Origin: Parvularculaceae bacterium
GTDB taxonomy: Bacteria; Pseudomonadota; Alphaproteobacteria; Caulobacterales; Parvularculaceae
Direction: 5' to 3'
DNA length: 64,000 nucleotides
Assembly (NCBI GenBank): GCA_028284065.1
Contig: JANQSJ010000008.1
Coordinates: 248,001 to 312,000, forward strand
The notes below the pieces were generated by a model, which worked only from the letters and a program-made list of their open reading frames with translations, did not search any database and had not been told where the DNA came from. Both the position numbers and the translations under genes were made by a program. Of the stretch, positions 1 through 64,000 are shown piece after piece; within the stretch, counting starts at the first letter, position 1; the number at the start of each line of letters is the position of its first letter.

Positions 1-153
1 CGGCGCGCCGCCGACGCCGGACGGCGTCGCGCAGCCGGCCGCAATCGCCAGCAAGGCCATCGCCGCCGCGGCGCGCATGCCTGAGGCGATCGCGCAGACG
101 CGGTCCGCAAACGAATTAAGAAAACGAATATGCCTGAGCGCCGCACGAAACAT
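1..153 (-). CDS. Putative lipoprotein, N-terminal part (runs off the window)
   Basis: The first 51 codons of a gene read leftward out of the window. The ATG at 153 is preceded by a strong ribosome binding site (AGGGGAGAG, about 7 bases upstream). The peptide has a basic stretch, then a hydrophobic segment ending in LLAIAAGC, a lipoprotein signal with Cys at about residue 41, followed by a Gly/Pro/Ala-rich linker. An internal ATG at codon 26 would also give a normal-length lipoprotein signal, but the ribosome binding site favours the upstream start. The mature domain lies outside the window, so no function can be assigned. Confidence 0.6.
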   Translation of the reverse strand, partial: MFRAALRHIRFLNSFADRVCAIASGMRAAAAMALLAIAAGCATPSGVGGAP

Positions 154-274
154 CGCGCACTCTCCCCTGAGCGCTCCACCTGCCGCAATCGTAACCACAC
201 GACCGGCGAAAGCGCAACCGGCGCCTCCGCCTGCGAGGTCTCTGGGCGGCGGGCGCGCAGCGCAACAAGAAAGA

Positions 275-300
275 GCCGCGCCGACAGTCGCCGGCGCGGC
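275..300 (-). terminator. Probable rho-independent terminator of aceA
   Basis: Nine-base-pair GC stem (275-283 with 292-300) and a loop of about eight bases. Read on the minus strand it is followed by a T-rich run (TCTTTCTTG). It lies about 30 bases past the aceA stop codon. Confidence 0.6.
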
Positions 301-327
301 CCTAAATCCCGGTCTCGGAAAAATTGA

Positions 328-1920
328 TCAGCTGAATTGATTCATGGTGTTGTCTTTGCCCCCGGCCTTAAGGGCGGCGTCGCCGGCGAAGTATTCTTTA
401 TGGTCGTCGCCAATATCGGAGCCGGCCATGTTCTGGTGCTTCACGCAGGCGATCCCCTCGCGAATCTCTTTGCGCTGAACGTTTTTCACATAGCCGAGCA
501 TCGCGTCGTCGCCAAAATAGAGCTTTGCGAGATTGTCCGTGGACAGCGCCGCCGTGTGGTAAGTCGGCAGCGTGATGAGGTGATGGAATATCCCCGCGCG
601 CGCCGATGCGTCGCGCTGGAAGGACTGGATCTTCTTGTCAGCTTCGATCGCGAGGTCGGTCTCGTCGTAGTCGACGCTCATCAGCTTTTCCCGGTCATAG
701 GCGGAAACGTCTTTGCCCGCTTCCTGCCAGGCGTCGTAGACCTGCTGGCGGAAATTCAGCGTCCAGTTGAAAGACGGCGAGTTATTGTAGACAAGCTTGG
801 CGTTCGGAACGACCTCGCGAATTCTGTCGACCATGCTGGCGATCTGCTCAACGTGCGGCTTCTCAGTCTCGATCCAGAGCAGGTCCGCACCGTTCTGCAG
901 CGACGTGACGCAGTCAAGAACGACCCGGTCGACGCCGCTGCCCTTGCGGAACTGAAAAAGGTTCGATCTCAGCCGTTTTGGTTTTAACAGCTTCCCCTCG
1001 CGGGAGATAAGGACGTCGCCATTGCCGATGGCCCCGGCGTCGACTTCATCGCAATCAAGAAACCCGTTGTACTGATCGCCGAGATCGCCCGGCTCTTCAG
1101 AATACGCGATCTGTTTCGTCAGCCCCGCGCCAAGGCTGTCGGTGCGCGCGACGACGATCCCGTCGTCGACGCCGAGTTCAAGAAACGCGTAGCGGCAGGC
1201 GCGTATCTTGGCGATGAAGTCCTCGTGCGGCACGGTCACCTTGCCGTCCTGATGGCCGCACTGCTTTTCGTCCGAAACCTGATTTTCGATTTGCAGCGCG
1301 CAGGCGCCCGCCTCGATCATCTTCTTGGCGAGAAGATATGTCGCCTCCGCATTGCCGAAGCCCGCATCGATATCGGCGATGATCGGCACAACATGGGTCT
1401 CGTAACCTTCGATCGCATCGAGAAGCGCGCTCGCCTTCGCCGCATCGCCTGCGGCCCTCGCCGCGTCGAGGTCGCGGAACATGAGGCCGAGCTCGCGCGC
1501 GTCCGCCTGTTTCAGGAACGTATAGAGCTCTTCGATGAGCGCCGGCACGGCCGTCTTTTCGTGCATTGACTGGTCGGGCAGCGGACCGAATTCCGAGCGC
1601 AGCGCCGCGACCATCCAGCCGGACAGGTAGAGATACCGGCGCTTGGTCGATCCGAAATGCTTCTTGATAGAGATGAGCTTTTGCTGACCGACAAAGCCGT
1701 GCCAGCAGCCAAGCGACTGGGTGTAGGCGGCGGGGTCGGCGTCATAGGCCGCCATGTCCTCGCGCATGATTGCGGCGGTGTATTTCGCAATGTCGAGGCC
1801 GGTCTTGAACCGGTTCTGGGCGCGCAACCGCGCGACCGCCTCAGCGTCGACGCCGCTCCACGTACCGTCATGGCCCTTGATGAGCCGGCTCGCGGCGGTG
1901 ATTTCGTCTTTATATGTCAT
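328..1920 (-). CDS. aceA: Isocitrate lyase
   Basis: Cleaves isocitrate to glyoxylate and succinate, the first step of the glyoxylate shunt; cytosolic. The 530-residue protein reads end to end like the long isocitrate lyases of Pseudomonas type (about 531 residues): it starts MTYKDEITAASRL, has QNRFKTGLDIAKYTAAIM and the metal-site region PIIADIDAGFGNAE, and the catalytic-loop cysteine lies in EKQCGHQDGK. It ends KDNTMNQFS. The frame is open a further 37 codons upstream of 1920, but that stretch is unlike the family, and the ATG at 1920 matches the known N-terminus. No malate synthase or shunt regulator is adjacent. Functionally it pairs with the PEP carboxykinase gene 31 kb away. Confidence 0.96.
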   Translation of the reverse strand: MTYKDEITAASRLIKGHDGTWSGVDAEAVARLRAQNRFKTGLDIAKYTAAIMREDMAAYDADPAAYTQSLGCWHGFVGQQKLISIKKHFGSTKRRYLYLSGWMVAALRSEFGPLPDQSMHEKTAVPALIEELYTFLKQADARELGLMFRDLDAARAAGDAAKASALLDAIEGYETHVVPIIADIDAGFGNAEATYLLAKKMIEAGACALQIENQVSDEKQCGHQDGKVTVPHEDFIAKIRACRYAFLELGVDDGIVVARTDSLGAGLTKQIAYSEEPGDLGDQYNGFLDCDEVDAGAIGNGDVLISREGKLLKPKRLRSNLFQFRKGSGVDRVVLDCVTSLQNGADLLWIETEKPHVEQIASMVDRIREVVPNAKLVYNNSPSFNWTLNFRQQVYDAWQEAGKDVSAYDREKLMSVDYDETDLAIEADKKIQSFQRDASARAGIFHHLITLPTYHTAALSTDNLAKLYFGDDAMLGYVKNVQRKEIREGIACVKHQNMAGSDIGDDHKEYFAGDAALKAGGKDNTMNQFS

Positions 1921-2696
1921 GGCACCCACATCCAGATAATCGCGGCCGTCTCGCCGCATAATGACGCCGAAGAGCGCCGGCGCGCCAGTCCGCCCCATGG
2001 TCCCGTCAGGCCGGTCCGCTCCGCGAGGCAAGTCGTCAAGCGCCGCCGGCGGACCCTGAAACGGCCTCGCGCCCTGTTCCGCGCCTCTTTATCCCGCATT
2101 GCGGCATGATGTAAGCGCCTGACCCGCCCCCGCGAAAGCAAAAAGTCAGCGGCCGCAAAGGAAAGTGACGAAACCTCGGCCCAGAAACCCGTTACGCGAG
2201 AAATCGACGACCAACGCGCGCGCGAAGCGCGTCGGGCATGAAAGCGCGCGCCGGCCTCGGCCGCCTGAGCGACCTCGGCGCGGCCAGGCGCGCCACTTCC
2301 GCCAGATCACGCCCGGCAGTTTTTCTGGTTCGTGGAGATGACGTTCGCTGTCTTCGCCGCGTTTCAAGACGCAAGGACGGCAAAGAACCGACTTTGTAGC
2401 GCCGGCGACCGGCGCTCCTTATCCTCAAACCGCCGTCGGGGATTGGCGGGCTTGGACGGACGGCTTTAAGGGCTAAACCGCATGGCGAAGCCGTATGAAG
2501 TATCGATACAGACGCTTCTCTAGCTGAGATCGCGCGCCGGGAAGAAGCTGGGTGAAGATGTCGACGTCCGAAGGTCTCATGATGCCGTTCCCGCCGATTG
2601 CGCCGCGTCCATCGCCATTCTTGACGAAACGTCGACGCCGAGATCGGCTCAATGCGGGGCGCATAGGCCAATCCCGCGCCAGAGTCTGGACCTAGC
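1921..2696. other. Long intergenic region between aceA and a glycosyltransferase gene
   Basis: 776 bases separating divergently oriented genes; it should hold the promoters of both. I see no convincing gene. The best candidate is a 35-codon minus-strand frame at 2473-2580 (starts MRPSDVDIFTQLLPG) whose composition looks protein-like. It has no good ribosome binding site and I do not recognise it, so it is not called. Confidence 0.4.
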
Positions 2697-3497
2697 ATGA
2701 AGCCCCCTGCGCGCGCGCCCATCACGGCTTACTTCCGCACCAGGAATGAAGCGGCCAACCTGACCGCGGCGCTTGAAGGGGCCGCGCGCGTCGCCGACGA
2801 AATCATCGTTGTCGACAGCGGCTCCACGGACGAAACGACGGCGATCGCCGAGGCCCACGGCGCGCGCGTCATTCATCAGGCCTGGCTTGGGAACGGCAAG
2901 CAGAAACGCATCGCCGAGGACGCCGCGCGCCATGACTGGCTGCTGGATCTGGACGCCGACGAAGTGGTGACGCCCGCTTTCGCCGAAGAAGTGCGGGAGC
3001 TTTTCGCCGCGGGCGCGCCGGCCGAGCCGATATTCAGAACCCCAATGGCGTACGCGCCGCCGGTTGGAGACCCTTGGATCGGCTTTGGCGGCGTTAGGCG
3101 CCACAAGCTCTATGACCGGCGCGCCGTGCGCCAGCCGGACCATGAGGCGTGGGATCAATTCGACATTCCGACGGGCGTCAAGATCGGCCGACTTTCCAGT
3201 CCGATCCTGCACTACGCCTGGCGCGACGCGGACGGCCTTGTCGCGAAGGTGAACCGCAATTCGTCAATGCGCGCGCGCCTCCTGCCGCTGAAGCCGCGCG
3301 CGGTTCTCGCCGTCCGCATCCTTTTCGGATTGCCAGTCTATATCGGCAAACGCTATCTCGTGGACGGGCTGTTCCGCGCAGGGGTCTACGGCTTCGCCTT
3401 CTCCGCCATTTCCGGATACGGACGGTGGCTGCGCGACGTAAAAATGTACGAGCGGCTCAGGATGAACGGCCCGAACGAAAACGAGCGCAATGGGTGA
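2697..3497 (+). CDS. Family 2 glycosyltransferase
   Basis: A 266-residue GT-A fold glycosyltransferase that moves a sugar from a nucleotide donor to an acceptor, probably in lipopolysaccharide core or another surface glycan. Visible motifs: the N-terminal strand AYFRTRNEAANL, the nucleotide-site region EIIVVDSGSTDET near residue 37, and LLDLDADEVVTP near residue 80, which holds the metal-binding Asp-x-Asp. Layout and length match the WaaE/KdtX-like group of GT2 enzymes. The C-terminal third is hydrophobic and basic, fitting membrane association. It overlaps the next gene by 8 bases, so the two are probably translationally coupled. Donor and acceptor cannot be read from sequence. Confidence 0.85.
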   Translation: MKPPARAPITAYFRTRNEAANLTAALEGAARVADEIIVVDSGSTDETTAIAEAHGARVIHQAWLGNGKQKRIAEDAARHDWLLDLDADEVVTPAFAEEVRELFAAGAPAEPIFRTPMAYAPPVGDPWIGFGGVRRHKLYDRRAVRQPDHEAWDQFDIPTGVKIGRLSSPILHYAWRDADGLVAKVNRNSSMRARLLPLKPRAVLAVRILFGLPVYIGKRYLVDGLFRAGVYGFAFSAISGYGRWLRDVKMYERLRMNGPNENERNG

Positions 3498-4341
3498 GGT
3501 CGACCCGCCTTTCGGCAGCTACGCGCCGAGCGCGGCGCAGGCGCGCATCAGGCGGATCGCCGCGCGCCTGCCCTATAACTATCTCGGCCGCAAAATCGCG
3601 TCCGTCCTGCTCGGCCCCGCCGGCGGACGCGACCGCCGGCCCTTCGACGTGGAAGCGTTCGAACATGCGCGGGCGCGCCTTCATCCGTATGACAATATCT
3701 GCGAAAAGCGCGTCTATCTTACGCCGCATCACTGGGATCCGGACGAACGCGCAGCTCTCGCCGACGCGATTGCGGAGCGCAAAGGCGACGCATTCGTCTT
3801 TGTCGATGTGGGCGCGAATGTCGGGCTCTATACGCTGTTCGCGCATTCCACGGCGGAAAGAGCCGGCGTCGGCCTACGCGCTGTCTGCATTGAGCCCGAT
3901 CCTGAATTGCGCTCGCGGCTTCGCGTCAATCTGTCACTAAACGGATTAACCGAGGCGGCGGCCGTCTTCAGCGCGGCGGCGGGGGCTTCAAATAGAACGG
4001 GATCGCTTCGCGTCAATCAAGACAGCCGCGGCCAGAGCCGGATTTCAACAGGCGAGCGCAAAGGCGACGTCAAGGTCGACATGCGCACGCTCCTATCGAT
4101 GCTGGAAGAGGCCGGCGTCGCGCGCATCGACGCGATGAAGTTAGACATTGAAGGACACGAACGCGCCGTTCTGGAGCCGTTTTTCGCCGATGCGCCGGAC
4201 GCTCTCCGGCCCCGCCGCATCATCGTCGAAACGTCGCACGACCCCAGCCTTCGGGACCTGATCATCGGCGCGGACTATGAGGCCGAGTTCGGCAACACAC
4301 TCAACGCGATCTTCCGCGACACGCGCTTTAGCGCGGATTAG
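3490..4341 (+). CDS. FkbM family methyltransferase
   Basis: A 283-residue S-adenosylmethionine-dependent methyltransferase of the FkbM family, members of which often O-methylate sugars or polyketides. The SAM-binding motif FVFVDVGANVGLYTLF lies near residue 98, followed by an acidic residue in CIEPDPELRSRL. The FkbM hallmark DAMKLDIEGHE occurs near residue 215. The start overlaps the upstream glycosyltransferase by 8 bases. The pairing suggests the enzyme decorates the glycan made by its partner, which is inference from context. Confidence 0.85.
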   Translation: MGEVDPPFGSYAPSAAQARIRRIAARLPYNYLGRKIASVLLGPAGGRDRRPFDVEAFEHARARLHPYDNICEKRVYLTPHHWDPDERAALADAIAERKGDAFVFVDVGANVGLYTLFAHSTAERAGVGLRAVCIEPDPELRSRLRVNLSLNGLTEAAAVFSAAAGASNRTGSLRVNQDSRGQSRISTGERKGDVKVDMRTLLSMLEEAGVARIDAMKLDIEGHERAVLEPFFADAPDALRPRRIIVETSHDPSLRDLIIGADYEAEFGNTLNAIFRDTRFSAD

Positions 4342-4441
4342 CGCGAGTTGCGGCGAAGGCGGATCGCCGGGTTCGCGTCGCGACCCGCGCAATCAATAGC
4401 TTGGAGCCGTTTGCCTGACCCCGCCTCATACGCCAACGGCT

Positions 4442-5080
4442 CTAGTTCGCAAACGGATTGATCCGCTTCATAAACATCTGCAGGCCGCCCCGGTTTTCCT
4501 TGCGCGCGAGCTCTTCCTCGGACGTCAGGAACGTCGTTTGCACCACATATCGCTCGCCGGCGAATGGCGGATGTCCGTGCCAACTGTTTTCAGACCGCCT
4601 GAAGGCGAACGCCTTGCCGGCGAGCGGCGCGACCTCCTCGGCGAAGTCGTCCATGTCCTCCGGACCGTTCAACGCCCTGATCGCGCCGCCCTCGGCGGCG
4701 TCCCAGTCATCATTCAGATAGATGAGCATCGTGCAGATTTTTGACTCTGAATCATTGTGAATGCGGCCGTCGCCAATCTTCGATAGCCGCCGCACGGTGA
4801 TCATGCGCGGCTTGTCGGAGAGATCGAGGCCGAGAAGCGCCGACAGGGCGGCGGCGAGGCGCGGCGAGCGAAGATCGGCGATGAGGTCGGCGAACGCTCC
4901 GCGCGCGTCGAGCTTGGAAAGCGGCAGGTAGCCGGAACGATTGATCGCCGGATAATCGCGCCGAACGGCAGCCGCATCTTCGCGTGACAGCACGCCGTCG
5001 GCGACAATGTACCTGTAGGGAACATCGCGCGCCTCAGCCCTGGCGAGCGCCTCGAAGTCAAGCATCTTCGCCGCTTTCAT
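4442..5080 (-). CDS. 2-oxoglutarate/Fe(II)-dependent oxygenase
   Basis: A 212-residue jelly-roll dioxygenase. The iron ligands appear as the His and Asp of RIHNDSE (near residue 105) and a distal His in SENSWHGHPPF (near residue 165). The Arg of GERYVVQTTF fits the 2-oxoglutarate carboxylate-binding position. The family hydroxylates proteins or small molecules; the substrate here is unknown. The ATG at 5080 has a GAGGG site upstream and lies inside the end of the polyphosphate kinase gene (23-base overlap). A second ATG at 5065 is possible. It is the last gene of a four-gene operon. Confidence 0.8.
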   Translation of the reverse strand: MKAAKMLDFEALARAEARDVPYRYIVADGVLSREDAAAVRRDYPAINRSGYLPLSKLDARGAFADLIADLRSPRLAAALSALLGLDLSDKPRMITVRRLSKIGDGRIHNDSESKICTMLIYLNDDWDAAEGGAIRALNGPEDMDDFAEEVAPLAGKAFAFRRSENSWHGHPPFAGERYVVQTTFLTSEEELARKENRGGLQMFMKRINPFAN

Positions 5081-5849
5081 GCACCCTCAACGCCTTGGCG
5101 AGGCCTGTCTCTTCATATCCGACAGACGCCGCCGTCTGGCGCGGCGGCAAGTCGATCGGCTCGAACGCCTCTTCATTAAACTCGTAGGGAATGTTCCTGA
5201 GAATAGAACGGATGCAGGCGACACGGGCCGACTCCTTGTCGTTCGCGTCGACGACGCGCCAGGGCGCATGCTTCGTATGGGTCTTTTCCAGCATCCGGTC
5301 GCGCGCAATCATGAATTCCGCCCAGCGGCGACGGCCTTCCAGATCTATGGGCGACAGTTTCCATCGCTTGCGCGGGTCCCGGGCGCGCTCCAGGAAGCGC
5401 TTTTCCTGCTCCTCCGCCGACACGTGCAGCCAGTACTTCAATAGGATGGCGCCCGAGTCAGTCAGCATGCGCTCGAACCGCGGCGCTTCATCAAGAAACG
5501 CATCGGTTTCCTCCTCGGTGCAGAACCCCATGACGGGCTCGACCACGGCGCGATTGTACCAGGAGCGGTCGAAGAGGACGATCTCGCCCCCGGACGGCAA
5601 CTGCTCCGTATAGCGCTGGAAATACCACTGGGTGCGCTGGCGGTCGGACGGCTTCGGCAGCGCGACGACACGCCAGATGCGCGGGTTCATCCGGCGCAGA
5701 ATGGTCTTGATGACGCCGCCTTTGCCGGCCGCATCGCGCCCTTCAAAGACTATCGCCACTTTCATCTGCTTTCGGACGACGGTCTCCTGAAGCTTGGCGA
5801 GCTCGAATTCAAGCTCCTTCAACGCGCGCGCGTATTCGTCTTTCTTCAC
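5058..5849 (-). CDS. ppk2: Polyphosphate kinase 2 (PPK2 family)
   Basis: Transfers phosphate between polyphosphate and nucleoside phosphates; the direction and the preferred nucleotide cannot be read safely. The 263 residues form a single class I-type PPK2 domain: Walker A GRDAAGKGG at residues 37-45, the Walker B/lid region FDRSWYNRAVVEPVMGF near residue 93, and a C-terminal MLEKTHTKHAPW segment typical of the family. The start is GTG at 5849, overlapping the hslO stop codon as GTGA, with GGGAG upstream inside hslO. This implies translational coupling to the Hsp33 chaperone. Confidence 0.93.
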   Translation of the reverse strand: MKKDEYARALKELEFELAKLQETVVRKQMKVAIVFEGRDAAGKGGVIKTILRRMNPRIWRVVALPKPSDRQRTQWYFQRYTEQLPSGGEIVLFDRSWYNRAVVEPVMGFCTEEETDAFLDEAPRFERMLTDSGAILLKYWLHVSAEEQEKRFLERARDPRKRWKLSPIDLEGRRRWAEFMIARDRMLEKTHTKHAPWRVVDANDKESARVACIRSILRNIPYEFNEEAFEPIDLPPRQTAASVGYEETGLAKALRVHESGEDA

Positions 5850-6787
5850 GTCTTCAGCTCCCGTCCATCGATCCCGAACCGGTAGGGCGCGCGGCAGAAC
5901 TCGCAGATGACTTCGATCGCGCCGTCGGCGACGGTCATCTCCTTTAATTCGTCAGCGGAGTAGCGCGCCAACACCGCCTCAATCTTCCCCGCATTGCACG
6001 AACACGACGCGCGCACCGGGCTAGGGTCGAACACCCTGACGCCGTCCTCGTGAAAAAGGCGGTAAAGGAGGCTGTTTGTTGACAGGTCCGGATCGATCAA
6101 TTCGTCGGCCTGCGCCGACCCGACGAACGCCGCAGCGCGCTCCCAGGCGTCTCGCTCGGCCTCCGACAGGAGCGCCGCCTCGCCGCGTTCGCGCGCGCCG
6201 CCCTCGGCCGGGACGTGCTGCGCGACGATGCCGCCTGCGCGCCAGCGTTCCGGCTCGCCCGGACGCGACAGGCGACCGACTGCGAATTGCGCGGCCGTGG
6301 GGATCTGCTCCGACTGCTTGAAGTAGCCGATGGCCGCCTCGGCGAACGTCGCGCCGTCAAGCGGCGTCACGCCCTGATAGCGCTCCATGTCCGGACCCTG
6401 ATCGATTGTCATCATCATGCGGCCCTCCCCGAGAAGCGGCCGCAACCCGCGCAGACCCTCGACATCCGACTTGAGCGCGCCGGCGGTCGCGCGCAATGAG
6501 CCGTCAGCGGAGTAATCGGCGAGCACCATAGGCAGCGGCCCGTCGCCGCTCACCTGCAGGATGAGCTTGCCGTCGAACTTGAGGCTTGCGCCCATGGCCG
6601 AGACGAAAACCGCCGCCTCCCCCACGAGCTCCGAGACGCCTTCAGGAAACGCGTGCGCACGGAGTATCTCATCAATCGCCCCGGACAGCCGCACCACACG
6701 CCCGCGCACGGCGGTGTCGGCGACCTGAAAAGGCGTGACCGTATCGTCTCCGTCGCGATCCCAGAAATCGGTTGACGGGGCCGCCAT
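5846..6787 (-). CDS. hslO: Redox-regulated chaperone Hsp33
   Basis: A holdase chaperone switched on when oxidants such as hypochlorite form disulfides in its zinc site; cytosolic. It is 313 residues against about 290 in E. coli. The four zinc-binding cysteines are intact: Cys262 and Cys264 in CSCN, and Cys295 and Cys298 in CEFC near the C-terminus. The N-terminal domain shows the family motifs SGDGPLPMVLADY and GLRGLRPLLGEG. The stop of the ABC permease gene lies only 4 bases upstream and the stop of hslO overlaps the start of ppk2, so it is the middle of one transcription unit. Confidence 0.95.
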   Translation of the reverse strand: MAAPSTDFWDRDGDDTVTPFQVADTAVRGRVVRLSGAIDEILRAHAFPEGVSELVGEAAVFVSAMGASLKFDGKLILQVSGDGPLPMVLADYSADGSLRATAGALKSDVEGLRGLRPLLGEGRMMMTIDQGPDMERYQGVTPLDGATFAEAAIGYFKQSEQIPTAAQFAVGRLSRPGEPERWRAGGIVAQHVPAEGGARERGEAALLSEAERDAWERAAAFVGSAQADELIDPDLSTNSLLYRLFHEDGVRVFDPSPVRASCSCNAGKIEAVLARYSADELKEMTVADGAIEVICEFCRAPYRFGIDGRELKT

Positions 6788-6791
6788 AAGA

Positions 6792-7670
6792 TCAGCTCTT
6801 CAGCCGCCAGCCGGACTTCAGAAGTCGATAGCAGATGAACGCCAGAATAACGTTTACGGAGAATGCGGCGCCGGCCCCGACAAGGATGTCGGTCTCCGCG
6901 CGGCCGGTGAAGCCGAACCGCATGCCATCGATGAGGTAGAAGACGGGGTTGAACCTCGAAAATGCGACGAAGGCCGGCGGCAGGCTGGAGATCGCATAGA
7001 ACGTCCCCGACAGGAACGTCAGAGGCGTGATGATGAAATTCGTTATCGCCGCAAGCTGGTCGAATTTCTCCGCCCAGATCCCGCCGATAACGCCGAGCAT
7101 CGCAAACATGAGCGCCGCCGACACGCCAAAATAGGCGACGGCCGCCGGGTGTGCGACGCCCATAGGCGACGGCGTCGTCGCCATGAAGGCGGCGCTTGTC
7201 ACCGCGGTGACGACGCCCACGAGGAGGCCGCGCGTCGCCGCGCCCGCGACGAACGCGACCGCCACCTCGGACGGCGAGACCGGCGGCGTCAGGAGGTCGA
7301 CGATGGAGCCTTGCACCTTGCTGATTATCAGCGAAGAGGAAGAGTTCGCGAAGGCGTTCGCCAGGATCGCCATCATAATGAGGCCAGGCGCAAGGAACGC
7401 GATGTAGGGAACGCCGTCGATCGGCGCCCGGTCCTCCCCGAACGCCTGCATGAAAACGAACAGGAACAATAGCGTCGAAATCACCGGCGCAATGACCGTC
7501 TGGAACGCCACTTTCAGGAAACGGCGCACCTCCTTCAGGTAAAGCGTCCAGAGCCCCAGCCAGTTCACCGAACCGAAACGCCGCTCGCCGAATCCCGCCG
7601 GCGCCCTCAGCGCGGCGTCGGCCGATCGGTCGATCGCCCCTTCCACGGGTCCGGCGGCGGTCTGGTCCAT
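6792..7670 (-). CDS. ABC-2 type transporter permease
   Basis: A 292-residue integral membrane protein with about six transmembrane helices and the ABC-2 family pattern: a cytoplasmic N-terminus ending LYLKEVRRFLKVAFQTVIAP, then FLAPGLIMMAILANAF and a VQGSIVDLLTPPVSP cytoplasmic loop, and a C-terminal FNPVFYLIDGMRFGF segment. Such permeases export drugs or polysaccharides together with a separate ATPase, which is not encoded next to it here. I chose the ATG at 7670 because the frame upstream is unlike protein and an AGG lies about 9 bases ahead. It is the first gene of the permease-hslO-ppk2-oxygenase operon. Confidence 0.86.
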   Translation of the reverse strand: MDQTAAGPVEGAIDRSADAALRAPAGFGERRFGSVNWLGLWTLYLKEVRRFLKVAFQTVIAPVISTLLFLFVFMQAFGEDRAPIDGVPYIAFLAPGLIMMAILANAFANSSSSLIISKVQGSIVDLLTPPVSPSEVAVAFVAGAATRGLLVGVVTAVTSAAFMATTPSPMGVAHPAAVAYFGVSAALMFAMLGVIGGIWAEKFDQLAAITNFIITPLTFLSGTFYAISSLPPAFVAFSRFNPVFYLIDGMRFGFTGRAETDILVGAGAAFSVNVILAFICYRLLKSGWRLKS

Positions 7671-8046
7671 AGGAAAGCCTGCTTGTCGATTGAAGACCGA
7701 GGTGTGGGGATGGCGGGTGGGAACGTCAAGACGCCGACCCGATCGATGGCGGAAGGGCGCAACGCCGAACCGTCCCCGGCGGCCGCTCGGCGACGCCAAT
7801 CTGCGCCGCTACCGCATCGTCGCGCGGAACGTCCCTTGACCGGGAAATTGGTTCTACATCTTGTGGGTAAAAAAACGCGTCCGGAACAAGTGCGACATAT
7901 CTTGTATATCCGCACGTTCAATGTACTATATTTTGCGTGCAGCGGTGAGCAGAACGCCGGCACCGACTACATGTTGAAGAAACCATGATTCCGCCGCGCC
8001 GCCAGAAGAATCTGCCGGTCGCCGGCCGAAAACGGAGGAGGGCGTC
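7671..8046 (+). promoter_or_regulatory. Divergent promoter region and gcrA leader with two GANTC sites
   Basis: 376 bases without a gene. The part near gcrA is AT-rich compared with its surroundings. A promoter-like pair TTGTAT (7902-7907) and TACTAT (7924-7929) has 16-base spacing. Between it and the gcrA start lie two GANTC sites, GATTC at 7987-7991 and GAATC at 8008-8012, potential CcrM methylation and GcrA recognition sites, about 35-60 bases upstream of the start codon. The gcrA ribosome binding site is CGGAGGAGGGCGTC. Promoter boxes are read by eye. Confidence 0.45.
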
Positions 8047-8547
8047 ATGGCTTGGACGGACGAGCGCGTTGAACAGCTTAAAAAGTACTGGGCTGAGGGG
8101 CTTTCAGCCAGCCAGATCGCCAGCAAGATGGGCGGCGTCACGCGAAACGCGGTGATCGGAAAGGTTCACCGGCTCGGCCTTTCAGGCCGCGCAACGCCTG
8201 CCCAGCCGAAACGCGGTTGCGACGTCGCGTCGCCGGAGGACGCAGTAGCCGCGCCGGCCGCGCCGCGGGCGTTCGACGCCGCGCCGAGTGATCCGGAGTT
8301 CGTCGCGCCGACCTTCGTCGCAGAAACCGACTTCATGACCGTCGCGACAATGAAGCGGAACAGCTGCAAGTGGCCCGTTGGCGATCCGGCGTCGGACGAC
8401 TTTCATTTTTGCGGCGAGCCCACGGCCCCCGGCAAGCCCTACTGCGCCTATCACGCAAGGCTCGCCTTCCAGCCTGCGCAACGGCGACCGGAGCCCCGGC
8501 CCGCGGTCGCGCAGCAACCCGCCGCCCGAAAACGCGCCGTCGGCTAG
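8047..8547 (+). CDS. gcrA: Cell cycle regulator GcrA
   Basis: A transcription activator of alphaproteobacteria that binds sigma-70 RNA polymerase and acts at promoters carrying methylated GANTC sites, helping time DNA replication and division genes. The 166-residue protein begins with the diagnostic helix-turn-helix MAWTDERVEQLKKYWAEG, then SASQIASKMGGVTRNAVIGK. A variable Ala/Pro linker follows, and a conserved C-terminal region near residues 98-140 contains CKWPVGDP, FHFCGEP and YCAYHARLA, the sigma-contacting domain of the family. A strong GGAGGAGGG ribosome binding site precedes the ATG. Confidence 0.96.
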   Translation: MAWTDERVEQLKKYWAEGLSASQIASKMGGVTRNAVIGKVHRLGLSGRATPAQPKRGCDVASPEDAVAAPAAPRAFDAAPSDPEFVAPTFVAETDFMTVATMKRNSCKWPVGDPASDDFHFCGEPTAPGKPYCAYHARLAFQPAQRRPEPRPAVAQQPAARKRAVG

Positions 8548-8578
8548 TTCCTGTAAGTTTCGAGAGACGACACGGGGC

Positions 8579-9268
8579 TCATGCGGTGTCGAGGGCGTAC
8601 CCGGCTGATCGGACCGTGCGTATCGGGTCGCCTTCGGCGGCCTTGCGCAGAGCCTTGCGAAGCCGCCCCACATGAACGTCGACCGTCCGCACCTCAACGA
8701 ACACATCCGACCCCCAGACGGCGTTCAGAAGCTGCTCGCGCGAAAACACCCGCCCCGGGTGCTGGATCAGATGGTCGAGCAGGCGAAACTCCGTCGGGCC
8801 TAGATGCACTTCCCGCTCGGCGCGCCACACGCGGTGTCCGGAACGGTCGATCCGGATGTCGCCGTGGATGACTTCACTGTCCACAAGCGCGGGCCGGATG
8901 CGGCGCAGGACGGCGCGCATCCGGGCGATAAGCTCTAAAGGCGAAAACGGCTTGGTCAGATAATCGTCGGCGCCGATTTCAAGGCCCCTGATGCGGTCGG
9001 CCTCCTCGGATCGCGCCGTCAGCATAATCACCGGAATATTGCCGGTTTCAGGATTGGAGCGCAGGCGACGACAGACCTCAACGCCTGAAATCGTCGGCAA
9101 CATCCAGTCGAGGATCACGATATCCGGCTGCGCCTCCTCAACCTTAAGAAGCGCCTCCTCGCCCTCGCTAACGATAATGACGTCGAAATCCTCTTTGCCA
9201 AGATTGTATTCAAGGAGGGTCGCGATCGCCTCCTCATCTTCGACCACAAGGACGCGCGTTTTGGCCAT
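8579..9268 (-). CDS. phoB: Phosphate regulon response regulator PhoB
   Basis: An OmpR-family DNA-binding response regulator that activates phosphate-starvation genes when phosphorylated by PhoR. The 229 residues comprise a receiver domain (acidic pocket VVEDEE, phospho-acceptor Asp54 in VILDWMLP, conserved Lys in DDYLTKPF near residue 105) and a winged-helix domain (LGPTEFRLLDHLIQHPG, then RTVDVHVGRLRKAL). The ATG at 9268 is preceded by GGTGGAAG. Longer reading upstream to 9415 lacks family similarity. It follows phoU on the same strand and converges with gcrA. Confidence 0.94.
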   Translation of the reverse strand: MAKTRVLVVEDEEAIATLLEYNLGKEDFDVIIVSEGEEALLKVEEAQPDIVILDWMLPTISGVEVCRRLRSNPETGNIPVIMLTARSEEADRIRGLEIGADDYLTKPFSPLELIARMRAVLRRIRPALVDSEVIHGDIRIDRSGHRVWRAEREVHLGPTEFRLLDHLIQHPGRVFSREQLLNAVWGSDVFVEVRTVDVHVGRLRKALRKAAEGDPIRTVRSAGYALDTA

Positions 9269-9374
9269 GACTTCCACCCCGCCGCCAGTCCGGCGGGCCC
9301 CAAAATAGCCTCGGCGCAAGTCTTCGGCCCGACCTCCGTGCGGCCCAGACCAGTCGGCGGCTGATCGTCGGGCG

Positions 9375-10109
9375 CTATTGGTCAGTTGAAGCGGCCTCGC
9401 CGGGGCGCGAGACAATCGTCATCGGGGTTTCATCGCCTTTCGGGCGGTCGTTCGTCAACGCCTTGCCGGTCACCAGCATGTACAGCGCCTCGGCGATGTT
9501 CGTCGCATGGTCTCCGACCCGCTCAAAATTCTTGGAAATGAACACAAGATGCGTGCAGGCGTTCACCTGTGCTGCGTCCCGCATCATCGCCTGTAGGGTC
9601 TCATTGAAGAGCGAGTTGTATAGCTCGTCGATATTATCGTCAGCGCCCCAGACCGCGCGCGCGACCTCCACGTTTCGGCCGGAAAAAGCGTCGAGCACAT
9701 TCGAAAGCTGCAGGAGGCTCTGCCGGCCCATCCCCGCAACCCCGCTCGCAACGGCGAGCGCCTTCGGCTCTTCGCTGAGGACGAGCGTCCGCTTCGCGAC
9801 GTTCTTGGCGAGATCGCCGACCCGCTCCAGATCGCCCGCGACCTTGATCGCGGCCACCGCCTCGCGCACGCCAAGCGCGTCCAGGCGCTCCTCGCTCAGC
9901 ATCGCAATGGCCTCGGCCTCAATAAGGCGGTGAGCGTCGTCGACGCGCGCGTCATCCGCGATCGCCTGCCTGGCGAGCGCAACGTCGCGGCGTTCGAAGG
10001 CGGTGATCGCGTCGCTAAGCTGCGCTTCGGCGAGCGCGCCCAGCTGCGACAGCTCCACCTGCAGCGCGCGGCGTCGAGGCAGCTCGGTCCGCCCCGGCAA
10101 CACGACCAT
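9375..10109 (-). CDS. phoU: Phosphate signalling protein PhoU
   Basis: Negative regulator that links the Pst phosphate transporter to PhoR. The 244-residue all-helical protein has two PhoU repeats, each with the metal-binding pattern: DLERVGDLAKNVAKR in the first half and NFERVGDHATNIAEA in the second. I chose the ATG at 10109 because a perfect GGAGG lies 6 bases before it; ATG and TTG codons slightly upstream have no such site. It sits between phoR and phoB, where alphaproteobacteria usually also carry pstSCAB, which are absent here. Confidence 0.94.
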   Translation of the reverse strand: MVVLPGRTELPRRRALQVELSQLGALAEAQLSDAITAFERRDVALARQAIADDARVDDAHRLIEAEAIAMLSEERLDALGVREAVAAIKVAGDLERVGDLAKNVAKRTLVLSEEPKALAVASGVAGMGRQSLLQLSNVLDAFSGRNVEVARAVWGADDNIDELYNSLFNETLQAMMRDAAQVNACTHLVFISKNFERVGDHATNIAEALYMLVTGKALTNDRPKGDETPMTIVSRPGEAASTDQ

Positions 10110-10359
10110 GAAATCCTCCAATCGCATCAACGCGTCCTACCGTCTTTGAGCCGCTTTTGTGACACTTATCATCGCGGCGCGGTCACTTGCGGCGAAATGC
10201 GCCCCCGGAAGCGCGCGCCCCGTCGAATTGCGCCGCCAAAGCAATTGATTAGGCGAACGCCCGGCGCACCAGGCCTTTGCGTCAGGAAAACGCAATGGCG
10301 GCGCACAATGTGCGCATCTGAGGCGAAAATCAAGGTTTCGGCCCGCGCTTTGGCCGACC

Positions 10360-11988
10360 TCAGGGCCGCGCCGCGTCAGCGAAGCCGAACTCGTCCGGCG
10401 CGCCGCCGCCGTCGATCGGGCCGTTACCAGCAGGATTTGGCGCTGAAGGCGGAAAGTAGCAGGTGAACGCGGCGCCTGCGCCGACGGCGCTTTCCACATA
10501 GAGCCCCGCCTTGTGGCGATTGAGGATGTGCTTGACGATCGCGAGGCCAAGACCGGTGCCGCCCGCTTTTTTGCTGTCCTCAACGCTGACGCGGTAGAAA
10601 CGCTCAGTCAGTCGCGGCAGCGCGGCCCGCGGTATGCCGGCCCCATGGTCGCGCACCTGGACATAGCCGATGCGCGCCGTCGGCAGATTGTTGCGGGCCG
10701 CGAACTGCTCGACGCCATCGCCGATCCGATTGACGCCCACGCCGCCTTCGGAGGCCTCGTCCGGCGGCGGCGCTTCAAATGCAGGCGCCGGCCCTGAGCC
10801 GACCCGCACCTCGACCTGCGCCTTTTCGCCCCCATAGCGCACCGCATTGTCGACGAGGTTCTGGACGGCCTGAAGGAGCTGGTCCCGATCGCCCTCCACC
10901 ATCACGCCGTCAGCTTCACGGCACGCGAACTCAACCTTTGCGCCGCGCGCCGCAAACAAGGGCGCAGATCCTTCAAGCACTTCCTGCGTGACCTGACACA
11001 GGTCGATCGGCTCGCGCGGCCGCACATGCTCCTGCAGCTCAATCCGCGACAGCGACATGAGATCGCTCACCAGCCGCTGCATGCGTTCGCCCTGACCCTG
11101 CATGATCGCGAGAAACCGCTCCTGCGCTTCCGGGTCGGCCTTGGCGTGTCCGCGCAGCGTTTCGATGAAGCCGAGCAAAGAGGCGAGCGGCGTGCGCAGC
11201 TCATGGCTCGCCGCCGCGATGAAGTCGACGCGCATCCGTTCGACGCGCCGCTCGCTCGTCAGGTCACGGATATAAATCATTACCCGCGTCGGCGCGCCAA
11301 GGGCCGCATCGCGCTCCTTCAAGGGCGCGACGAACGCGCGGCTGAAGCGCTCCACCGCGCCTGTCGTCGTGAAATCGACCGCCCGCGCCGATGCGCCCGC
11401 CGCCACTTCCTGCACTGCCTCATACACCGCGGGCGCCCTCAGCACCGACGTGAAATGGCGCTCTTCCAGAGGCGCCGCGTCGACGAGCTCCTCCGCCGCA
11501 AGATTCGCAAGCTCCACCACTCCCGCCGCATCGAGAATGAAAAGCGGCTCCGGAAGGGACTGCGCGACGCCGCGCACAAGGCGCAGGCTCTCAAGTTCGG
11601 CGGCCTGGGAGCGCAACTCCGTTTCGATGACACGCTGAACCGGGGCCGCCCAGGCGCGCGCGGAAGACAGTCGGTAGCGCAGCAATAGCGACATGACGAA
11701 GGCCGCCCAGGCGGCGGGCGCAATCCAGACATTGCTCGCCGCGCCGTAAAACTCCACGACGATAAGCACGCCGGCGGCGATCGCCATCGCCCAAAGGAAG
11801 TCGCGCTTGCGCACCTCCAGAGCCGTTTCGCGGATAAGGCTCGGCAGGTCCTTGTCGGACCTCGGGGCGCCCGCCCCGGGCGCTTCGTCCTCCCGCCCGT
11901 ATGCGCGCGGCGCGTCGTTACTGTTCACGTCGCCCTCCCCATCTGCCACTCCGGCTTGTCCGCCTCGCCGCGCCGCATCCTGTTTCAC
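10360..11988 (-). CDS. phoR: Phosphate regulon sensor histidine kinase PhoR
   Basis: Membrane sensor kinase that phosphorylates PhoB. The 542 residues run as follows: an acidic, Gly/Ala-rich cytoplasmic N-terminus (1-60), two transmembrane helices (about 64-80 and 88-104) with almost no periplasmic loop, a PAS-like domain (about 135-245), the H box with phospho-acceptor His262 in ASHELRTPLAS, the N box NLVDNAVRYGG, and the G box GTGLGLAIVKHIL. The catalytic domain carries a Pro/Glu-rich insertion between the N box and G1 (APAFEAPPPDEA). The short periplasmic loop fits PhoR, which senses phosphate through Pst/PhoU. Confidence 0.92.
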   Translation of the reverse strand: MKQDAARRGGQAGVADGEGDVNSNDAPRAYGREDEAPGAGAPRSDKDLPSLIRETALEVRKRDFLWAMAIAAGVLIVVEFYGAASNVWIAPAAWAAFVMSLLLRYRLSSARAWAAPVQRVIETELRSQAAELESLRLVRGVAQSLPEPLFILDAAGVVELANLAAEELVDAAPLEERHFTSVLRAPAVYEAVQEVAAGASARAVDFTTTGAVERFSRAFVAPLKERDAALGAPTRVMIYIRDLTSERRVERMRVDFIAAASHELRTPLASLLGFIETLRGHAKADPEAQERFLAIMQGQGERMQRLVSDLMSLSRIELQEHVRPREPIDLCQVTQEVLEGSAPLFAARGAKVEFACREADGVMVEGDRDQLLQAVQNLVDNAVRYGGEKAQVEVRVGSGPAPAFEAPPPDEASEGGVGVNRIGDGVEQFAARNNLPTARIGYVQVRDHGAGIPRAALPRLTERFYRVSVEDSKKAGGTGLGLAIVKHILNRHKAGLYVESAVGAGAAFTCYFPPSAPNPAGNGPIDGGGAPDEFGFADAARP

Positions 11989-12321
11989 CTCGCTTGGGCG
12001 GCGGCCGCTCGTCGGTCGGAAGGAACCGAAACGGCCGGCGCTCTCCTATTTTGACGCCGCGTCCTTCTCCGCCGCAATCCGAACGCCAATCTTCCGCTCC
12101 GGAACCTACAGCGGCGGCGCGCCGTCGCCCAGCGCTTCGCGTTGGAAGCGCCGCAAATTGACGCCACGGCCGATGGCCTTCGCGGCCACGCCGCGCGGTT
12201 TACGGATTTTCAGCTGACCAATCTTACAGGCGGGACGACTGGCCGGCATTGGCGGCCGCCGGGGCCGCGATCCCGAATTCTGGCCCCTCCTTTGCGAAAC
12301 CCGCCGCGCCGGGCGGCGCAA
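11989..12321. other. Intergenic region upstream of phoR, with a possible gene remnant
   Basis: 333 bases between phoR and the next minus-strand gene. On the minus strand one frame from about 12231 down to 12046 reads like protein (KIGQLKIRKPRGVAAKAIG, NLRRFQREALGDG, then KIGVRIAAEKDAASK) but has an in-frame TAG at 12106-12108 and no good start. It could be a decayed small gene or chance. No other feature is clear; the phoR promoter must lie here. Confidence 0.3.
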
Positions 12322-12777
12322 TCAGTTCGACGGGCGCAGCAACGCGAAGACAAGGCCGCCAAGACCGCCCGCGACGCCTTGCAGCGCGAGGCCATAGGCG
12401 TCGCGCGCGCCGCCGATCGCGCCCGTGCCGCCGCCGAACATGACATTGTTGATAAGGTGAATGACGCCCGCCAGCGCCGCCGCGCCGGCGATCGGATAGG
12501 CGACGGGCGCCAGGGGCCGCAAGATGCGCTTCACGACGAAGGCGACGGCGAACCCGATCGCCAGAGCGATCGCCGCGATCATCCCAAAGGACGGCGCGCC
12601 GTCGAGGGCGAGGCCCCGCAGATTGTCGATATAGGTCGCCGCCTGCTGTCCCGGCGTATAGACCGCGCCGATCGCCGCCTGCTTGGCGATTACCTGCTGC
12701 GTATAGAACGCCGACGATGCGGCGACGGCCGCGACCGCCGCCAACAGGAAGGCGATCGCCGTTCGAATTATCCCCAT
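12322..12777 (-). CDS. Hypothetical membrane protein
   Basis: A 151-residue protein with about four hydrophobic segments (near residues 5-22, 62-82, 91-110 and 128-147), so probably an inner-membrane protein. The first segment could be an uncleaved signal, followed by a periplasmic-looking stretch rich in Gln and Tyr. I do not recognise the family. The ATG at 12777 has a good GAGGGG site 7 bases upstream. It lies upstream of phoR on the same strand but 333 bases away, so co-transcription is uncertain. Confidence 0.75.
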   Translation of the reverse strand: MGIIRTAIAFLLAAVAAVAASSAFYTQQVIAKQAAIGAVYTPGQQAATYIDNLRGLALDGAPSFGMIAAIALAIGFAVAFVVKRILRPLAPVAYPIAGAAALAGVIHLINNVMFGGGTGAIGGARDAYGLALQGVAGGLGGLVFALLRPSN

Positions 12778-12913
12778 GTCGACGCCCCTCGTTCTTGTAT
12801 TCTTGCGCGCGTGGATGATCCCACCTCATCATCCGCCCGTCTAGGCCGCCCTTGCCTGCGCGGCGATCGACGCCTACGCAATGGGTCTTCGTGAGCCACC
12901 AGAGGACACGCCG

Positions 12914-14143
12914 ATGTCGACGCAAGCCAAGAAATCAGCCGCAAAATCCGCCGTCGCCGCGCTGCCGATCCTGATCGGCGGTCTCGCGCTCGCCGCGTGC
13001 TCCGGAGGGGCGGAAGCGACCGCGCCTGCGGCGGGGGCCGCGAAAGGCGGCGGCGATCCGGCGCTGCAGAAAACGCTCGCCGAGCCTGCGCCCGAGGGCG
13101 CGCTCGACCTCAATATCGAGACGCTCGCCGAAGGGCTCGAAAACCCCTGGGCGATCGCCTTTCTCCCCGACGGGGACATTCTCATCTCCGAACGCCCCGG
13201 CCGCATTCGCATCGTCCGCGACGGCGCGCTCGTCGAGACGCCGGTTGAAGGGGCGCCGGAGGTTGTGGCCTGGAACCAGGGCGGGCTCTTCGATATTCTA
13301 CCGCACCCGGACTTTTCGGAGAACCGCACGCTCTTCATCGCGTACGCCAACGGCACGCGCGAGGCGAACGCGACGCGCATCGCACGGGCGACCTTCGACG
13401 GCGCGAGCCTCAGCGACGTAACGCCGATTTTCGACGCCATCCCGGCGAAGGACACCGGGCACCATTTCGGCGGCAAGCTCGTCTGGGGTCCCGACGACAA
13501 GATCTATCTCACCGTGGGCGAAGGCTCGAAATACAAGGAGCGCGCCCAGGAAATGGAGACGAGTTTCGGCGCCGTCATCCGCATCAACGAAGACGGCTCG
13601 ATCCCCGACGACAACCCGGACTTCGGCCCGGGCGCGGCGCCGGGGCTTTACTCCAAAGGCCACCGCAATCCGCAAGGACTCGCCTATGACGCCGGCCGAG
13701 GCGTCCTTTGGGAGAATGAGCACGGCCCCCGCGGCGGCGACGAGATCAATATCGTCGAGCCCGGCGTGAACTATGGCTGGCCGCTCGCGTCCTACGGCAT
13801 CGACTATAACGGCGCGCGGATTACGCCGTTTACGGAATATGAGGGCACGCGGCAGCCCTTCAAATACTGGACGCCGTCAATCGCGCCGTCGGGCCTTGCG
13901 GTCTATCGCGGCGACGTTTTCCCCGCCGACTGGGACGGCGATCTTCTTGTTGGCGCGCTGGCGGGCGCGGCTCTCCACCGGGTCGACCTTGACGGCGAGA
14001 CCGAGGTCGGCGAGGAGCGCTACGATATTGGCGGCAGGGTGCGCGACGTGCGCGTCGGACCCGACGGCGCGATCTACGCGACCACCGAAGCGCGCGGCGG
14101 CGATCCAGTGGGCAAGCTCCTGCGCATCACGCCGGCCGGGTAA
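12914..14143 (+). CDS. PQQ-dependent sugar dehydrogenase, lipoprotein
   Basis: A soluble aldose dehydrogenase of the six-bladed beta-propeller family (GdhB/YliI type), expected to oxidise sugars in the periplasm using pyrroloquinoline quinone. The 409-residue protein starts at the ATG at 12914 (AGAGGA 9 bases upstream) and has a lipoprotein signal ending LALAAC, then an Ala/Gly linker. Family motifs: ENPWAIAFLPDGDILISE, the His of GHHFGGKLVW, KGHRNPQGLAYD, ENEHGPRGGDEIN and PGVNYGWPLASYG. Sugar preference is not readable. It converges with the BCCT transporter gene. Confidence 0.9.
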   Translation: MSTQAKKSAAKSAVAALPILIGGLALAACSGGAEATAPAAGAAKGGGDPALQKTLAEPAPEGALDLNIETLAEGLENPWAIAFLPDGDILISERPGRIRIVRDGALVETPVEGAPEVVAWNQGGLFDILPHPDFSENRTLFIAYANGTREANATRIARATFDGASLSDVTPIFDAIPAKDTGHHFGGKLVWGPDDKIYLTVGEGSKYKERAQEMETSFGAVIRINEDGSIPDDNPDFGPGAAPGLYSKGHRNPQGLAYDAGRGVLWENEHGPRGGDEINIVEPGVNYGWPLASYGIDYNGARITPFTEYEGTRQPFKYWTPSIAPSGLAVYRGDVFPADWDGDLLVGALAGAALHRVDLDGETEVGEERYDIGGRVRDVRVGPDGAIYATTEARGGDPVGKLLRITPAG

Positions 14144-14170
14144 AGACGCGCCCACGCCTGACGAAAGGCC

Positions 14171-15793
14171 TCAGCGCGGCGCGTCTGACGCGCCGCGGGC
14201 GTCCGGATGCTGATTAATAGCGGCGGCGGGCTGCGCCATCAGTCGCGCAAGCGCCACAAGCGACCCGATCAGAATAAGAAGCCCCGGCGCGCCGCCGAGA
14301 TTGGACAGCATGCGCACCCCGTCGACGCCGTTGGTCGCGGTCATCAGCCAGGCGACCGCGCCGATCAGGACGCCCCAGAACACCTTGATCCAGAGCCCCT
14401 CGCCGGCCGCTTCTTCCGCCTGCCGCTCAGGCGCCAGACACACGCTCGCAATCGAATGGGTGTTGGAGTCCATCGCGGTGACGAAAGAGACAAAGGTCGT
14501 GAACAGAAAGATCGCGACCATGACCGCCGCAAGCGGCAATGCGCCGAGCACGGCGTAAATGACGCCTTCGGGCCCCCGCGCCTCGAGCGCAGCAGTCACC
14601 GCGCCGCCGGACGCCTCATCAATGCCGATCGCCGCGCCGCCGAAGATCGACATCCACACGACGCCGAATACCGCCGGCAGGACCATGGTGAAAAGGACGA
14701 ATTCCCGCACCGTGTAGCCGACGGAGATCCGCCCCAGGAACAACGCCGTGATCGGCGCCCAGGCCGCCCAGTTGGCGAAATAGAACATCGTCCAATCGCG
14801 CCGCCACTGATCGTCGCCTGCGCCTGGCAACGGCGCCGAGCGAGGCAGGAACGTCGCCGCGTACTCGCCGACCCCGGCGGCTGAAGCGGAGAGTATCTTT
14901 ATCGTCGGCCCGGCGAAAAGAACGAACGCCGCCAGCAAAAAGAAAAACCGGATGTTGACGTCCGATAGAATGCGGATGCCGCGCTGCAGCCCGCTGATCG
15001 ACGACACGACGAATGTCATAACGATCGCCATGCTGACGATGAGGCGGGCGAGCGGGCCGTCAGGCAGGCCGAACGTCGACGCAAGGCCGTCGGCCAGCGT
15101 CATCATGCCGGCGCCGAGCGAGGCGGCGACGCCCGCGGTAAGCGCGAAAAGCGCGATTGCGTCGAGAAACGCCGCGCCCTTGCCCTTCGCGGCGTCGCCG
15201 ATGGCGAAACGCATTGGCGCGCTTAAGGAATAGGGCCTGCCGAAATTGTAATAGGCGAGCGCGAAAGCGAGCGCCGGCGCGGCGTACATGGCGTAGGGCG
15301 TAAACGACCAGTGCAGATAGAGCGTCGCCAGCGAAAAGCGCGCCGCCTCGGGCGTGCGCGCCTCGGCGCCCGAAAAAGCGGGCGGCCCATTGAAGTGCAT
15401 GATCGGCTCAGCGACGCCCCAGAAGAGGATGCCGGTCGCGATTGTGGTACACAGAGTAATGGAGAACCAGTTCCAGCGGCTGAGGATTGGCAGAGCGGCC
15501 GCGCCGCCAATGCGCACGCCGCCCAAGGGCGAGACGACGACAGCGAGCATGGTGAGGACGGCCGCGAATGAGCCGAACGAAAACGCCCATCCGACGGTGT
15601 CCAGGACGCCCTCATGCGCCGCCGTCGCGACCGCCAGAAACCCGTCGAAATCAATGAGGCTCGCGGCGACGGCGCCGAGGAGGATCAGCGCCGGCGGCCA
15701 GAAGACGAGGGGACGGATGCGCCGGAACGCGGCGAATATCGGCGGCGTCGATGCGAGCGGGCGGGATTGGCTCGGCGTGTCGGACTGAGAGAT
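14171..15793 (-). CDS. BCCT family transporter (start codon uncertain, possible frameshift)
   Basis: Sodium- or proton-coupled transporter of the betaine/carnitine/choline family, inner membrane. Recognisable segments: ILFWGVAEPIMHF, LHWSFTPYAMYA, and the substrate-site helix around MFYFANWAAWAPITALFLGRIS. The first ATG in frame, at 15550, would remove the first transmembrane helix. The frame stays open and protein-like upstream (RRIRPLVFWPPALILLG and onward) back to a stop at 15836-15838, but that stretch holds no ATG, GTG or TTG. The coordinates given assume an ATC start at 15793, which has GGAGAAG about 5 bases upstream and gives 540 residues. Alternatives are a one-base indel joining the ATG at 15824 in another frame, or a disrupted gene. 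The usual Trp-rich box of helix 8 is partly replaced by Phe, Asn and Ala, so the substrate may not be betaine or choline. Confidence 0.7.
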   Translation of the reverse strand: MSQSDTPSQSRPLASTPPIFAAFRRIRPLVFWPPALILLGAVAASLIDFDGFLAVATAAHEGVLDTVGWAFSFGSFAAVLTMLAVVVSPLGGVRIGGAAALPILSRWNWFSITLCTTIATGILFWGVAEPIMHFNGPPAFSGAEARTPEAARFSLATLYLHWSFTPYAMYAAPALAFALAYYNFGRPYSLSAPMRFAIGDAAKGKGAAFLDAIALFALTAGVAASLGAGMMTLADGLASTFGLPDGPLARLIVSMAIVMTFVVSSISGLQRGIRILSDVNIRFFFLLAAFVLFAGPTIKILSASAAGVGEYAATFLPRSAPLPGAGDDQWRRDWTMFYFANWAAWAPITALFLGRISVGYTVREFVLFTMVLPAVFGVVWMSIFGGAAIGIDEASGGAVTAALEARGPEGVIYAVLGALPLAAVMVAIFLFTTFVSFVTAMDSNTHSIASVCLAPERQAEEAAGEGLWIKVFWGVLIGAVAWLMTATNGVDGVRMLSNLGGAPGLLILIGSLVALARLMAQPAAAINQHPDARGASDAPR

Positions 15794-15933
15794 CGGTCTT
15801 CTCCGGCGGCGCGCCCGCCAGCATGCGACCGCAGGTCATTAGACCCGATCGGCCGCGACTACGCAAAAACCAACGGCCAGACAGCATTAGCGCCGGCAGT
15901 CGGCGCTGCGTCTTGCGTCAACGCCGACAGATT

Positions 15934-16131
15934 TCAGCCGTCGTCCTCGTCAATGATCGGGGTCGTTGACGGGTCGCCGTCATAGGCCTCCTCGAGAGGA
16001 TCAAACTTGCCGTCCCCTTCGACGATTTCATCGGCGGCGACTGCGCCCGCGCCAATGAGCGCGGCGACGCACCCAGACGATAGGGATGCGACGGCGACAA
16101 GAAACGACAACTGCGCAACACGTTTGATCAT
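15934..16131 (-). CDS. Small hypothetical lipoprotein
   Basis: A 65-residue secreted lipoprotein: signal peptide MIKRVAQLSFLVAVAS followed by the lipobox LSSGC (Cys about residue 21), a short Ala/Gly hydrophobic stretch, and an acidic tail (GDGKFDPLEEAYDGDPS, ending DEDDG). An AGGAAAAGG site precedes the ATG. It lies downstream of rpsP on the same strand, where rimM and trmD are often found. Function unknown. Confidence 0.72.
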   Translation of the reverse strand: MIKRVAQLSFLVAVASLSSGCVAALIGAGAVAADEIVEGDGKFDPLEEAYDGDPSTTPIIDEDDG

Positions 16132-16261
16132 GGCCTTTTCCTTTCAAGAAAGTCATCCGCCGCCGCCATGGCGACAGGTTGCATCAATACCGCCAGCCGG
16201 AGGCGCAATCCGAAGATCGCCCCGCCGACTTGACGATTTATTGACGGCCCGGACCGCGGAT

Positions 16262-16675
16262 TTATTCCGCGGCCGCCTCTTCGGCGGGCGCCTCTTCCGC
16301 CGGGGCGGCGGCGGCTTCTTCCTTGGCGGCTTTGGCGGCGGCTTCTTTTTCGGCCTTTTCCTCCGCGCGCTGCTTGGCTTTTTCGCCAGGCTCCGCCTTC
16401 TTCGGATTATTGCCGCGCTCCCACTTTACCAGATCCTGGGCGGCGAAGAAGCGCGCGACGCGGTCGGTGGGCTTGGCGCCGACGCCGAGCCAGTGCTTGG
16501 CGCGGTCGACGTCAAACTGGATGCGCTTTTCGTCATCCTTGGCGAGGAGCGGGTTGTACGCCCCAATTTTCTCGATGAAGCGGCCGTCCCGCGGCATGCG
16601 GCTGTCGGCGACGACAATCGAGTAGTAAGGGCGCTTCTTCGCGCCGCCCCGGGCGAGTCTTATCTTTAGGGACAT
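16262..16675 (-). CDS. rpsP: 30S ribosomal protein S16
   Basis: Small-subunit ribosomal protein that stabilises 16S rRNA folding. The N-terminal 80 residues are the complete S16 domain ([33 protein letters not shown]). A C-terminal extension of about 50 residues rich in Lys, Glu and Ala follows, common in alphaproteobacterial S16, making 137 residues in all. AAGGA lies 9 bases before the ATG. In the usual order ffh-rpsP-rimM-trmD-rplS this is the second gene; here an extra gene sits between ffh and rpsP, and rimM/trmD do not follow. Confidence 0.97.
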
Positions 16676-16714
16676 GAGTTTTTCCTTCAGTTCGTTTGTG
16701 TACGGTTTTGTTAC

Positions 16715-17224
16715 CTAGACAGCGCCCTCTGGCAAAGCGCGAAAGTAACTTGCGTCCGCAGGAAGCGGCGAGGCGTCCTCGAGCACCTCTGTCATTACCG
16801 CCGCAAAATCCTTAGGGTATGACCTCGTCTTGAGGAAACGGATTGCCAATCGTTTGTCATGCGCCATCGCAGTCGCCTGTCGGCGCATAAAATCAAGGCA
16901 TTCGCGTTTCGGCACGAGGCGCTTCTTTTGGGCGCGATAAAAATCAAAGGCATTGTTAAGCCTAAATGCGAAAATGTTGGCCTTGAGCGCTAAGCCGTCG
17001 TCGTAGTCTATTTCATCGCCGTAAACAGCTTTTTCGAATGCCTCTCGAAGCTCACGATCTGTCAGGACACTCCGATTCATTTCCCGGGTCGCAAGGGCGA
17101 CACCGTTCGCGAAGACCTCTTCATCCCGTTTCTTAGTGTAGGAGAAGACACGCCAAGTAACCAAGCCGACCATAATGGAAGTAATTGCTTGCGCTAACGC
17201 AATCGCGAGTTCGATGCCGCTCAT
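16715..17224 (-). CDS. Hypothetical membrane-anchored protein between ffh and rpsP
   Basis: A 169-residue protein with one N-terminal hydrophobic helix (about residues 4-25) followed by a soluble, charged, probably helical domain (FSYTKKRDEEVF, DRELREAFEKAVYGDEIDY, RLNNAFDFYRAQKKRL). I do not recognise the family. The ATG overlaps the ffh stop as ATGA, and the ffh C-terminal Lys codons provide a strong GGGGGGAAG site, so it is translationally coupled to ffh. Codon choice is visibly richer in A and T than in ffh and rpsP, suggesting acquisition from elsewhere. Confidence 0.8.
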   Translation of the reverse strand: MSGIELAIALAQAITSIMVGLVTWRVFSYTKKRDEEVFANGVALATREMNRSVLTDRELREAFEKAVYGDEIDYDDGLALKANIFAFRLNNAFDFYRAQKKRLVPKRECLDFMRRQATAMAHDKRLAIRFLKTRSYPKDFAAVMTEVLEDASPLPADASYFRALPEGAV

Positions 17225-18771
17225 TTCTTCTTCCCCCCAAGGCCAGGCAAGCCGCCGCCCATCATGCCGGGGCCGCCCATGCCCGGCGGCAAGACGCCCT
17301 GGCCTTTCATGGCCTTTTCAAGCGCGTCGAAGTCGATGTCCTCCGCGCCCGGCGCGTCCTTGCCGCCGCCGGAAGCGCCGGGGGCCGCGCCAAGCATAGC
17401 AGGGTCCGGCATGCCGCCTCCCATGCCGGCGAGCTGCGCGGCCATTTTCTTCATGCCGCCTTTGCCCATCTTTTTCATCATGTCCGCCATCTGGCGGTGG
17501 GCCTTGATGAGCTTGTTGATCTCCTGAACCGTCGTGCCTGAGCCCTTGGCGATGCGCTTCTTGCGGGAGGCGTTCAGGAGCTTCGGCTGGGCGCGCTCCT
17601 TTTTCGTCATGGAGCTGATGATCGCCTCCTGGCGGACGATCTCCTTGTCGTCGAGGCCGCCGGCCTGATCGACCATCTTCTTCATCTTCCCCATTCCAGG
17701 CATTAGCCCGAGAATCGCGCCCATGCCGCCCATCTTGCGCATCTGTTTGAACTGATCGGCGAGGTCGTTCATGTCGAACTCGCCCTTCGCCATGCGCTTG
17801 GCCTGGCGTTTGGCTTTTTCGATATCGAGCTCTTCGGACGCCTTCTCCACGAGCGAAACGATGTCGCCCATGCCGAGAATGCGGCCGGCCATGCGCTCCG
17901 GGTCGAACGTGTCGAGCGCGTCGGTCTTTTCGCCGATGCCCACAAATTTGATCGGCGCGCCGGTGACCGCGCGCATGGAGAGCGCCGCGCCGCCGCGCCC
18001 ATCGCCGTCAAGCCGCGTCAGGACGACGCCGGTGACCGGCAGGCGCTCCTTGAATTTCTCCGCGGTCTGAACGGCGTCCTGGCCGGTGAGGCTGTCGAGG
18101 ACAAGCAGCGTTTCGATAGGCTTGGTGGACGAATGAATTTCTGCGACCTCGGCCATCAACTGCTCGTCGATGGAAAGCCGGCCCGCGGTGTCGAGCATGA
18201 CGACGTCATACGCGCCGAGCCTCGCCGCCTCCATGGCGCGCCCGGCGATCTGGGTCGGCGTCTGCCCCTCGATGATCGGCAGCGTTTTCACGCCCACCTG
18301 CTCGCCCAAGATCGCGAGCTGCTCCATCGCCGCCGGCCGGCGCGTGTCGAGCGAGGCCATCAGGACCTTCTTCTTCTCGCGCTTTTCCAGCCGGGCGGCG
18401 ATTTTCGCCGTGGTCGTCGTTTTACCCGAGCCCTGAAGTCCGACCATCAGGATCGGCGCCGGAGGCGACATGGCCAGCGTGAGCTGGCCTTCCTCGGCGG
18501 CGTCTCGCCCACCGAGCATCTCGACGAGGGCGTCATGGACAATCTTGACGACCTGCTGGCCGGGCGTCACCGAGCGCAGGACCTCCTGGCCGACCGCACG
18601 CTCCTTCACCTTGGCGACGAAATCCTTCGCCACGGGCAGCGCGACGTCGGCCTCAAGGAGCGCGACCCGCACCTCTCGCAAAGCGGCGGTCACGTCTTTC
18701 TCTTCGAGGGCCCCCTTCCCTCGAAGGCCCTCGAAGATCGATCCCAGCCGCTCGCTCAGGTTCTCGAACAT
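17221..18771 (-). CDS. ffh: Signal recognition particle protein Ffh
   Basis: GTPase that with 4.5S RNA delivers inner-membrane proteins to FtsY and the Sec translocon. The 516 residues comprise the N domain (MFENLSERLGSIFEGL), the G domain (P-loop GLQGSGKTTTTAK, VMLDTAGR, TRLDGDGRGG) and the methionine-rich M domain (MKKMVDQAGG, GSGTTVQEINKLIKAHRQM). A Gly/Met/Pro tail ending GGKKK follows. The ATG at 18771 gives the canonical MFENL start; earlier in-frame codons do not fit. It heads the ffh-orphan-rpsP transcription unit. Confidence 0.97.
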   Translation of the reverse strand: MFENLSERLGSIFEGLRGKGALEEKDVTAALREVRVALLEADVALPVAKDFVAKVKERAVGQEVLRSVTPGQQVVKIVHDALVEMLGGRDAAEEGQLTLAMSPPAPILMVGLQGSGKTTTTAKIAARLEKREKKKVLMASLDTRRPAAMEQLAILGEQVGVKTLPIIEGQTPTQIAGRAMEAARLGAYDVVMLDTAGRLSIDEQLMAEVAEIHSSTKPIETLLVLDSLTGQDAVQTAEKFKERLPVTGVVLTRLDGDGRGGAALSMRAVTGAPIKFVGIGEKTDALDTFDPERMAGRILGMGDIVSLVEKASEELDIEKAKRQAKRMAKGEFDMNDLADQFKQMRKMGGMGAILGLMPGMGKMKKMVDQAGGLDDKEIVRQEAIISSMTKKERAQPKLLNASRKKRIAKGSGTTVQEINKLIKAHRQMADMMKKMGKGGMKKMAAQLAGMGGGMPDPAMLGAAPGASGGGKDAPGAEDIDFDALEKAMKGQGVLPPGMGGPGMMGGGLPGLGGKKK

Positions 18772-19045
18772 TCGCCTCGCCTTTGCTTCCCGCTCCACGC
18801 CGCGCTCATCGCGCAACGCAAATAGCCGCCGCCGGCTTCGCCGGCTCTTTGCTCAACGCGCCGGCGAACGCAGTTTGCCGCCGTGAGGGCGTTACCCCGA
18901 CGGCGGGACATCCCCGGCCTCGTCTCTCATATAGGAAGTCTTGCCTCGACTTCGGCGAGAGGGTCGTGCCGGCGGACGCGGGAAGGATCGCTTTCCCGAT
19001 TGAGTCAGCTGCGGCTTAGAGCGGATCGGCCCAAGAATGGCAAGA

Positions 19046-19063
19046 CCCGCGCGCGAACGCGGG
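19046..19063 (-). terminator. Terminator-like hairpin after the cytochrome c'-like gene
   Basis: Six-base-pair GC stem (19046-19051 with 19058-19063) just past the stop at 19067. On the minus strand it is followed by TCTTGCCATTCTT. The rest of the 295-base space up to ffh holds nothing I can identify. Confidence 0.4.
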
Positions 19064-19066
19064 CCG

Positions 19067-19591
19067 TCAGTTTCTGGGCGGGTAATCAGGCGACTTATAG
19101 ATGCCCATGGACGGCAGGTCCGGCTTGTATTCGATGTGGCAGGCTTCGCAGGCCGCCACCAGGCGGTCGCCTGCGCGTCCGAGAGCCGCAACATCGCGGG
19201 CCTTCGCCGCATCCAACGCGTCCATGCCTGCGGCGCTCATTTCGTCGGCCATGGCGATCCAGTCCGACTCCGCGACCCAGGCCGCATCGTGCGGCCCGTC
19301 GCCTGCGATCTGGATGAGCTTCCCGCCGACCGCGACTTGATAGGCGTAGTATTCCGCATTGCGCCACTCAGCCTCGGTCTCGGGGGGTTCATAGGCGTCA
19401 AGCCACAGCGGCTCAGAGGCATAAGTGACAAGCGCGACCATCGTCTCGTTGATGCTGACCGGCAAGGCGACGTCGGCGAGCGTTCGTGATTCGCCGATCG
19501 CGGCGGCCTCGCTCGTCCGCTCCCCGGAGCACGCCGATGCGCCGACCCCCAAGGCCGTCGCCGCAAGCCAAATTCCAAAGTGGCGCTCCAT
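19067..19591 (-). CDS. Cytochrome c'-like lipoprotein
   Basis: A 174-residue exported protein with a lipoprotein signal ending GASAC (Cys about residue 21). The C-terminal part carries one haem c attachment motif CEACH within LVAACEACHIEYKPDLPS near residue 148. A single CxxCH close to the C-terminus after a helical region is the layout of class II cytochromes (c' and c556). The preceding region (EWRNAEYYAYQVAVGG, DWIAMADEMSAAG) fits a four-helix bundle. It may take part in periplasmic electron transfer or gas binding; the partner is unknown. GGGAG lies upstream of the ATG. Divergent from the SGNH hydrolase gene. Confidence 0.75.
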   Translation of the reverse strand: MERHFGIWLAATALGVGASACSGERTSEAAAIGESRTLADVALPVSINETMVALVTYASEPLWLDAYEPPETEAEWRNAEYYAYQVAVGGKLIQIAGDGPHDAAWVAESDWIAMADEMSAAGMDALDAAKARDVAALGRAGDRLVAACEACHIEYKPDLPSMGIYKSPDYPPRN

Positions 19592-19761
19592 AATGTCCGG
19601 CTCCCTGTCTTTTGCTGCGCTTACTTATTTATTTGGAAAGCTATCGACCCTCGCGTTCTCAGATCAACAGACCTGCGCACAGACTCAACATAGACTATAG
19701 CGCCAGCGCCAGCGGCGGCGCCGGAGCGCGCGGCGCACAGCGCCCATGGGGAGACAATGTG

Positions 19762-21339
19762 ATGGCCAAGCTCATCACTATCGGGGATTCGCTTTCGCAA
19801 GGGTTCATGTCGGGCGCCGCCGCGCGAACTGATCTCAGCTACTCGACCCTCCTCGCCAAATCGATGGGACTTACGCCGGCCACAAACGCCAGCGCCGCGG
19901 CGGCGGTTGGCGCGGACACGGCGTACCTCCATCCAGACTGGCCGATTGGGGGGCTGCCGCTGAACATGGAGGTCCTGTCGCGGCGTCTTATCGAGAAGAT
20001 CGGCGACAAGATCGATGTCTGGGACTGGCCGCGGGCCGCAAACATCGTGCGCGGATACATCGACGAGGTCGAAGACTATTTCGAGCGCGGCGACGGGCGG
20101 CCGGACCTGCCGTTCGGCGATCTTGACGGGTTTCACAATTTGTCGGTGGAGGGATTTGACGTCGCCGACGCCTGGCTCGTCACCCCCGACGTCTGCCGGC
20201 GGGCGATCGAGGAGGCCGAACGCCAACGCCCCAGAGACAGGCTTTTTGCGCCGCCATCGGAGTTTTTCTACCGCACCGCGCTCAACGTCCTGAACCCCGC
20301 GCGCGACCCCGCGAAGAACGACTGGTCGGCGCTCGACTGGCTGGCGCACTATGCGACGACGGAGGGTGTGGAGAACCTCATCATCTGGCTAGGCGCCAAC
20401 AACGCCCTCGACCCGATGGTTTCGCTTCAGGTGCGCGCGACGAATGACGGTCGCGTGATGTCAGGCGAGGTTCCGTCCATTGACGATATCATGGTCGGGG
20501 GCGACAGGCTCGCGATAAGGCGTCAGCGGAAGAAGCATCATAATCTTTGGTCGCCGGACGACTTTGAAAAAGAGTACAGGGAGCTCTTTGCGCGCGTCGA
20601 CGCCATCATGGCGACAAACAAATACGCCGACTGGCGCGTCTTCGTCGCTACGGTTCCGGCGGTGACGATCGCGCCAATCGCAGCGGGCGTTGGCGAGAGC
20701 TACGCCATCGAAGACCAGTTCGGCATTTTGGAAGAGCGCGGGGCGCAGTATTTTAAGTACTACACGTACTTTCTGTTCGACTATGAGTTCGCCCACAGGC
20801 ATGACTGCAAGCTGACGTTTTCGCAAGTGAAGACCATCGACAGCTATATCGCGGCCTATCGCGATGCGATGACGACGATCATCGACGAAGCGAATGGCGC
20901 CCTTGGGCGCGAACGCTATCGGCGCGTCGATATCTGCGAAGCGCTTCTGAAAGCCGCGTTCAAACGTAACTGGGGCAAGCCGTGCTATGACTTCCCGCCG
21001 GCGACCGCCGCATTCTATCCGGAGGTCGACACGCGTTTCCACCACGCCACGGCGCGCGGCAATCTGGAGCAGGGCGGCGTCTTCTCGCTCGACGGCGTGC
21101 ATCCGGGCGCGATCGGCCAGGGCCTCATCGCCCATGAATTCCGTAAAGAGATGAACGCTGCGCGCGGTGACAGCGTCGACGAACTCGACTGGAAAGCCAT
21201 ATTTGAATGCGACAGCCTTTATCTCGATCCCATCACGCTGATGCAGTCTATCCGATCTCAGGCCAAGATTCCCGCACGGCTTATAATCTGGTGGCTGAAG
21301 AAGACCGGGCGCTATTATAGACGCCCCGGAAACGCCTAA
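19762..21339 (+). CDS. SGNH/GDSL-family hydrolase, large form
   Basis: A 525-residue protein with SGNH hydrolase blocks: the catalytic Ser in ITIGDSLSQGF near the N-terminus, the block III Asn in WLGANNALD near residue 215, and the catalytic Asp/His in SLDGVHPGAIGQG near residue 450. Members are esterases or lipases acting on acyl or acetyl groups. It is much longer than the usual 200-300 residues because of extended inserts between the blocks. No signal peptide is visible, and the C-terminus is basic and hydrophobic (ARLIIWWLKKTGRYYRR). The ATG at 19762 follows GGGGAG; the longer upstream reading is not protein-like. Substrate unknown. Confidence 0.78.
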   Translation: MAKLITIGDSLSQGFMSGAAARTDLSYSTLLAKSMGLTPATNASAAAAVGADTAYLHPDWPIGGLPLNMEVLSRRLIEKIGDKIDVWDWPRAANIVRGYIDEVEDYFERGDGRPDLPFGDLDGFHNLSVEGFDVADAWLVTPDVCRRAIEEAERQRPRDRLFAPPSEFFYRTALNVLNPARDPAKNDWSALDWLAHYATTEGVENLIIWLGANNALDPMVSLQVRATNDGRVMSGEVPSIDDIMVGGDRLAIRRQRKKHHNLWSPDDFEKEYRELFARVDAIMATNKYADWRVFVATVPAVTIAPIAAGVGESYAIEDQFGILEERGAQYFKYYTYFLFDYEFAHRHDCKLTFSQVKTIDSYIAAYRDAMTTIIDEANGALGRERYRRVDICEALLKAAFKRNWGKPCYDFPPATAAFYPEVDTRFHHATARGNLEQGGVFSLDGVHPGAIGQGLIAHEFRKEMNAARGDSVDELDWKAIFECDSLYLDPITLMQSIRSQAKIPARLIIWWLKKTGRYYRRPGNA

Positions 21340-21373
21340 TCGTTACGCGTCGCGACGGGGCGACAACTCCAAA

Positions 21374-21928
21374 TCATCGATCAGCCTCCAGAGCATGCCC
21401 AAGCGCGCGCAGCGCGCTAGTCGCCGCCTCCTCGCGCCCAAGGGCGTCGAGGATCGCCGCGCCGTCGACAGCGGCGAGGATCGCCGCGGCCATGGCCGGC
21501 CGGTCGCCATCCAGCTCCGCGGGCAGCCGCCGTTCGATCCACGCTAGGAAGCCGTCGAGTATCGCCGCGCCGACGCTCCCATGGGGCTCCTCGCCGCGGC
21601 TCGCCGCGGCGGTCAGCTCAATCCAGAGCCGCATTGCGGGCCTGAGATCCGCCCCGCGCGTCATCTCGCCCAGCCGGGCCAGGAGCTCCGCCGGCGGGGC
21701 GGTCGCCCCTTCCGGAAACGCCGCCTCAAGCTGCGCCATCAGCCGCCCGGCAAGGACGCCGAACGCCGCCTGCAGGAGCTCGTTCTTGTCCTTGAAATAG
21801 TAAAGCAGCATGCGGTCGCTTGTGGCCGCCGCCTTCGCGAGCGGACGGAGGCTCGCCGCGCCGAGGCCTCGCTCCAGAAGCGTTTCGACGATTTTCTCCA
21901 GCAATTCTTCGCGCGTGTATTTCGCCAT
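21374..21928 (-). CDS. TetR family transcriptional regulator
   Basis: A 184-residue repressor. The N-terminal TetR helix-turn-helix reads MAKYTREELLEKIVETL, GLGAASLRPLAKAAATS, then RMLLYYFKDKNELLQAAF. The Ala-rich helical remainder is the ligand-binding and dimer domain. I chose the ATG at 21928 because further upstream reading would run through two operator palindromes. It is divergent from a small membrane protein gene, and the two operators lie between the two starts, so it probably represses both. The inducer is unknown. Confidence 0.88.
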   Translation of the reverse strand: MAKYTREELLEKIVETLLERGLGAASLRPLAKAAATSDRMLLYYFKDKNELLQAAFGVLAGRLMAQLEAAFPEGATAPPAELLARLGEMTRGADLRPAMRLWIELTAAASRGEEPHGSVGAAILDGFLAWIERRLPAELDGDRPAMAAAILAAVDGAAILDALGREEAATSALRALGHALEADR

Positions 21929-21940
21929 ATGATTCCACTT

Positions 21941-21981
21941 GTAGCGGTCGCTACAATATGCCATAACGTAGCGGTCGCTAC
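21941..21981. promoter_or_regulatory. Twin palindromic TetR operators
   Basis: Two identical 14-base sites of the form GTAGCG-N2-CGCTAC, at 21941-21954 and 21968-21981, whose starts are 27 bases apart. They fill the short space between the divergent start codons of the TetR gene (21928) and the membrane protein gene (21997). Exact repetition and placement make them very likely the binding sites of the adjacent regulator. Confidence 0.82.
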
Positions 21982-21996
21982 AAAATGGAGAAGCTC

Positions 21997-22446
21997 ATGT
22001 CAGCCAGCAACGCCGCATCGAACGCCATGCCCCGAAACGACGACAGATTGGAAGGCGCCGTCCTTTCAGCAGCCCGCATTGGCCTTTTTGTCGCCGTCGG
22101 CGCGGGCGTCTGGCTCTTCGCCGCGCTGATGGTTCGCTATCTGGGCCCAATCTCCTTCGATCAGGGGCTTGCGCATGTCGCGCTCTACGTATTCTGCGCC
22201 CCGCTAGCGTTCGTTTCGACATGGATGATCGCCAAAGTCACTGGGACGCCGTTGAACGCCATGGTCGGGCCGATGGTGATTATGACCACGACGGCGGTGT
22301 TCCTGGACGGGACCGCGCTTGTCTGGGCGCCGGGGCTTTACGGCGGCGCCGACGTCGCCGCCCATGGCGGCGCTGCCATTCTCTGGGGCTTAGGCTGGTT
22401 TTTCGTCGCCGCGATCGCCTTCGCCGGTGGGAGAGTGAGGGCCTGA
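21997..22446 (+). CDS. Small four-helix membrane protein under TetR control
   Basis: A 149-residue integral membrane protein with four hydrophobic segments (about residues 25-47, 57-78, 87-107 and 121-145). The layout and the central GPMVIMTTTAVFLDGTALV region resemble DUF5367-type proteins, which I regard as a weak match. The start at 21997 has GGAG 6 bases upstream; an ATG at 21985 lies at the edge of the second operator and lacks a site. The divergent TetR gene and the two operators imply induction by a small molecule, perhaps one that this protein exports or resists. Confidence 0.75.
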   Translation: MSASNAASNAMPRNDDRLEGAVLSAARIGLFVAVGAGVWLFAALMVRYLGPISFDQGLAHVALYVFCAPLAFVSTWMIAKVTGTPLNAMVGPMVIMTTTAVFLDGTALVWAPGLYGGADVAAHGGAAILWGLGWFFVAAIAFAGGRVRA

Positions 22447-22447
22447 C

Positions 22448-22466
22448 CTTAGGCGCCTCGCCTAAG
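22448..22466 (+). terminator. Hairpin after the TetR-controlled gene
   Basis: Perfect eight-base-pair stem CTTAGGCG / CGCCTAAG with a three-base loop, starting 2 bases past the stop codon. Only two T bases follow, so it is a weak terminator candidate. Confidence 0.35.
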
Positions 22467-22622
22467 TTGCGGCCAGGCGGCGTTCATCCGAACACGGCGC
22501 ATCTGCGCGCGCGCCGCCCGGTGAGGCCATCAGCCCTTGCAAACCTGCGCGCGTCCGGCTTCCTTACCGAACGTACAGAAACCGGGGCGGCGTCGCCGCG
22601 CACGGGCAATTCGGGAAACGAC

Positions 22623-24740
22623 ATGCTGAGACGATGCGCGCCGGCGGCGATTAGCGCCGCCATCTTTCTGCTATCAGTTGAAATGCCGGCGGCGGCGAGC
22701 CAATCGCCTGAACAGGACGCCGACCAGGACCGGGACCCTGCTTACCTCGCGCCCGAAGACGTGTTCGACGTTGAGTACGCAACCGACCCACGGATTTCGC
22801 CGGACGGGTCGAGCGTCGCCTATGTCCGCCGCTGGCACGACATTATGACCGACAAGGCGCGCAGCAATATCTGGATCGCCGCAACGGACGGAACGGATCA
22901 TCGGCCGATTGCGTCCGGGCGCGCGGACTATGGCGAGCCCAGATGGTCGCCGGACGGAACCCGCCTTGCCTATGTGTCGGGCGCGGAAGGCTCGCCGCAG
23001 ATCTATGTGCGCTGGATGGACACCGGAGACGTCGCGCTCGTCACCAACCTCACCGCGGCGCCGCGCGATCTCGCCTGGGCGCCGGACGGCGAGACGATCG
23101 CCTTCGTCATGGACGAGATGCTCGAGAAAAAGCCGCTGGTCAAAACCAAGCTCGACAAGCCGGAAGGCGCGGAGTGGGCCGAACCCTTCAAGCTGATTGA
23201 CGAGGCGCGCTTTCGCCGCGACGGCGAAGGGTTCGTCGAGCCAGCGCGCGCGCACATTTTCATCGCGCCGGCCGACGGCGGCGCGCCGAGGCGGCTGACC
23301 TCCGGCGACTACAATCATGGGGGCCCGCTCTCCTGGACGCCCGCGGGCGACGCCATCGTCTTCGCCGCCAACCGTCACGAGGGCTGGGAGCTGGAGACCG
23401 TGGAGTCGGACATTTTCGCCATCTCCCTTGAGGGAGAGCTGACGCAGCTCACCGACATGCCGGGCGCGGAATCAGCGCCCGTGGTTTCCCCCGCAGGCGA
23501 CAAGATCGCGTTCATCCGTTCCGAGAACAAAAAACGGGCCTATCGCCTGTCGCGGCTCCACGTCATGGACGCAGACGGCAAAAACGAGAAGCCCGTCACG
23601 GCGGATTTCAATCGCCGCGCCTTCGATCCCGCATGGGCGGCGGACGGATCGGGCCTTTATTTCATGTATGACGATAATGGCGCGCGCCATGTGGGCTTCA
23701 CCGATCTCGAGGGCAAACGACGCGAGGTCGCGCGCGGGCTCGGCGGCGTCTCCGTCGGCCGTCCCTATCTCAGCGGCGCCTACTCCGCCGCCGCGAACGG
23801 CGCGATCGCCTACACGAAAGGCCGCGCGGACCGGCCGGCCGACATCGCCATCGTCAAGGCGGGCGCATCGAAGACGCTGACCGACCTCAATGAAGACCTG
23901 CTCGGCCGCAAGAAACTGGGGAAGGTCAATGAGATCGTCTACAAATCGTCTCTTGATGACCGCGACATCCAGGGCTGGTATGTGACGCCGCCGGATTTCG
24001 ATCCGGAGAAGTCGTATCCCCTGATCCTCGAAATTCACGGCGGGCCGCACCTCGCCTACGGACCCACATTCTCCCTGGAGATCCAGCGATACGCGGCGGA
24101 AGGCTATGTCGTCTTCTACGACAATCATCGCGGCTCGTCGTCATATGGCGAGGAGTTCGGTCTCCTCCTGCAATACAAATATCCGAGCAAGGACGACTTT
24201 CAGGATCACATGGACGGCGTCGACGCGATGATCGCCAAAGGCTTCGTCGATCCGGAGCGGCTGTTCATCGCGGGCGGCTCGGCGGGCGGCGTCGCGACCG
24301 CTTACGCCGTCGGGCTCACCGACCGCTTCAAGGCGGCGGTGGCGGCCAAGCCAATCATCAACTGGACGAGCAAGGTGCTGACCGCCGACAGCTACATCTA
24401 TCAGAGCCGGCACCAGTTTCCGGGCCTGCCCTGGGAGGAGTTCGAACATTACTGGAAGCGATCGCCGCTGTCGCTCGCCGGAAACGTTACGACCCCGACC
24501 ATGCTGATGACCGGCGAGGAAGACTACCGCACGCCGATCACTGAGTCCGAGCAGTTCTACCAGGCGTTGACGCTGCGCGGGATCGATACGGTCCTCGTCC
24601 GCGTGCCGGGCGCCAGCCACGGCATCGCCGGGCGCCCCTCGCGGCTCATCAACAAGGTGGAGCACACGCTCGCCTGGTTCGCCCGCTACGATCCGGCCAA
24701 TGCGGACGAGGACAAGGACGACGGCGCAAGCGACGAATAA
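22623..24740 (+). CDS. S9 family peptidase (acylaminoacyl/dipeptidyl peptidase type), exported
   Basis: A 705-residue serine peptidase. A signal peptide (about residues 1-25, ending MPAAAS) is followed by a TolB/WD40-like beta-propeller with repeated PxWSPDGxxLAY and PAWAADGSGLYF strands (about 40-430), then the alpha/beta-hydrolase catalytic domain: oxyanion region EIHGGPHLAYG, nucleophile Ser in FIAGGSAGGVAT, Asp in TGEEDYRTPI, and His in VPGASHGIAG. It should trim peptides in the periplasm. The tail is acidic. The ATG at 22623 follows GGGAA and opens directly into the signal peptide; the frame further upstream overlaps the previous gene and is not protein-like. Confidence 0.9.
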   Translation: MLRRCAPAAISAAIFLLSVEMPAAASQSPEQDADQDRDPAYLAPEDVFDVEYATDPRISPDGSSVAYVRRWHDIMTDKARSNIWIAATDGTDHRPIASGRADYGEPRWSPDGTRLAYVSGAEGSPQIYVRWMDTGDVALVTNLTAAPRDLAWAPDGETIAFVMDEMLEKKPLVKTKLDKPEGAEWAEPFKLIDEARFRRDGEGFVEPARAHIFIAPADGGAPRRLTSGDYNHGGPLSWTPAGDAIVFAANRHEGWELETVESDIFAISLEGELTQLTDMPGAESAPVVSPAGDKIAFIRSENKKRAYRLSRLHVMDADGKNEKPVTADFNRRAFDPAWAADGSGLYFMYDDNGARHVGFTDLEGKRREVARGLGGVSVGRPYLSGAYSAAANGAIAYTKGRADRPADIAIVKAGASKTLTDLNEDLLGRKKLGKVNEIVYKSSLDDRDIQGWYVTPPDFDPEKSYPLILEIHGGPHLAYGPTFSLEIQRYAAEGYVVFYDNHRGSSSYGEEFGLLLQYKYPSKDDFQDHMDGVDAMIAKGFVDPERLFIAGGSAGGVATAYAVGLTDRFKAAVAAKPIINWTSKVLTADSYIYQSRHQFPGLPWEEFEHYWKRSPLSLAGNVTTPTMLMTGEEDYRTPITESEQFYQALTLRGIDTVLVRVPGASHGIAGRPSRLINKVEHTLAWFARYDPANADEDKDDGASDE

Positions 24741-24787
24741 GGCGCTGTCCGCCCTGAACGCCTGTTTCCGCCTTGAGCGCCAGTGGC

Positions 24788-24810
24788 CGGCGTCCCGAAC
24801 CGGGACGCCG
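24788..24810 (+). terminator. Terminator-like hairpin after the S9 peptidase gene
   Basis: Nine-base-pair stem CGGCGTCCC / GGGACGCCG with loop GAACC, about 50 bases past the stop codon. There is no clear T run downstream. Confidence 0.35.
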
Positions 24811-24917
24811 CGCCGTTTGGCTGACGGCTCAATCCTCTCAGCGTACGGTAAAATTCCGTGCGAGCGGGGCTTCTGGCGACTTGGCCTAAACCTGATGCGC
24901 ACCCGCGGTCCATGGGG

Positions 24918-24960
24918 AGTTAAGCGCCCGCCGCGCGTTACTGCGCGCGGCGCCTAACTT
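24918..24960. repeat. Long imperfect palindrome, possible bidirectional terminator
   Basis: An outer arm AGTTAAGCGCC pairs with GGCGCCTAACTT with one mismatch, and an inner arm GCCGCGCG pairs with CGCGCGGC around a five- to six-base centre. TGCTTTGTT follows on the plus strand. It lies between convergent genes. Confidence 0.4.
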
Positions 24961-25117
24961 GCTTTGTTCAACCGCGTCCAACCGAACGTCTTCGCCGCAC
25001 ATTCGCGGCGGCGTCAGCGCTGATCGCTGGGGGGTCAGAGCTTTGGGGGGCTGGGCGTCCACCAAGCCGCGCGAAGGAACCCTCCTCCTTTGCGCGGCTT
25101 CCTACTTTAGAAGCCAG

Positions 25118-25429
25118 CTACGCCCGCAGGCGGCGGGCGATTTCAGGCAGGCGCCAGGCGAGCCAGGCCGCGACCCAGAAATTCCCGAGCGCGAACGTCG
25201 GCAGCGCCCAGACGAGGGCGAGGAGGAGATTTCGCTCGAACAGGAAAATGACGATCGCGGCGATGAGAAAGCCGAGATAAAGGTCGATCAGCGTAACGAC
25301 CGACCAGGGCTCGCCCAGCATCTCCGCGAGCACCGGGCCGAGCCCGCGATCGTCCGCGCCCATGGCCCAAATGATGGCGGCGATAAGCGCTGCGCCGCCG
25401 GCGGCGACAAGAATGCGAATTATGGTCAT
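25118..25429 (-). CDS. Small inner-membrane protein (DUF1475-like)
   Basis: A 103-residue protein with three hydrophobic segments: MTIIRILVAAGGAALIAAI, LIDLYLGFLIAAIVIFLFE, and ALVWALPTFALGNFWVAAWLA. The order acidic loop, then DLYLGF, then LGN resembles DUF1475 proteins; this is a tentative match from memory. No good ribosome binding site precedes the ATG at 25429. It follows the dicarboxylate symporter gene by about 50 bases on the same strand, so it may be co-transcribed. Function unknown. Confidence 0.65.
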   Translation of the reverse strand: MTIIRILVAAGGAALIAAIIWAMGADDRGLGPVLAEMLGEPWSVVTLIDLYLGFLIAAIVIFLFERNLLLALVWALPTFALGNFWVAAWLAWRLPEIARRLRA

Positions 25430-25482
25430 GCGGGAGGTACGGGCCGGCGTGCGCGGCGGATTTTTTCCGGGGCGGGCGGAGC

Positions 25483-26751
25483 CTAGAACTCCGGCCGCTT
25501 CCGGAATTCCTCTTCGTCGATCTCGCCCTCCCATTTCGCCACAGTGGTCGCGACGGCGGCGTCCCCGGTGACGTTGACGACCGTGCGCATCATGTCGAGG
25601 AGACGGTCGAACGGGAAGATAAAGCCGATAACGATGGCGGTGTGCTCGGCGCTGACGTCGAACACCTCAAGCACAATCGACAGGAGGAACAGCGACGCCG
25701 ACGGCACGCCCGCCGTCCCGATGGAGACGAGCGCGGCGGTGAGCGCGATCAGCGCATAATGGTGCGGCTCCAGCGTGTAGCCGAAGGCCTGCGCGGTGAA
25801 GAGCGCGACAATGCCGAGATAAAGCGACGTGCCGTCCATGTTGATCGTGGCGCCGAGCGGCAGCACCGAGCCGGCGACAGACTTCTTGACGCCGAGGTTC
25901 TCCGTCACGGTCTTGATGGTGACGGGCAGCGTCGCCGACGACGACGACGTCGAATAGGCGACCATTTGCGCGTCAATCACGCCACGGAAGAACGAGAGCG
26001 CCGGCAGGTTGGCGAGTATCCGGACAAGGCCGCCATAGACGACGATCATATGAATGAACGCGCCCGCATAGACGGCGAGGGTGAGGTTCAGGATCGCGGT
26101 GAAGGTCTCAACGCCCTTAGTGCCGGCCGTGTGCGCGATGAGCGCGAAGACGCCGAAGGGCGCAAGCTCCATAATGACATACGTCATCTTGAGGATGCCT
26201 TCCGACGCGCTTTCAAAGAAGCGCCCCGCAGGGCGGCCCTCCTCGCGCGCCATCAGAAGCCCGACGCCGAAGAGAAGCGAAAAGAAGATGACGGCGAGCA
26301 TGTCGCCTTCGACGAGGGCGGCGAAGGGGTTCGCCGGGATGATCCCCATCAGGCGTTCGCCGAGCGGCTGCGCCTCGCCGAGCACCCGCGGCTCCGCCTG
26401 CCCGAGATCGACATTCGCGCCGGGCTGGAAGACGGTTCCCATGCCAAGGCCAATGAGATTCGCGAAAAAAGTCGTCACCAGATAAAGCGTAAACGCCTTC
26501 ACGCCGATGGTGCCGAGCTTCTTGGGATCGCCCATGGCGTAGATGCCGGCGACCAGCGTGAAGAAGACGAGCGGAACGACAATCATCCGTATCAGGCGGA
26601 TGAACACGTCGCCGACGACCTTGATCTTGAGAAGCAGCGCCTCCGCTTCGGCGGGGTCCATGGACTGCGAAACCGCGACGCCGAAGCCTGCGCCGAGGAC
26701 GAGGCCGAGCAGCACGCGCTGCCACAGCTTAATGCCGAACCACCAGCCCAT
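25483..26751 (-). CDS. Dicarboxylate/amino acid:cation symporter
   Basis: Inner-membrane sodium- or proton-coupled uptake carrier for C4-dicarboxylates or acidic amino acids (DAACS/GltP-DctA family). The 422 residues show the first reentrant hairpin serine motif TSSSSATLP, the NMDGTSLY substrate/cation motif in helix 7, and GTAGVPSASLFLLS in the second hairpin. The N-terminus (LWQRVLLGLVLGAGFGV) and the IRLIRMIVVPLVFFTLVAGI helix fit the family. GGGGA precedes the ATG. Which substrate is carried cannot be decided. Confidence 0.92.
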   Translation of the reverse strand: MGWWFGIKLWQRVLLGLVLGAGFGVAVSQSMDPAEAEALLLKIKVVGDVFIRLIRMIVVPLVFFTLVAGIYAMGDPKKLGTIGVKAFTLYLVTTFFANLIGLGMGTVFQPGANVDLGQAEPRVLGEAQPLGERLMGIIPANPFAALVEGDMLAVIFFSLLFGVGLLMAREEGRPAGRFFESASEGILKMTYVIMELAPFGVFALIAHTAGTKGVETFTAILNLTLAVYAGAFIHMIVVYGGLVRILANLPALSFFRGVIDAQMVAYSTSSSSATLPVTIKTVTENLGVKKSVAGSVLPLGATINMDGTSLYLGIVALFTAQAFGYTLEPHHYALIALTAALVSIGTAGVPSASLFLLSIVLEVFDVSAEHTAIVIGFIFPFDRLLDMMRTVVNVTGDAAVATTVAKWEGEIDEEEFRKRPEF

Positions 26752-26792
26752 TTACGAAAATCCCCGCGCGGTCTTCAGGAAGGACGTGCGAG

Positions 26793-26829
26793 CCTAGCGG
26801 CCTAAGGGCTGAGGTCAAATGCCGCTAGG
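26793..26829 (-). terminator. Hairpin at the end of the hypothetical gene
   Basis: Perfect eight-base-pair arms CCTAGCGG (26793-26800) and CCGCTAGG (26822-26829) separated by 21 bases, straddling the stop codon at 26825. It could attenuate transcription into the symporter gene. No T run. Confidence 0.3.
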
Positions 26830-27232
26830 AAAGACCAAGCGCCTTCGATGCGCGCTCAAAAATGTCGACGAACGACTCGCGCATGCGATCAACCTTGCCG
26901 GGGCCGAGCGTGCCGAAGGCGATGAGCGCCTCGTCGGCGGTCTCCAGCCGCACGCCGCCCGGCTTCATATCCCCGTCCATGTCCCAGGCCGGCGTGTCGG
27001 GGTCGATCGTCAGGAGCATGCGCATGAGGCGCTCATCTTCGGTCTTCATTTCGAGGCCGTAAATGGTTTCGCGGCCGAAGAGCCCGGTCGTCTGCGCCAC
27101 CTTGCGGTCGTCGAAAAAGACCTCGTCGGCGAACAGCCCGCGCCGCCAGCGAATGACGTGCAGGTCGCCGTCGAGCGCGAGCTTGATGTCAACCTTGCGC
27201 CAGGCGCGCTTGATGACGTCGGCGTGGATCAT
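26825..27232 (-). CDS. Hypothetical protein coupled to a prolyl oligopeptidase
   Basis: A 135-residue soluble protein without signal or membrane segment. The N-terminal half alternates hydrophobic and polar residues (LALDGDLHVIRWRRG, EVFFDDRKVAQTTGLFGRE), suggesting beta strands; the C-terminal part is helical (VDRMRESFVDIFERASKAL). The pattern vaguely recalls FAIM-type beta sandwiches, but I would not assign it. Its ATG overlaps the stop codon of the upstream peptidase gene as ATGA, so the two are translationally coupled. Confidence 0.75.
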   Translation of the reverse strand: MIHADVIKRAWRKVDIKLALDGDLHVIRWRRGLFADEVFFDDRKVAQTTGLFGRETIYGLEMKTEDERLMRMLLTIDPDTPAWDMDGDMKPGGVRLETADEALIAFGTLGPGKVDRMRESFVDIFERASKALGLS

Positions 27233-29424
27233 TGCGCGTCCTCCCCTGTTTCTTCTGGCTGCGCGCCCATCAACATGTGGGCGAAATAGGCGTATTCAAG
27301 CGCCGTGCGGTAGGCGAGCTGCTCCTGGTTCGCCGTGCCGCCATGGCCGCCCTCGATATTCTCATAATAGAAGTAGTCGTAACCGAGGCTCTCCATCCTG
27401 GCCGCCGCCTTACGGGCATGGCCGGGGTGCACGCGATCGTCCTTGGTCGACGTGTAAAAAAGCGCCTTAGGGTAGGGCCTGTCCGCCAAAAGCTTCTGGT
27501 ACGGAGAATATTCCGCGATGTAGGCGCGCTCCTCGGGCTTGTCCGGGTCGCCGTACTCGCCGATCCACGAGGCGCCGGCGAGAAGCTTGTGGTAGCGCAT
27601 CATGTCGAACAGCGGCACGCCGATATCGATCGCAGCATAAAGCTCCGGCCGCTGGGTCATGATAGCGCCCATGAGGAGCCCGCCGTTTGAGCGGCCAACG
27701 GCGCCCAGCTTCTTCGCGCTTGTCACGCCCGTTTCGATGAGATGCTCGGAAATCGCGATGAAGTCGTCGAAGGCGCGCTGGCGGTTCTCTTTCAGCGCAG
27801 CCTGATGCCAGGCCGGGCCATACTCCGACCCGCCGCGGATATTCGACAGGACAAGGACACCGCCCCTTTCGATCCACATTTTTCCGGCAAGCGCGCCGTG
27901 CTGCGGCCGTCCGGGATCGGAATAGTATAGGGGCAGCGTCGCGGACAGAAATCCGCCATAGCCGTATTGCACCGTCGGCGCGTCGCCCGCGCTCAGAACG
28001 GCGGCCTTCGCCATAAGGAAATAGGGTATTTTCGTTCCGTCAGCAGACGTTGCGAAACGCTGCTCGACGACGACGTCGGACGCGTCGTAGAGGCTCGGCA
28101 GCGCGGACACGCGCTTCAGCCTGTTCTTCCTGTCCGCGTGGAACAGCGTGTCGGGCGTCGTCGGGCTTTCAAAGGAAAAGAACGCCTCGTCCGTCCCGCC
28201 GCCGGCCGAAACGATCGACACGACGCCATTGTCCGGCAGATCGAAAGGTTTGGCTCTCCAGTCGCCGTTTCTTGACCGCTCGATGCGCGCGGCCTTGCCC
28301 GAGACGTCCTCAAGATACTGTATAATGATGCCGGACTCGCCGACCTCGACGTCCTGTATCGATCGACTGTCCGCGGCGGGAAAAACCGTTTCAACGACGC
28401 CCGGCCCAATATCTAGCGCCGCGCCCGGCTTGGCCTCTTTCTTCGTCATTTCGTGCGCGAGCGAATAGGCGACCACCGAACCGGACGCAAAGGTCGCGTT
28501 GGCGACGGCCCAATCCTCACGCAGCGTGAAGACGGCGCGACCGTCAAGAACGCCGACGAAGTCGGCGTTCCGCGGCAGAGGCATTTCGGAAAACGATCCA
28601 TCCGCTAGCTGATAGAAGTAGGTGCGTTCAAAGAAAGAAGGCGCGCGATAACCGAACACATGCGTCTTCTCGCCATCACGCTCGGCGAACGCGCCAGCGG
28701 AGACGTCATTCGCTTCGCCGGCCAGAAACTCCGGCGCGTCGGCGAGATCAGCGCCGCGCGCCCACTTAACTGACGTCCTCGGATAACCCGACGCGGTCAG
28801 CGACCCCTCGCCGCGATCATGGCCCACAAGCAACGTCTCCGCGTCGAGCCAGGCGACGGTCGATTTGCCTTCCGGCAGGGCGAAGCCGTCCGCTGCGAAC
28901 TCCTTCGTCTCGGTATTGAATTCCCGCCAGTAGCCTGCGTCCTTGCCGCCGTCGGACAGCTCCACCATGCAGTGGACATAATCCGGGTTCAGACAGACGA
29001 TGGCGCCGCGGATCCAGTTGCGCCCCTCCTCCGCCGCAAGCACGTCATAGTCGAGCAGCGTCTCCCATTCGGGCGCGCCGGCGGCGTAGCTTTCAATGTC
29101 CGCGCGCCGCCAGAGCCCGCGCTTGTTCTTAGCGTCCTGCCAGAAATTATAGACGTTGCCGGCGTGGACGCGGCCATAGGGGATGCGCGCCTTTGACGTC
29201 AGTATGGCCAGCGCCTCGGCGCGCATGGCGTCAAAGTAAGGGGTTGCTTCGAGCGTCGCCTGCGACCTGGAGTTGCGCGCCCGCACCCAGTCGAGCGCCG
29301 CCTCGCCCTCCACCTCCTCCAGCCAGATGAATGGATCAGCCCCGCCCGTCGGCTCCGCCGTCGCTATTGATGCGACGCAGAAGACCGCCATCGCCCCGGC
29401 AAGCGCCCCCGTTGTTCTCGCCAT
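27229..29424 (-). CDS. Prolyl oligopeptidase family protein (S9A), exported
   Basis: A 731-residue serine peptidase cutting short peptides after proline. Signal peptide to about residue 24 (CVASIATAEP), then the conserved N-terminal DPFIWLEEVEGEAALDWV, a seven-bladed propeller, and a catalytic domain with FLSATLPLYYSDPGR, nucleophile Ser in GAVGRSNGGLLMG, Asp in STKDDRVHPGHARK, and His in IEGGHGGTANQ. GAGGAGG lies 7-8 bases before the ATG at 29424; further upstream reading is not protein-like. A second, distinct S9 peptidase lies 2.5 kb away on the other strand. Confidence 0.93.
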   Translation of the reverse strand: MARTTGALAGAMAVFCVASIATAEPTGGADPFIWLEEVEGEAALDWVRARNSRSQATLEATPYFDAMRAEALAILTSKARIPYGRVHAGNVYNFWQDAKNKRGLWRRADIESYAAGAPEWETLLDYDVLAAEEGRNWIRGAIVCLNPDYVHCMVELSDGGKDAGYWREFNTETKEFAADGFALPEGKSTVAWLDAETLLVGHDRGEGSLTASGYPRTSVKWARGADLADAPEFLAGEANDVSAGAFAERDGEKTHVFGYRAPSFFERTYFYQLADGSFSEMPLPRNADFVGVLDGRAVFTLREDWAVANATFASGSVVAYSLAHEMTKKEAKPGAALDIGPGVVETVFPAADSRSIQDVEVGESGIIIQYLEDVSGKAARIERSRNGDWRAKPFDLPDNGVVSIVSAGGGTDEAFFSFESPTTPDTLFHADRKNRLKRVSALPSLYDASDVVVEQRFATSADGTKIPYFLMAKAAVLSAGDAPTVQYGYGGFLSATLPLYYSDPGRPQHGALAGKMWIERGGVLVLSNIRGGSEYGPAWHQAALKENRQRAFDDFIAISEHLIETGVTSAKKLGAVGRSNGGLLMGAIMTQRPELYAAIDIGVPLFDMMRYHKLLAGASWIGEYGDPDKPEERAYIAEYSPYQKLLADRPYPKALFYTSTKDDRVHPGHARKAAARMESLGYDYFYYENIEGGHGGTANQEQLAYRTALEYAYFAHMLMGAQPEETGEDAQ

Positions 29425-29684
29425 TATCCGCCTCCTCACGCGCGCGCCCAAAGCGCTAAGACTACATGCCCCGGCGCGCCGGGAAAAAGCGCCCGCGCTG
29501 CGGGACGCCTGATTTTGGCGACGAACCGCCTCCGTCGCGCCCCCTCGGGGGCAGCCGGGCCATGCCTTCGCCCGGGGCGCGCCCACATTACGCAAAATTC
29601 AAAAACCGTCGCGGCGCTTAAGGGAACGTTTGATTTCCGGCGCGTAGCGTGCGCCGCGAAACGGGAAGCGATCGAGGTGCGGGA

Positions 29685-30314
29685 ATGCCAGCGGAGCCAG
29701 TGAACAAGCAATCGATGGAGCTGCGCCGGTATCGCCGCGTGCCGATCGACCTGCCGGCGCGCGCCATCATCAACGGCGTCAACGAGCATCACGGCAACCT
29801 CATCAACATGTCCCCGGGCGACCTCGCCATGCGGACCGAGGCGGCGACGCAGATCGGCGACGCGGCCGTCGTCTACGTCGCCGGCCTAGACGTCTTCGAA
29901 GGGACGGTGGCGCGGGTGTTTCCGGACGGCTTTGCGCTGTCGTTCAGGCTGTCGCGCATCCGCCGCGCGCTGCTTACGGAAAAGCTGATGACGATCGTCA
30001 ATCCCCGTCTTGCCGAAGGCATGCGCGACCGACGCGGGGGCCTGCGCCACCCGATGAACTCGCAGCGCATGGTGTGCCGGCTGCCGGATGGCTCATCGCT
30101 GTTCGTCCGCGTTCTGGATATGTCAGTGGACGGCGTCGCCGTGGAATCGAAGCGCAAGCCGCCGCTCGGCAGCGACATTCATGTGGGTCGCCTGCGCGGC
30201 GTCGTCATGCGCCACACTGGCCGCGGCTTCGTCGTCGTTTATGACCACACCGACCGCGCGGAGGCGGCGGAAGTCGCCTCCAACGTCGCCGAGTTCAAGC
30301 AGCGCGCGGGATAG
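29685..30314 (+). CDS. Protein with two PilZ domains
   Basis: A 209-residue cytosolic protein made of two tandem PilZ domains, which bind cyclic di-GMP and control motility or surface traits. Domain 1 (about residues 11-100) starts with the Arg-rich ELRRYRRVPIDLPAR, but its second motif, NMSPGDLAM, has Asp where the usual N/D-x-S-x-x-G pattern has Gly. Domain 2 (about 120-205) has Arg residues in LRHPMNSQR and a canonical DMSVDGVAVES. Domain 2 is therefore the likelier ligand site. The ATG at 29685 is the best placed; an alternative lies at 29715. Convergent with the lipoprotein gene downstream. Confidence 0.85.
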   Translation: MPAEPVNKQSMELRRYRRVPIDLPARAIINGVNEHHGNLINMSPGDLAMRTEAATQIGDAAVVYVAGLDVFEGTVARVFPDGFALSFRLSRIRRALLTEKLMTIVNPRLAEGMRDRRGGLRHPMNSQRMVCRLPDGSSLFVRVLDMSVDGVAVESKRKPPLGSDIHVGRLRGVVMRHTGRGFVVVYDHTDRAEAAEVASNVAEFKQRAG

Positions 30315-30320
30315 TCCGCC

Positions 30321-30938
30321 TCAGACGCTCGGGTCCGGCGACTGGGACGACACGAACGGCTGCAGGTTTTCGATGACGTCGCGCGCGTCGAACGCCCGCG
30401 GCTCGTCACGGGGCTTTTCGCCGCGCTGCATCACCACATAAGCGACCGCGGAATACCGCGTGATCTGGCGCGTATAGGCGTCATAGGGGAGCCCCCAGCC
30501 AAAGCCGTAGGCATAGTACGGGAAGGCGTAGCCGAAGCCGTACCGGCCGTAGAAGGCGGGGCCGAACGCAGGGCCAAACGCCGGCCCGAAGCCCGGGCCG
30601 AAACCGCCGCCCGTGGTGCGGTAGGAGCGATTGGCCTCGGTTTCGTTCTCGATCACCACAAAATAGTCGAACCCGTTCGCGACCGTCAGCTCGGCCGACC
30701 GGTAGAGGAGGAAATTCTCCACGGTTTCGCGGGTAGTCGAGGAATTGCCGCGGAACATGATGCGAAATCTGTCCGCCTCGATGCGCTGCTCCGAGAAGCC
30801 ATAGCCGCCCGCCTCTTCGGCCGGCGCGTAGGGCGTCGACGTCGCGCAGGCGGCCGCGGCAAGGGCGAGGCCTGACAGGATGGCGGCGCGTCCTGCAAGG
30901 CGCGCGGCGCGGCGGCGGCGAAGCGAGCGGATCAGCAT
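30321..30938 (-). CDS. CC0125/CC1285 family lipoprotein
   Basis: A 205-residue outer-membrane-type lipoprotein: a very basic start (MLIRSLRRRRAARLAG), a hydrophobic segment, and the lipobox AAAAC (Cys about residue 32). The mature part begins ATSTPYAPAEEAGGYGFSEQRIEADRF with RETVENFLLYRSAELT, characteristic of the CC0125/CC1285 lipoproteins of Caulobacter relatives. The middle is a Gly/Phe/Pro repeat (GFGPAFGPAFGPAFYG) and an aromatic stretch. AGGAG lies 7 bases before the ATG at 30938. Function unknown. Confidence 0.85.
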   Translation of the reverse strand: MLIRSLRRRRAARLAGRAAILSGLALAAAACATSTPYAPAEEAGGYGFSEQRIEADRFRIMFRGNSSTTRETVENFLLYRSAELTVANGFDYFVVIENETEANRSYRTTGGGFGPGFGPAFGPAFGPAFYGRYGFGYAFPYYAYGFGWGLPYDAYTRQITRYSAVAYVVMQRGEKPRDEPRAFDARDVIENLQPFVSSQSPDPSV

Positions 30939-31107
30939 CGTCAAACTCCTAAAATAGCGCCGGAAACGGCCGGCGTCGCGCCCAATATGGACATCGATCG
31001 CGGCGACTATATGGCGTCGGGCTGGACGCGCCAATTGACGGACGTACACAAACCCGTTGGTTCGGGCGCTTGCGGCCGCGACAGGCCGCCGCGGCGGCGC
31101 AAAGACC

Positions 31108-32727
31108 CTATTCGCCGACCGCCGGACCGTTCGGCCGCGCCTCGGCGGCCTGCTCCAGGAACGCGTCGGGCGCCGACTTGATGTGAAGGTCGCGCTGCGG
31201 AAACGGGATTTCGACGCCCATCTCGGCGAGCCGGTCCCAGAGCGCGAGCATGACGTCGCTTTTCACGTTCGAGAGCCCGTTTCGCGGGTCGTCGATCCAG
31301 AACCTGAGATCAAAGTCGACTGAGCTGTCGCCAAACCCCATGAGGTTGCAAACCGGCTTCGGCGTCTCGAGGACCCGGGGCGAAGCGCCGGCGGCGACTT
31401 CCTCCGCGGCGGCCTTCACCGCGCGCAAGTCGGCCGTATCGTAGGAAACGCCGAACGGCGCGTGCAACCGCACCGTTTTGTCCGCATGGGACCAATTGAC
31501 GACTCCGTCCTCGATAAATTTATCATTGGGGATCAGGTGCGCGGTGCCATCGCGGGTGCGCACGCTGACATAGCGGGCGTTCATCTGCGTTACCCAGCCG
31601 AACGTGTCGTCGACCGCGATAACGTCGCCGGGCTTTATCGACTTGTCGGCGATAAGCGTGAAGCCGGCGAAGAAATTCGAAATCGTGCGCTGCAGCCCCA
31701 GCCCGATGCCGAGGCCGATGGCGCCGCCGAAAATCGTCAGCGTCGCCAGATTGAACCCGACTATCTGCAGCGCTAGCAGAAAGGCGATCGCCGGCATCAG
31801 GACGTCGAGAATCTTGAAGACGAGCGTGCGCAAGGAGGGCGTCAGTTCTTCGACTTCCGAAAGGCGCCCCTGAAGGAAGCGATTGACCCCGCTCGCCAGC
31901 CAGAAGAGAACGCCGAAGGTAATCAGGGTTCGGATGAAATCGAGCGCCGAGAACGAGACCGGCTCGCCGGCGTCATTTTCGCCAAGCGGCACCGACAGCG
32001 CTTCGAGCTGGTCGATGACGTTGTCGAGAAGGCCGAAGGCGTCGAGAGCGGCGATCGGCCAGGCGATATAGAACGCGACCTGCGACCAGAACTTCGAGCG
32101 GATGACCAGCGTCACCAGCCGGATGACGATCCAGGCGCTGAGGAGGCTGACGCCGGCCTCCACAAGCGCGCTACCGCGGCCGGCCGTCCCGAGCGCCACG
32201 ACCGACGCCTGCAGCACGATGAAGAGCGCGATGGGCGTTGCGATGACGGCAAGCGCGCTCGCCGCGCGCTTCAGCGGTCCGTAAGGCGCGCGCGGGGCGA
32301 TCTGCTGCTGGATGAGCTTCTTCAGCTGCGGCCCGAAAATCGCCGCCGGGACGAGCGCGGCGATGAGCACGACGCCCTGAATGGCGACGTCGATGGACCA
32401 GAGGTTCGCCTCCGCCCATTCCAGGACGCCGCGAGCTCGGTCGAGAACCTCTTCGGCGCCGATCAGCTCCTCGATGGCGGACTCTTCGCCCGGATCAAGC
32501 GCCGCCTCGAGGCCGCCCGCGGGCGCGTCCGATTCGCTTGCAACTTCTTGTTCGCTTGCTTGTCCTGCGCCCGCGTCCGTTGCGCCGGCGGCGTCCGCCT
32601 CTGCGGCCGGCGCCTCTCCAGCCTGCGCCTCTCCAGCCTGCGCCTCTCCAGCCTGCGCCTCCTCAGCGGGCGCCTCATCAGCGGGCACCTCATCAGCGGG
32701 CGTTTCTTCCTGTTCAGCGTCCTGCAT
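31108..32727 (-). CDS. Mechanosensitive ion channel (MscS family)
   Basis: A 539-residue inner-membrane channel that opens under hypo-osmotic stress. The N-terminal 80 residues are acidic and Ala-rich with a repeated EAQAG unit. Transmembrane helices follow between about 120 and 320. The pore helix region is AIGLGIGLGLQRTISNFFAGF, preceding the beta domain with DVIAVDDTFGWVTQMNARYVSVRTRDG and IPNDKFIEDGVVNWS, then the alpha/beta C-terminal domain. It ends with a short Pro/Ala tail. The ATG at 32727 is favoured by GGATGGG upstream. Divergent from pckA. Confidence 0.9.
   Translation of the reverse strand: MQDAEQEETPADEVPADEAPAEEAQAGEAQAGEAQAGEAPAAEADAAGATDAGAGQASEQEVASESDAPAGGLEAALDPGEESAIEELIGAEEVLDRARGVLEWAEANLWSIDVAIQGVVLIAALVPAAIFGPQLKKLIQQQIAPRAPYGPLKRAASALAVIATPIALFIVLQASVVALGTAGRGSALVEAGVSLLSAWIVIRLVTLVIRSKFWSQVAFYIAWPIAALDAFGLLDNVIDQLEALSVPLGENDAGEPVSFSALDFIRTLITFGVLFWLASGVNRFLQGRLSEVEELTPSLRTLVFKILDVLMPAIAFLLALQIVGFNLATLTIFGGAIGLGIGLGLQRTISNFFAGFTLIADKSIKPGDVIAVDDTFGWVTQMNARYVSVRTRDGTAHLIPNDKFIEDGVVNWSHADKTVRLHAPFGVSYDTADLRAVKAAAEEVAAGASPRVLETPKPVCNLMGFGDSSVDFDLRFWIDDPRNGLSNVKSDVMLALWDRLAEMGVEIPFPQRDLHIKSAPDAFLEQAAEARPNGPAVGE
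32611..32700 (-). repeat. Six degenerate 15-base tandem repeats in the mscS gene
   Basis: Three identical 15-base units at 32611-32655 are followed by three diverged units (32656-32700), encoding five-residue acidic repeats (EAQAG, then EAPAE and DEAPA types) in the N-terminal tail of the channel. In-frame unit changes would alter only tail length. Confidence 0.75.
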
Positions 32728-33055
32728 CGTCCCATCCGCACGCGGCGCAGCGCCGCCCCACGACCGTGAGGCATGCCTAGCAGGCGCGGAAGACGGATGG
32801 AAAGCCGCACGGCATGAGGGAATCACACCGCTGCGATGAAACCCGGACTCTCCGATTCAGCCGCCGCGCCGTCCGCGCGCCGAGGCGCTTGGATCGCGCG
32901 GGTGATGATCGCCGCCTGCAATGCTTGCATTCGCCGACGTACCTGTGGTCTAGCGAGCGCGGGGACAAGGCGCTGCTGGCGGGCGCGCCATCGGCCTCGA
33001 AATTGTAAGCGTAGCGCCGCGGCCTTCGCGGCCTTTCAGGGGTGGAACCACGATC
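32728..33055. promoter_or_regulatory. Divergent mscS/pckA promoter region with three GANTC sites
   Basis: 328 bases without a gene. Three GANTC sites fall within 39 bases: GAATC at 32820-32824, GACTC at 32846-32850 and GATTC at 32854-32858. These are potential CcrM methylation and GcrA sites. The pckA ribosome binding site (GGGGTGG) lies about 10-14 bases before its ATG. Confidence 0.45.
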
Positions 33056-34660
33056 ATGGCGATGACCGTCGGCGCAACGAGCCAGCGCATCGAGACCTTC
33101 GAAGACGCAGCCCCGCGCGCGTTGCGAAACCTGTCGGCGGCGGCGCTTTACCAGATGGCGGTGGAACGCGGCGAAGGCGCCGTCGCCGCCAAGGGGCCGC
33201 TTGTCGTGCGCACCGGCGAACATACCGGCCGCTCTGCGGCCGACAAATTCATCGTCCGGCATGACGCCATCTCAGACAAGATCTGGTGGGACGCGAACAA
33301 GCCGATGTCGGCGGACGCTTTCGACGCGCTGAAGGCGGACATGCTCGACTACGCCGCCGATAAGGAGTTGATCGCCCAGGACCTTAAAGGCGGTTCGGAC
33401 AAGGACCATTCGATCGATGTCCGCGTCTTCACCGAATACGCGTGGCATTCGCTCTTCATCCAGCACCTGCTCGTCCGACCGCCCCAGAACAAACGTCCGT
33501 TCAACACCGGCGCGGCCCCTGATTTCACGATTGTCGACCTGCCGGGCTTCACGGCGGACCCCGAACGCCATGGATGCCGCAGCGGCACGGTGATCGCGGT
33601 CGATTTCGTCGACCGCATGGTGCTGATCGGCGGCACGTCATATGCCGGCGAAATGAAGAAATCAGTATTCACTATACTGAATTTCCTTCTGCCTGAAAAA
33701 GACGTGATGCCGATGCACTGCTCCGTCAATGTCGGCGCGGCGGACGATGCGACGATTTTTTTCGGCCTTTCCGGGACGGGCAAGACAACGCTTTCCGCAG
33801 ACGCGGCCCGGACGCTCGTCGGCGACGACGAACACGGATGGTCGGAAAACGGCCTCTTCAATTTTGAAGGCGGCTGCTACGCGAAGATGATCCGCCTTTC
33901 GGCCGAGGCCGAACCGGAGATCCACGCGACAACGGAAAAGTTCGCGACGGTGCTTGAGAATGTCGTGATGGACGAGAGCTCGCGCGCGCTCGACCTCGAC
34001 GACGCGTCGCTGACCGAAAACACCCGCGGCGCGTACCCCATCCACTATATACCAAACGCCAGCGCCACCGGGCGCGCGCCGCACCCGAAGACGATCGTGA
34101 TGCTGACCTGCGACGCCTTCGGGGTGATGCCGCCGATCGCGCGCATGACGCCTGAGCAGGCGATGTATCAGTTTCTCTCCGGCTACACCGCAAAGGTCGC
34201 CGGCACCGAAAAAGGCGTGACCGAGCCGACGGCGACGTTCTCCACCTGTTTCGGGGCGCCATTCATGCCGCGCCATCCGTCCGAATACGGCGCGCTTCTC
34301 GGGCGTCTTATCGACCGCCATGGCGCGCAATGCTGGCTCGTCAATACCGGCTGGACTGGCGGTCCCTATGGCGTCGGGTCGCGGATGCCGATCAAGGCGA
34401 CGCGGGCGCTTCTCAATGCGGCGCTCTCCGGCGCGCTCGCCGACGCGCCGACGCGCGCGCATCCCGTCTTCGGCTTTGAGGTTCCTACCGAAGCGCCGGG
34501 GGTCGACGCCGCGCTGCTTGACCCGCGCGGCGCCTGGGATGACGTGGACGCCTATGACGCGCAGGCGCGCAAGCTCGCCCAGATGTTTACGGATAACTTC
34601 CGGATCTTCGAGGCCCATGTTTCGGAGGACGTGCGAAAAGCTGCGCCGACGCCCGCCTAA
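33056..34660 (+). CDS. pckA: Phosphoenolpyruvate carboxykinase (ATP)
   Basis: Converts oxaloacetate and ATP to phosphoenolpyruvate, the entry to gluconeogenesis. The 534-residue protein has the full set of family motifs: [17 protein letters not shown] near the N-terminus, the substrate region [15 protein letters not shown], the P-loop [13 protein letters not shown], the metal site [19 protein letters not shown], and [16 protein letters not shown]. Together with isocitrate lyase in the same window it supports growth on acetate or fatty acids. A second Met codon at position 3 is an equally possible start. Confidence 0.97.
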
Positions 34661-34969
34661 AGCTTCATCCCTTCAATCGGAATCGGGACGACGCTTTAAG
34701 TCTTTGTTTTTGCGCGTTTCCGAACGGCCAACCGCACGCACTTGGCCTGCAAACGCTTTGATGCGCCGAGACCGAACGACCCGCTCTATCGCGATCGGAA
34801 AACAAAAAAATGAAGGCGGCCGCCTGCTGACGGTTCAGCAGGCCCGGGATCGATCTTCCCGCCGAGGCGGGGTGGGGTGGGGGCATGGCGATCGATCCCG
34901 GGCCGGCCTTCGCGAGGGAACGTCATCCCTTCGGCGTCGGGAGCCGCCGAAGGGAGATGGCGCCGGCCT
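34661..34969. repeat. Intergenic region packed with inverted repeats
   Basis: 309 bases with no gene and three perfect inverted repeats in a row: an 8-base-pair hairpin at 34823-34842 with a four-base loop, a 15-base-pair repeat (34841-34855 with 34890-34904, loop 34 bases), and a 10-base-pair hairpin (34927-34936 with 34945-34954). The sequence around 34890-34930 (ATCGATCCCGGGCC then CGTCATCCC) resembles dispersed palindromic intergenic elements common in alphaproteobacteria. Confidence 0.6.
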
Positions 34970-35392
34970 TCACGATTTGAGCGGCCGAATGCTCGGGGGG
35001 AAGTCAAAATCGGCCTCGTCGTCGGGAGCGCCGAGCCCCTCGAAGCTTGCGAACAGATCTAGCGCGCGGCCTTGCGCGGCGACGGCCGCATCAAGCCGCA
35101 TCAGCGTGGACGCGATAGCGGCCAACCGCGACGTGAGGTCCGCCTGGAGCATCTCCGTTCGGACGAGCGACGCATTAAGGCCGCTTTCGACCGCTTCAAG
35201 CCGGTCGTCGACCTTGGCCTCGAACCTCTGCAATGCGCGATCGGAAGCGGCGGAACCGCCGTCGGCGGCCTGCGCCGAGCGCTCGGCGTCATCAAACTGG
35301 AGCGCGCTTTCCGCGAGCGACGCTCGGTCGACGCGCTCTAATCGGCTCGCGTTCTCCCCGCCCGCCAATGCCCCATCAAATCCATTTGGCAT
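34970..35392 (-). CDS. Hypothetical protein, predicted helical
   Basis: A 140-residue soluble protein, mostly charged and helical, likely a coiled coil (RLERVDRASLAESALQFDD, RALQRFEAKVDDRLEAVE, ADLTSRLAAIASTLMRLD), with an acidic C-terminus before PPSIRPLKS. No signal or membrane segment. A perfect GGAGG lies 8 bases before the ATG, and the promoter side is AT-rich with a GANTC site (35427-35431), supporting a real gene. Divergent from trmB. Function unknown. Confidence 0.78.
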   Translation of the reverse strand: MPNGFDGALAGGENASRLERVDRASLAESALQFDDAERSAQAADGGSAASDRALQRFEAKVDDRLEAVESGLNASLVRTEMLQADLTSRLAAIASTLMRLDAAVAAQGRALDLFASFEGLGAPDDEADFDFPPSIRPLKS

Positions 35393-35461
35393 ACCGCAAC
35401 CTCCGTATAGATTGTGACCCTCAAATGATTCTATTTAAAGTTGCAATACATAACTGTCACA
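35393..35461. promoter_or_regulatory. AT-rich divergent promoter with a GANTC site
   Basis: A short, distinctly AT-rich space between the coiled-coil gene and trmB. GATTC at 35427-35431 is a potential CcrM site. TTGCAA and TAAATAG-like elements are visible on the minus strand, but exact promoter boxes cannot be fixed by eye. Confidence 0.4.
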
Positions 35462-36226
35462 ATGTCCCGCCAGGCGGGCGGTCTTGATCGGAAATCGCGC
35501 CGGCGCCATGACGCCGCCATGGCCGCAGCAGTCGATCCCCCCGGCTACATCGAAAAGCTCTATGGCCGGCGTCAGGGCAAAGGCCTGAAGCCGCGCCAAG
35601 CGCGCCTCTTTGCTGATCTCCTGCCCGCCATCGCCGCGACGCGTCCCACGCAGGGCGCCAAGATTGACCCGGCGCGTTTCTTCGATGACCGCCACGTGGG
35701 AGATGTCTGGCTGGAGATCGGCTTCGGCGGCGGCGAGCATCTCGCCTGGCAGGCGGCGCGCAACCCGGAAATCGGCATGATCGGCGCGGAGCCGTTTCTG
35801 GACGGCGTCGGCAAACTGCTCGGCCTGATCGAAGACGAAGCGCTGAAGAACATACGCGTGCTGCACGGCGACGCCCGTCCGCTTCTTGAGTCCTTCGCGG
35901 ATTCAACGCTAGGGCGCATTTTCCTGCTGCACCCGGACCCTTGGCCGAAGAAGCGCCATCACAAGCGGCGCATGGTGTCGCCCTGGTTCTTCGCCGAAAC
36001 TGCGCGCGCATTGCGGCCCGGCGGCGTCCTGCGGATCGCATCGGACATTCCGGACTACGTCGCCTGGACGCTGATGCATGCGCGCGGCGCGCCCGATTTC
36101 GAATGGCTTGCCGAGACCGCAAAGGATTGGCGCCTGCGCCCGGCGGACTGGCCGCAGACCCGTTACGAGGCGAAGTCGATAAGGGAGGGCCGCGCGCCTG
36201 CCTACCTTCAGTTCCGCCGCAGATAG
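35462..36226 (+). CDS. trmB: tRNA (guanine-N7-)-methyltransferase
   Basis: Methylates G46 in the tRNA variable loop using S-adenosylmethionine. The protein carries the family N-terminal motif YGRRQGKGLKPRQ, the SAM motif VWLEIGFGGGEHL, IGAEPFLDGV, the signature HPDPWPKKRHHKRRMV near residue 160, and the C-terminal TRYEAKSIREGRAPAYLQF. The start is uncertain: ATGs at 35441, 35462 and 35519 are all in frame and none has a clear ribosome binding site. The one at 35519 would give a more typical length. Confidence 0.92.
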   Translation: MSRQAGGLDRKSRRRHDAAMAAAVDPPGYIEKLYGRRQGKGLKPRQARLFADLLPAIAATRPTQGAKIDPARFFDDRHVGDVWLEIGFGGGEHLAWQAARNPEIGMIGAEPFLDGVGKLLGLIEDEALKNIRVLHGDARPLLESFADSTLGRIFLLHPDPWPKKRHHKRRMVSPWFFAETARALRPGGVLRIASDIPDYVAWTLMHARGAPDFEWLAETAKDWRLRPADWPQTRYEAKSIREGRAPAYLQFRRR

Positions 36227-36348
36227 GAGCAGAAGAGTTCGGCGCGCCGATTTGTGACTTGAAGGGCGCCTCGTCACTTGCGACAGACGTGCGGCCGCGG
36301 CGCGGCGGCGGTTCTCGCCGCAGAGTTTCGCGGCGTCTAAGGGCGGGC

Positions 36349-37689
36349 ATGGAAGCATCAGCGATCATCAAGAGGCGGCGCGCAGCGGCGGGCCTCGACC
36401 TGTTTCGCAATATCGCGGCGGGCCTCGGCCTGGCGCTCCTCTGCGCGGGCTGCGCCGAACTGACGATCGCCTGGGCCCCGCTAAAGCCGAAAGGCGAGGC
36501 GGCGCGCCCGCCGATCGCGGCGGCGGCGTCCGCCGAAGAGTGGGAGCGGACGCGCGCGCCGCGCCTGCGCGCGCTTCTTGAAAAAAACGTATACGGACGC
36601 ATGCCGGACGCATCGCGCACCGAAGTGGTGGAGCGGCACCTCATCGACGCGGAAGCCTTTGGCGGGCGCGCCACCTATGAAGAAGTCCGCTTTCGCCCGA
36701 CCGCCATATACAATGACGTGGCGGCGACGGCGCCCGGCGACGATCTCATTATGGCGCTGGTCACGCCGGCGAAGGGCCAAGGGCCATTCCCGGTCATCCT
36801 TATGGAGACGTTCTGCGCGCGATGGAGCGCTGCGCCCCATCCGGCGGCTACAGGCGCCGAAGAAGACCGGGAGATGGGCGGCGTCCTCGGGGCCGTCGCG
36901 ACCTATGTGTTCGGACGCTTCATCTGCACGCCGCCCTATGACGCGATCCTTGACGCCGGATATGCGGTCGCCGTCATGCATCCGGGCGATCTCGTGCCGG
37001 ACAGCGCGGCGGCCGGGCCGGCGGCGCTTAGCGCGCTTTCAGCCGGCCATCGCGACGAGGCGACGCGATGGGGCGCGATCGCCGCCTGGGGCTGGCTCTA
37101 TTCGCGCGCGATCGATGCGTTAAGCGACGACCCGCGCATCGACCCCGACGGTTACATCCTTTGGGGCCATTCAAGGTACGGCAAGGCTGGGCTCGTGGCT
37201 GCCGCCTTCGACCCGCGCGTCGACGCGGTCATCTCCCACCAGTCCGGGACCGGCGGCGCGTCCCTCAACTGGGACAAGCCGGGCGAAAGCGTCGGGGCGA
37301 TAATTGACAGCTATCCGCATTGGTTCGCTCGCGCCTATGCGGGCCTAGCCGCCGCCTCGGACGGCGACGGCGCGCGGCCCGAAGTGGACCAGCATATGTT
37401 GCTGGCGCTCGCCGCGCCGCGCCCGATCCTGCTTGGCAACGCCCGGCGCGACGTCTGGTCGGACCCGAACGGCGCATTCCGCGCCGCGCAAGGGGCCGCG
37501 CCGGGCTACGCCGCCTATGGCCTGAAGGGCCTTGCGCAGGAAGACCTGCGCGGGTTTGAGCCCGGCGCCGATATCGCATACTGGCTTCGCTCCGGCACCC
37601 ATGGCGTCGTTGAGGAGGACTGGCCGGCGTTCCTTTCCTTCCTGGACGCGCATTTCAAAACCGGTGCGACAGGAACGCCGGATAACTAG
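36349..37689 (+). CDS. CE15-like (glucuronoyl esterase family) lipoprotein
   Basis: A 446-residue alpha/beta-hydrolase. A lipoprotein signal ends LALLCAGC (Cys about residue 31). The catalytic domain resembles carbohydrate esterase family 15: the N-terminal LRALLEKNVYGRMP segment, nucleophile Ser in WGHSRYGKAGLVAAA, the HQSGTGGASL oxyanion-side region, LALAAPRPILL, and the catalytic His in SGTHGVVEEDW. CE15 enzymes split ester bonds between glucuronic acid and lignin or other alcohols; the true substrate here is unknown. The ATG at 36349 follows AAGGGCGGG. Followed by a glycosyltransferase gene on the same strand. Confidence 0.82.
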   Translation: MEASAIIKRRRAAAGLDLFRNIAAGLGLALLCAGCAELTIAWAPLKPKGEAARPPIAAAASAEEWERTRAPRLRALLEKNVYGRMPDASRTEVVERHLIDAEAFGGRATYEEVRFRPTAIYNDVAATAPGDDLIMALVTPAKGQGPFPVILMETFCARWSAAPHPAATGAEEDREMGGVLGAVATYVFGRFICTPPYDAILDAGYAVAVMHPGDLVPDSAAAGPAALSALSAGHRDEATRWGAIAAWGWLYSRAIDALSDDPRIDPDGYILWGHSRYGKAGLVAAAFDPRVDAVISHQSGTGGASLNWDKPGESVGAIIDSYPHWFARAYAGLAAASDGDGARPEVDQHMLLALAAPRPILLGNARRDVWSDPNGAFRAAQGAAPGYAAYGLKGLAQEDLRGFEPGADIAYWLRSGTHGVVEEDWPAFLSFLDAHFKTGATGTPDN

Positions 37690-37722
37690 CCTTTCGCCGC
37701 CGAACCGATCGGAGATGAAGAA

Positions 37723-38784
37723 ATGCGCCGCCCCTCCGCCGCTGACGACGCCGAGGAGGCCGGGAACGCCGGAGACGTCGGCGCGCCGCCGCGCATTCAT
37801 GCGAAAATCGGGGTCGTCGTCGTCAACTACAGAACGCCCGACCTGGTGATCGACTGCCTGCGGTCGATGTCAAACCAGCTGGAGCTTAATGATGCGCGCG
37901 TCATTGTCGTCGACAACAAGTCGGGCGACGGTTCGGCCGAGGCGATCAGCGGATTCCTGTCCTCAGCGGACGCCGGCGGCGCGGAGGCGGACGGTTGGAA
38001 GCGGCGCGTGTCGCTCGTGCGCTCGCGCACAAACGGCGGCTTCTCGGCCGGCAACAATCTGGGCCTCAGCTTTCTGGATGCGGAGTACTATGTCCTCCTG
38101 AACAGCGACACGATCGTCCGCCGCGGCGCGCTTGCGGCGCTCGTGGCGTCCGCGGAAGAGAATCCGAGCGCCGGGATCATCGGCGCGGGCATAGAAGACG
38201 AGGACGGCGCCCCGCTCCACAACGCCTTCAACGCAATCAGTCCGGTTTCGGAATTTCTGGCCGCAGCGGGCCTCGACGTACTTTACCGACTGGCGCCGAC
38301 GGGCCGGGTCGCGCGGCCGATCCCGAAGGAGACAACGGACGCCGACTGGGTAAGCTTCGCCTGCGTCCTCATTCGGCGCGATACGCTTCGCGCGGTGGGC
38401 CCTCTCGACGAGGGCTATTTTATGTACTTCGAAGACACCGACTATTGCCATGCCGCGCGGCGAGCGGGGTGGAAAATTGTCTATGATCCGACGCCCCGCG
38501 TCGTCCACCTGCACGGCCAGTCCTCGCCGGTTCAGTCGGCGCTCACCGAAAAACAGCGCCCGCCCGCCTATTACTATGCGTCTCGCACACGCTATTTTCG
38601 CAAGCGGTTTGGCCCCCTCGGGCCAACCCTCGCCAATGTCGCGTGGCATGCCGGCCGCTGCCTGACCGCGCTTCGCCGTCTGATCGGGCGCGAACCGCCG
38701 CCCGCCTGCCACAATCAGGGCCGCGACATCTGGCTGAACTGGCGCACGCCGCTTGGCGATCGCCACGCGCCGGACGGGGCGTGA
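37723..38784 (+). CDS. Family 2 glycosyltransferase (rhamnosyltransferase-like)
   Basis: A 353-residue GT-A glycosyltransferase. Motifs: IGVVVVNYRTPDLVIDCL near residue 28, VIVVDNKSGDGSA near residue 60, RSRTNGGFSAGNNLG, the metal-binding YYVLLNSDTIVRRGAL (Asp-x-Asp position N-S-D), and the acceptor-side GYFMYFEDTDYCHAARRAGW near residue 230. This layout is typical of rhamnosyl- and other surface-glycan transferases. GGAG lies 8 bases before the ATG. It follows the CE15-like esterase gene by 33 bases, so both may act in one glycan pathway. Confidence 0.87.
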   Translation: MRRPSAADDAEEAGNAGDVGAPPRIHAKIGVVVVNYRTPDLVIDCLRSMSNQLELNDARVIVVDNKSGDGSAEAISGFLSSADAGGAEADGWKRRVSLVRSRTNGGFSAGNNLGLSFLDAEYYVLLNSDTIVRRGALAALVASAEENPSAGIIGAGIEDEDGAPLHNAFNAISPVSEFLAAAGLDVLYRLAPTGRVARPIPKETTDADWVSFACVLIRRDTLRAVGPLDEGYFMYFEDTDYCHAARRAGWKIVYDPTPRVVHLHGQSSPVQSALTEKQRPPAYYYASRTRYFRKRFGPLGPTLANVAWHAGRCLTALRRLIGREPPPACHNQGRDIWLNWRTPLGDRHAPDGA

Positions 38785-38866
38785 GGAGAGCTAGCCGGTG
38801 GGCGACGCTGCGGGAAACCGGATCAGCTATCTTTAGCAACGACGCGCCCCAAAGCTCTAGTATAGT

Positions 38867-39784
38867 TCATTGCCCGCCCACCGGTAATTCGTCGGCGGAA
38901 TTTTCTTCATCCTTAGGCTCGTCTGTCGCAGGTTCCAAGTTCGGAGACTCATCGGTCGCGAATGCTTCGTTCCGCTCGCCTGCTGCTGGCCCGGGCCAAG
39001 CGGACTTCGATTCCTGGTCAACAATGTCTACCTCAACAGTCGGTTCAATCGAGATTTGCTGGATTTGCCTATCGAGAAACGCGTTGTTGCACTGGGCCGC
39101 CATGCCGACGCCGATGTAAGCCAAAGCAACGAAGCCGCCAATCCAGGGCGCGCTTAGATATAATGAGTTTCTCCCGAAGCTTGGTAAAAACTTGAGTGGA
39201 TGTTTCTTGAAATCTCTAAAACTTGCGCACGGGTCTTTGCCGTCCTCTTTTGAAGAGGTTTCCTTTAATATTTGAATGAGTCGATGTTGGCCGGTAGGGT
39301 TCTCGTCATCGTCCTTTAGTAATTCAGTTAGCCTGTCGCAAATCCCTTCTTCAAGGCAATATGCTCTGCAAGCGAATCGTTTGGCTGACTCAATTGCGCC
39401 GACAATCGAAAACGCTGCGACAACATTGAGACAGACCAAGAATGCACCGCCGATAATCATCGCCCAACTAAGCGCGCTCGGGCTAAGGCCAATCACAAAC
39501 GGCGGGCCAAGTATCAACGGCGCCGCCGCAACAAGTAATCCCGCGGTCAAATGGACGCGCCCCGTCGCTTCGCGGTAAAGGGCCTCCGCCTCGGTCAGCA
39601 GGGTGAGCATCACCGCGAGTTCCTGATCAAAGTCGTCGCTGACGAAGGTCGTCAGGATCGTGTTCTCGCCCAACCGGTTTGCGCCAAGGGGCACGACCGG
39701 CACGATCTCCTGATCGCGACTCTCCAGAAAACTCGAAATCTTTTCGTCGAACGCCTTCGCTCGTCTTCCCGCACCGAAAAACAT
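38867..39784 (-). CDS. Orphan membrane protein, lower GC
   Basis: A 305-residue protein I do not recognise. A soluble N-terminus (1-80) is followed by two adjacent hydrophobic helices (about 81-99 and 105-127), a cytoplasmic-like helical stretch with several Cys, another hydrophobic segment (about 208-226), and a disordered acidic C-terminus (ESKSAWPGPAAGERN, DEPKDEENSADELP). Base composition is visibly lower in GC than its neighbours. AAGGGG lies 6 bases before the ATG. Its neighbours on both sides are on the plus strand, so it stands alone and may be acquired. Confidence 0.75.
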   Translation of the reverse strand: MFFGAGRRAKAFDEKISSFLESRDQEIVPVVPLGANRLGENTILTTFVSDDFDQELAVMLTLLTEAEALYREATGRVHLTAGLLVAAAPLILGPPFVIGLSPSALSWAMIIGGAFLVCLNVVAAFSIVGAIESAKRFACRAYCLEEGICDRLTELLKDDDENPTGQHRLIQILKETSSKEDGKDPCASFRDFKKHPLKFLPSFGRNSLYLSAPWIGGFVALAYIGVGMAAQCNNAFLDRQIQQISIEPTVEVDIVDQESKSAWPGPAAGERNEAFATDESPNLEPATDEPKDEENSADELPVGGQ

Positions 39785-39949
39785 CTCGCCCCTTGCCTCT
39801 CCGTTCTAAAGAGTCGCGCGCCCATGCGATGGGCCGCGTTAAAGCCGTCGCCGACCGCCCCGCGGAGTATGTCGTCGCGATCGACGCCATTCCCCGGACC
39901 GGAAAACCAGATTTTTGCAATACCCCCACTCGCGCCATACGCGCGTCGC

Positions 39950-40103
39950 TGATCCTATGCAGCCGGCCGCCCGGCGATCAATGGCCCTTTGGCCCGAGGC
40001 GCAGGTTTTTACGCGACAGATGGATGACAAGCCGGCGAAGACCGCCTATATGGGCGGCGAACAAAGAAGCAGAAGGCGGGCCCCAAGCGGCCCGCTTTTT
40101 CGT
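39950..40103 (+). ncRNA. Candidate short RNA ending at the terminator before rimP
   Basis: A plus-strand rho-independent terminator with no coding gene upstream suggests either an independent small RNA of about 150 bases or an attenuator in the rimP-nusA leader. TTGCAA around 39915 and CATACG about 15 bases further on could be its promoter. The 5' end is a guess; no known RNA family was recognised. Confidence 0.25.
40073..40103 (+). terminator. Rho-independent terminator or attenuator before rimP
   Basis: Seven-base-pair GC stem GCGGGCC (40076-40082) / GGCCCGC (40089-40095) with a six-base loop, followed by five T bases and CGTTT. It lies 55 bases upstream of the rimP start. Confidence 0.8.
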
Positions 40104-40157
40104 TTAGGCGTCGCATTCGCCAGGCATCGAATTGGCCGGCGTCGCAATGTTGGAAAC

Positions 40158-40700
40158 GTGCCTGTGGCGAGCTTTGGCCAACGTCTGGAAGACCTGATTG
40201 CGCCCACCGCCGCGGCTGAGGGCTTCGATGTTGTCCGCGTGCGCCTGACCGGCTCGAAGGCGAAGACGCTTCAGGTGATGGCGGAGCGGCCTGATGGCTC
40301 CATGACGGCGGAGGATTGCGCCGCGTTGTCACGGGCGCTGTCGCCGATTCTTGACGCCGCCGACCCGATTGAGGGCGAATACGTGCTAGAAGTATCGTCG
40401 CCCGGCGTCGACCGTCCGCTGACGCGGCTGAAGGATTTCGACGCCTGGGCCGGCCACCGGGCCAAGATCGAACTTGACCGCATGATTGAGGGCCGCAAGC
40501 GTTTTTCCGGCGTCCTCGCCGGCGCCGAAGAAGACAACGTCCTTCTGGACATGGATGGCGAAGAGGAAACCGCCCTTATCCCGTTCGGATGGATCGCGAC
40601 GGCGAAGCTGGAGCTCACCGACGAGTTGATCCGCGAGAGCCTCAAGGCCGCGAAAGCTGCGGCGAAGGAAGCGCCCGAAGATCGAAGCGAAGCTCAATAG
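40158..40700 (+). CDS. rimP: Ribosome maturation factor RimP
   Basis: Helps assemble the 30S subunit. The 180 residues show the family N-terminal domain ([44 protein letters not shown]) and the conserved [21 protein letters not shown], then a C-terminal beta domain ending in a Lys/Glu/Ala tail. The start is a GTG at 40158, with GGA just upstream; a GTG two codons later is possible. In-frame sequence further upstream crosses a terminator and is not protein-like. First gene of rimP-nusA-ylxR-infB. Confidence 0.92.
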
Positions 40701-40751
40701 AACGCGCAACATAAACGCAACGCGCCAAAAATAGAGAACCAGAGAAAGCTT

Positions 40752-42419
40752 ATGAACGCCGTCAGCGCCAACCGGCAGGAACTCATTCAGATCGCCGATG
40801 CGGTCGCCCGTGAAAAGTCGATCGAAAAGGCCGTCGTCATCGAAGCGATGGAGGACGCCCTCGCCCGCGCCGCGCGCTCGCGTTACGGGCAGGAAACGCT
40901 CATCAAGGCGGAGATCAATCCCACCACGGGCGAGCCGCGGCTTTGGCGGCTGCTCGAAATCGTCGAGGCTGAGGCCTACGAAAACGACTCAACGCAGGTG
41001 CTGCTCGAAGACGCGCTGCAGAAGAACCCGGCGGCCGAGGTTGGCGACTTCATCTCCGAACCGCTGCCGCCGATTGAGTTCGGCCGCACTGCGGCGATGG
41101 CGGCGAAGCAGGTCATCACGCAGAAGGTGCGCGACGCGGAGCGGGAGCGTCAGTATGAGGACTTCAAGGATCGCGTCGGCGAGATCATCAACGGCATCAT
41201 CAAGCGCGTCGAATACGGCCATGTGATCGTCGACCTCGGCCGCGCCGAGGCCGTCGTCCGTCGCGACCAGCAATTGCCGCGCGAAAACTACCGCAATGGC
41301 GACCGCATCCGCGCCTATATCATGGACGTACGGCGCGAACCGCGGGGCCCGCAGATCTTCCTGTCGCGCGCCCATCCGCAATTCATGGCGAAGCTCTTCG
41401 AACAGGAAGTGCCGGAGGTCTATGACGGCGTCATTGAGATCAAGGCGGTGGCGCGCGATCCAGGCAGCCGCGCCAAGATCGGCGTTTACTCCAATGATGC
41501 GGCGATCGACCCCGTTGGCGCGTGCGTCGGCATGCGCGGCAGTCGCGTGCAGGCTGTCGTCAACGAGCTCGCCGGCGAGAAAATCGACATCGTGCCGTGG
41601 TCGGAGGATGACGCAACCTTCGTCGTCAACGCGCTTGCGCCGGCCGAGGTGGCGAAGGTGGTCCTCGATGAAGACCTGGAGCGGATTGAGGTCGTGGTGC
41701 CTGACGAACAGCTGTCGCTCGCCATTGGCCGCCGCGGCCAGAACGTCCGCCTAGCATCGCAGTTGTCGGGCTATGAAATCGACATCATGACCGAGGAAGA
41801 GGAGAGCAAGAAGCGCCAGGAGGAATTCCGTCAGCGCTCGGAGCTCTTCATGGAGGCGCTCGACGTCGACGACATTATGGCCGGCCTTCTCGTCTCGGAG
41901 GGCTTCGCGAAGATCGAGGAACTCGCCTTCGTCGAACTGGAGGAGCTGCTCGATATCGAGGCGCTGGACGAAGAGACCGCGGCGGAGCTGCAGGCGCGCG
42001 CAAACGACTGGATCGAGGAGCAGAACAAAATCCTTGATGCGCGCCGCGTCGAGCTCGGCGTCGCCGATGATCTCGTGGCGCATGAGGGCCTCGACCTGAA
42101 GATGATCGTGAAACTCGGGGAGAACGACGTGAAGTCGATCGAGGACTTCGCGGGCTGCGCCACCGACGACCTCACCGGCTGGATAGAACGGGTCGATGGC
42201 GAGAAGAAGCACTATGAGGGCTATCTGGAGGACTTCAATCTGTCTCCGGAGGAAGCCGAAGACCTGATCATGCGCGCGCGCATCGCCGCGGGATGGGTCA
42301 CCGAAGAAGAGCTGGCGGCGATGCAGGCCGAAGCGGAGGCGGAAACGGACGAGCCCGAAACGCCCGCCGAGGAACTCTCCGCCGCCGAACAGGCGGCCCG
42401 CGCTCAGTTCGTCGACTAG
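40752..42419 (+). CDS. nusA: Transcription termination/antitermination factor NusA
   Basis: Binds RNA polymerase and controls pausing, termination and antitermination. The 555 residues comprise the N-terminal polymerase-binding domain ([22 protein letters not shown]), the S1 domain (about 135-200, [22 protein letters not shown]), two KH domains with [20 protein letters not shown] and [14 protein letters not shown], and C-terminal acidic repeats with helix-hairpin-helix character ([32 protein letters not shown]). The acidic tail is Glu/Ala-rich. It lies 51 bases downstream of rimP. Confidence 0.97.
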
Positions 42420-42448
42420 GGCCGCGCGCGCGGCGGAGGACGTAGCGC

Positions 42449-43129
42449 ATGGCGCGCGCAAATCCGAAGGCGCGCAAGCGCGCGGCGGCGGAGCGAACCG
42501 CGGAGCGCACATGCATCGCGACCGGCGAGACGGCGGCGCAGGACGCGCTCATCAGGTTCGCGCTTGGACCTGACGGCGTCATCGTTCCCGACCTCGGGCG
42601 AAAGCTGCCGGGCCGCGGCGTCTATGTTCGGGCCCGCGCCGATGACATCCGCCGCGCCGCGGAGAAAGGGCTTTTCGCGCGCGCGTTCGGCGCCGACGCG
42701 CGGTTGCCGGAAGGCGTCGACAGCGCTGCGTTCGTCGGCGATGTGGCGGCGGGATTGCGGCGCCGGCTCGCCAGCGCCGCGGGGCTCGCGCGACGCGCCG
42801 GCGACATTGTCGTCGGCATTGATGCGATGGAAAAGGCGAAGTCGCTCGGCTTTGTCTTTATCGCCGGGGATGCTGCGGCGCGGTCGCGCGCGGCAGCGGA
42901 GCGAATTGCGGCGCGCCACGGCGCGCCGGCGTCGCAGGCGTTGAGCGCGGAACGCCTCGCTGCGGCGCTCGGCCTCGACGGGGTGCGCTTCGCGGGCGTG
43001 AAGCCCGGCCGGTCAGCGGCCCGCGCCGCATGCGAGGCGGCGCGCCTCGTCGGATTTGACTTTGACGGGGAGAAATCCCCTGCGCCGGAAGCGGCGCCGT
43101 TGGCGGAAGACGGGCGAAGCGGCGGTTGA
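42449..43129 (+). CDS. YlxR/RnpM-like RNA-binding protein with C-terminal L7Ae-like domain
   Basis: A 226-residue protein. The first 90 residues are the DUF448/YlxR domain (ERTCIATGE, ALIRFALGPDGVIVPDLG, LPGRGVYVRARADDI). The second half has the fold pattern of L7Ae/YlxQ proteins (LASAAGLARRAGDIVVG, EKAKSLGFVFIAGDAAARS). Firmicutes encode these as two separate genes between nusA and infB; alphaproteobacteria often fuse them. Related YlxR proteins modulate RNase P. Length and position both fit. Confidence 0.88.
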   Translation: MARANPKARKRAAAERTAERTCIATGETAAQDALIRFALGPDGVIVPDLGRKLPGRGVYVRARADDIRRAAEKGLFARAFGADARLPEGVDSAAFVGDVAAGLRRRLASAAGLARRAGDIVVGIDAMEKAKSLGFVFIAGDAAARSRAAAERIAARHGAPASQALSAERLAAALGLDGVRFAGVKPGRSAARAACEAARLVGFDFDGEKSPAPEAAPLAEDGRSGG

Positions 43130-43451
43130 GCCCAATGCCCGTGTGCGAATGTCGGCGATTGACCGGTAATTCAATCGATGTAGTGCGGCGTTGGCTGTGG
43201 ACCGGCGTCGGGTTTTGGGAGTATGTCGTCTGCGGCTTCACGACAGGCGCGCGCCACTCGCAGCGAGATGCGGCTGTCGCGCGCCCCCGCGTCGCCCGGA
43301 CGGGAACGGTCAAGAGCGTCGCCGGCCTTCATTGGGCCGGCGAAGTTACTAGATACGTGCAATCCTGGCGGCGGGCCGGTTCGCCGAGGAAGACCGCTGC
43401 GGACGCAATCGGGGCCGGCCCCGGCTGCTGCGCCGCGGCTTTGGAGATTTG
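43130..43451. other. Intergenic leader of infB
   Basis: 322 bases between ylxR and infB. It holds a seven-base-pair hairpin (43321-43327 with 43335-43341, loop seven bases) and GC-rich palindromic stretches. No gene is convincing; one open frame reaches the infB start but is rich in Cys, Trp and Arg in a way typical of noncoding frames. It may act as an mRNA leader of infB. Confidence 0.4.
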
Positions 43452-46082
43452 ATGAGCGACGACGTCGAAACGAAAACCGATGCTGGCGACAAGAAACCGC
43501 GCCGACCGCTGACCTTGCGCCGCACTGAGACCGGCGCGGTCAAGCAAAGCTTCTCGCACGGGCGGTCCAAGACCGTCGTCGTGGAGACGAAGCGGCGTCG
43601 GGTGCTCACGGCCAACAAGGGCGAAGCGGCCGAAAAACCCGCAGCGGGCGCGAAAGCCAAACGCCCGGCCGCCGAACCGGAGACCAAGCCCGCGCGCAAG
43701 GCGGAGGCGAAGCCGGCCGACGGGAAGAAGCGGCCAAGCGTCCTGCGCACGCTGTCCGAAGACGAAAAGCAGGCCCGCGCCGCGGCGCTTGTAAAGGCGC
43801 GCCAGCAGGAAGAAGTCCGCCGCAAGACCGAGGAGGCTGAGCGCGCCGAGCGTGAGCAGCGCGAAGCGGAGGAGCGCGCGCGGCTGGAGGTCGAACGCGC
43901 CCGCCTCGCCGAAGAGGAATCAAAGCGCGCCAAGGAGGCCGAAGAGCGCCGCCTGCGCGAAGAAGAGGCGCGCGCCGCGCTGGAGGCCGAAGAAGAGGAG
44001 CGCAAGCGCCGCCAGGCCGCCAAAGACGCCAAGAAGAGGCCGCCTGGCGCGGCCGAAACCGTGGCGCCGCGCGCGGAAGCGGACAAGGACAACCCCCTCG
44101 CCCAGCTCGGCGGCCGCCTGAAGACAAAGCGCGGCGGCGATCGCGGCGGCGATCGCGATTCCAAAAAGGACGCGCCGAAGCGCCGCGCCGGCAAGCTCAC
44201 CATCGCCTCGGCGCTGGAGTCCGACGAGGATCGTCAGCGGTCCCTCGCCTCGGTGAAACGCGCGCGCGAGCGCGAACGTCTCGCCCGCCAACAGCGCGGC
44301 GGCGCCGCGAAGCAGGTCACGCGCGAAGTCGTCATCCCTGAGACGATCACCGTTCAGGAGCTCGCCCAGCGCATGTCGATGCGGGCCGTGGAGCTTGTTC
44401 GGGAGCTGATGAAACAGGGCCAGATGGTGACCGCCAACGCGACGCTCGACGCGGACACTGCGGAGCTCATCGCCACCGACCTCGGCCACCAGGTCAAGCG
44501 CGTCGCGGAAGCCGACGTCGAGGAGGGCCTATTCGGCGAGGCGGATGACGATGCGGCGAAAGTCTCGCGCCCGCCTGTCGTCACCATTATGGGCCATGTG
44601 GACCACGGCAAGACGTCGCTCCTCGACGCGCTGCGCAAGACCAGCGTCGTAAAGGGCGAGGCCGGCGGCATCACCCAGCACATCGGCGCCTATCAGGTGA
44701 CCGCGAAGGTCGGCGGCGATGACAAGAAGATCACCTTCCTGGACACGCCGGGCCACGCGGCGTTCACGCAGATGCGCGCGCGCGGCGCAAACGTCACTGA
44801 TATCGTCATCCTTGTCGTCGCGGCGGACGATTCGATCATGCCGCAGACGGAAGAAGCGATCAGCCATGCCCGCGCGGCGGGCGTTCCGATCATTGTCGCA
44901 ATCAACAAGGTCGACAAGCCGGAGGCGAACCCGGACAAGGTCCGCACCGACCTTCTGCAGCACGAGATCCAGGTGGAAAGCCTCGGCGGAGAGATCCAGG
45001 ACGTGGAGGTCTCGGCGCTTACCGGCCAGAATCTCGACGGGCTTCTGGAAGCGATCTCGCTTCAGTCGGAGCTTCTGGAGCTGAAGGCGAACCCGGACCG
45101 CGCGGCGGAAGGCTCAGTGGTTGAGGCGCGCCTCGACAAGGGCCGCGGCCCTGTCGCCACCCTGCTCGTTGAGCGCGGCCAGCTTAAGCGGGGCGACATC
45201 ATTGTCGTCGGCGCCGAGTGGGGCAAGGTGCGCGCCCTCACCGACGACCAGGGCCAGCAGGTGCAAGAGGCCGGGCCCGCCTTTCCGGTCGAGGTCCTGG
45301 GCCTTAACGGCGTGCCGGAGCCCGGCGACAAGTTCGTCGTCGTCGAGAGTGAAGCGCGCGCGCGCGAAGTGTCCGAATTCCGAAGCCGCAAGCGCCGCGA
45401 ACATGCGAACGCGAAGTCCTCCGGCACGTCGCTTGAGCAGATGATGGCGCAGCTCCAGGACGCGGAGTTCAAGGAGCTGCCAATCGTCATCAAGGGCGAC
45501 GTGCAGGGCTCGGTGGAGGCCATCGTCAGCGCGCTTGAAAAACTCGCCACTGATGAAGTCCGGGTGCGCGTTCTGCACACCGGCGTCGGCGGCGTGTCGG
45601 AAAGCGACGTCATTCTCGCCGGCGCATCGAAAGCGCCCGTCATCGGCTTCAATGTCCGCGCCAACAAGCAGGCGCGCGTCCAGGCCGAGGCCGATGGCGT
45701 CGAAATCCGGTACTACTCCGTCATCTATGACGTTATCGACGACATTAAGGGCGCGCTGTCCGGCATGCTCGATCCGGAGCTGCGCGAGACCTTCCTCGGC
45801 AATGCGGAGATCCTTGAGGTCTTCAACATCACCAAGGTCGGGAAGGTCGCCGGCTGCCGCGTCACCGAAGGTCAGGTCCGCCGCGGCGCGAAAGTCCGGC
45901 TCATCCGCGACGATACCGTCATCCATGAGGGCGAGCTTTCGCAGCTGAAGCGCTTCAAGGACGACGTGCAGGACGTGCCGGCCGGCCAAGAGTGCGGCAT
46001 GAGCTTCGCCAATTACGACGACCTGAAGGTCGGCGACGTGATCGAGTGCTTCGCTGTCGAGAAAGTCACGCGGACGCTTTAG
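43452..46082 (+). CDS. infB: Translation initiation factor IF-2
   Basis: GTPase that places initiator tRNA on the 30S subunit. The 876-residue protein has a long, highly charged N-terminal region of Arg/Glu/Ala coiled coil (about 100-210), the IF2_N domain ([19 protein letters not shown]), the G domain with [22 protein letters not shown] and NKVDKPEAN, and domains II-IV with [16 protein letters not shown] and the C-terminal initiator-tRNA-binding barrel. The ATG at 43452 is preceded by TTGGAG. Fourth gene of the rimP operon. Confidence 0.97.
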
Positions 46083-46302
46083 ACGCTCCATCTGCGCCCG
46101 CCGCGCCGTTTACAGCGGCCGCGCCGGGCGACGATGGCAAGAAAATAAAAGAACTTAGAAGTCAGGCGCGTCTTTCCGGCGTTACGCCGAACGCCGCGCA
46201 TTGAGGAAACGACCAATAGAGGCGCGCGGCGCATCGCCGGCCGGAGGCGGCCCGGCGACGCGCTTATGTGGCCGCGGCCTCGCCAGGCATGGGCGGCGCT
46301 TT

Positions 46303-46833
46303 ATGATCCTTCGGCCCCTGAACATCGATCGCGACAAGGGCGCCATGCACGCCATTTATGGCGACCCGGCGTGCTGCACCTATCTCCTCGATCCGGCGAC
46401 GGAGCATGTCCACGACACGGTCGCGCTCTTGCGCAAGTATGACGAGGGCCACTGGGCGACGAGCTGGGTCGTCGCCGAAACGCCAGACGGCGAGGCGCAG
46501 GGCCGCGTGAAGATGATTCCGCGCGGCTATGATGTCTATGAGGCGGCGATCATGATGCGCCCGGACGCGCAGCGCCGCGGCCTTGGCCATGAAGCGCTTT
46601 GCAGGGCGCTCGACATCGCCTTCGACGATTTGAAGGCGCGCCGCGTCTACGCCGACATCGACCCGGACAATGTCGTATCGATCAGGCTGTTTGAACGCGC
46701 CGGTTTCCAGTTGGAGGGCCGCCTGCGCGCCACCTACGACACCCATATAGGCGTGCGCGACACAATCCTGATGAGCCTCATCGCGACCGATCCGAGGCCC
46801 TGGCGCGCTGGCGCGGTCGACGGCGGGCGCTGA
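46303..46833 (+). CDS. GNAT family N-acetyltransferase
   Basis: A 176-residue acetyl-CoA-dependent acetyltransferase of the RimJ/RimL type. Motif A is visible as IMMRPDAQRRGLGHEALCRAL (the R/Q-x-x-G-x-G/A pattern) near residue 85, followed by RRVYADIDPDNVVSIRLFERAGFQLEG, typical of enzymes acting on protein N-termini or small molecules. The ATG at 46303 opens MILRPLNIDRD; upstream in-frame sequence is not protein-like. It lies between infB and rbfA, where such a gene is not normally found. Substrate unknown. Confidence 0.82.
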   Translation: MILRPLNIDRDKGAMHAIYGDPACCTYLLDPATEHVHDTVALLRKYDEGHWATSWVVAETPDGEAQGRVKMIPRGYDVYEAAIMMRPDAQRRGLGHEALCRALDIAFDDLKARRVYADIDPDNVVSIRLFERAGFQLEGRLRATYDTHIGVRDTILMSLIATDPRPWRAGAVDGGR

Positions 46834-47050
46834 CGCTCCAGCCGCGACGCAATCGTTAAGAAAACATGAGCAGTCGCCGCGCTTGCCCTGCAGCGCATTC
46901 AGCCGCAGTCTTGGTGCAATCCAGTCGCGGCGCGCGCTACGTACACGCGGCAAATTTGGCGAATCGGGTCGTTTGTCAGACGTTTAGGTCGGGCGGGCGG
47001 CCTAAAGAGGCCCAGACGTTGCTGGAAGCGGCGGGGCTCAGAGTGCAAGA

Positions 47051-47893
47051 ATGGCGGAAAGCGCGAACATATCGCTCTCGGCGGCCAGGGGCGGCGGCGT
47101 AAAGGGCCTGAAGATCAGCGGCGTGAAGACGGTCGAGGAGGCCGAAGCCGCGATGCGCGCCGGCGCGTTCGCAATCGGGCTTATCTCGGCGGAGATTGAC
47201 GCCCCCCGGCTTGGCGCGGGCGGCCTAATGCCGGACGAGCGCATCCGCGAGATTTGCGACTATATTCGAAGCGTCGATCCCGGGGTCTGGGCGACGCTTG
47301 TCACATCGCGCCGCGGCGGCGCGGCGATCGCCGACCATGTGCACGTTACGCACGCCAACGCGGTTCGAATCGCCGGCCCTTGCTCTCCGCGGGACTGGGT
47401 CATCCTGCGCGCAGCCCATCCAAGCGTTAAGATCATCCAGGAAATCGATCCAGGCGCAGACGACGCGCTCCAATTGGCGCAAATGGCGGACGGGCACGCC
47501 GACGCGCTTCTGCTCGACTGCGGCGCCCGCGGCGCGGACGCCGCGTCGCTGGCGGCGGACTGGCGCGCAGGCCGCGTGATCGCGGCCGACTGCGCAACGC
47601 CCGTCATCCTCAGCGGCGGACTGAGGGCGGAAAATGTCGACGCGGCGGTTGAGGCGGTCCGGCCGGAGGGGGTCGCTGCGACGATCGTGCGGTCGGAGGC
47701 GATGGGCGGCGGCGTCATGGGCGTCGACGAGATGCGCGCGATCGCCGAGAGATTCGCCGCAGCGCATCGACGCGTTGAGGAGAATGAAGCGCTCCGCCAG
47801 AGAAACAATTCTCCGATGTCGGACGACGATGCGGACCCATGGCGCCAGGATGGCGAACCGGCGGGAATACGCCGAAACTCCGAAGACGCCTGA
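47051..47893 (+). CDS. TrpF-like (beta/alpha)8 protein lacking the catalytic cysteine
   Basis: A 280-residue protein resembling phosphoribosylanthranilate isomerase. The N-terminal strand reads KGLKISGVKTVEEAEAAM, in which the family Cys (KICG/KFCG) is Ser23. The general-acid Asp is kept as Asp156 in ADALLLDCGARG, and VILSGGLRAENVDAAVEA matches the C-terminal phosphate-binding strand, but the GG(T/S)G loop is degraded to GARG. It has an extra C-terminal tail of about 40 polar residues. It is not near other trp genes. It is probably a paralogue with altered or lost isomerase activity. The ribosome binding site is weak. Confidence 0.75.
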   Translation: MAESANISLSAARGGGVKGLKISGVKTVEEAEAAMRAGAFAIGLISAEIDAPRLGAGGLMPDERIREICDYIRSVDPGVWATLVTSRRGGAAIADHVHVTHANAVRIAGPCSPRDWVILRAAHPSVKIIQEIDPGADDALQLAQMADGHADALLLDCGARGADAASLAADWRAGRVIAADCATPVILSGGLRAENVDAAVEAVRPEGVAATIVRSEAMGGGVMGVDEMRAIAERFAAAHRRVEENEALRQRNNSPMSDDDADPWRQDGEPAGIRRNSEDA

Positions 47894-48041
47894 ATGCGGG
47901 CGGACTGACCTGAGGCCGGTCGTCCCATCTCCGGAATGAGAGCCTCCTTCGACTCCCAATTTTCTAGACAAAATCCCTCGGCGAACTAAATCCGCGCGCC
48001 GTCGGCTGGCGACTTCGCCGGTTAGCGCCTATTTGTCGGGC

Positions 48042-48455
48042 ATGGGCAAATCCAGCTTCGCCTCCCGAAAAGGTCCCTCTCAGCGGCAACTGCGCGCTGG
48101 CGAGCTTATTCGACATGCGCTTGTGGAGATCCTGCAGCGCGAGGACCTGCGCCAGCCTGCGCTAACCGGCGTCGCGGTCACCATCAGCGAAGTGCGCGCA
48201 TCGCCTGACCTGAAGCAGGCGACAGCTTACTGCGCCAAGCTCGGCGGGGAGCTGTCGCAGGGCGCCGACGAGACGAGCGTTATCGACGCGCTTAACCGCG
48301 CCGCGCCGAAAATCCGGCATTTGCTTGGACGCCGCGTCGACCTGAAATACACGCCTGACGTGCGGTTTCGCCGCGACGAGACCTTCGACGAGGCGCAGCG
48401 GATCGACGACCTCCTGGCTCGTCCGGATGTCAAGCGCGACCTCGGTTCCGACTGA
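48042..48455 (+). CDS. rbfA: 30S ribosome-binding factor RbfA
   Basis: Assists late 30S maturation and cold adaptation. The 137-residue protein shows the KH-like fold motifs [53 protein letters not shown]-like ([28 protein letters not shown]) and the C-terminal [14 protein letters not shown] at 48033 could also start it, but the ATG at 48042 with CGGG upstream is preferred. It lies 1.9 kb from infB, its usual neighbour, with two unrelated genes between. Confidence 0.93.
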
Positions 48456-48575
48456 CGCGGCAATCGCGGCCCAAAAGCCGCAGTCCCGATGATTCTTCGG
48501 CGCGTCTGCGCGCCGTCGGCTGACGTCGACGCCCGATCCGATAAGCTCGAAGCGGGGAATGGGAAGGGGCGCCGC

Positions 48576-49541
48576 ATGAAACTCCCAATGCTGAGGCCGG
48601 TCCTTGAGGCGGTGACGTTCGGATTTGACCGCATCGGGATGATGATCCGTATCGCCTGGCTGCCGATCTTTTTGGTGATCGTTCTCCAGATCGGCGCCGG
48701 CGCGATGATTTGCGACGCCTTCGGCGTGTTTGACGCCGGCGACGCCATCGACCTTGACGCGGCCGGCCAGCCGCGCATCGACATTGAGAACATTGAGGTG
48801 AACGTCAACGCCGCTGCGATTGGCGCAGCGATTTTCTGGTCGATCGTTGTCGGCTTCGGAACCGTCCTTCTGTTTGCGCCGGTGCTTGTCGCCGCCACGC
48901 GCGCGGCGACGCGGGGCGACTATGAACCGCCCGCAGGTCCCGCCTATTTCGCCATGGGCCCGCGCCAGGTGCGCTACGCGATCGTCCAGATCGTCTACGG
49001 ACTATTGCTGCTTGCGCTCGGGGCGGTGTTTGGAACCGCAGCAATCGGCGTCGGCGTCGGGTCCGCCGCCCTGGCGGTGGAGATGGAGAGCCAGCTGTCG
49101 CCGCTTTTTGCGTCAACCGGCGTATCCGCCGCTATTGCGATCGCCATCATCGGCGTCTGGATCGGGCTGAGGTTTCTCCCCGTCCTGGCGATCGCCGCGG
49201 TGGAGGACAGGGTGTCGTTCGGCGACGCCTGGGCCATGACCAAGGGGAACTTTTGGCGGCTGGTCCTGTCCGGCCTTTTCTTCCTTCAAATCCTGCAGGC
49301 GGCGACCGCGGTTCTGTTCATCGCCTTTATCGCGCCGGTTCTGGTCGTCGCGGCGCTGATCGCCGGCGCCGTCAGCAGCCTCATCGGACCGGCGGCGTTC
49401 ATTCTGGTGGCGATTGCGGCGCTCATCCTGCTGCCCGCTATTATAGCGGTCGCCGCCTTCAACCTCGGCGCCCAGGCGGCCTATACCGGCCGCGTCTATG
49501 CCTACCTGTCCGGCTGCGGCGACGCGTGCAAAATCCTCTAG
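48576..49541 (+). CDS. Hypothetical multi-pass membrane protein
   Basis: A 321-residue inner-membrane protein with about six hydrophobic segments (near 25-47, 87-108, 136-160, 182-205, 232-265 and 268-300). The N-terminus (PMLRPVLEAVTFGFDRIGMM) and the cytoplasmic loop AVEDRVSFGDAWAMTKGNFWRLVL recall uncharacterised proteins with a YciC- or glycerophosphodiesterase-type membrane domain; I would not go further. AAGGGG lies 8 bases before the ATG. The gene ends four bases into the convergent membrane gene. Inserted between rbfA and truB. Confidence 0.78.
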   Translation: MKLPMLRPVLEAVTFGFDRIGMMIRIAWLPIFLVIVLQIGAGAMICDAFGVFDAGDAIDLDAAGQPRIDIENIEVNVNAAAIGAAIFWSIVVGFGTVLLFAPVLVAATRAATRGDYEPPAGPAYFAMGPRQVRYAIVQIVYGLLLLALGAVFGTAAIGVGVGSAALAVEMESQLSPLFASTGVSAAIAIAIIGVWIGLRFLPVLAIAAVEDRVSFGDAWAMTKGNFWRLVLSGLFFLQILQAATAVLFIAFIAPVLVVAALIAGAVSSLIGPAAFILVAIAALILLPAIIAVAAFNLGAQAAYTGRVYAYLSGCGDACKIL

Positions 49542-49924
49542 CTGAGCGCTGCGCTCGCCAGCGTCGCAGCGCCGCCAAGTCCGAGGCAAACCGCAAGGCG
49601 CTTACGCGTCTCGGCGGGAAAGCCGGATCGGCCTTCGATCGCATCGGCGACGCCGAAAAGCGCCGCAAATGAAGCGACCATGGCTATGACGCCATAAAGC
49701 AACGACACGCCAAATGCGGCCGGCGCGGCCAGAGCGGAGGCGCGCGTCATCGCCTCTCCGGCGATGAGCTGAAAGATGCCGGGACACAGGACGACGAGCA
49801 GGAACGGCGTCGCGATCGCAAGCAGCGCCAGGACCGCAAGGTCGAGGCTCCAGCGGCTATTTTCAAACTGAAGCCGTGAGGCGGCGGCGAAGGACCGCGC
49901 GGCGTCGACTGTCATCCGGTTCAT
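49538..49924 (-). CDS. Hypothetical membrane protein
   Basis: A 128-residue protein with three hydrophobic segments (about 27-55, 67-95 and 108-127). The first 25 residues are soluble. It is the only minus-strand gene inside the translation cluster, overlapping the preceding plus-strand gene tail to tail by four bases. GGGAG is about 8 bases before the ATG, supporting a real gene. Family not recognised. Confidence 0.68.
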   Translation of the reverse strand: MNRMTVDAARSFAAASRLQFENSRWSLDLAVLALLAIATPFLLVVLCPGIFQLIAGEAMTRASALAAPAAFGVSLLYGVIAMVASFAALFGVADAIEGRSGFPAETRKRLAVCLGLGGAATLASAALS

Positions 49925-50227
49925 CGCATACTCCCGTCAGCGTCTGTCTCCCCGATTCAGATCTTCGCGTCGCTCTCTCCGATGCCCCGTCTACCGTTCC
50001 GGCAGGGCGAAAAGATGTGCGAAGCGGGCGATTTCAAGGCGAAACGGCGATGCCGGGTCGTTTCCAATTGACGACGGCGGGCGATCCCTGTTCATACCCA
50101 CGATTTTCCGGAGCCGTTTTCGTCAAGGCGAGCGAAGCGGAAGGCTCTCGGTCTGTGAATATGCGCGTTGCAATGCGAAATCGGCGATCCGCTTTCGCTC
50201 CAACCCGCTTGATGGAGGTCGGCGCGA
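49925..50227. promoter_or_regulatory. Divergent region upstream of truB
   Basis: 303 bases between the small minus-strand membrane gene and truB. No gene seen. One GANTC site, GATTC at 49954-49958, lies near the minus-strand start. The truB promoter is probably here because the upstream gene is on the other strand. Confidence 0.35.
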
Positions 50228-51166
50228 ATGGCGCGACGGCGCAAGAAGGGACGTCCGGTCAATGGCTGGATCGTTCTCGACAAGGACTATGACGTCGGCT
50301 CCACCGACGCCGTCTCCAAACTGAAATGGCTTTTGCAGGCGCAGAAGGCGGGCCATGCGGGCACGCTCGATCCGCTGGCGACGGGCGTATTGCCGATCGC
50401 GTTCGGCGAGGCGACGAAGACGGTGCCGTTTCTCGCCGACGCGCCGAAGACCTACCTGTTCACCGCGCAGTGGGGCGTCGCGACGACGACCGACGACGGG
50501 GAAGGCGCGCCGTGCGCGACGTCCGACGCGCGGCCGACTGAAGCGGACATCCTTGCGGCGCTGCCGCGGTTCACCGGCGCCATCGAGCAGACGCCGCCAA
50601 AATTCTCGGCCGTCAAAATCGCCGGCGCGCGCGCCTATGACCTCGCCCGCGAAGGCGAGGAGGTGGAGCTGAAGTCCCGCGTCATCGACATTCACGACCT
50701 GCGCCTCGTCGAGGCGCCGGACGCTGACCGCGCTGTGTTCCAGGCGGTGACGGGAAAGGGCGCCTATGTGCGCGCGCTCGTCCGCGACTTGGCTCGCGCC
50801 CTCGGGACCGAAGGCCATGTGGCGGCCTTGCGCAGGACCGCGGTCGGCCCATTCACCGAAGCGGACGGCGTCAGGACAAAGGACCTGGAGGCGATGCCGG
50901 CGCCGGAAGACCGCGACGCCACGCTGCTGCCATTGGATGCGGCGCTTACAGGCTTGCCGCAAGCCTCGATCGGCGCGCCGGAAGCGAGCCGGCTACGCCA
51001 TGGCCAGGCGGCGGTGCTGTCCGCGGCCGCGGCCCGCGGCGTCAGAGCGGGCGAGGCCGGTGAGATCGCTTCGGTGCTTGCCGTCGCCGGCGGCGCGCCG
51101 GTCGCGATCTGCTCCCTCGACGGGCTGAAGCTGAAGCCGGTCAGGGTGTTTAATTTGTCCGAATAA
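50228..51166 (+). CDS. truB: tRNA pseudouridine(55) synthase
   Basis: Makes pseudouridine 55 in the T loop of tRNA. The 312-residue protein has NGWIVLDKDYDVGSTDAVSKLK at the N-terminus, the catalytic Asp in KAGHAGTLDPLATGVLPIAFGEATK near residue 45, TPPKFSAVKIAGARAYDLAREGEEVEL, and KGAYVRALVRDLARALGT. The C-terminal part is the longer alphaproteobacterial form. GGAGG lies about 10 bases before the ATG. Followed at 317 bases by a YbjN-like gene rather than rpsO. Confidence 0.95.
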   Translation: MARRRKKGRPVNGWIVLDKDYDVGSTDAVSKLKWLLQAQKAGHAGTLDPLATGVLPIAFGEATKTVPFLADAPKTYLFTAQWGVATTTDDGEGAPCATSDARPTEADILAALPRFTGAIEQTPPKFSAVKIAGARAYDLAREGEEVELKSRVIDIHDLRLVEAPDADRAVFQAVTGKGAYVRALVRDLARALGTEGHVAALRRTAVGPFTEADGVRTKDLEAMPAPEDRDATLLPLDAALTGLPQASIGAPEASRLRHGQAAVLSAAAARGVRAGEAGEIASVLAVAGGAPVAICSLDGLKLKPVRVFNLSE

Positions 51167-51483
51167 GGACGGCGCAGGCGTTCCGCGGCAATTAACCAAC
51201 GGCCTTCAAACGTTCACGCTTTGGCTAGAAATTGGCCTGCATCCTGTCGTCCGTCGGCCGGTCCCCCCTCCAACCAAGGCCGACCGCTCGCGAATGGACG
51301 CCCTTCCATTTGCACTTAAATGAGGCCGCCGCCGACCCCCCTCCAGGGCGGCGGCCTCGCCCTCCCCCGCAGACTTCAGGCGCTGAACGCCCCGCCCTCG
51401 CCGGCTTCAAGGGCCGCACTGGCGACAAACGGGCGCTCTTCGCCTATATTCGCCTTCGGGGCGGTGAATAGGGGAAACGACGG
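51167..51483. other. Intergenic region after truB
   Basis: 317 bases with no gene. It contains a perfect 12-base-pair inverted repeat (51322-51333 with 51347-51358, loop 13 bases). A promoter for the following exported protein gene probably lies downstream of it. Confidence 0.45.
51322..51358 (+). terminator. Strong hairpin after truB
   Basis: Twelve-base-pair perfect stem GAGGCCGCCGCC / GGCGGCGGCCTC, loop 13 bases. There is no T run, so termination is only possible; it could also protect the 3' end of the truB message. Confidence 0.35.
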
Positions 51484-52194
51484 ATGGCGAATCGAATTCG
51501 ATCTGCGGCGGGGCAGAGATGGCTCGCGGCGTTCGCAGGCGCCGCGCTCCTCGCGGTCGGCGCGACGCAACCGGCGGGTGCGCAGCAAAAATCCCGCACC
51601 CGTTCGCTGGACGCGCGTGTGGTCGACTCAATGAGCGCCAATGAGGTGATCGCCGTCATGCGCAGATTGCGGGCGCAGTCGCAGATGACCGATGACGTGC
51701 GCGGCGCCGGCGGCGTCGAGAAGACCGTTGAAGCGACGATCGGCGGCGGGACAGTCTATCTCTTCCTGCGCGACTGCAATGGCCCCGGCGCCTACGCCCA
51801 GTGCGGCGAGATCCAGCCGACTGTTTTCTTCAACGCCGAAGGCGTCACGCTCGCGAAGCTGAACGAATACAATCTCGACATCTTCGGCGTGTCGGTGGCT
51901 GGCCTGTTGCAGGACGGCCGCGGGATCGTGTTCTCCCATGTGACGCTCGCCGACGGCGTTACCGTCGGGCACGTGCGCCGCACCATCGAGGAATTTTTAA
52001 GCGACGCCGACCTGCTTCTTGAGTCAATCAATCCGAACGGCGCGCCGGCCGTGCGCCTGCCGGCGTCTGCGCGCATCGAACCCTCGCGCCTTCGCGTCAA
52101 TCGGGTCGGGGCGAACGCCCCGAACCTCGACGTCAAGATCGCAAATGACCCGGCCGACGAAGGCGATGTCGCGGCGGAGGACGACCCGTACTAG
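51484..52194 (+). CDS. Exported YbjN-like protein
   Basis: A 236-residue protein with a cleavable signal peptide (about residues 1-33, ending AGAQQ). The core, GGGTVYLFLRDCNGPGAYAQCGEIQPTVFF then TLAKLNEYNL and HVTLADGVTVGHVRRTIEEFL, has the alpha/beta pattern of YbjN-domain proteins, a fold shared with type III secretion chaperones. Two Cys flank an acidic loop and could form a disulfide in the periplasm. The C-terminus is acidic. GGGGAAACG precedes the ATG. Function unknown; it lies between truB and rpsO. Confidence 0.72.
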   Translation: MANRIRSAAGQRWLAAFAGAALLAVGATQPAGAQQKSRTRSLDARVVDSMSANEVIAVMRRLRAQSQMTDDVRGAGGVEKTVEATIGGGTVYLFLRDCNGPGAYAQCGEIQPTVFFNAEGVTLAKLNEYNLDIFGVSVAGLLQDGRGIVFSHVTLADGVTVGHVRRTIEEFLSDADLLLESINPNGAPAVRLPASARIEPSRLRVNRVGANAPNLDVKIANDPADEGDVAAEDDPY

Positions 52195-52315
52195 GGCGCC
52201 CTTTCCTGAGCGCTCTTGCGTCCGCCGGCCGCATCTCCTAGACGGGCGGCGTTGACCGCGCTGGACGGCGTCCCGGCGCGGCCATTTGCATGTGGCGCCG
52301 CGGAGAAAGACGAGC

Positions 52316-52585
52316 ATGTCGATTACGGCTGCGCGCAAGGCGCAACTCATTAAGGAATACGCGAACGAGCCAGGCGATACCGGCTCGCCGGAAGTGCAGG
52401 TGGCGATCCTGTCGGAGCGCATTTCGAACCTGACTGAGCACTTCAAGGACCACAAGAAAGACAACCACTCGCGCCGGGGCCTTCTGAAAATGGTCTCGCA
52501 GCGACGCCGCCTGCTTGATTACGTCAGGGGCAAGGACGAGGCGCGGTACAAGAGCCTTATCGAACGGCTCGGCCTGCGCCGCTAA
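52316..52585 (+). CDS. rpsO: 30S ribosomal protein S15
   Basis: Primary 16S rRNA-binding protein of the small subunit. The 89 residues match the standard length and sequence: [54 protein letters not shown], and [21 protein letters not shown]. The ATG at 52316 follows GGAGAAAG; an in-frame ATG 10 codons earlier is not the family start. Confidence 0.98.
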
Positions 52586-52646
52586 TCGCGGCCGCTGGCC
52601 TTAGCCGCCAATCGCGGCCGTTGGAACGACATACGGAGAACCCGGA

Positions 52647-53408
52647 ATGGAAGTGAATGGAGCCGCGGCGATCGTCACCGGAGGCGCGTCCGGCCTCGGC
52701 GGCGCGACGGCCGAAGCCCTGGCGGCGGCGGGCGCGAAGGTCGCCATCTGGGACATGAACAAGGAGAAGGGCGAAGCGCATGCGGAGAAGATCGGCGGCG
52801 TCTTCGTTGAGACCAACGTCGCCTCCGAAGACAGCGTCGCCGCGTCGGTAAAGACGTCGCTCGACGCCCACGGGGCGCCGGCGATCCTCGTCAATTGCGC
52901 CGGCATCGCCACAGGCGAAAAGACCGTCGGCAAGAACGGCCCGCATGTCCTTGAAAACTTCAAGCGGGTGATCGACGTCAATCTTGTCGGCACATTCAAC
53001 TGCATTCGCCTCGTCGCCGCGGAAATGGAAAAGGCCGATCCGAAAGCCGACGGCGAGCGCGGCGTCATCATCAACACCGCCTCCGTCGCCGCCTTTGAGG
53101 GCCAGATCGGCCAGGCGGCGTATTCCGCCTCGAAAAGCGGCGTCGTCGGCATGACCCTGCCGATCGCGCGCGACCTTATGAATATCGGCATAAGGTGCAA
53201 CACGATTGCGCCGGGGATATTCTGGACGCCAATGATGGCGGGCATGGACCAGAAGGTGCAGGACGCCCTCGCCGCTATGGTGCCGTTCCCGAAACGCCTC
53301 GGAACGCCGGAAGAGTTCGCCTCCATGGCGCTCGAGATAACCCGGAACGTCATGGTCAACGGCGCCGTCATCAGGCTTGACGGGGCCATTAGAATGCAGC
53401 CGCGCTAA
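52647..53408 (+). CDS. Short-chain dehydrogenase, 3-hydroxyacyl-CoA dehydrogenase type 2-like
   Basis: A 253-residue NAD-dependent Rossmann-fold enzyme. The cofactor motif is VTGGASGLGGATAEAL; NCAGIATGEK and VIDVNLVGTFNCIRLVA follow; the catalytic Ser, Tyr and Lys are in NTASVAAFEGQIGQAAYSASKSGVVG; the C-terminal PFPKRLGTPEEFASMAL is typical of the HSD17B10 group, which oxidises short 3-hydroxyacyl-CoA or branched-chain intermediates. It sits between rpsO and pnp, normally adjacent, and is followed by its own terminator. Confidence 0.9.
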   Translation: MEVNGAAAIVTGGASGLGGATAEALAAAGAKVAIWDMNKEKGEAHAEKIGGVFVETNVASEDSVAASVKTSLDAHGAPAILVNCAGIATGEKTVGKNGPHVLENFKRVIDVNLVGTFNCIRLVAAEMEKADPKADGERGVIINTASVAAFEGQIGQAAYSASKSGVVGMTLPIARDLMNIGIRCNTIAPGIFWTPMMAGMDQKVQDALAAMVPFPKRLGTPEEFASMALEITRNVMVNGAVIRLDGAIRMQPR

Positions 53409-53427
53409 TGCGCGCTTGCGACGCGAG

Positions 53428-53466
53428 ACGCCGCCGGGGCGACCCCCGCGCGGCGTTTCTTTTTTG
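53428..53466 (+). terminator. Rho-independent terminator after the dehydrogenase gene
   Basis: Stem ACGCCGC (53428-53434) / GCGGCGT (53450-53456), extended inside by CGGGG / CCCCG, followed by TTCTTTTTT. It separates the dehydrogenase from pnp, implying a separate pnp promoter within the remaining 115 bases. Confidence 0.85.
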
Positions 53467-53582
53467 CGGCCGACGGACATGGGGTCCGTCGCGCCGCGCC
53501 GGCCGGGCGCGATCCGCGCGTTCGGCGTTTATGCGGACTTCGCCCAAGGAAGGACGGGTCCGGACGATGGAAAGAAGAAAGC

Positions 53583-55691
53583 ATGTTCGACATCACAAAA
53601 AAATCAATTGAATGGGGCGGGCGCACGTTGACGCTCGAGGCCGGCCGCATGGCCCGCCAGGCGGACGGCGCGGTGCTCGCGACCTATGGCGAAAGCACGG
53701 TGCTCGCCGCGGTCGTCGGCCAGAAGGAGCCGAATCCAAATTTCGATTTCTTCCCGCTGACTGTTCACTATCAGGAAAAATTCTACGCGTCCGGCCGCAT
53801 TCCGGGCGGATTCTTCAAGCGCGAAGGTCGGCCTACGGAAAAAGAGACGCTCACCTCGCGACTTATTGACCGGCCGATCCGGCCGCTCTTCGCCAAGGGC
53901 TTCAAGAATGAGGTGCAGGTCATCGCGACTGTCCTCTCCCACGACCTTGAAAACGACCCGGACATCGTCGCCATGATCGCAACGTCAGCGGCGCTTACGA
54001 TCTCCGGCATCCCGTTCCTGGGGCCAATCGGCGCGGCGCGCGTCGGCTACGTCAATGGCGAATACGTCCTTAATCCGCAAATTGATGAAATGTCGGAGAC
54101 TGACCTCGATCTCATTATGGCCGGCACGCAGGACGCGGTCATGATGGTGGAGTCCGAAGCCAAGGAATTGTCCGAGGACGTCATGCTCGGGGCGGTCATG
54201 TTCGGCCACAAGGCCGCAAACGAAGCGATCGACCTGATCATCGACTTCGCCGAAGACTGCGCCAAGGAGCCGTGGAGCTTCGCGCCCCCTGACCACGGCG
54301 ACTGGCCGACGCAGATCCGCGGCCTCGTCGAAGGGGACCTCCGCGCCGCTTACAAAGAGACGGTGAAGCAGGTCCGCCAGGAGAAGATCGCCAACGCCAA
54401 GGCGAAAGCAGCCGAGGCGTTCGTCGACGAAGAAGACGACGCGAAGCTCTCCAAGAACGCGCTCGGCGGCCTCTTCAAGGAGATTGAAGCCGACATCGTC
54501 CGCAATGGCATTCTCGACACCGGCGAGCGGATTGACGGCCGCGACACCAAGACCGTCCGGCCAATCGTCGCGGAGGCCGGCGTCCTGCCGCGCGCCCACG
54601 GCTCGTCGCTCTTCACCCGCGGCGAGACCCAGGCGCTCGTCGTCGCCACGCTTGGCACCGGCGAGGATGAGCAGTTCATCGACGCTCTTGAAGGGACGTA
54701 TAAAGAGAGCTTCATGCTCCACTACAACTTCCCGCCATATTCCGTCGGCGAGACGGGCCGCATGGGCGGCGCCGGACGTCGGGAAATCGGCCACGGCAAG
54801 CTCGCCTGGCGCGCGCTCCGGGCGGTGCTTCCGACGCAGGAAGAGTTCCCTTACGTCATCCGCCTCGTTTCGGAAATCACCGAATCAAACGGCTCGTCCT
54901 CGATGGCGACCGTATGCGGATCGTCCCTCGCCATGATGGACGCCGGGGTCCCCGTGAAGCGTCCCGTCGCCGGCATCGCCATGGGCCTCATCCTGGAAGG
55001 CGAGCGCTTTGCGGTGCTCTCCGACATTCTCGGCGACGAGGACCATCTCGGCGACATGGACTTCAAGGTCGCGGGCTCCGAAGCCGGCGTCACCTCTCTC
55101 CAGATGGACATCAAGATCGCGGGCATCACCGAGGAGATCATGCGTCAGGCGCTTGCTCAGGCGAAGGACGGCCGCATCCATATCCTTGATGAGATGGCCA
55201 AGTCGCTCACCGCCGCGCGCGCCGATCTCGGCGAATACGCGCCGCGCATCGAAACCATGCAGATCGCCAAGGACAAGATCCGCGACGTCATCGGCTCCGG
55301 CGGCAAGGTGATCCGCGAAATCGTCGAGCAGACCGGCGCCAAGGTCGACATCAATGACGACGGCCTCATCAAGATCGCCTCCTCCGACAAGGAGAAGATC
55401 GACGCCGCCTACAAGTGGATTCACTCGATCGTCGCTGAACCGGAGGTCGGGGAAATCTACAAGGGCAAGGTCGTCAAGGTGATGGACTTCGGCGCGTTCG
55501 TGAATTTCTTCGGCGCGCGCGATGGTCTCGTGCACATCTCGCAGCTTGCCGACGGCCGGCCGGAAAAAACCACGGACGTCGTCAATGAAGGCGACGAAGT
55601 GTTCGTCAAGCTTCTGGGCTTTGATGATCGCGGCAAGGTTCGCCTGTCGATGAAAATCGTCGATCAGGAAACCGGCAAGGAAATCGAGTGA
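53583..55691 (+). CDS. pnp: Polyribonucleotide nucleotidyltransferase (PNPase)
   Basis: Phosphorolytic 3'-5' exoribonuclease of the RNA degradosome. The 702 residues comprise two RNase PH domains (first: [38 protein letters not shown]; second: [36 protein letters not shown]), the helical linker between them, a KH domain ([20 protein letters not shown]) and an S1 domain ([26 protein letters not shown]). It ends shortly after the S1 domain, without a long tail. The usual partner rpsO lies 1 kb upstream. Confidence 0.97.
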
Positions 55692-55722
55692 CCCTCGCTC
55701 GACGTCGACCAATAACCGCAAG

Positions 55723-55750
55723 AAGCCCCGCCGCGTGCGGGGCTTTTTCT
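55723..55750 (+). terminator. Rho-independent terminator of pnp
   Basis: Stem AAGCCCCGC / GCGGGGCTT with a five-base loop, running into TTTTTCTTG, 32 bases past the pnp stop codon. Confidence 0.9.
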
Positions 55751-55982
55751 TGCGTCAACCGCGCGCGCATATCCGCAAAGCGCTCGAGGTTGCTGAATTG
55801 CGCGGATTGGTGCGCGAAACCGGCAATCCACCTTCGCGGCGCGTCGCTATAGCTCGCGATCCGGCGTTTTCCGGTTGGTCGAAAACTCAATTTTTAGGGG
55901 AAATGGCGCTTGGCGGAAGGCGCCGCATCCGATTAGACAGGAATCGTCCTCGAAAATCATACCGATTGGCTAGTACGCAGAT

Positions 55983-57569
55983 ATGCCGTCAAAGACCAAC
56001 CGCCTGACCTCCGCGGCCGAAGCGCCATCCATTATCTCCGCCGCGGCCCGAAGGGGCGCCGCGGCGGGCGAAGACGCGCCTTACCCAAATCTGCTTTCGA
56101 TCCTGACTGCGTTCGGCGCCTGGTCTGCCGACGACGGGAATTGGGCGGATGGGGAGACGCGCGCCGCAGCGATGACAGCATTTAAAGCTGCAGTCGACCG
56201 CGCGCGCCTTAGTTCCCTTGACCCGCTGACGGCGGGACTGCCTTTCGACGCGCTCATCAGGAATGACGCAGGAGCGTACGCCGCAGTCACGTCGGACGGC
56301 ACCGTTCTGGCGGCGAGCGCAGCGGCGAAGGCCGCCGCCGGGATCGCCGTCGGCCGGGCGGTGGACTTCGCCGGCGCGCAGCCAGCCGAAGGCGCCCCTG
56401 TCGCGGCGCTTCGCAATGCCGCCGGCCGGCCCCTGACCGCGCGGGTCGTCTGGAAATCGGACGCCGCCTATCCGGAGGCGGCCTACTTCCTCTATCTCGA
56501 CAGCATGCGCATGACACGCCGCACGCGCGATCGACTGCACAGGTTTTACGACCTGGCGCCCGCAGAGCTCGACGTCTTGGATGCGGCGCTGCGCCGGCAG
56601 TCGGTGACGGAAACGGCCGAAGAACGCGGCCGCTCGCCTGATACGGTGCGTACGCAGCATGCGCGCATCCTCAAGAAGCTCGGCGCCGATTCCATGATTG
56701 ACGCGACGCTCGCCGTGGCCGCGCTTGAGACCTCCGCCGCTTTCGATCCGGAACGCGCGGTGCGTCTGCGCGCGTTGCCGGAGGCGCCGGCGTATCTGTC
56801 GCTCGGGCCAACAGGCCGCCAGGGGGGCGCGCCGAAATTCTGGAAACGCGGCGATTCCACCGGCCGCGGATTGATATTTATTCCGCCGCTCGCGTTTCCA
56901 GCGCCGCCAAGCGAAGCCTTCTGCCGTGCGGCGAACGCCAAGGGGTGGACGGTCTTCACGCCGACGCCAGCCGCCGCGCCGCGCGCTGGCGATGCCGATG
57001 ACGCGGACGTGAGGGGGCTGGACGGGCTCATCGGCGCGCTTGAGCGCGCGCGCGGCGAAGCCGTCGTTCTCGCCTGCATGGACGACGCGCCGCTCGTTGA
57101 GACGCTTCTGGCGTCGACGAAGAAACGGGCGGCGGCGCTCTGCGCGCCCTTGTCCGACGCGCCGCCAACATGGCTTTCCGGCCTCGCCCGGGCAGCAGCG
57201 GCGGACGCGGACCTTGCGGCGCACGCCGCGGACGCGCTGGCGCTCGCCCCCGGCGCGGCCAGCCTCAGCGACTTAAGGGTCGCGGCGTTCGGCGCCGACC
57301 CGGCGAGCCGGCGCGCGGCCCCAGACATAGATGCGCCAACCGCCCTCGCCGCCGACGCCCTCCTGCAGTTCGACCAGGCGCAGGTCGCCGCCGCTCTTGC
57401 GCGGATCGACGCCGCCGCCAGCAATGGCGCGGACGGCCCCATCGTCTTTTCGCGAAAAGACCCTGCGTCACCCACAACGGCCGGCGGCGCCGGGGCGAAA
57501 GCGCGGATCGTCACAATGCTGAGCGACCCGGCGGCATTGCTGTCCTGCCTCGAAGCGGCGGACCTATAG
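55983..57569 (+). CDS. LuxR-type regulator with a degenerate C-terminal hydrolase-like domain
   Basis: A 528-residue protein. The N-terminal part (about 1-165) may be a PAS-like sensor. The LuxR helix-turn-helix lies at about 185-240 (YDLAPAELDVLDAALRRQS, SPDTVRTQHARILKKLGA). The C-terminal 280 residues (RGLIFIPPLAFPAPPSEAF, AKGWTVFTPTP, GEAVVLACMDDAPLVETLL) follow the strand order of alpha/beta hydrolases found fused to LuxR domains in related bacteria, but no G-x-S-x-G nucleophile is seen, so this domain probably senses rather than catalyses. No ribosome binding site precedes the ATG. Convergent with fabI. Confidence 0.75.
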   Translation: MPSKTNRLTSAAEAPSIISAAARRGAAAGEDAPYPNLLSILTAFGAWSADDGNWADGETRAAAMTAFKAAVDRARLSSLDPLTAGLPFDALIRNDAGAYAAVTSDGTVLAASAAAKAAAGIAVGRAVDFAGAQPAEGAPVAALRNAAGRPLTARVVWKSDAAYPEAAYFLYLDSMRMTRRTRDRLHRFYDLAPAELDVLDAALRRQSVTETAEERGRSPDTVRTQHARILKKLGADSMIDATLAVAALETSAAFDPERAVRLRALPEAPAYLSLGPTGRQGGAPKFWKRGDSTGRGLIFIPPLAFPAPPSEAFCRAANAKGWTVFTPTPAAAPRAGDADDADVRGLDGLIGALERARGEAVVLACMDDAPLVETLLASTKKRAAALCAPLSDAPPTWLSGLARAAAADADLAAHAADALALAPGAASLSDLRVAAFGADPASRRAAPDIDAPTALAADALLQFDQAQVAAALARIDAAASNGADGPIVFSRKDPASPTTAGGAGAKARIVTMLSDPAALLSCLEAADL

Positions 57570-57588
57570 ACGACAGATCTATCGAAGG

Positions 57589-58410
57589 TCAGCCGTCGGA
57601 CGGCGCCTCATCCGGCATGCCCACAATGTGGAAGCCAGCGTCCACGTGCAGCGTTTCGCCGGTGCAGGACGCGCCGAGATCCGACAGGAGATAAAGCGCC
57701 GCGCCGGCGACGCCGCGCACATCGGTGTCGTCGCGCAACGGCGCCGCATGCCGATTGAACGAAAACATGTGGCGTCCGGAGGAAATGCCGGCCGCGGCGA
57801 GCGTCTTTATCGGCCCAGCGGAAATTGCATTGACGCGCACGCCCTTCGGGCCGAGATCCCGCGCAATATAGCGCGTAGACGCCTCCAAAGCCGCCTTGGC
57901 GACGCCCATCACATTGTAGTTCGGAATAGTGCGCTCTGAGCCAAGATAGGTGAGCGTCACCATCGATCCGCCATCGGACATCAACCTTGATGCGCGGTTC
58001 GCCGCATCGACGAAGGAAAACGCGGAGATGTCCATTGTATCCTTGAAGACCTGCCGCGTCGTGTTCTCGACGAAAGAACCTTCAAGCGCCGCGCGATCGG
58101 TGAAGGCGATCGCGTGAACAAGAAAATCGAGCCCGCCCCACGCCTTCTCGATTTCCGCGAAGGCGGCGTCCATTTCCTCATCAGACGTGACGTCGCAGGG
58201 AAGAATCAGTGTTGCGCCGAGACTATCCGCCAGCGGCCGGACCCGCCGCTCCATCGCCTCATTGACATAGGTGAAGGCGAGCTCCGCGCCTTGCGCGGCG
58301 AGCTGCTGCGCGATCGCCCAGGCGATAGAGTTCTTGTTCGCAACGCCCATAACGAGGCCGCGTCGCCCCTTCATCAGATCGCCCGCCGGATAGATCGCCT
58401 CTTCAGCCAT
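57589..58410 (-). CDS. fabI: Enoyl-[acyl-carrier-protein] reductase (NADH) FabI
   Basis: Last step of each fatty-acid elongation cycle and the triclosan target. The 273-residue SDR-type enzyme has GRRGLVMGVANKNSIAWAIA at the cofactor site, CDVTSDEEMDAAF, VHAIAFTDRAALEG, the catalytic tyrosines in TLTYLGSER and PNYNVMGVAKAALE (Tyr-x6-Lys), and AISAGPIKTLAAAGI. It is the last gene of the fabA-fabB-small gene-fabI series on the minus strand. AAGG precedes the ATG. Confidence 0.96.
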   Translation of the reverse strand: MAEEAIYPAGDLMKGRRGLVMGVANKNSIAWAIAQQLAAQGAELAFTYVNEAMERRVRPLADSLGATLILPCDVTSDEEMDAAFAEIEKAWGGLDFLVHAIAFTDRAALEGSFVENTTRQVFKDTMDISAFSFVDAANRASRLMSDGGSMVTLTYLGSERTIPNYNVMGVAKAALEASTRYIARDLGPKGVRVNAISAGPIKTLAAAGISSGRHMFSFNRHAAPLRDDTDVRGVAGAALYLLSDLGASCTGETLHVDAGFHIVGMPDEAPSDG

Positions 58411-58476
58411 AATCGCTTGCGCCTTTCACGCGCCCTGACTCATTACCATCAGTCTACAGTGCTTCGCGAGGTAAAC

Positions 58477-58662
58477 TCACACGCTCCCAAGTCGCGCCGC
58501 GAGGATGAGCGTCAGACAAAAATAGGCGAGCCATACGCCGCCATAGACGATGCGCCGCCGGCCAGCAGCAAGCCCTTTCAGCCCCTTCAGGACGTACGCG
58601 AACCAGAGGACCCCCATCGTCGCGACCGCCGCGGCCGCAAAAATGTCGACGGCGAGGGTCAT
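58477..58662 (-). CDS. Small two-helix membrane protein between fabB and fabI
   Basis: A 61-residue protein with two hydrophobic segments (IFAAAAVATMGVLWFAYVL and IVYGGVWLAYFCLTLILAARL) joined by a short basic loop (KGLKGLAAGRRR), typical of a small inner-membrane hairpin. It lies in the 334 bases between fabB and fabI on the same strand. The ribosome binding site is weak and I do not recognise the family, but the composition is clearly protein-like. A longer reading from 58794 overlaps fabB and is unlikely. Confidence 0.6.
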   Translation of the reverse strand: MTLAVDIFAAAAVATMGVLWFAYVLKGLKGLAAGRRRIVYGGVWLAYFCLTLILAARLGSV

Positions 58663-58744
58663 CGTCGTCTGGGCCCGAAGAGACGATGTCGATCGACCGG
58701 CATAATGGCCGACGCCGCGCCCCGACCATCCGCGAGCGCAGTCG

Positions 58745-59962
58745 TCATTCGGCGCGCGCGACCACGAGGCAGCCATTGGTGCCGCCAAATCCAAACGAGT
58801 TTGTCAGGAAGCAGTCGATTTTGGCGTCGTCAACGCGTTCGCGCACGATGGGCAGGCCTTCGAATTCAGGATCAAGCTCCTCTATATGCGCGCTTTCGCA
58901 CAGGAACCGGTCGCGCATCATGATGAGGCAGCAGACCGTCTCCTGCGCGCCTACGGCCCCGAGCGAGTGGCCCGTCAAGGACTTGGTGGAGGAAAATGGA
59001 GGCATCTCCGGCCCGAACGCCTCGCGGATGGCGGCCGTCTCCTTCGAATCGCCGATCGGCGTAGACGTGCCATGGGTGTTGACGTAGTCAATTGGCATAC
59101 GCACGGTTTCGAGCGCGCCGCGCATGCACCGGACGGCGCCTTCGCCGTTCAACTGCACCATGTCATCGCCGTCAGAATTCGCGTAATAGCCTACAATCTC
59201 GCCGAGGATTTCCGCGCCGCGCGCTTTCGCGCGAGACATTTCCTCCAGCACGACGACGCCCGCGCCGCCTGCGATCACAAAGCCGTCGCGATGCTTGTCA
59301 TAGGCGCGGCTCGCCGTCTCGGGGCGGTCGTTGAAGCTTGTCGACATGGCGCCCATGGCGTCGAACAGGTTCGCCATCGTCCAGTCGAGATCCTCGCCGC
59401 CGCCAGCGAACATCACGTCCTGCTTGCCCCACATGATCTGCTCGGCCGCAGCGCCTATGCAGTGCACTGACGTAGCGCATGCGGAGGAAATCGAGTAATT
59501 GGTCCCGAGAATCTTGAACGACGTGGCGAGGGTCGCGCTGTTGGTCGACGACATCGCCTTCGGCACAATTGTCGGGGCGACCTTGCGCGTATTGCCCGCG
59601 GCGCGCGTCTTGTCGGCGGCGGCGACAATGTCGCGCGTCGACGGCCCGCCGGACCCCATAATGATTCCGGTCATCGGATGGCTGACTTCGTCGGGCGCGA
59701 GACCCGACATCTCCAGCGCCTCTTTCATGGCGAGGTAATTCCAGGCCGCCCCTTCCGCCATGAAGCGCCGCGTGCGCCGATCGACGAGGTCTTCAACATT
59801 CACCGGCGGGCGCGCCTCGACCTGACAGCGGAAGCCCATTTCGGCGAATTTTTCGGACGCCGCCACACCGGAGCGCGCCTCCCGCAGAGAGTGCGCGACC
59901 GCGTCAACATCGCCGCCGATAGACGACACGATGCCCATACCGGTGATCGCCACGCGTCGCAT
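58745..59962 (-). CDS. fabB: Beta-ketoacyl-ACP synthase I FabB
   Basis: Condensing enzyme needed to elongate unsaturated intermediates. The 405 residues show MRRVAITGMGIVSSIG, the active-site Cys in SISSACATSVHCIGAA near residue 162, the two catalytic His in DYVNTHGTSTPIGD and STKSLTGHSLGAVGA, and the C-terminal NSFGFGGTNGCLVV. Pairing with fabA 30 bases upstream is the classic unsaturated fatty-acid operon. AAGGAG lies 9 bases before the ATG. Confidence 0.96.
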   Translation of the reverse strand: MRRVAITGMGIVSSIGGDVDAVAHSLREARSGVAASEKFAEMGFRCQVEARPPVNVEDLVDRRTRRFMAEGAAWNYLAMKEALEMSGLAPDEVSHPMTGIIMGSGGPSTRDIVAAADKTRAAGNTRKVAPTIVPKAMSSTNSATLATSFKILGTNYSISSACATSVHCIGAAAEQIMWGKQDVMFAGGGEDLDWTMANLFDAMGAMSTSFNDRPETASRAYDKHRDGFVIAGGAGVVVLEEMSRAKARGAEILGEIVGYYANSDGDDMVQLNGEGAVRCMRGALETVRMPIDYVNTHGTSTPIGDSKETAAIREAFGPEMPPFSSTKSLTGHSLGAVGAQETVCCLIMMRDRFLCESAHIEELDPEFEGLPIVRERVDDAKIDCFLTNSFGFGGTNGCLVVARAE

Positions 59963-59992
59963 GTCTCGACCGCTCCTTTGTCCGCCGCCGCG

Positions 59993-60517
59993 CTACATCC
60001 CCGCCGCGAGCTGTTCATCCGTGAACAGGCCAACGCGCAGGTCTTTCGCGGTATAGATCTCTCGATCATCGGCGAACAAGCGCCCGTCGCCAATGCCAAG
60101 GATCATCGGTCGCCGCATGGTGCGGCGCATGTCGATTTCATAGCGGACCCGCGAGACATCCGGCGTCACCTGACCGCTGAATTTCACTTCCTTAGCGCCA
60201 AGGGCGCGGCCGCGGCCGGGAAGATCAGCCCATGTGAGAAAGAACCCGATTAACTGCCAAAGCGCATCGACGCCCAGGCTGCCCGGCATCACGGGGTCGC
60301 CGGGGAAATGGCATTCGAAGAACCACAGGTCCGGATGTACGTCTAGCTCAGCGACGATCTCGCCCTTGCCGTAGGCGCCGCCTTCGTCATTGATCCTCGT
60401 CACGCGATCGAACATCAGCATGGGCGGCACCGGCAACTGCGCGGTGCCTGCCCCGCGCAGCCCGTGATATCCGCAATCTAGCAATTCTTCGCGCGTGTAG
60501 CTGGACTTGCCCGGCAT
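59993..60517 (-). CDS. fabA: 3-hydroxydecanoyl-ACP dehydratase/isomerase FabA
   Basis: Introduces the double bond in anaerobic-type unsaturated fatty-acid synthesis. The 174-residue hotdog-fold protein carries the catalytic His in WFFECHFPGDPVMPGSLG and the Asp in GVDALWQLIGFFLTW, with PMLMFDRVTRINDEGG and KEVKFSGQVTPD as further signatures. GAGAGGG precedes the ATG. First gene of fabA-fabB-small gene-fabI. Confidence 0.97.
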   Translation of the reverse strand: MPGKSSYTREELLDCGYHGLRGAGTAQLPVPPMLMFDRVTRINDEGGAYGKGEIVAELDVHPDLWFFECHFPGDPVMPGSLGVDALWQLIGFFLTWADLPGRGRALGAKEVKFSGQVTPDVSRVRYEIDMRRTMRRPMILGIGDGRLFADDREIYTAKDLRVGLFTDEQLAAGM

Positions 60518-60563
60518 CTATTCGAAGCCCTCTCAACGCCGCCCACACCGGCTGTCCGCCTGA

Positions 60564-60585
60564 TCCGGCGCCCCGCGGCGCCGGA
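60564..60585. terminator. Strong hairpin between the SH3 gene and fabA
   Basis: Nine-base-pair perfect stem TCCGGCGCC / GGCGCCGGA with loop CCGC, in the 151-base space between the two minus-strand genes. It may end the SH3 transcript, although no T run follows on that strand. Confidence 0.4.
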
Positions 60586-60668
60586 CGTGATTATTCGTGC
60601 GCATTAAACGCGCGTCCGCCGACGTAAGGCCGCGCGCTGGCGGGGTCTAGAGCGCCGGCGAACGAGGG

Positions 60669-61337
60669 TCAATCTGGCGGCGCAGCAAACGCCTCTCGCG
60701 GCCCGGGCCGGCGGCGGCGTTCGGCCTCAACGTCGCCGCCCCAGACGTCGGCTGCTGGCGTCCACCCCTCCACGCCGGCCGCCTTCACATGGATCCAAAG
60801 CGCGTCCTGGTTCGGCCGCGCCGCGCCGTCCGCGGCGATAATGGCGCCGGGCGTCAGATGCGCGCGAACATGGGCGGCCGGGTCGCGGCGGGCGTAGACC
60901 GCCGTCGCGCGCGATACGATCACATGGCTGCGTGAGGTCAGCGTCGTATGGAACGCCCAACACTCGTCGCCATCCGCGTCTCTGATCTTGCGCCACTTGT
61001 CGCGCGTTTCTGCGATCACCATCACTGGCAGGCCGGCGCGCTGGTACACGAACTTGATGCGGTGAGACCGGCTCGGCCCGATGCGGCAGTTCGTGCGCCC
61101 GCCCTTCAGACTCACAAAGCGCGGCGTCGGAAAACCGGACCAGGTGCGGTTGCGCGTCTCTGGCACCACGGAGGCGCTGGCGCTGCGCGCGATTGGATTT
61201 TGCGTCGGCGCCTGCGGCGACGCGGCGTCGGCGGACGCGCAGATCAACAAGACCGCAAGAAAGGCGCTTGCGGCGCGACCGCCGGCGGCACAAAGGCCGA
61301 GCCCGAATTGAATGACGCTATTCGTATTGACTCGCAT
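60669..61337 (-). CDS. Exported protein with bacterial SH3 domains
   Basis: A 222-residue exported protein: a long signal peptide (about 1-38, ending ASADAAS) followed by two SH3-like domains of the SH3_4/DUF1058 kind. The first is FVSLKGGRTNCRIGPSRSHRIKFVYQRAG with MVIAETRDKWRKIRDADGDECWA; the second covers about 135-195 (SHVIVSRATAVYARRD to IHVKAAGVEGWTPAADVWGG). Such domains often bind cell-wall peptides. No clear ribosome binding site. Divergent from a 2-hydroxyacid dehydrogenase across a perfect CtrA-type box. Confidence 0.85.
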   Translation of the reverse strand: MRVNTNSVIQFGLGLCAAGGRAASAFLAVLLICASADAASPQAPTQNPIARSASASVVPETRNRTWSGFPTPRFVSLKGGRTNCRIGPSRSHRIKFVYQRAGLPVMVIAETRDKWRKIRDADGDECWAFHTTLTSRSHVIVSRATAVYARRDPAAHVRAHLTPGAIIAADGAARPNQDALWIHVKAAGVEGWTPAADVWGGDVEAERRRRPGPREAFAAPPD

Positions 61338-61424
61338 GGATAGTCGATGGCGCCCCCTCGGCGGAGAAACCAGGAGGCGCTCACCGCCGGCCGTCCGCGC
61401 GGCTGGCTTATTCGCCGAGGCGTG

Positions 61425-61439
61425 TTAACACCCGGTTAA
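61425..61439. promoter_or_regulatory. CtrA-type box TTAA-N7-TTAA
   Basis: TTAACACCCGGTTAA matches the full consensus for the master cell-cycle regulator CtrA. It lies 88 bases upstream of the SH3 gene start and 82 bases upstream of the dehydrogenase start, between divergent genes. A GANTC site (GACTC, 61329-61333) lies at the first codons of the SH3 gene. Confidence 0.6.
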
Positions 61440-61520
61440 CCAGGGTGAAGAAGGCCCGAATGCGCGGCCGCGCCCTTTGAGGCGCGCTTGGTTTGCGCAC
61501 CTAAGTGACGGAGGAACAGA

Positions 61521-62507
61521 ATGGGCGCGCGTCGCTTGAAGGTCGCGGTCAGCCGCAAGCTGCCGGACGCGATCGAAGCGCGTCTTTCCTCTCTTTTTGA
61601 CGTTACGTTGTCGGAGGCAGGCGCCCCGCTGCCCCAGGCGGCGCTTGTCGATCTCGCAAGGGAGCATGACGTTCTCGCCGCGACGCTCGGCGACGCGCTT
61701 GACGCGGCATTCTTCGCCGCAGCGGGCGACCGCATGAAGCTCGTCGCCAATTTCGGCGCCGGCGTCGATCATATCGACGTCGCCGCCGCCGCCGCGCGCG
61801 GGGTGACCGTCACCAATACGCCGTCGGTCCTTGCCGAGGACGCAGCCGACATGGCGATGGCGCTCATCCTCGCTGCGCCGCGCCGCCTTGTGGAGGGCGT
61901 GAAGGCGCTGGAAGCAGGGGAGTTCGCCGGCTGGTCGCCGAACTGGATGCTGGGGCGGCGAATTCGCGGCAAGAAACTGGGGATTGTCGGCCTCGGCCGC
62001 GTCGGCCAGGCGATCGCATCGCGCGCGCAAGCCTTCGGCCTGTCAATCCATTACCATAACCGGTCGCCAATTAATCCGCATATTGAAGAAATGTTACAGG
62101 CGACGTTCTGGCCCAAGCTCGACGACATGCTGCCGCTGGTCGACATTCTGTCGATCGCCTGCCCCAGCACGCCGGAGACGCATGGACTGCTTTCCAAAGA
62201 GCGCATTGCGCGCCTGCCGGCTCACGCTTTTGTCGTGAACGTCGCGCGCGGCGACATCATAGACGAGGACGCCCTCGCCGCGGCCATTTCGGAGAACCGC
62301 CTCGCCGGCGCAGGCCTTGATGTCTTCACGCACGAGCCGACGCCCAACGAGACGCTTCTCGCGGCGCCGAATGTCGTGATGACGCCGCACATGGCCTCGT
62401 CCACGGTCGAGAGCCGCAACGAGATGGGCGAGCGGGTGCTTATCAACATCAAGATGTTCGCCGACGGGCATAAGCCGCCGGACCGGATTATTCCGGGTTT
62501 GGACTAA
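61521..62507 (+). CDS. D-2-hydroxyacid dehydrogenase (glyoxylate/hydroxypyruvate reductase type)
   Basis: A 328-residue NAD(P)H-dependent enzyme reducing 2-keto acids such as glyoxylate or hydroxypyruvate. Substrate-site LVANFGAGVDHIDV; nucleotide-binding LGIVGLGRVGQAIA near residue 155; catalytic Arg in VVNVARGDIIDE, Glu in LDVFTHEPTPNE and His in VMTPHMASST. The HNRSP following the cofactor strand favours NADPH. GGAGGAACAG precedes the ATG. It could recycle excess glyoxylate made by isocitrate lyase, which is inference. It overlaps the moeB-like gene tail to tail by 4 bases. Confidence 0.91.
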   Translation: MGARRLKVAVSRKLPDAIEARLSSLFDVTLSEAGAPLPQAALVDLAREHDVLAATLGDALDAAFFAAAGDRMKLVANFGAGVDHIDVAAAAARGVTVTNTPSVLAEDAADMAMALILAAPRRLVEGVKALEAGEFAGWSPNWMLGRRIRGKKLGIVGLGRVGQAIASRAQAFGLSIHYHNRSPINPHIEEMLQATFWPKLDDMLPLVDILSIACPSTPETHGLLSKERIARLPAHAFVVNVARGDIIDEDALAAAISENRLAGAGLDVFTHEPTPNETLLAAPNVVMTPHMASSTVESRNEMGERVLINIKMFADGHKPPDRIIPGLD

Positions 62508-63286
62508 CCAGACCCAGTCGAATGCGCTCGGCCCACGTGCGCGCAATGCGGGCACTGAGGATCGCGACGCAGGCGCACGCGCCGCGCGGTGTTTGAAAGC
62601 CCCTCATAAAGCAGCAAATGGCCAACAAGGGATGGACCGATCCCGGCGAGGCGCTTGACGGCTTCAAGCGCCATCATGGTTCCGACGACGCCGGCGACGG
62701 GGCCGAGGACGCCCTCCTCCGCGCAGTTCAGGACCTCCTCACGCGGCGGCGCTCCGGGCATGAAACAACCATAACATGGAAGATCGCCCTCGTATGGGGC
62801 GAAGAGGCCAATGACGCCGTCAAATCGGCCGATCGCGCCGGAGAGCAGCGGGACGCGCGCGCCCATGCAGGCGCGATTGAGCGCGTAGCGCGCCTCGAAG
62901 CTGTCGACGCCGTCGATGACAAGGTCCGCGCCGGCGATTATATCGCTCGCATTGGCGTCGTCGAGGCGCGCGGCCACGGGCTCAATTTCGATCGTCGGAT
63001 TTATCGCCCGCGCGGACGCGGCGGCGCGCTCGACCTTCCCCGCGCCCACATCTTCCGTCTGGAAATGAATTTGCCGCTGAAGATTCGACAGCTCCACCGC
63101 GTCATCATCGACAATGGCGATGCGGCCGACGCCCGCGGCGGCGAGGTAAGAAAGGACCGGCCCGCCGAGCCCCCCGGCCCCGACGATCACGACGCGGGCG
63201 GCGAGAAGCGCCTGCTGCCCCTGCGCGCCCATCTCCTTCAAGACGATATGGCGAAGGTACCGTTCGGTCTGGTCAGGGGTCAGCAT
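62504..63286 (-). CDS. MoeB/ThiF-family adenylyltransferase
   Basis: An E1-like enzyme that adenylates the C-terminal Gly-Gly of a small sulfur carrier protein (MoaD or ThiS) in molybdopterin or thiamine synthesis. The 260 residues show the family start ERYLRHIVLKEMGAQGQQ, the ATP loop VVIVGAGGLGGPVLSYLAAAG, DDDAVELSNLQRQIHF, VIDGVDSFEARYALNRAC, two zinc pairs (CYGC and CPHC) and the conserved Cys in LNCAEEGVLGPV. No rhodanese domain. Which carrier it serves cannot be told; no mo or thi gene is adjacent. Confidence 0.92.
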   Translation of the reverse strand: MLTPDQTERYLRHIVLKEMGAQGQQALLAARVVIVGAGGLGGPVLSYLAAAGVGRIAIVDDDAVELSNLQRQIHFQTEDVGAGKVERAAASARAINPTIEIEPVAARLDDANASDIIAGADLVIDGVDSFEARYALNRACMGARVPLLSGAIGRFDGVIGLFAPYEGDLPCYGCFMPGAPPREEVLNCAEEGVLGPVAGVVGTMMALEAVKRLAGIGPSLVGHLLLYEGLSNTARRVRLRRDPQCPHCAHVGRAHSTGSG

Positions 63287-63313
63287 GAAATGCGTCTCGG
63301 GCGCAAGCGCGGC

Positions 63314-63784
63314 TCATACGCCTGTGGAGCCGAACCCGCCAGCGCCCCGCGCGGTGTCGTCAAGAGCCTCGACCTCGTCGAAGACCGCCTGGTGGACAGG
63401 CGCGAACACAAGCTGGGCGACGCGGTCGCCGCGATTTATCTCGAAGGGCGCGTCCCCGTGGTTGATGAGGATCACCTTTACTTCGCCGCGATAGTCCGCA
63501 TCCACCGTACCGGGCGCATTGAGGCACGTGATCGCGCGCTTCGCGGCGAGGCCGGAGCGTGGCCGCACCTGCATCTCCCATCCATGGGGCAGCGCGATCG
63601 CCAGGCCCGTCGGGACGAGCGCGCGCTCGCCGGGCGCAATCGTCATCGGCGCATCCGCAGGCACGGCGGCCCGCGCGTCGCACCCGGCCGCCAGCGGCGT
63701 TTCATACGCGGGCAAGGCGAGTCCCTCGCCATGGGGAAGCCGCATGACGCGAATTAGCGGCTGAACTCTCTCAAAATTGGTCAT
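63314..63784 (-). CDS. dut: Deoxyuridine 5'-triphosphate nucleotidohydrolase (dUTPase)
   Basis: Splits dUTP to dUMP and pyrophosphate, keeping uracil out of DNA. All five motifs of the trimeric family are present in the 156 residues: [34 protein letters not shown] with the catalytic Asp, [13 protein letters not shown], and the C-terminal P-loop-like [10 protein letters not shown]. Motif 1 has Cys-Asp-Ala where Tyr/Met-Asp-Leu is usual, a mild variation. It follows 27 bases ahead of the moeB-like gene on the same strand. Confidence 0.96.
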
Positions 63785-63865
63785 GCCGATGGCGCTCCGG
63801 CGGAATCGCTCTCGATCGCGCGAAGGCCATGTGGAAATATGGCCGGCGCATCGAAGGGACGGGTC

Positions 63866-64000
63866 ATGGGTCGATTGCTGGTCATCTTAATTCTTCTCGG
63901 CGGCCTAGGCTATTGGGCCTGGGCGTCGGGCGACGTCGAATTGCAGGACGAGATCGCCGCGGCCACAGACGAAACCGGCGTTGACTTCGAGTCGCGCATG
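63866..64000 (+). CDS. N-terminal part of a signal-anchored protein (runs off the window)
   Basis: The first 45 codons of a plus-strand gene. AAGGGACGGG lies upstream of the ATG at 63866. The peptide begins [19 protein letters not shown], a single membrane anchor or signal, followed by an acidic stretch ([18 protein letters not shown]). The rest lies outside the window and the family cannot be named. Divergent from dut. Confidence 0.6.

Follow-up and report, generated by a model that had tools for sequence, protein, structure and literature searches.

The window, a stretch of 64,000 nucleotides from a Parvularculaceae bacterium, carries a long reading frame for a BCCT-family transporter with no conventional start codon at its N-terminus, which raises the question of where its translation begins. 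The preliminary description had stated that no ATG, GTG or TTG lies in frame between the upstream stop and position 15550, and this was borne out when the frame was read from 15835 to 14171 on the reverse strand (554 codons from stop to stop). Two readings had been offered: that an ATC at 15793 is a rare natural start, or that a one-base indel separates the gene from an ATG at 15824. The features of the locus are shown in Table 1.

The transporter frame

The Pfam BCCT profile (PF02028) aligns its positions 1-482, out of 485, with residues 44-533 of the frame, and its 400 bits lie far above the gathering cut-off of 27. Because the match spans these residues, the beginning of the domain would be lost if translation started at 15550 (residue 96). 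This next canonical codon lies 51 codons beyond the anchor residue F45. In a 464-kb sample of the same genome, the 62 codons that precede the first canonical start in this ORF rank second among 320 ORFs judged to be coding; the sole longer stretch belongs to a 247-codon ORF that is possibly spurious.

Judged by the profile match, the gene product is a BCCT-family secondary transporter, and the closest solved chain by sequence is 9vbn (E 5.9e-59). PF02028 is common to this gene and the BetP/BetT-type BCCT transporters, but the gene differs from them in scoring under the cut-off of every NCBIfam BCCT model that it matched, including the glycine betaine equivalog NF047988 (311 bits versus a curated cut-off of 650), and in an altered motif. 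The FFWAWW stretch of the solved choline transporter 9vbn is FYFANW here, a variant also found in the clade consensus. This variant may indicate a substrate other than betaine or choline.

Table 1. Features of the transporter locus, in window positions
Feature	Position	Strand	Basis or remark
BCCT-family transporter gene	14171..15793	-	540 codons + stop, from the proposed ATC start
Proposed ATC start codon	15791..15793	-	SD spacing and comparison across 34 orthologous loci
Shine-Dalgarno (SD) core GGAG	15801..15804	-	7 bases (AAGACCG) ahead of ATC
Upstream in-frame stop of the BCCT frame	15836..15838	-	Read from sequence
Out-of-frame ATG, judged irrelevant	15822..15824	-	No conserved counterpart among orthologs
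Possible promoter TTGCGT-17-TCTAAT, weak	15838..15866	-	By eye; would give a leader of ~38 nt

The start codon among orthologous loci

Orthologs were sought in 62 Parvularculaceae genomes, and 34 loci were found in 33 genomes, one of which has two. A scan of named genomes, in which the members of Parvularculaceae included Marinicaulis flavus and Amphiplicatus metriothermophilus, returned 41 loci: 32 duplicates of known loci, three new outgroups and six that were left out (the incomplete locus L124 and five Firmicutes loci with 31-33% identity). To find the start, the DNA was read back from the conserved RPLVFWPP block. The codon at this position was ATC in 25 loci, ATT in seven and GTC in one, with none in the remaining locus; ATG was found there in 0 of the 34. 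The locus of M. flavus SY-3-19 (L107, identical with L043) is among those with ATC. The common layout is GGAG or a near variant, mostly 6 to 9 bases, ATC or ATT, and then coding sequence, with an SD and ATC or ATT present in 32 of 34 loci. The alignment with orthologous loci, proposed earlier as a check, thus decides in favor of the ATC at 15793 and supports its reading as a rare natural start.

In the gene itself, the GGAG gives an SD duplex of -6.6 kcal/mol, the strongest among the listed candidate starts. A duplex of -5.5 kcal/mol or lower was found at 32/34 proposed starts versus 7.2% of the remaining in-frame codons, and the proposed start had the strongest or tied-strongest SD among the candidates in 28/34 loci (all except L035, L036, L037, L042, L055 and L056). 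GGAG occurs no more than 20 nt from the start codon in 31/34 loci; the exact motif is absent from L044 and L055. These energies were calculated with an anti-SD sequence that we take to be the relevant one, and a pattern search of this genome for the 16S end gave no match. The distance from the start to F45 is mostly 13 codons, with 30 in this gene, 23 in G001, 17 in G021 and 29 in G010. In these four, the SD shifts along with the start codon, which was picked there by SD strength and hence is not independent of the SD criterion.

Conservation at each codon position was counted in the 26 loci of genus g2, the other eight being left out for genus or differing spacing. Identity at the three codon positions was 0.27/0.28/0.27 upstream of the start, 0.92/1.00/0.59 at the start codon, and 0.52/0.71/0.37, then 0.86/0.87/0.55, downstream. 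By this measure, codon-like conservation starts exactly at the ATC/ATT codon; apart from the SD, what precedes it is random. Relative to the start codon, the GGAG falls in the three frames in 8, 14 and 9 of 31 loci. Since it is found in all three frames, the GGAG is a signal to the ribosome rather than part of a peptide motif.

Three loci deserve separate mention. L038 has GTC at the start position with AAGGAG ahead, a codon known from Streptomyces sigR. L035/L088, from the isolate genome of A. metriothermophilus, has neither ATC/ATT with a good SD nor a convincing canonical start; its start is possibly CTG, or has possibly been lost. L053 contains an internal TAG and is either a pseudogene or an assembly error.

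The same procedure was applied to infC, a classic example of non-AUG initiation, for which 30 loci were read from 56 genomes with a match. One was cut by a contig end, and the 29 readable starts were 24 ATA and 5 ATC, with the same start-to-SD spacing as in the transporter loci. The infC gene of this genome (G000:C18 near 486070, L065) has an apparent ATA start behind GGAG. BCCT paralogs were used as a negative control, and a canonical in-frame candidate was present in 16/16 loci, about half with a fair SD. Some paralogs have their best SD at ATT, CTG or another codon and, therefore, SD strength alone cannot identify starts. The case for the transporter start rests on SD strength combined with conservation, and it is through comparison of sequences that the start position and its conservation are established.

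Competing explanations were weighed against these data. The true start could be a canonical codon, upstream or downstream, that varies by species, with the conserved isoleucine internal to the protein. In keeping with this, 16/34 loci have some in-frame ATG, GTG or TTG upstream of the proposed start (15 of them also with an identified ATC/ATT start), and several have a GTG or TTG shortly downstream. However, coding conservation is absent upstream of the codon, many loci have in-frame stops 4-20 codons upstream, in 18/34 the stretch from the in-frame stop to the ATC, ATT or GTC is free of canonical codons, and the first canonical codon of this gene lies inside the domain. In L040, L049, L055 and L059, one upstream ATG sits within a promoter-like GCTATG box; in the rest of these loci, an individual upstream codon might still act as the start. 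An internal isoleucine was rejected because the SD travels with the codon and the upstream sequence is without coding signal, and we consider it very unlikely. The second reading of the preliminary description, a one-base indel arising from sequencing error, pseudogene formation or phase variation, has in its favor the ATG present out of frame at 15824. This frameshift was rejected on ortholog comparison. Genomes that were assembled independently likewise lack a canonical start and have an SD with ATC/ATT in its place; conservation of the reading frame runs from the ATC onward, and neither an out-of-frame ATG nor a slip site is conserved among the orthologs. An indel is, accordingly, the most improbable of the explanations weighed here. 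Another possible explanation is that the clade has a variant initiator tRNA that reads AUC and AUU efficiently. This is highly improbable as well, since infC also has non-AUG starts, which fits ordinary IF3 autoregulation, and the neighboring rpsP frame has an ATG with an SD. We conclude that translation of the BCCT transporter very probably begins at an AUC behind a good SD, a weak start that is conserved in the clade.

Origin and possible role of the weak start

The 34 loci group in a single clade on the protein tree, with support of 100/100. If outgroups count as canonical and L035 is omitted, the tree requires one change from a canonical to a non-canonical start, seven changes among ATC, ATT and GTC, and none to ATG. 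The three outgroup loci (Kordiimonas and Rhodobacteraceae records) have ATG, and 18 order-level loci have mostly TTG, ATG or GTG candidates; TTG lies at -19 in 8/10 loci of family f2. Two AT-rich loci among these 18, L082 and L083, have ambiguous starts, with a weak SD at ATT/ATC. We read this as a single acquisition of the AUC/AUU start in the clade ancestor and its retention since then, because AUC or AUU (GUC in one case) persists in orthologs throughout the family.

At such a start, the initiator fMet-tRNA would pair with two of the three bases of AUC, and the first residue would be formyl-methionine. Initiation would be inefficient and, as for infC, under repression by IF3, with the strong SD offsetting the weak codon. 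This would serve to limit synthesis of the transporter and to tie it to the activity of IF3. By analogy with sigR, ccpN and cvfC1, the transporter would be made at a low, IF3-sensitive rate; that IF3 exerts this control is inferred from codon type only. The weak start is probably kept by selection, with IF3 repression of the kind shown for sigR. For a family of marine bacteria, the conserved weak AUC/AUU suggests deliberate throttling of the amount of transporter. It is also conceivable, if rather unlikely, that the weak start is real and non-regulatory, having arisen in one ancestral event and been tolerated ever since as a start of low expression. The single origin on the tree agrees with this. 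On the other hand, there were at least seven substitutions within the codon, never to ATG in 34 loci, while the strong SD was kept, and the infC of the same genomes, under presumed IF3 control, shares the design.

A tie between osmotic conditions and the transporter start, suggested by the usual role of the BCCT family, is speculation. Still more tentatively, infC and the transporter might form a small IF3-controlled set in Parvularculaceae through which solute uptake is wired to initiation fidelity, an idea that we regard as doubtful. If it is true, transporter synthesis would respond directly, and with no dedicated regulator, to shifts in IF3 activity or in the ions of the cytoplasm, such as osmotic stress brings about.

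Starts other than AUG, GUG and UUG are very rare, and the few conserved cases that we met are in translation, RNA or regulatory genes. An AUU start reportedly limits a second chromosomal gene of E. coli, pcnB, which is like the transporter in its start and different in its product, said to be poly(A) polymerase. A survey reports one switch from AUG to AUU among 61,358 ancestral AUG starts (PMC5622118). IF3 discriminates against near-cognate starts. The infC gene itself starts with ATT in E. coli and ATC in Streptomyces, as described in PMC5472188. Like the transporter gene, infC has a clade-conserved near-cognate start with a third-base mismatch and a good SD, but it encodes the autoregulated IF3 itself. 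Streptomyces sigR likewise has a conserved non-canonical start, the GTC also seen in L038, but encodes a sigma factor, and its start and its repression by IF3 were proven experimentally according to the same source (PMC5472188). The ccpN (AUA) and cvfC1 (AUU) genes of S. aureus, whose starts are reported to reach ~10% of the activity of AUG and, in ccpN, to vary with the medium, also combine conserved non-canonical starts with a strong SD; they encode a repressor and a small protein and were mapped by ribosome profiling (PMC13009471).

The transporter gene has two hallmarks of the infC, sigR and ccpN class, namely a near-cognate codon behind an SD where no usable canonical start exists, and conservation throughout one clade. 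Of the 32 loci with ATC/ATT, 15 also have an in-frame canonical codon farther upstream. The literature search brought up no paper describing an AUC/AUU start in a transporter, whether BCCT or another. The gene joins this small known class and is, within the literature searched, the first transporter there, so its family-wide conserved start extends the class to transport. Gene callers probably misplace or truncate the N-termini of these proteins, since only ATG, GTG and TTG are allowed. The transporter start also offers a simple test for IF3 control of a gene set.

Upstream region and neighbors

A consensus sigma-70 scan of 13900-16300 did not find a promoter. In genus g2, a promoter-like block (TTTGG, a spacer of 16-18, GCTATG) is clearer than in this locus; it scored at least 9 of 11 in 20/27 g2 loci versus 3% of mononucleotide shuffles, a comparison that is partly circular because the motif was derived from the same sequences on which it was scored. 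Folding of the leader RNA of this gene was not better than that of shuffles (z 1.03 and -0.50). Some g2 genomes carry a tRNA-Thr(CGT) gene ~100 bases upstream of the transporter, on its strand (L043 3113-3188, L044 1289-1364). In the window, the upstream neighbor on the same strand (15934-16131) is a small ORF that is lipoprotein-like and has no Pfam match, and a similar reading is also present in G001.
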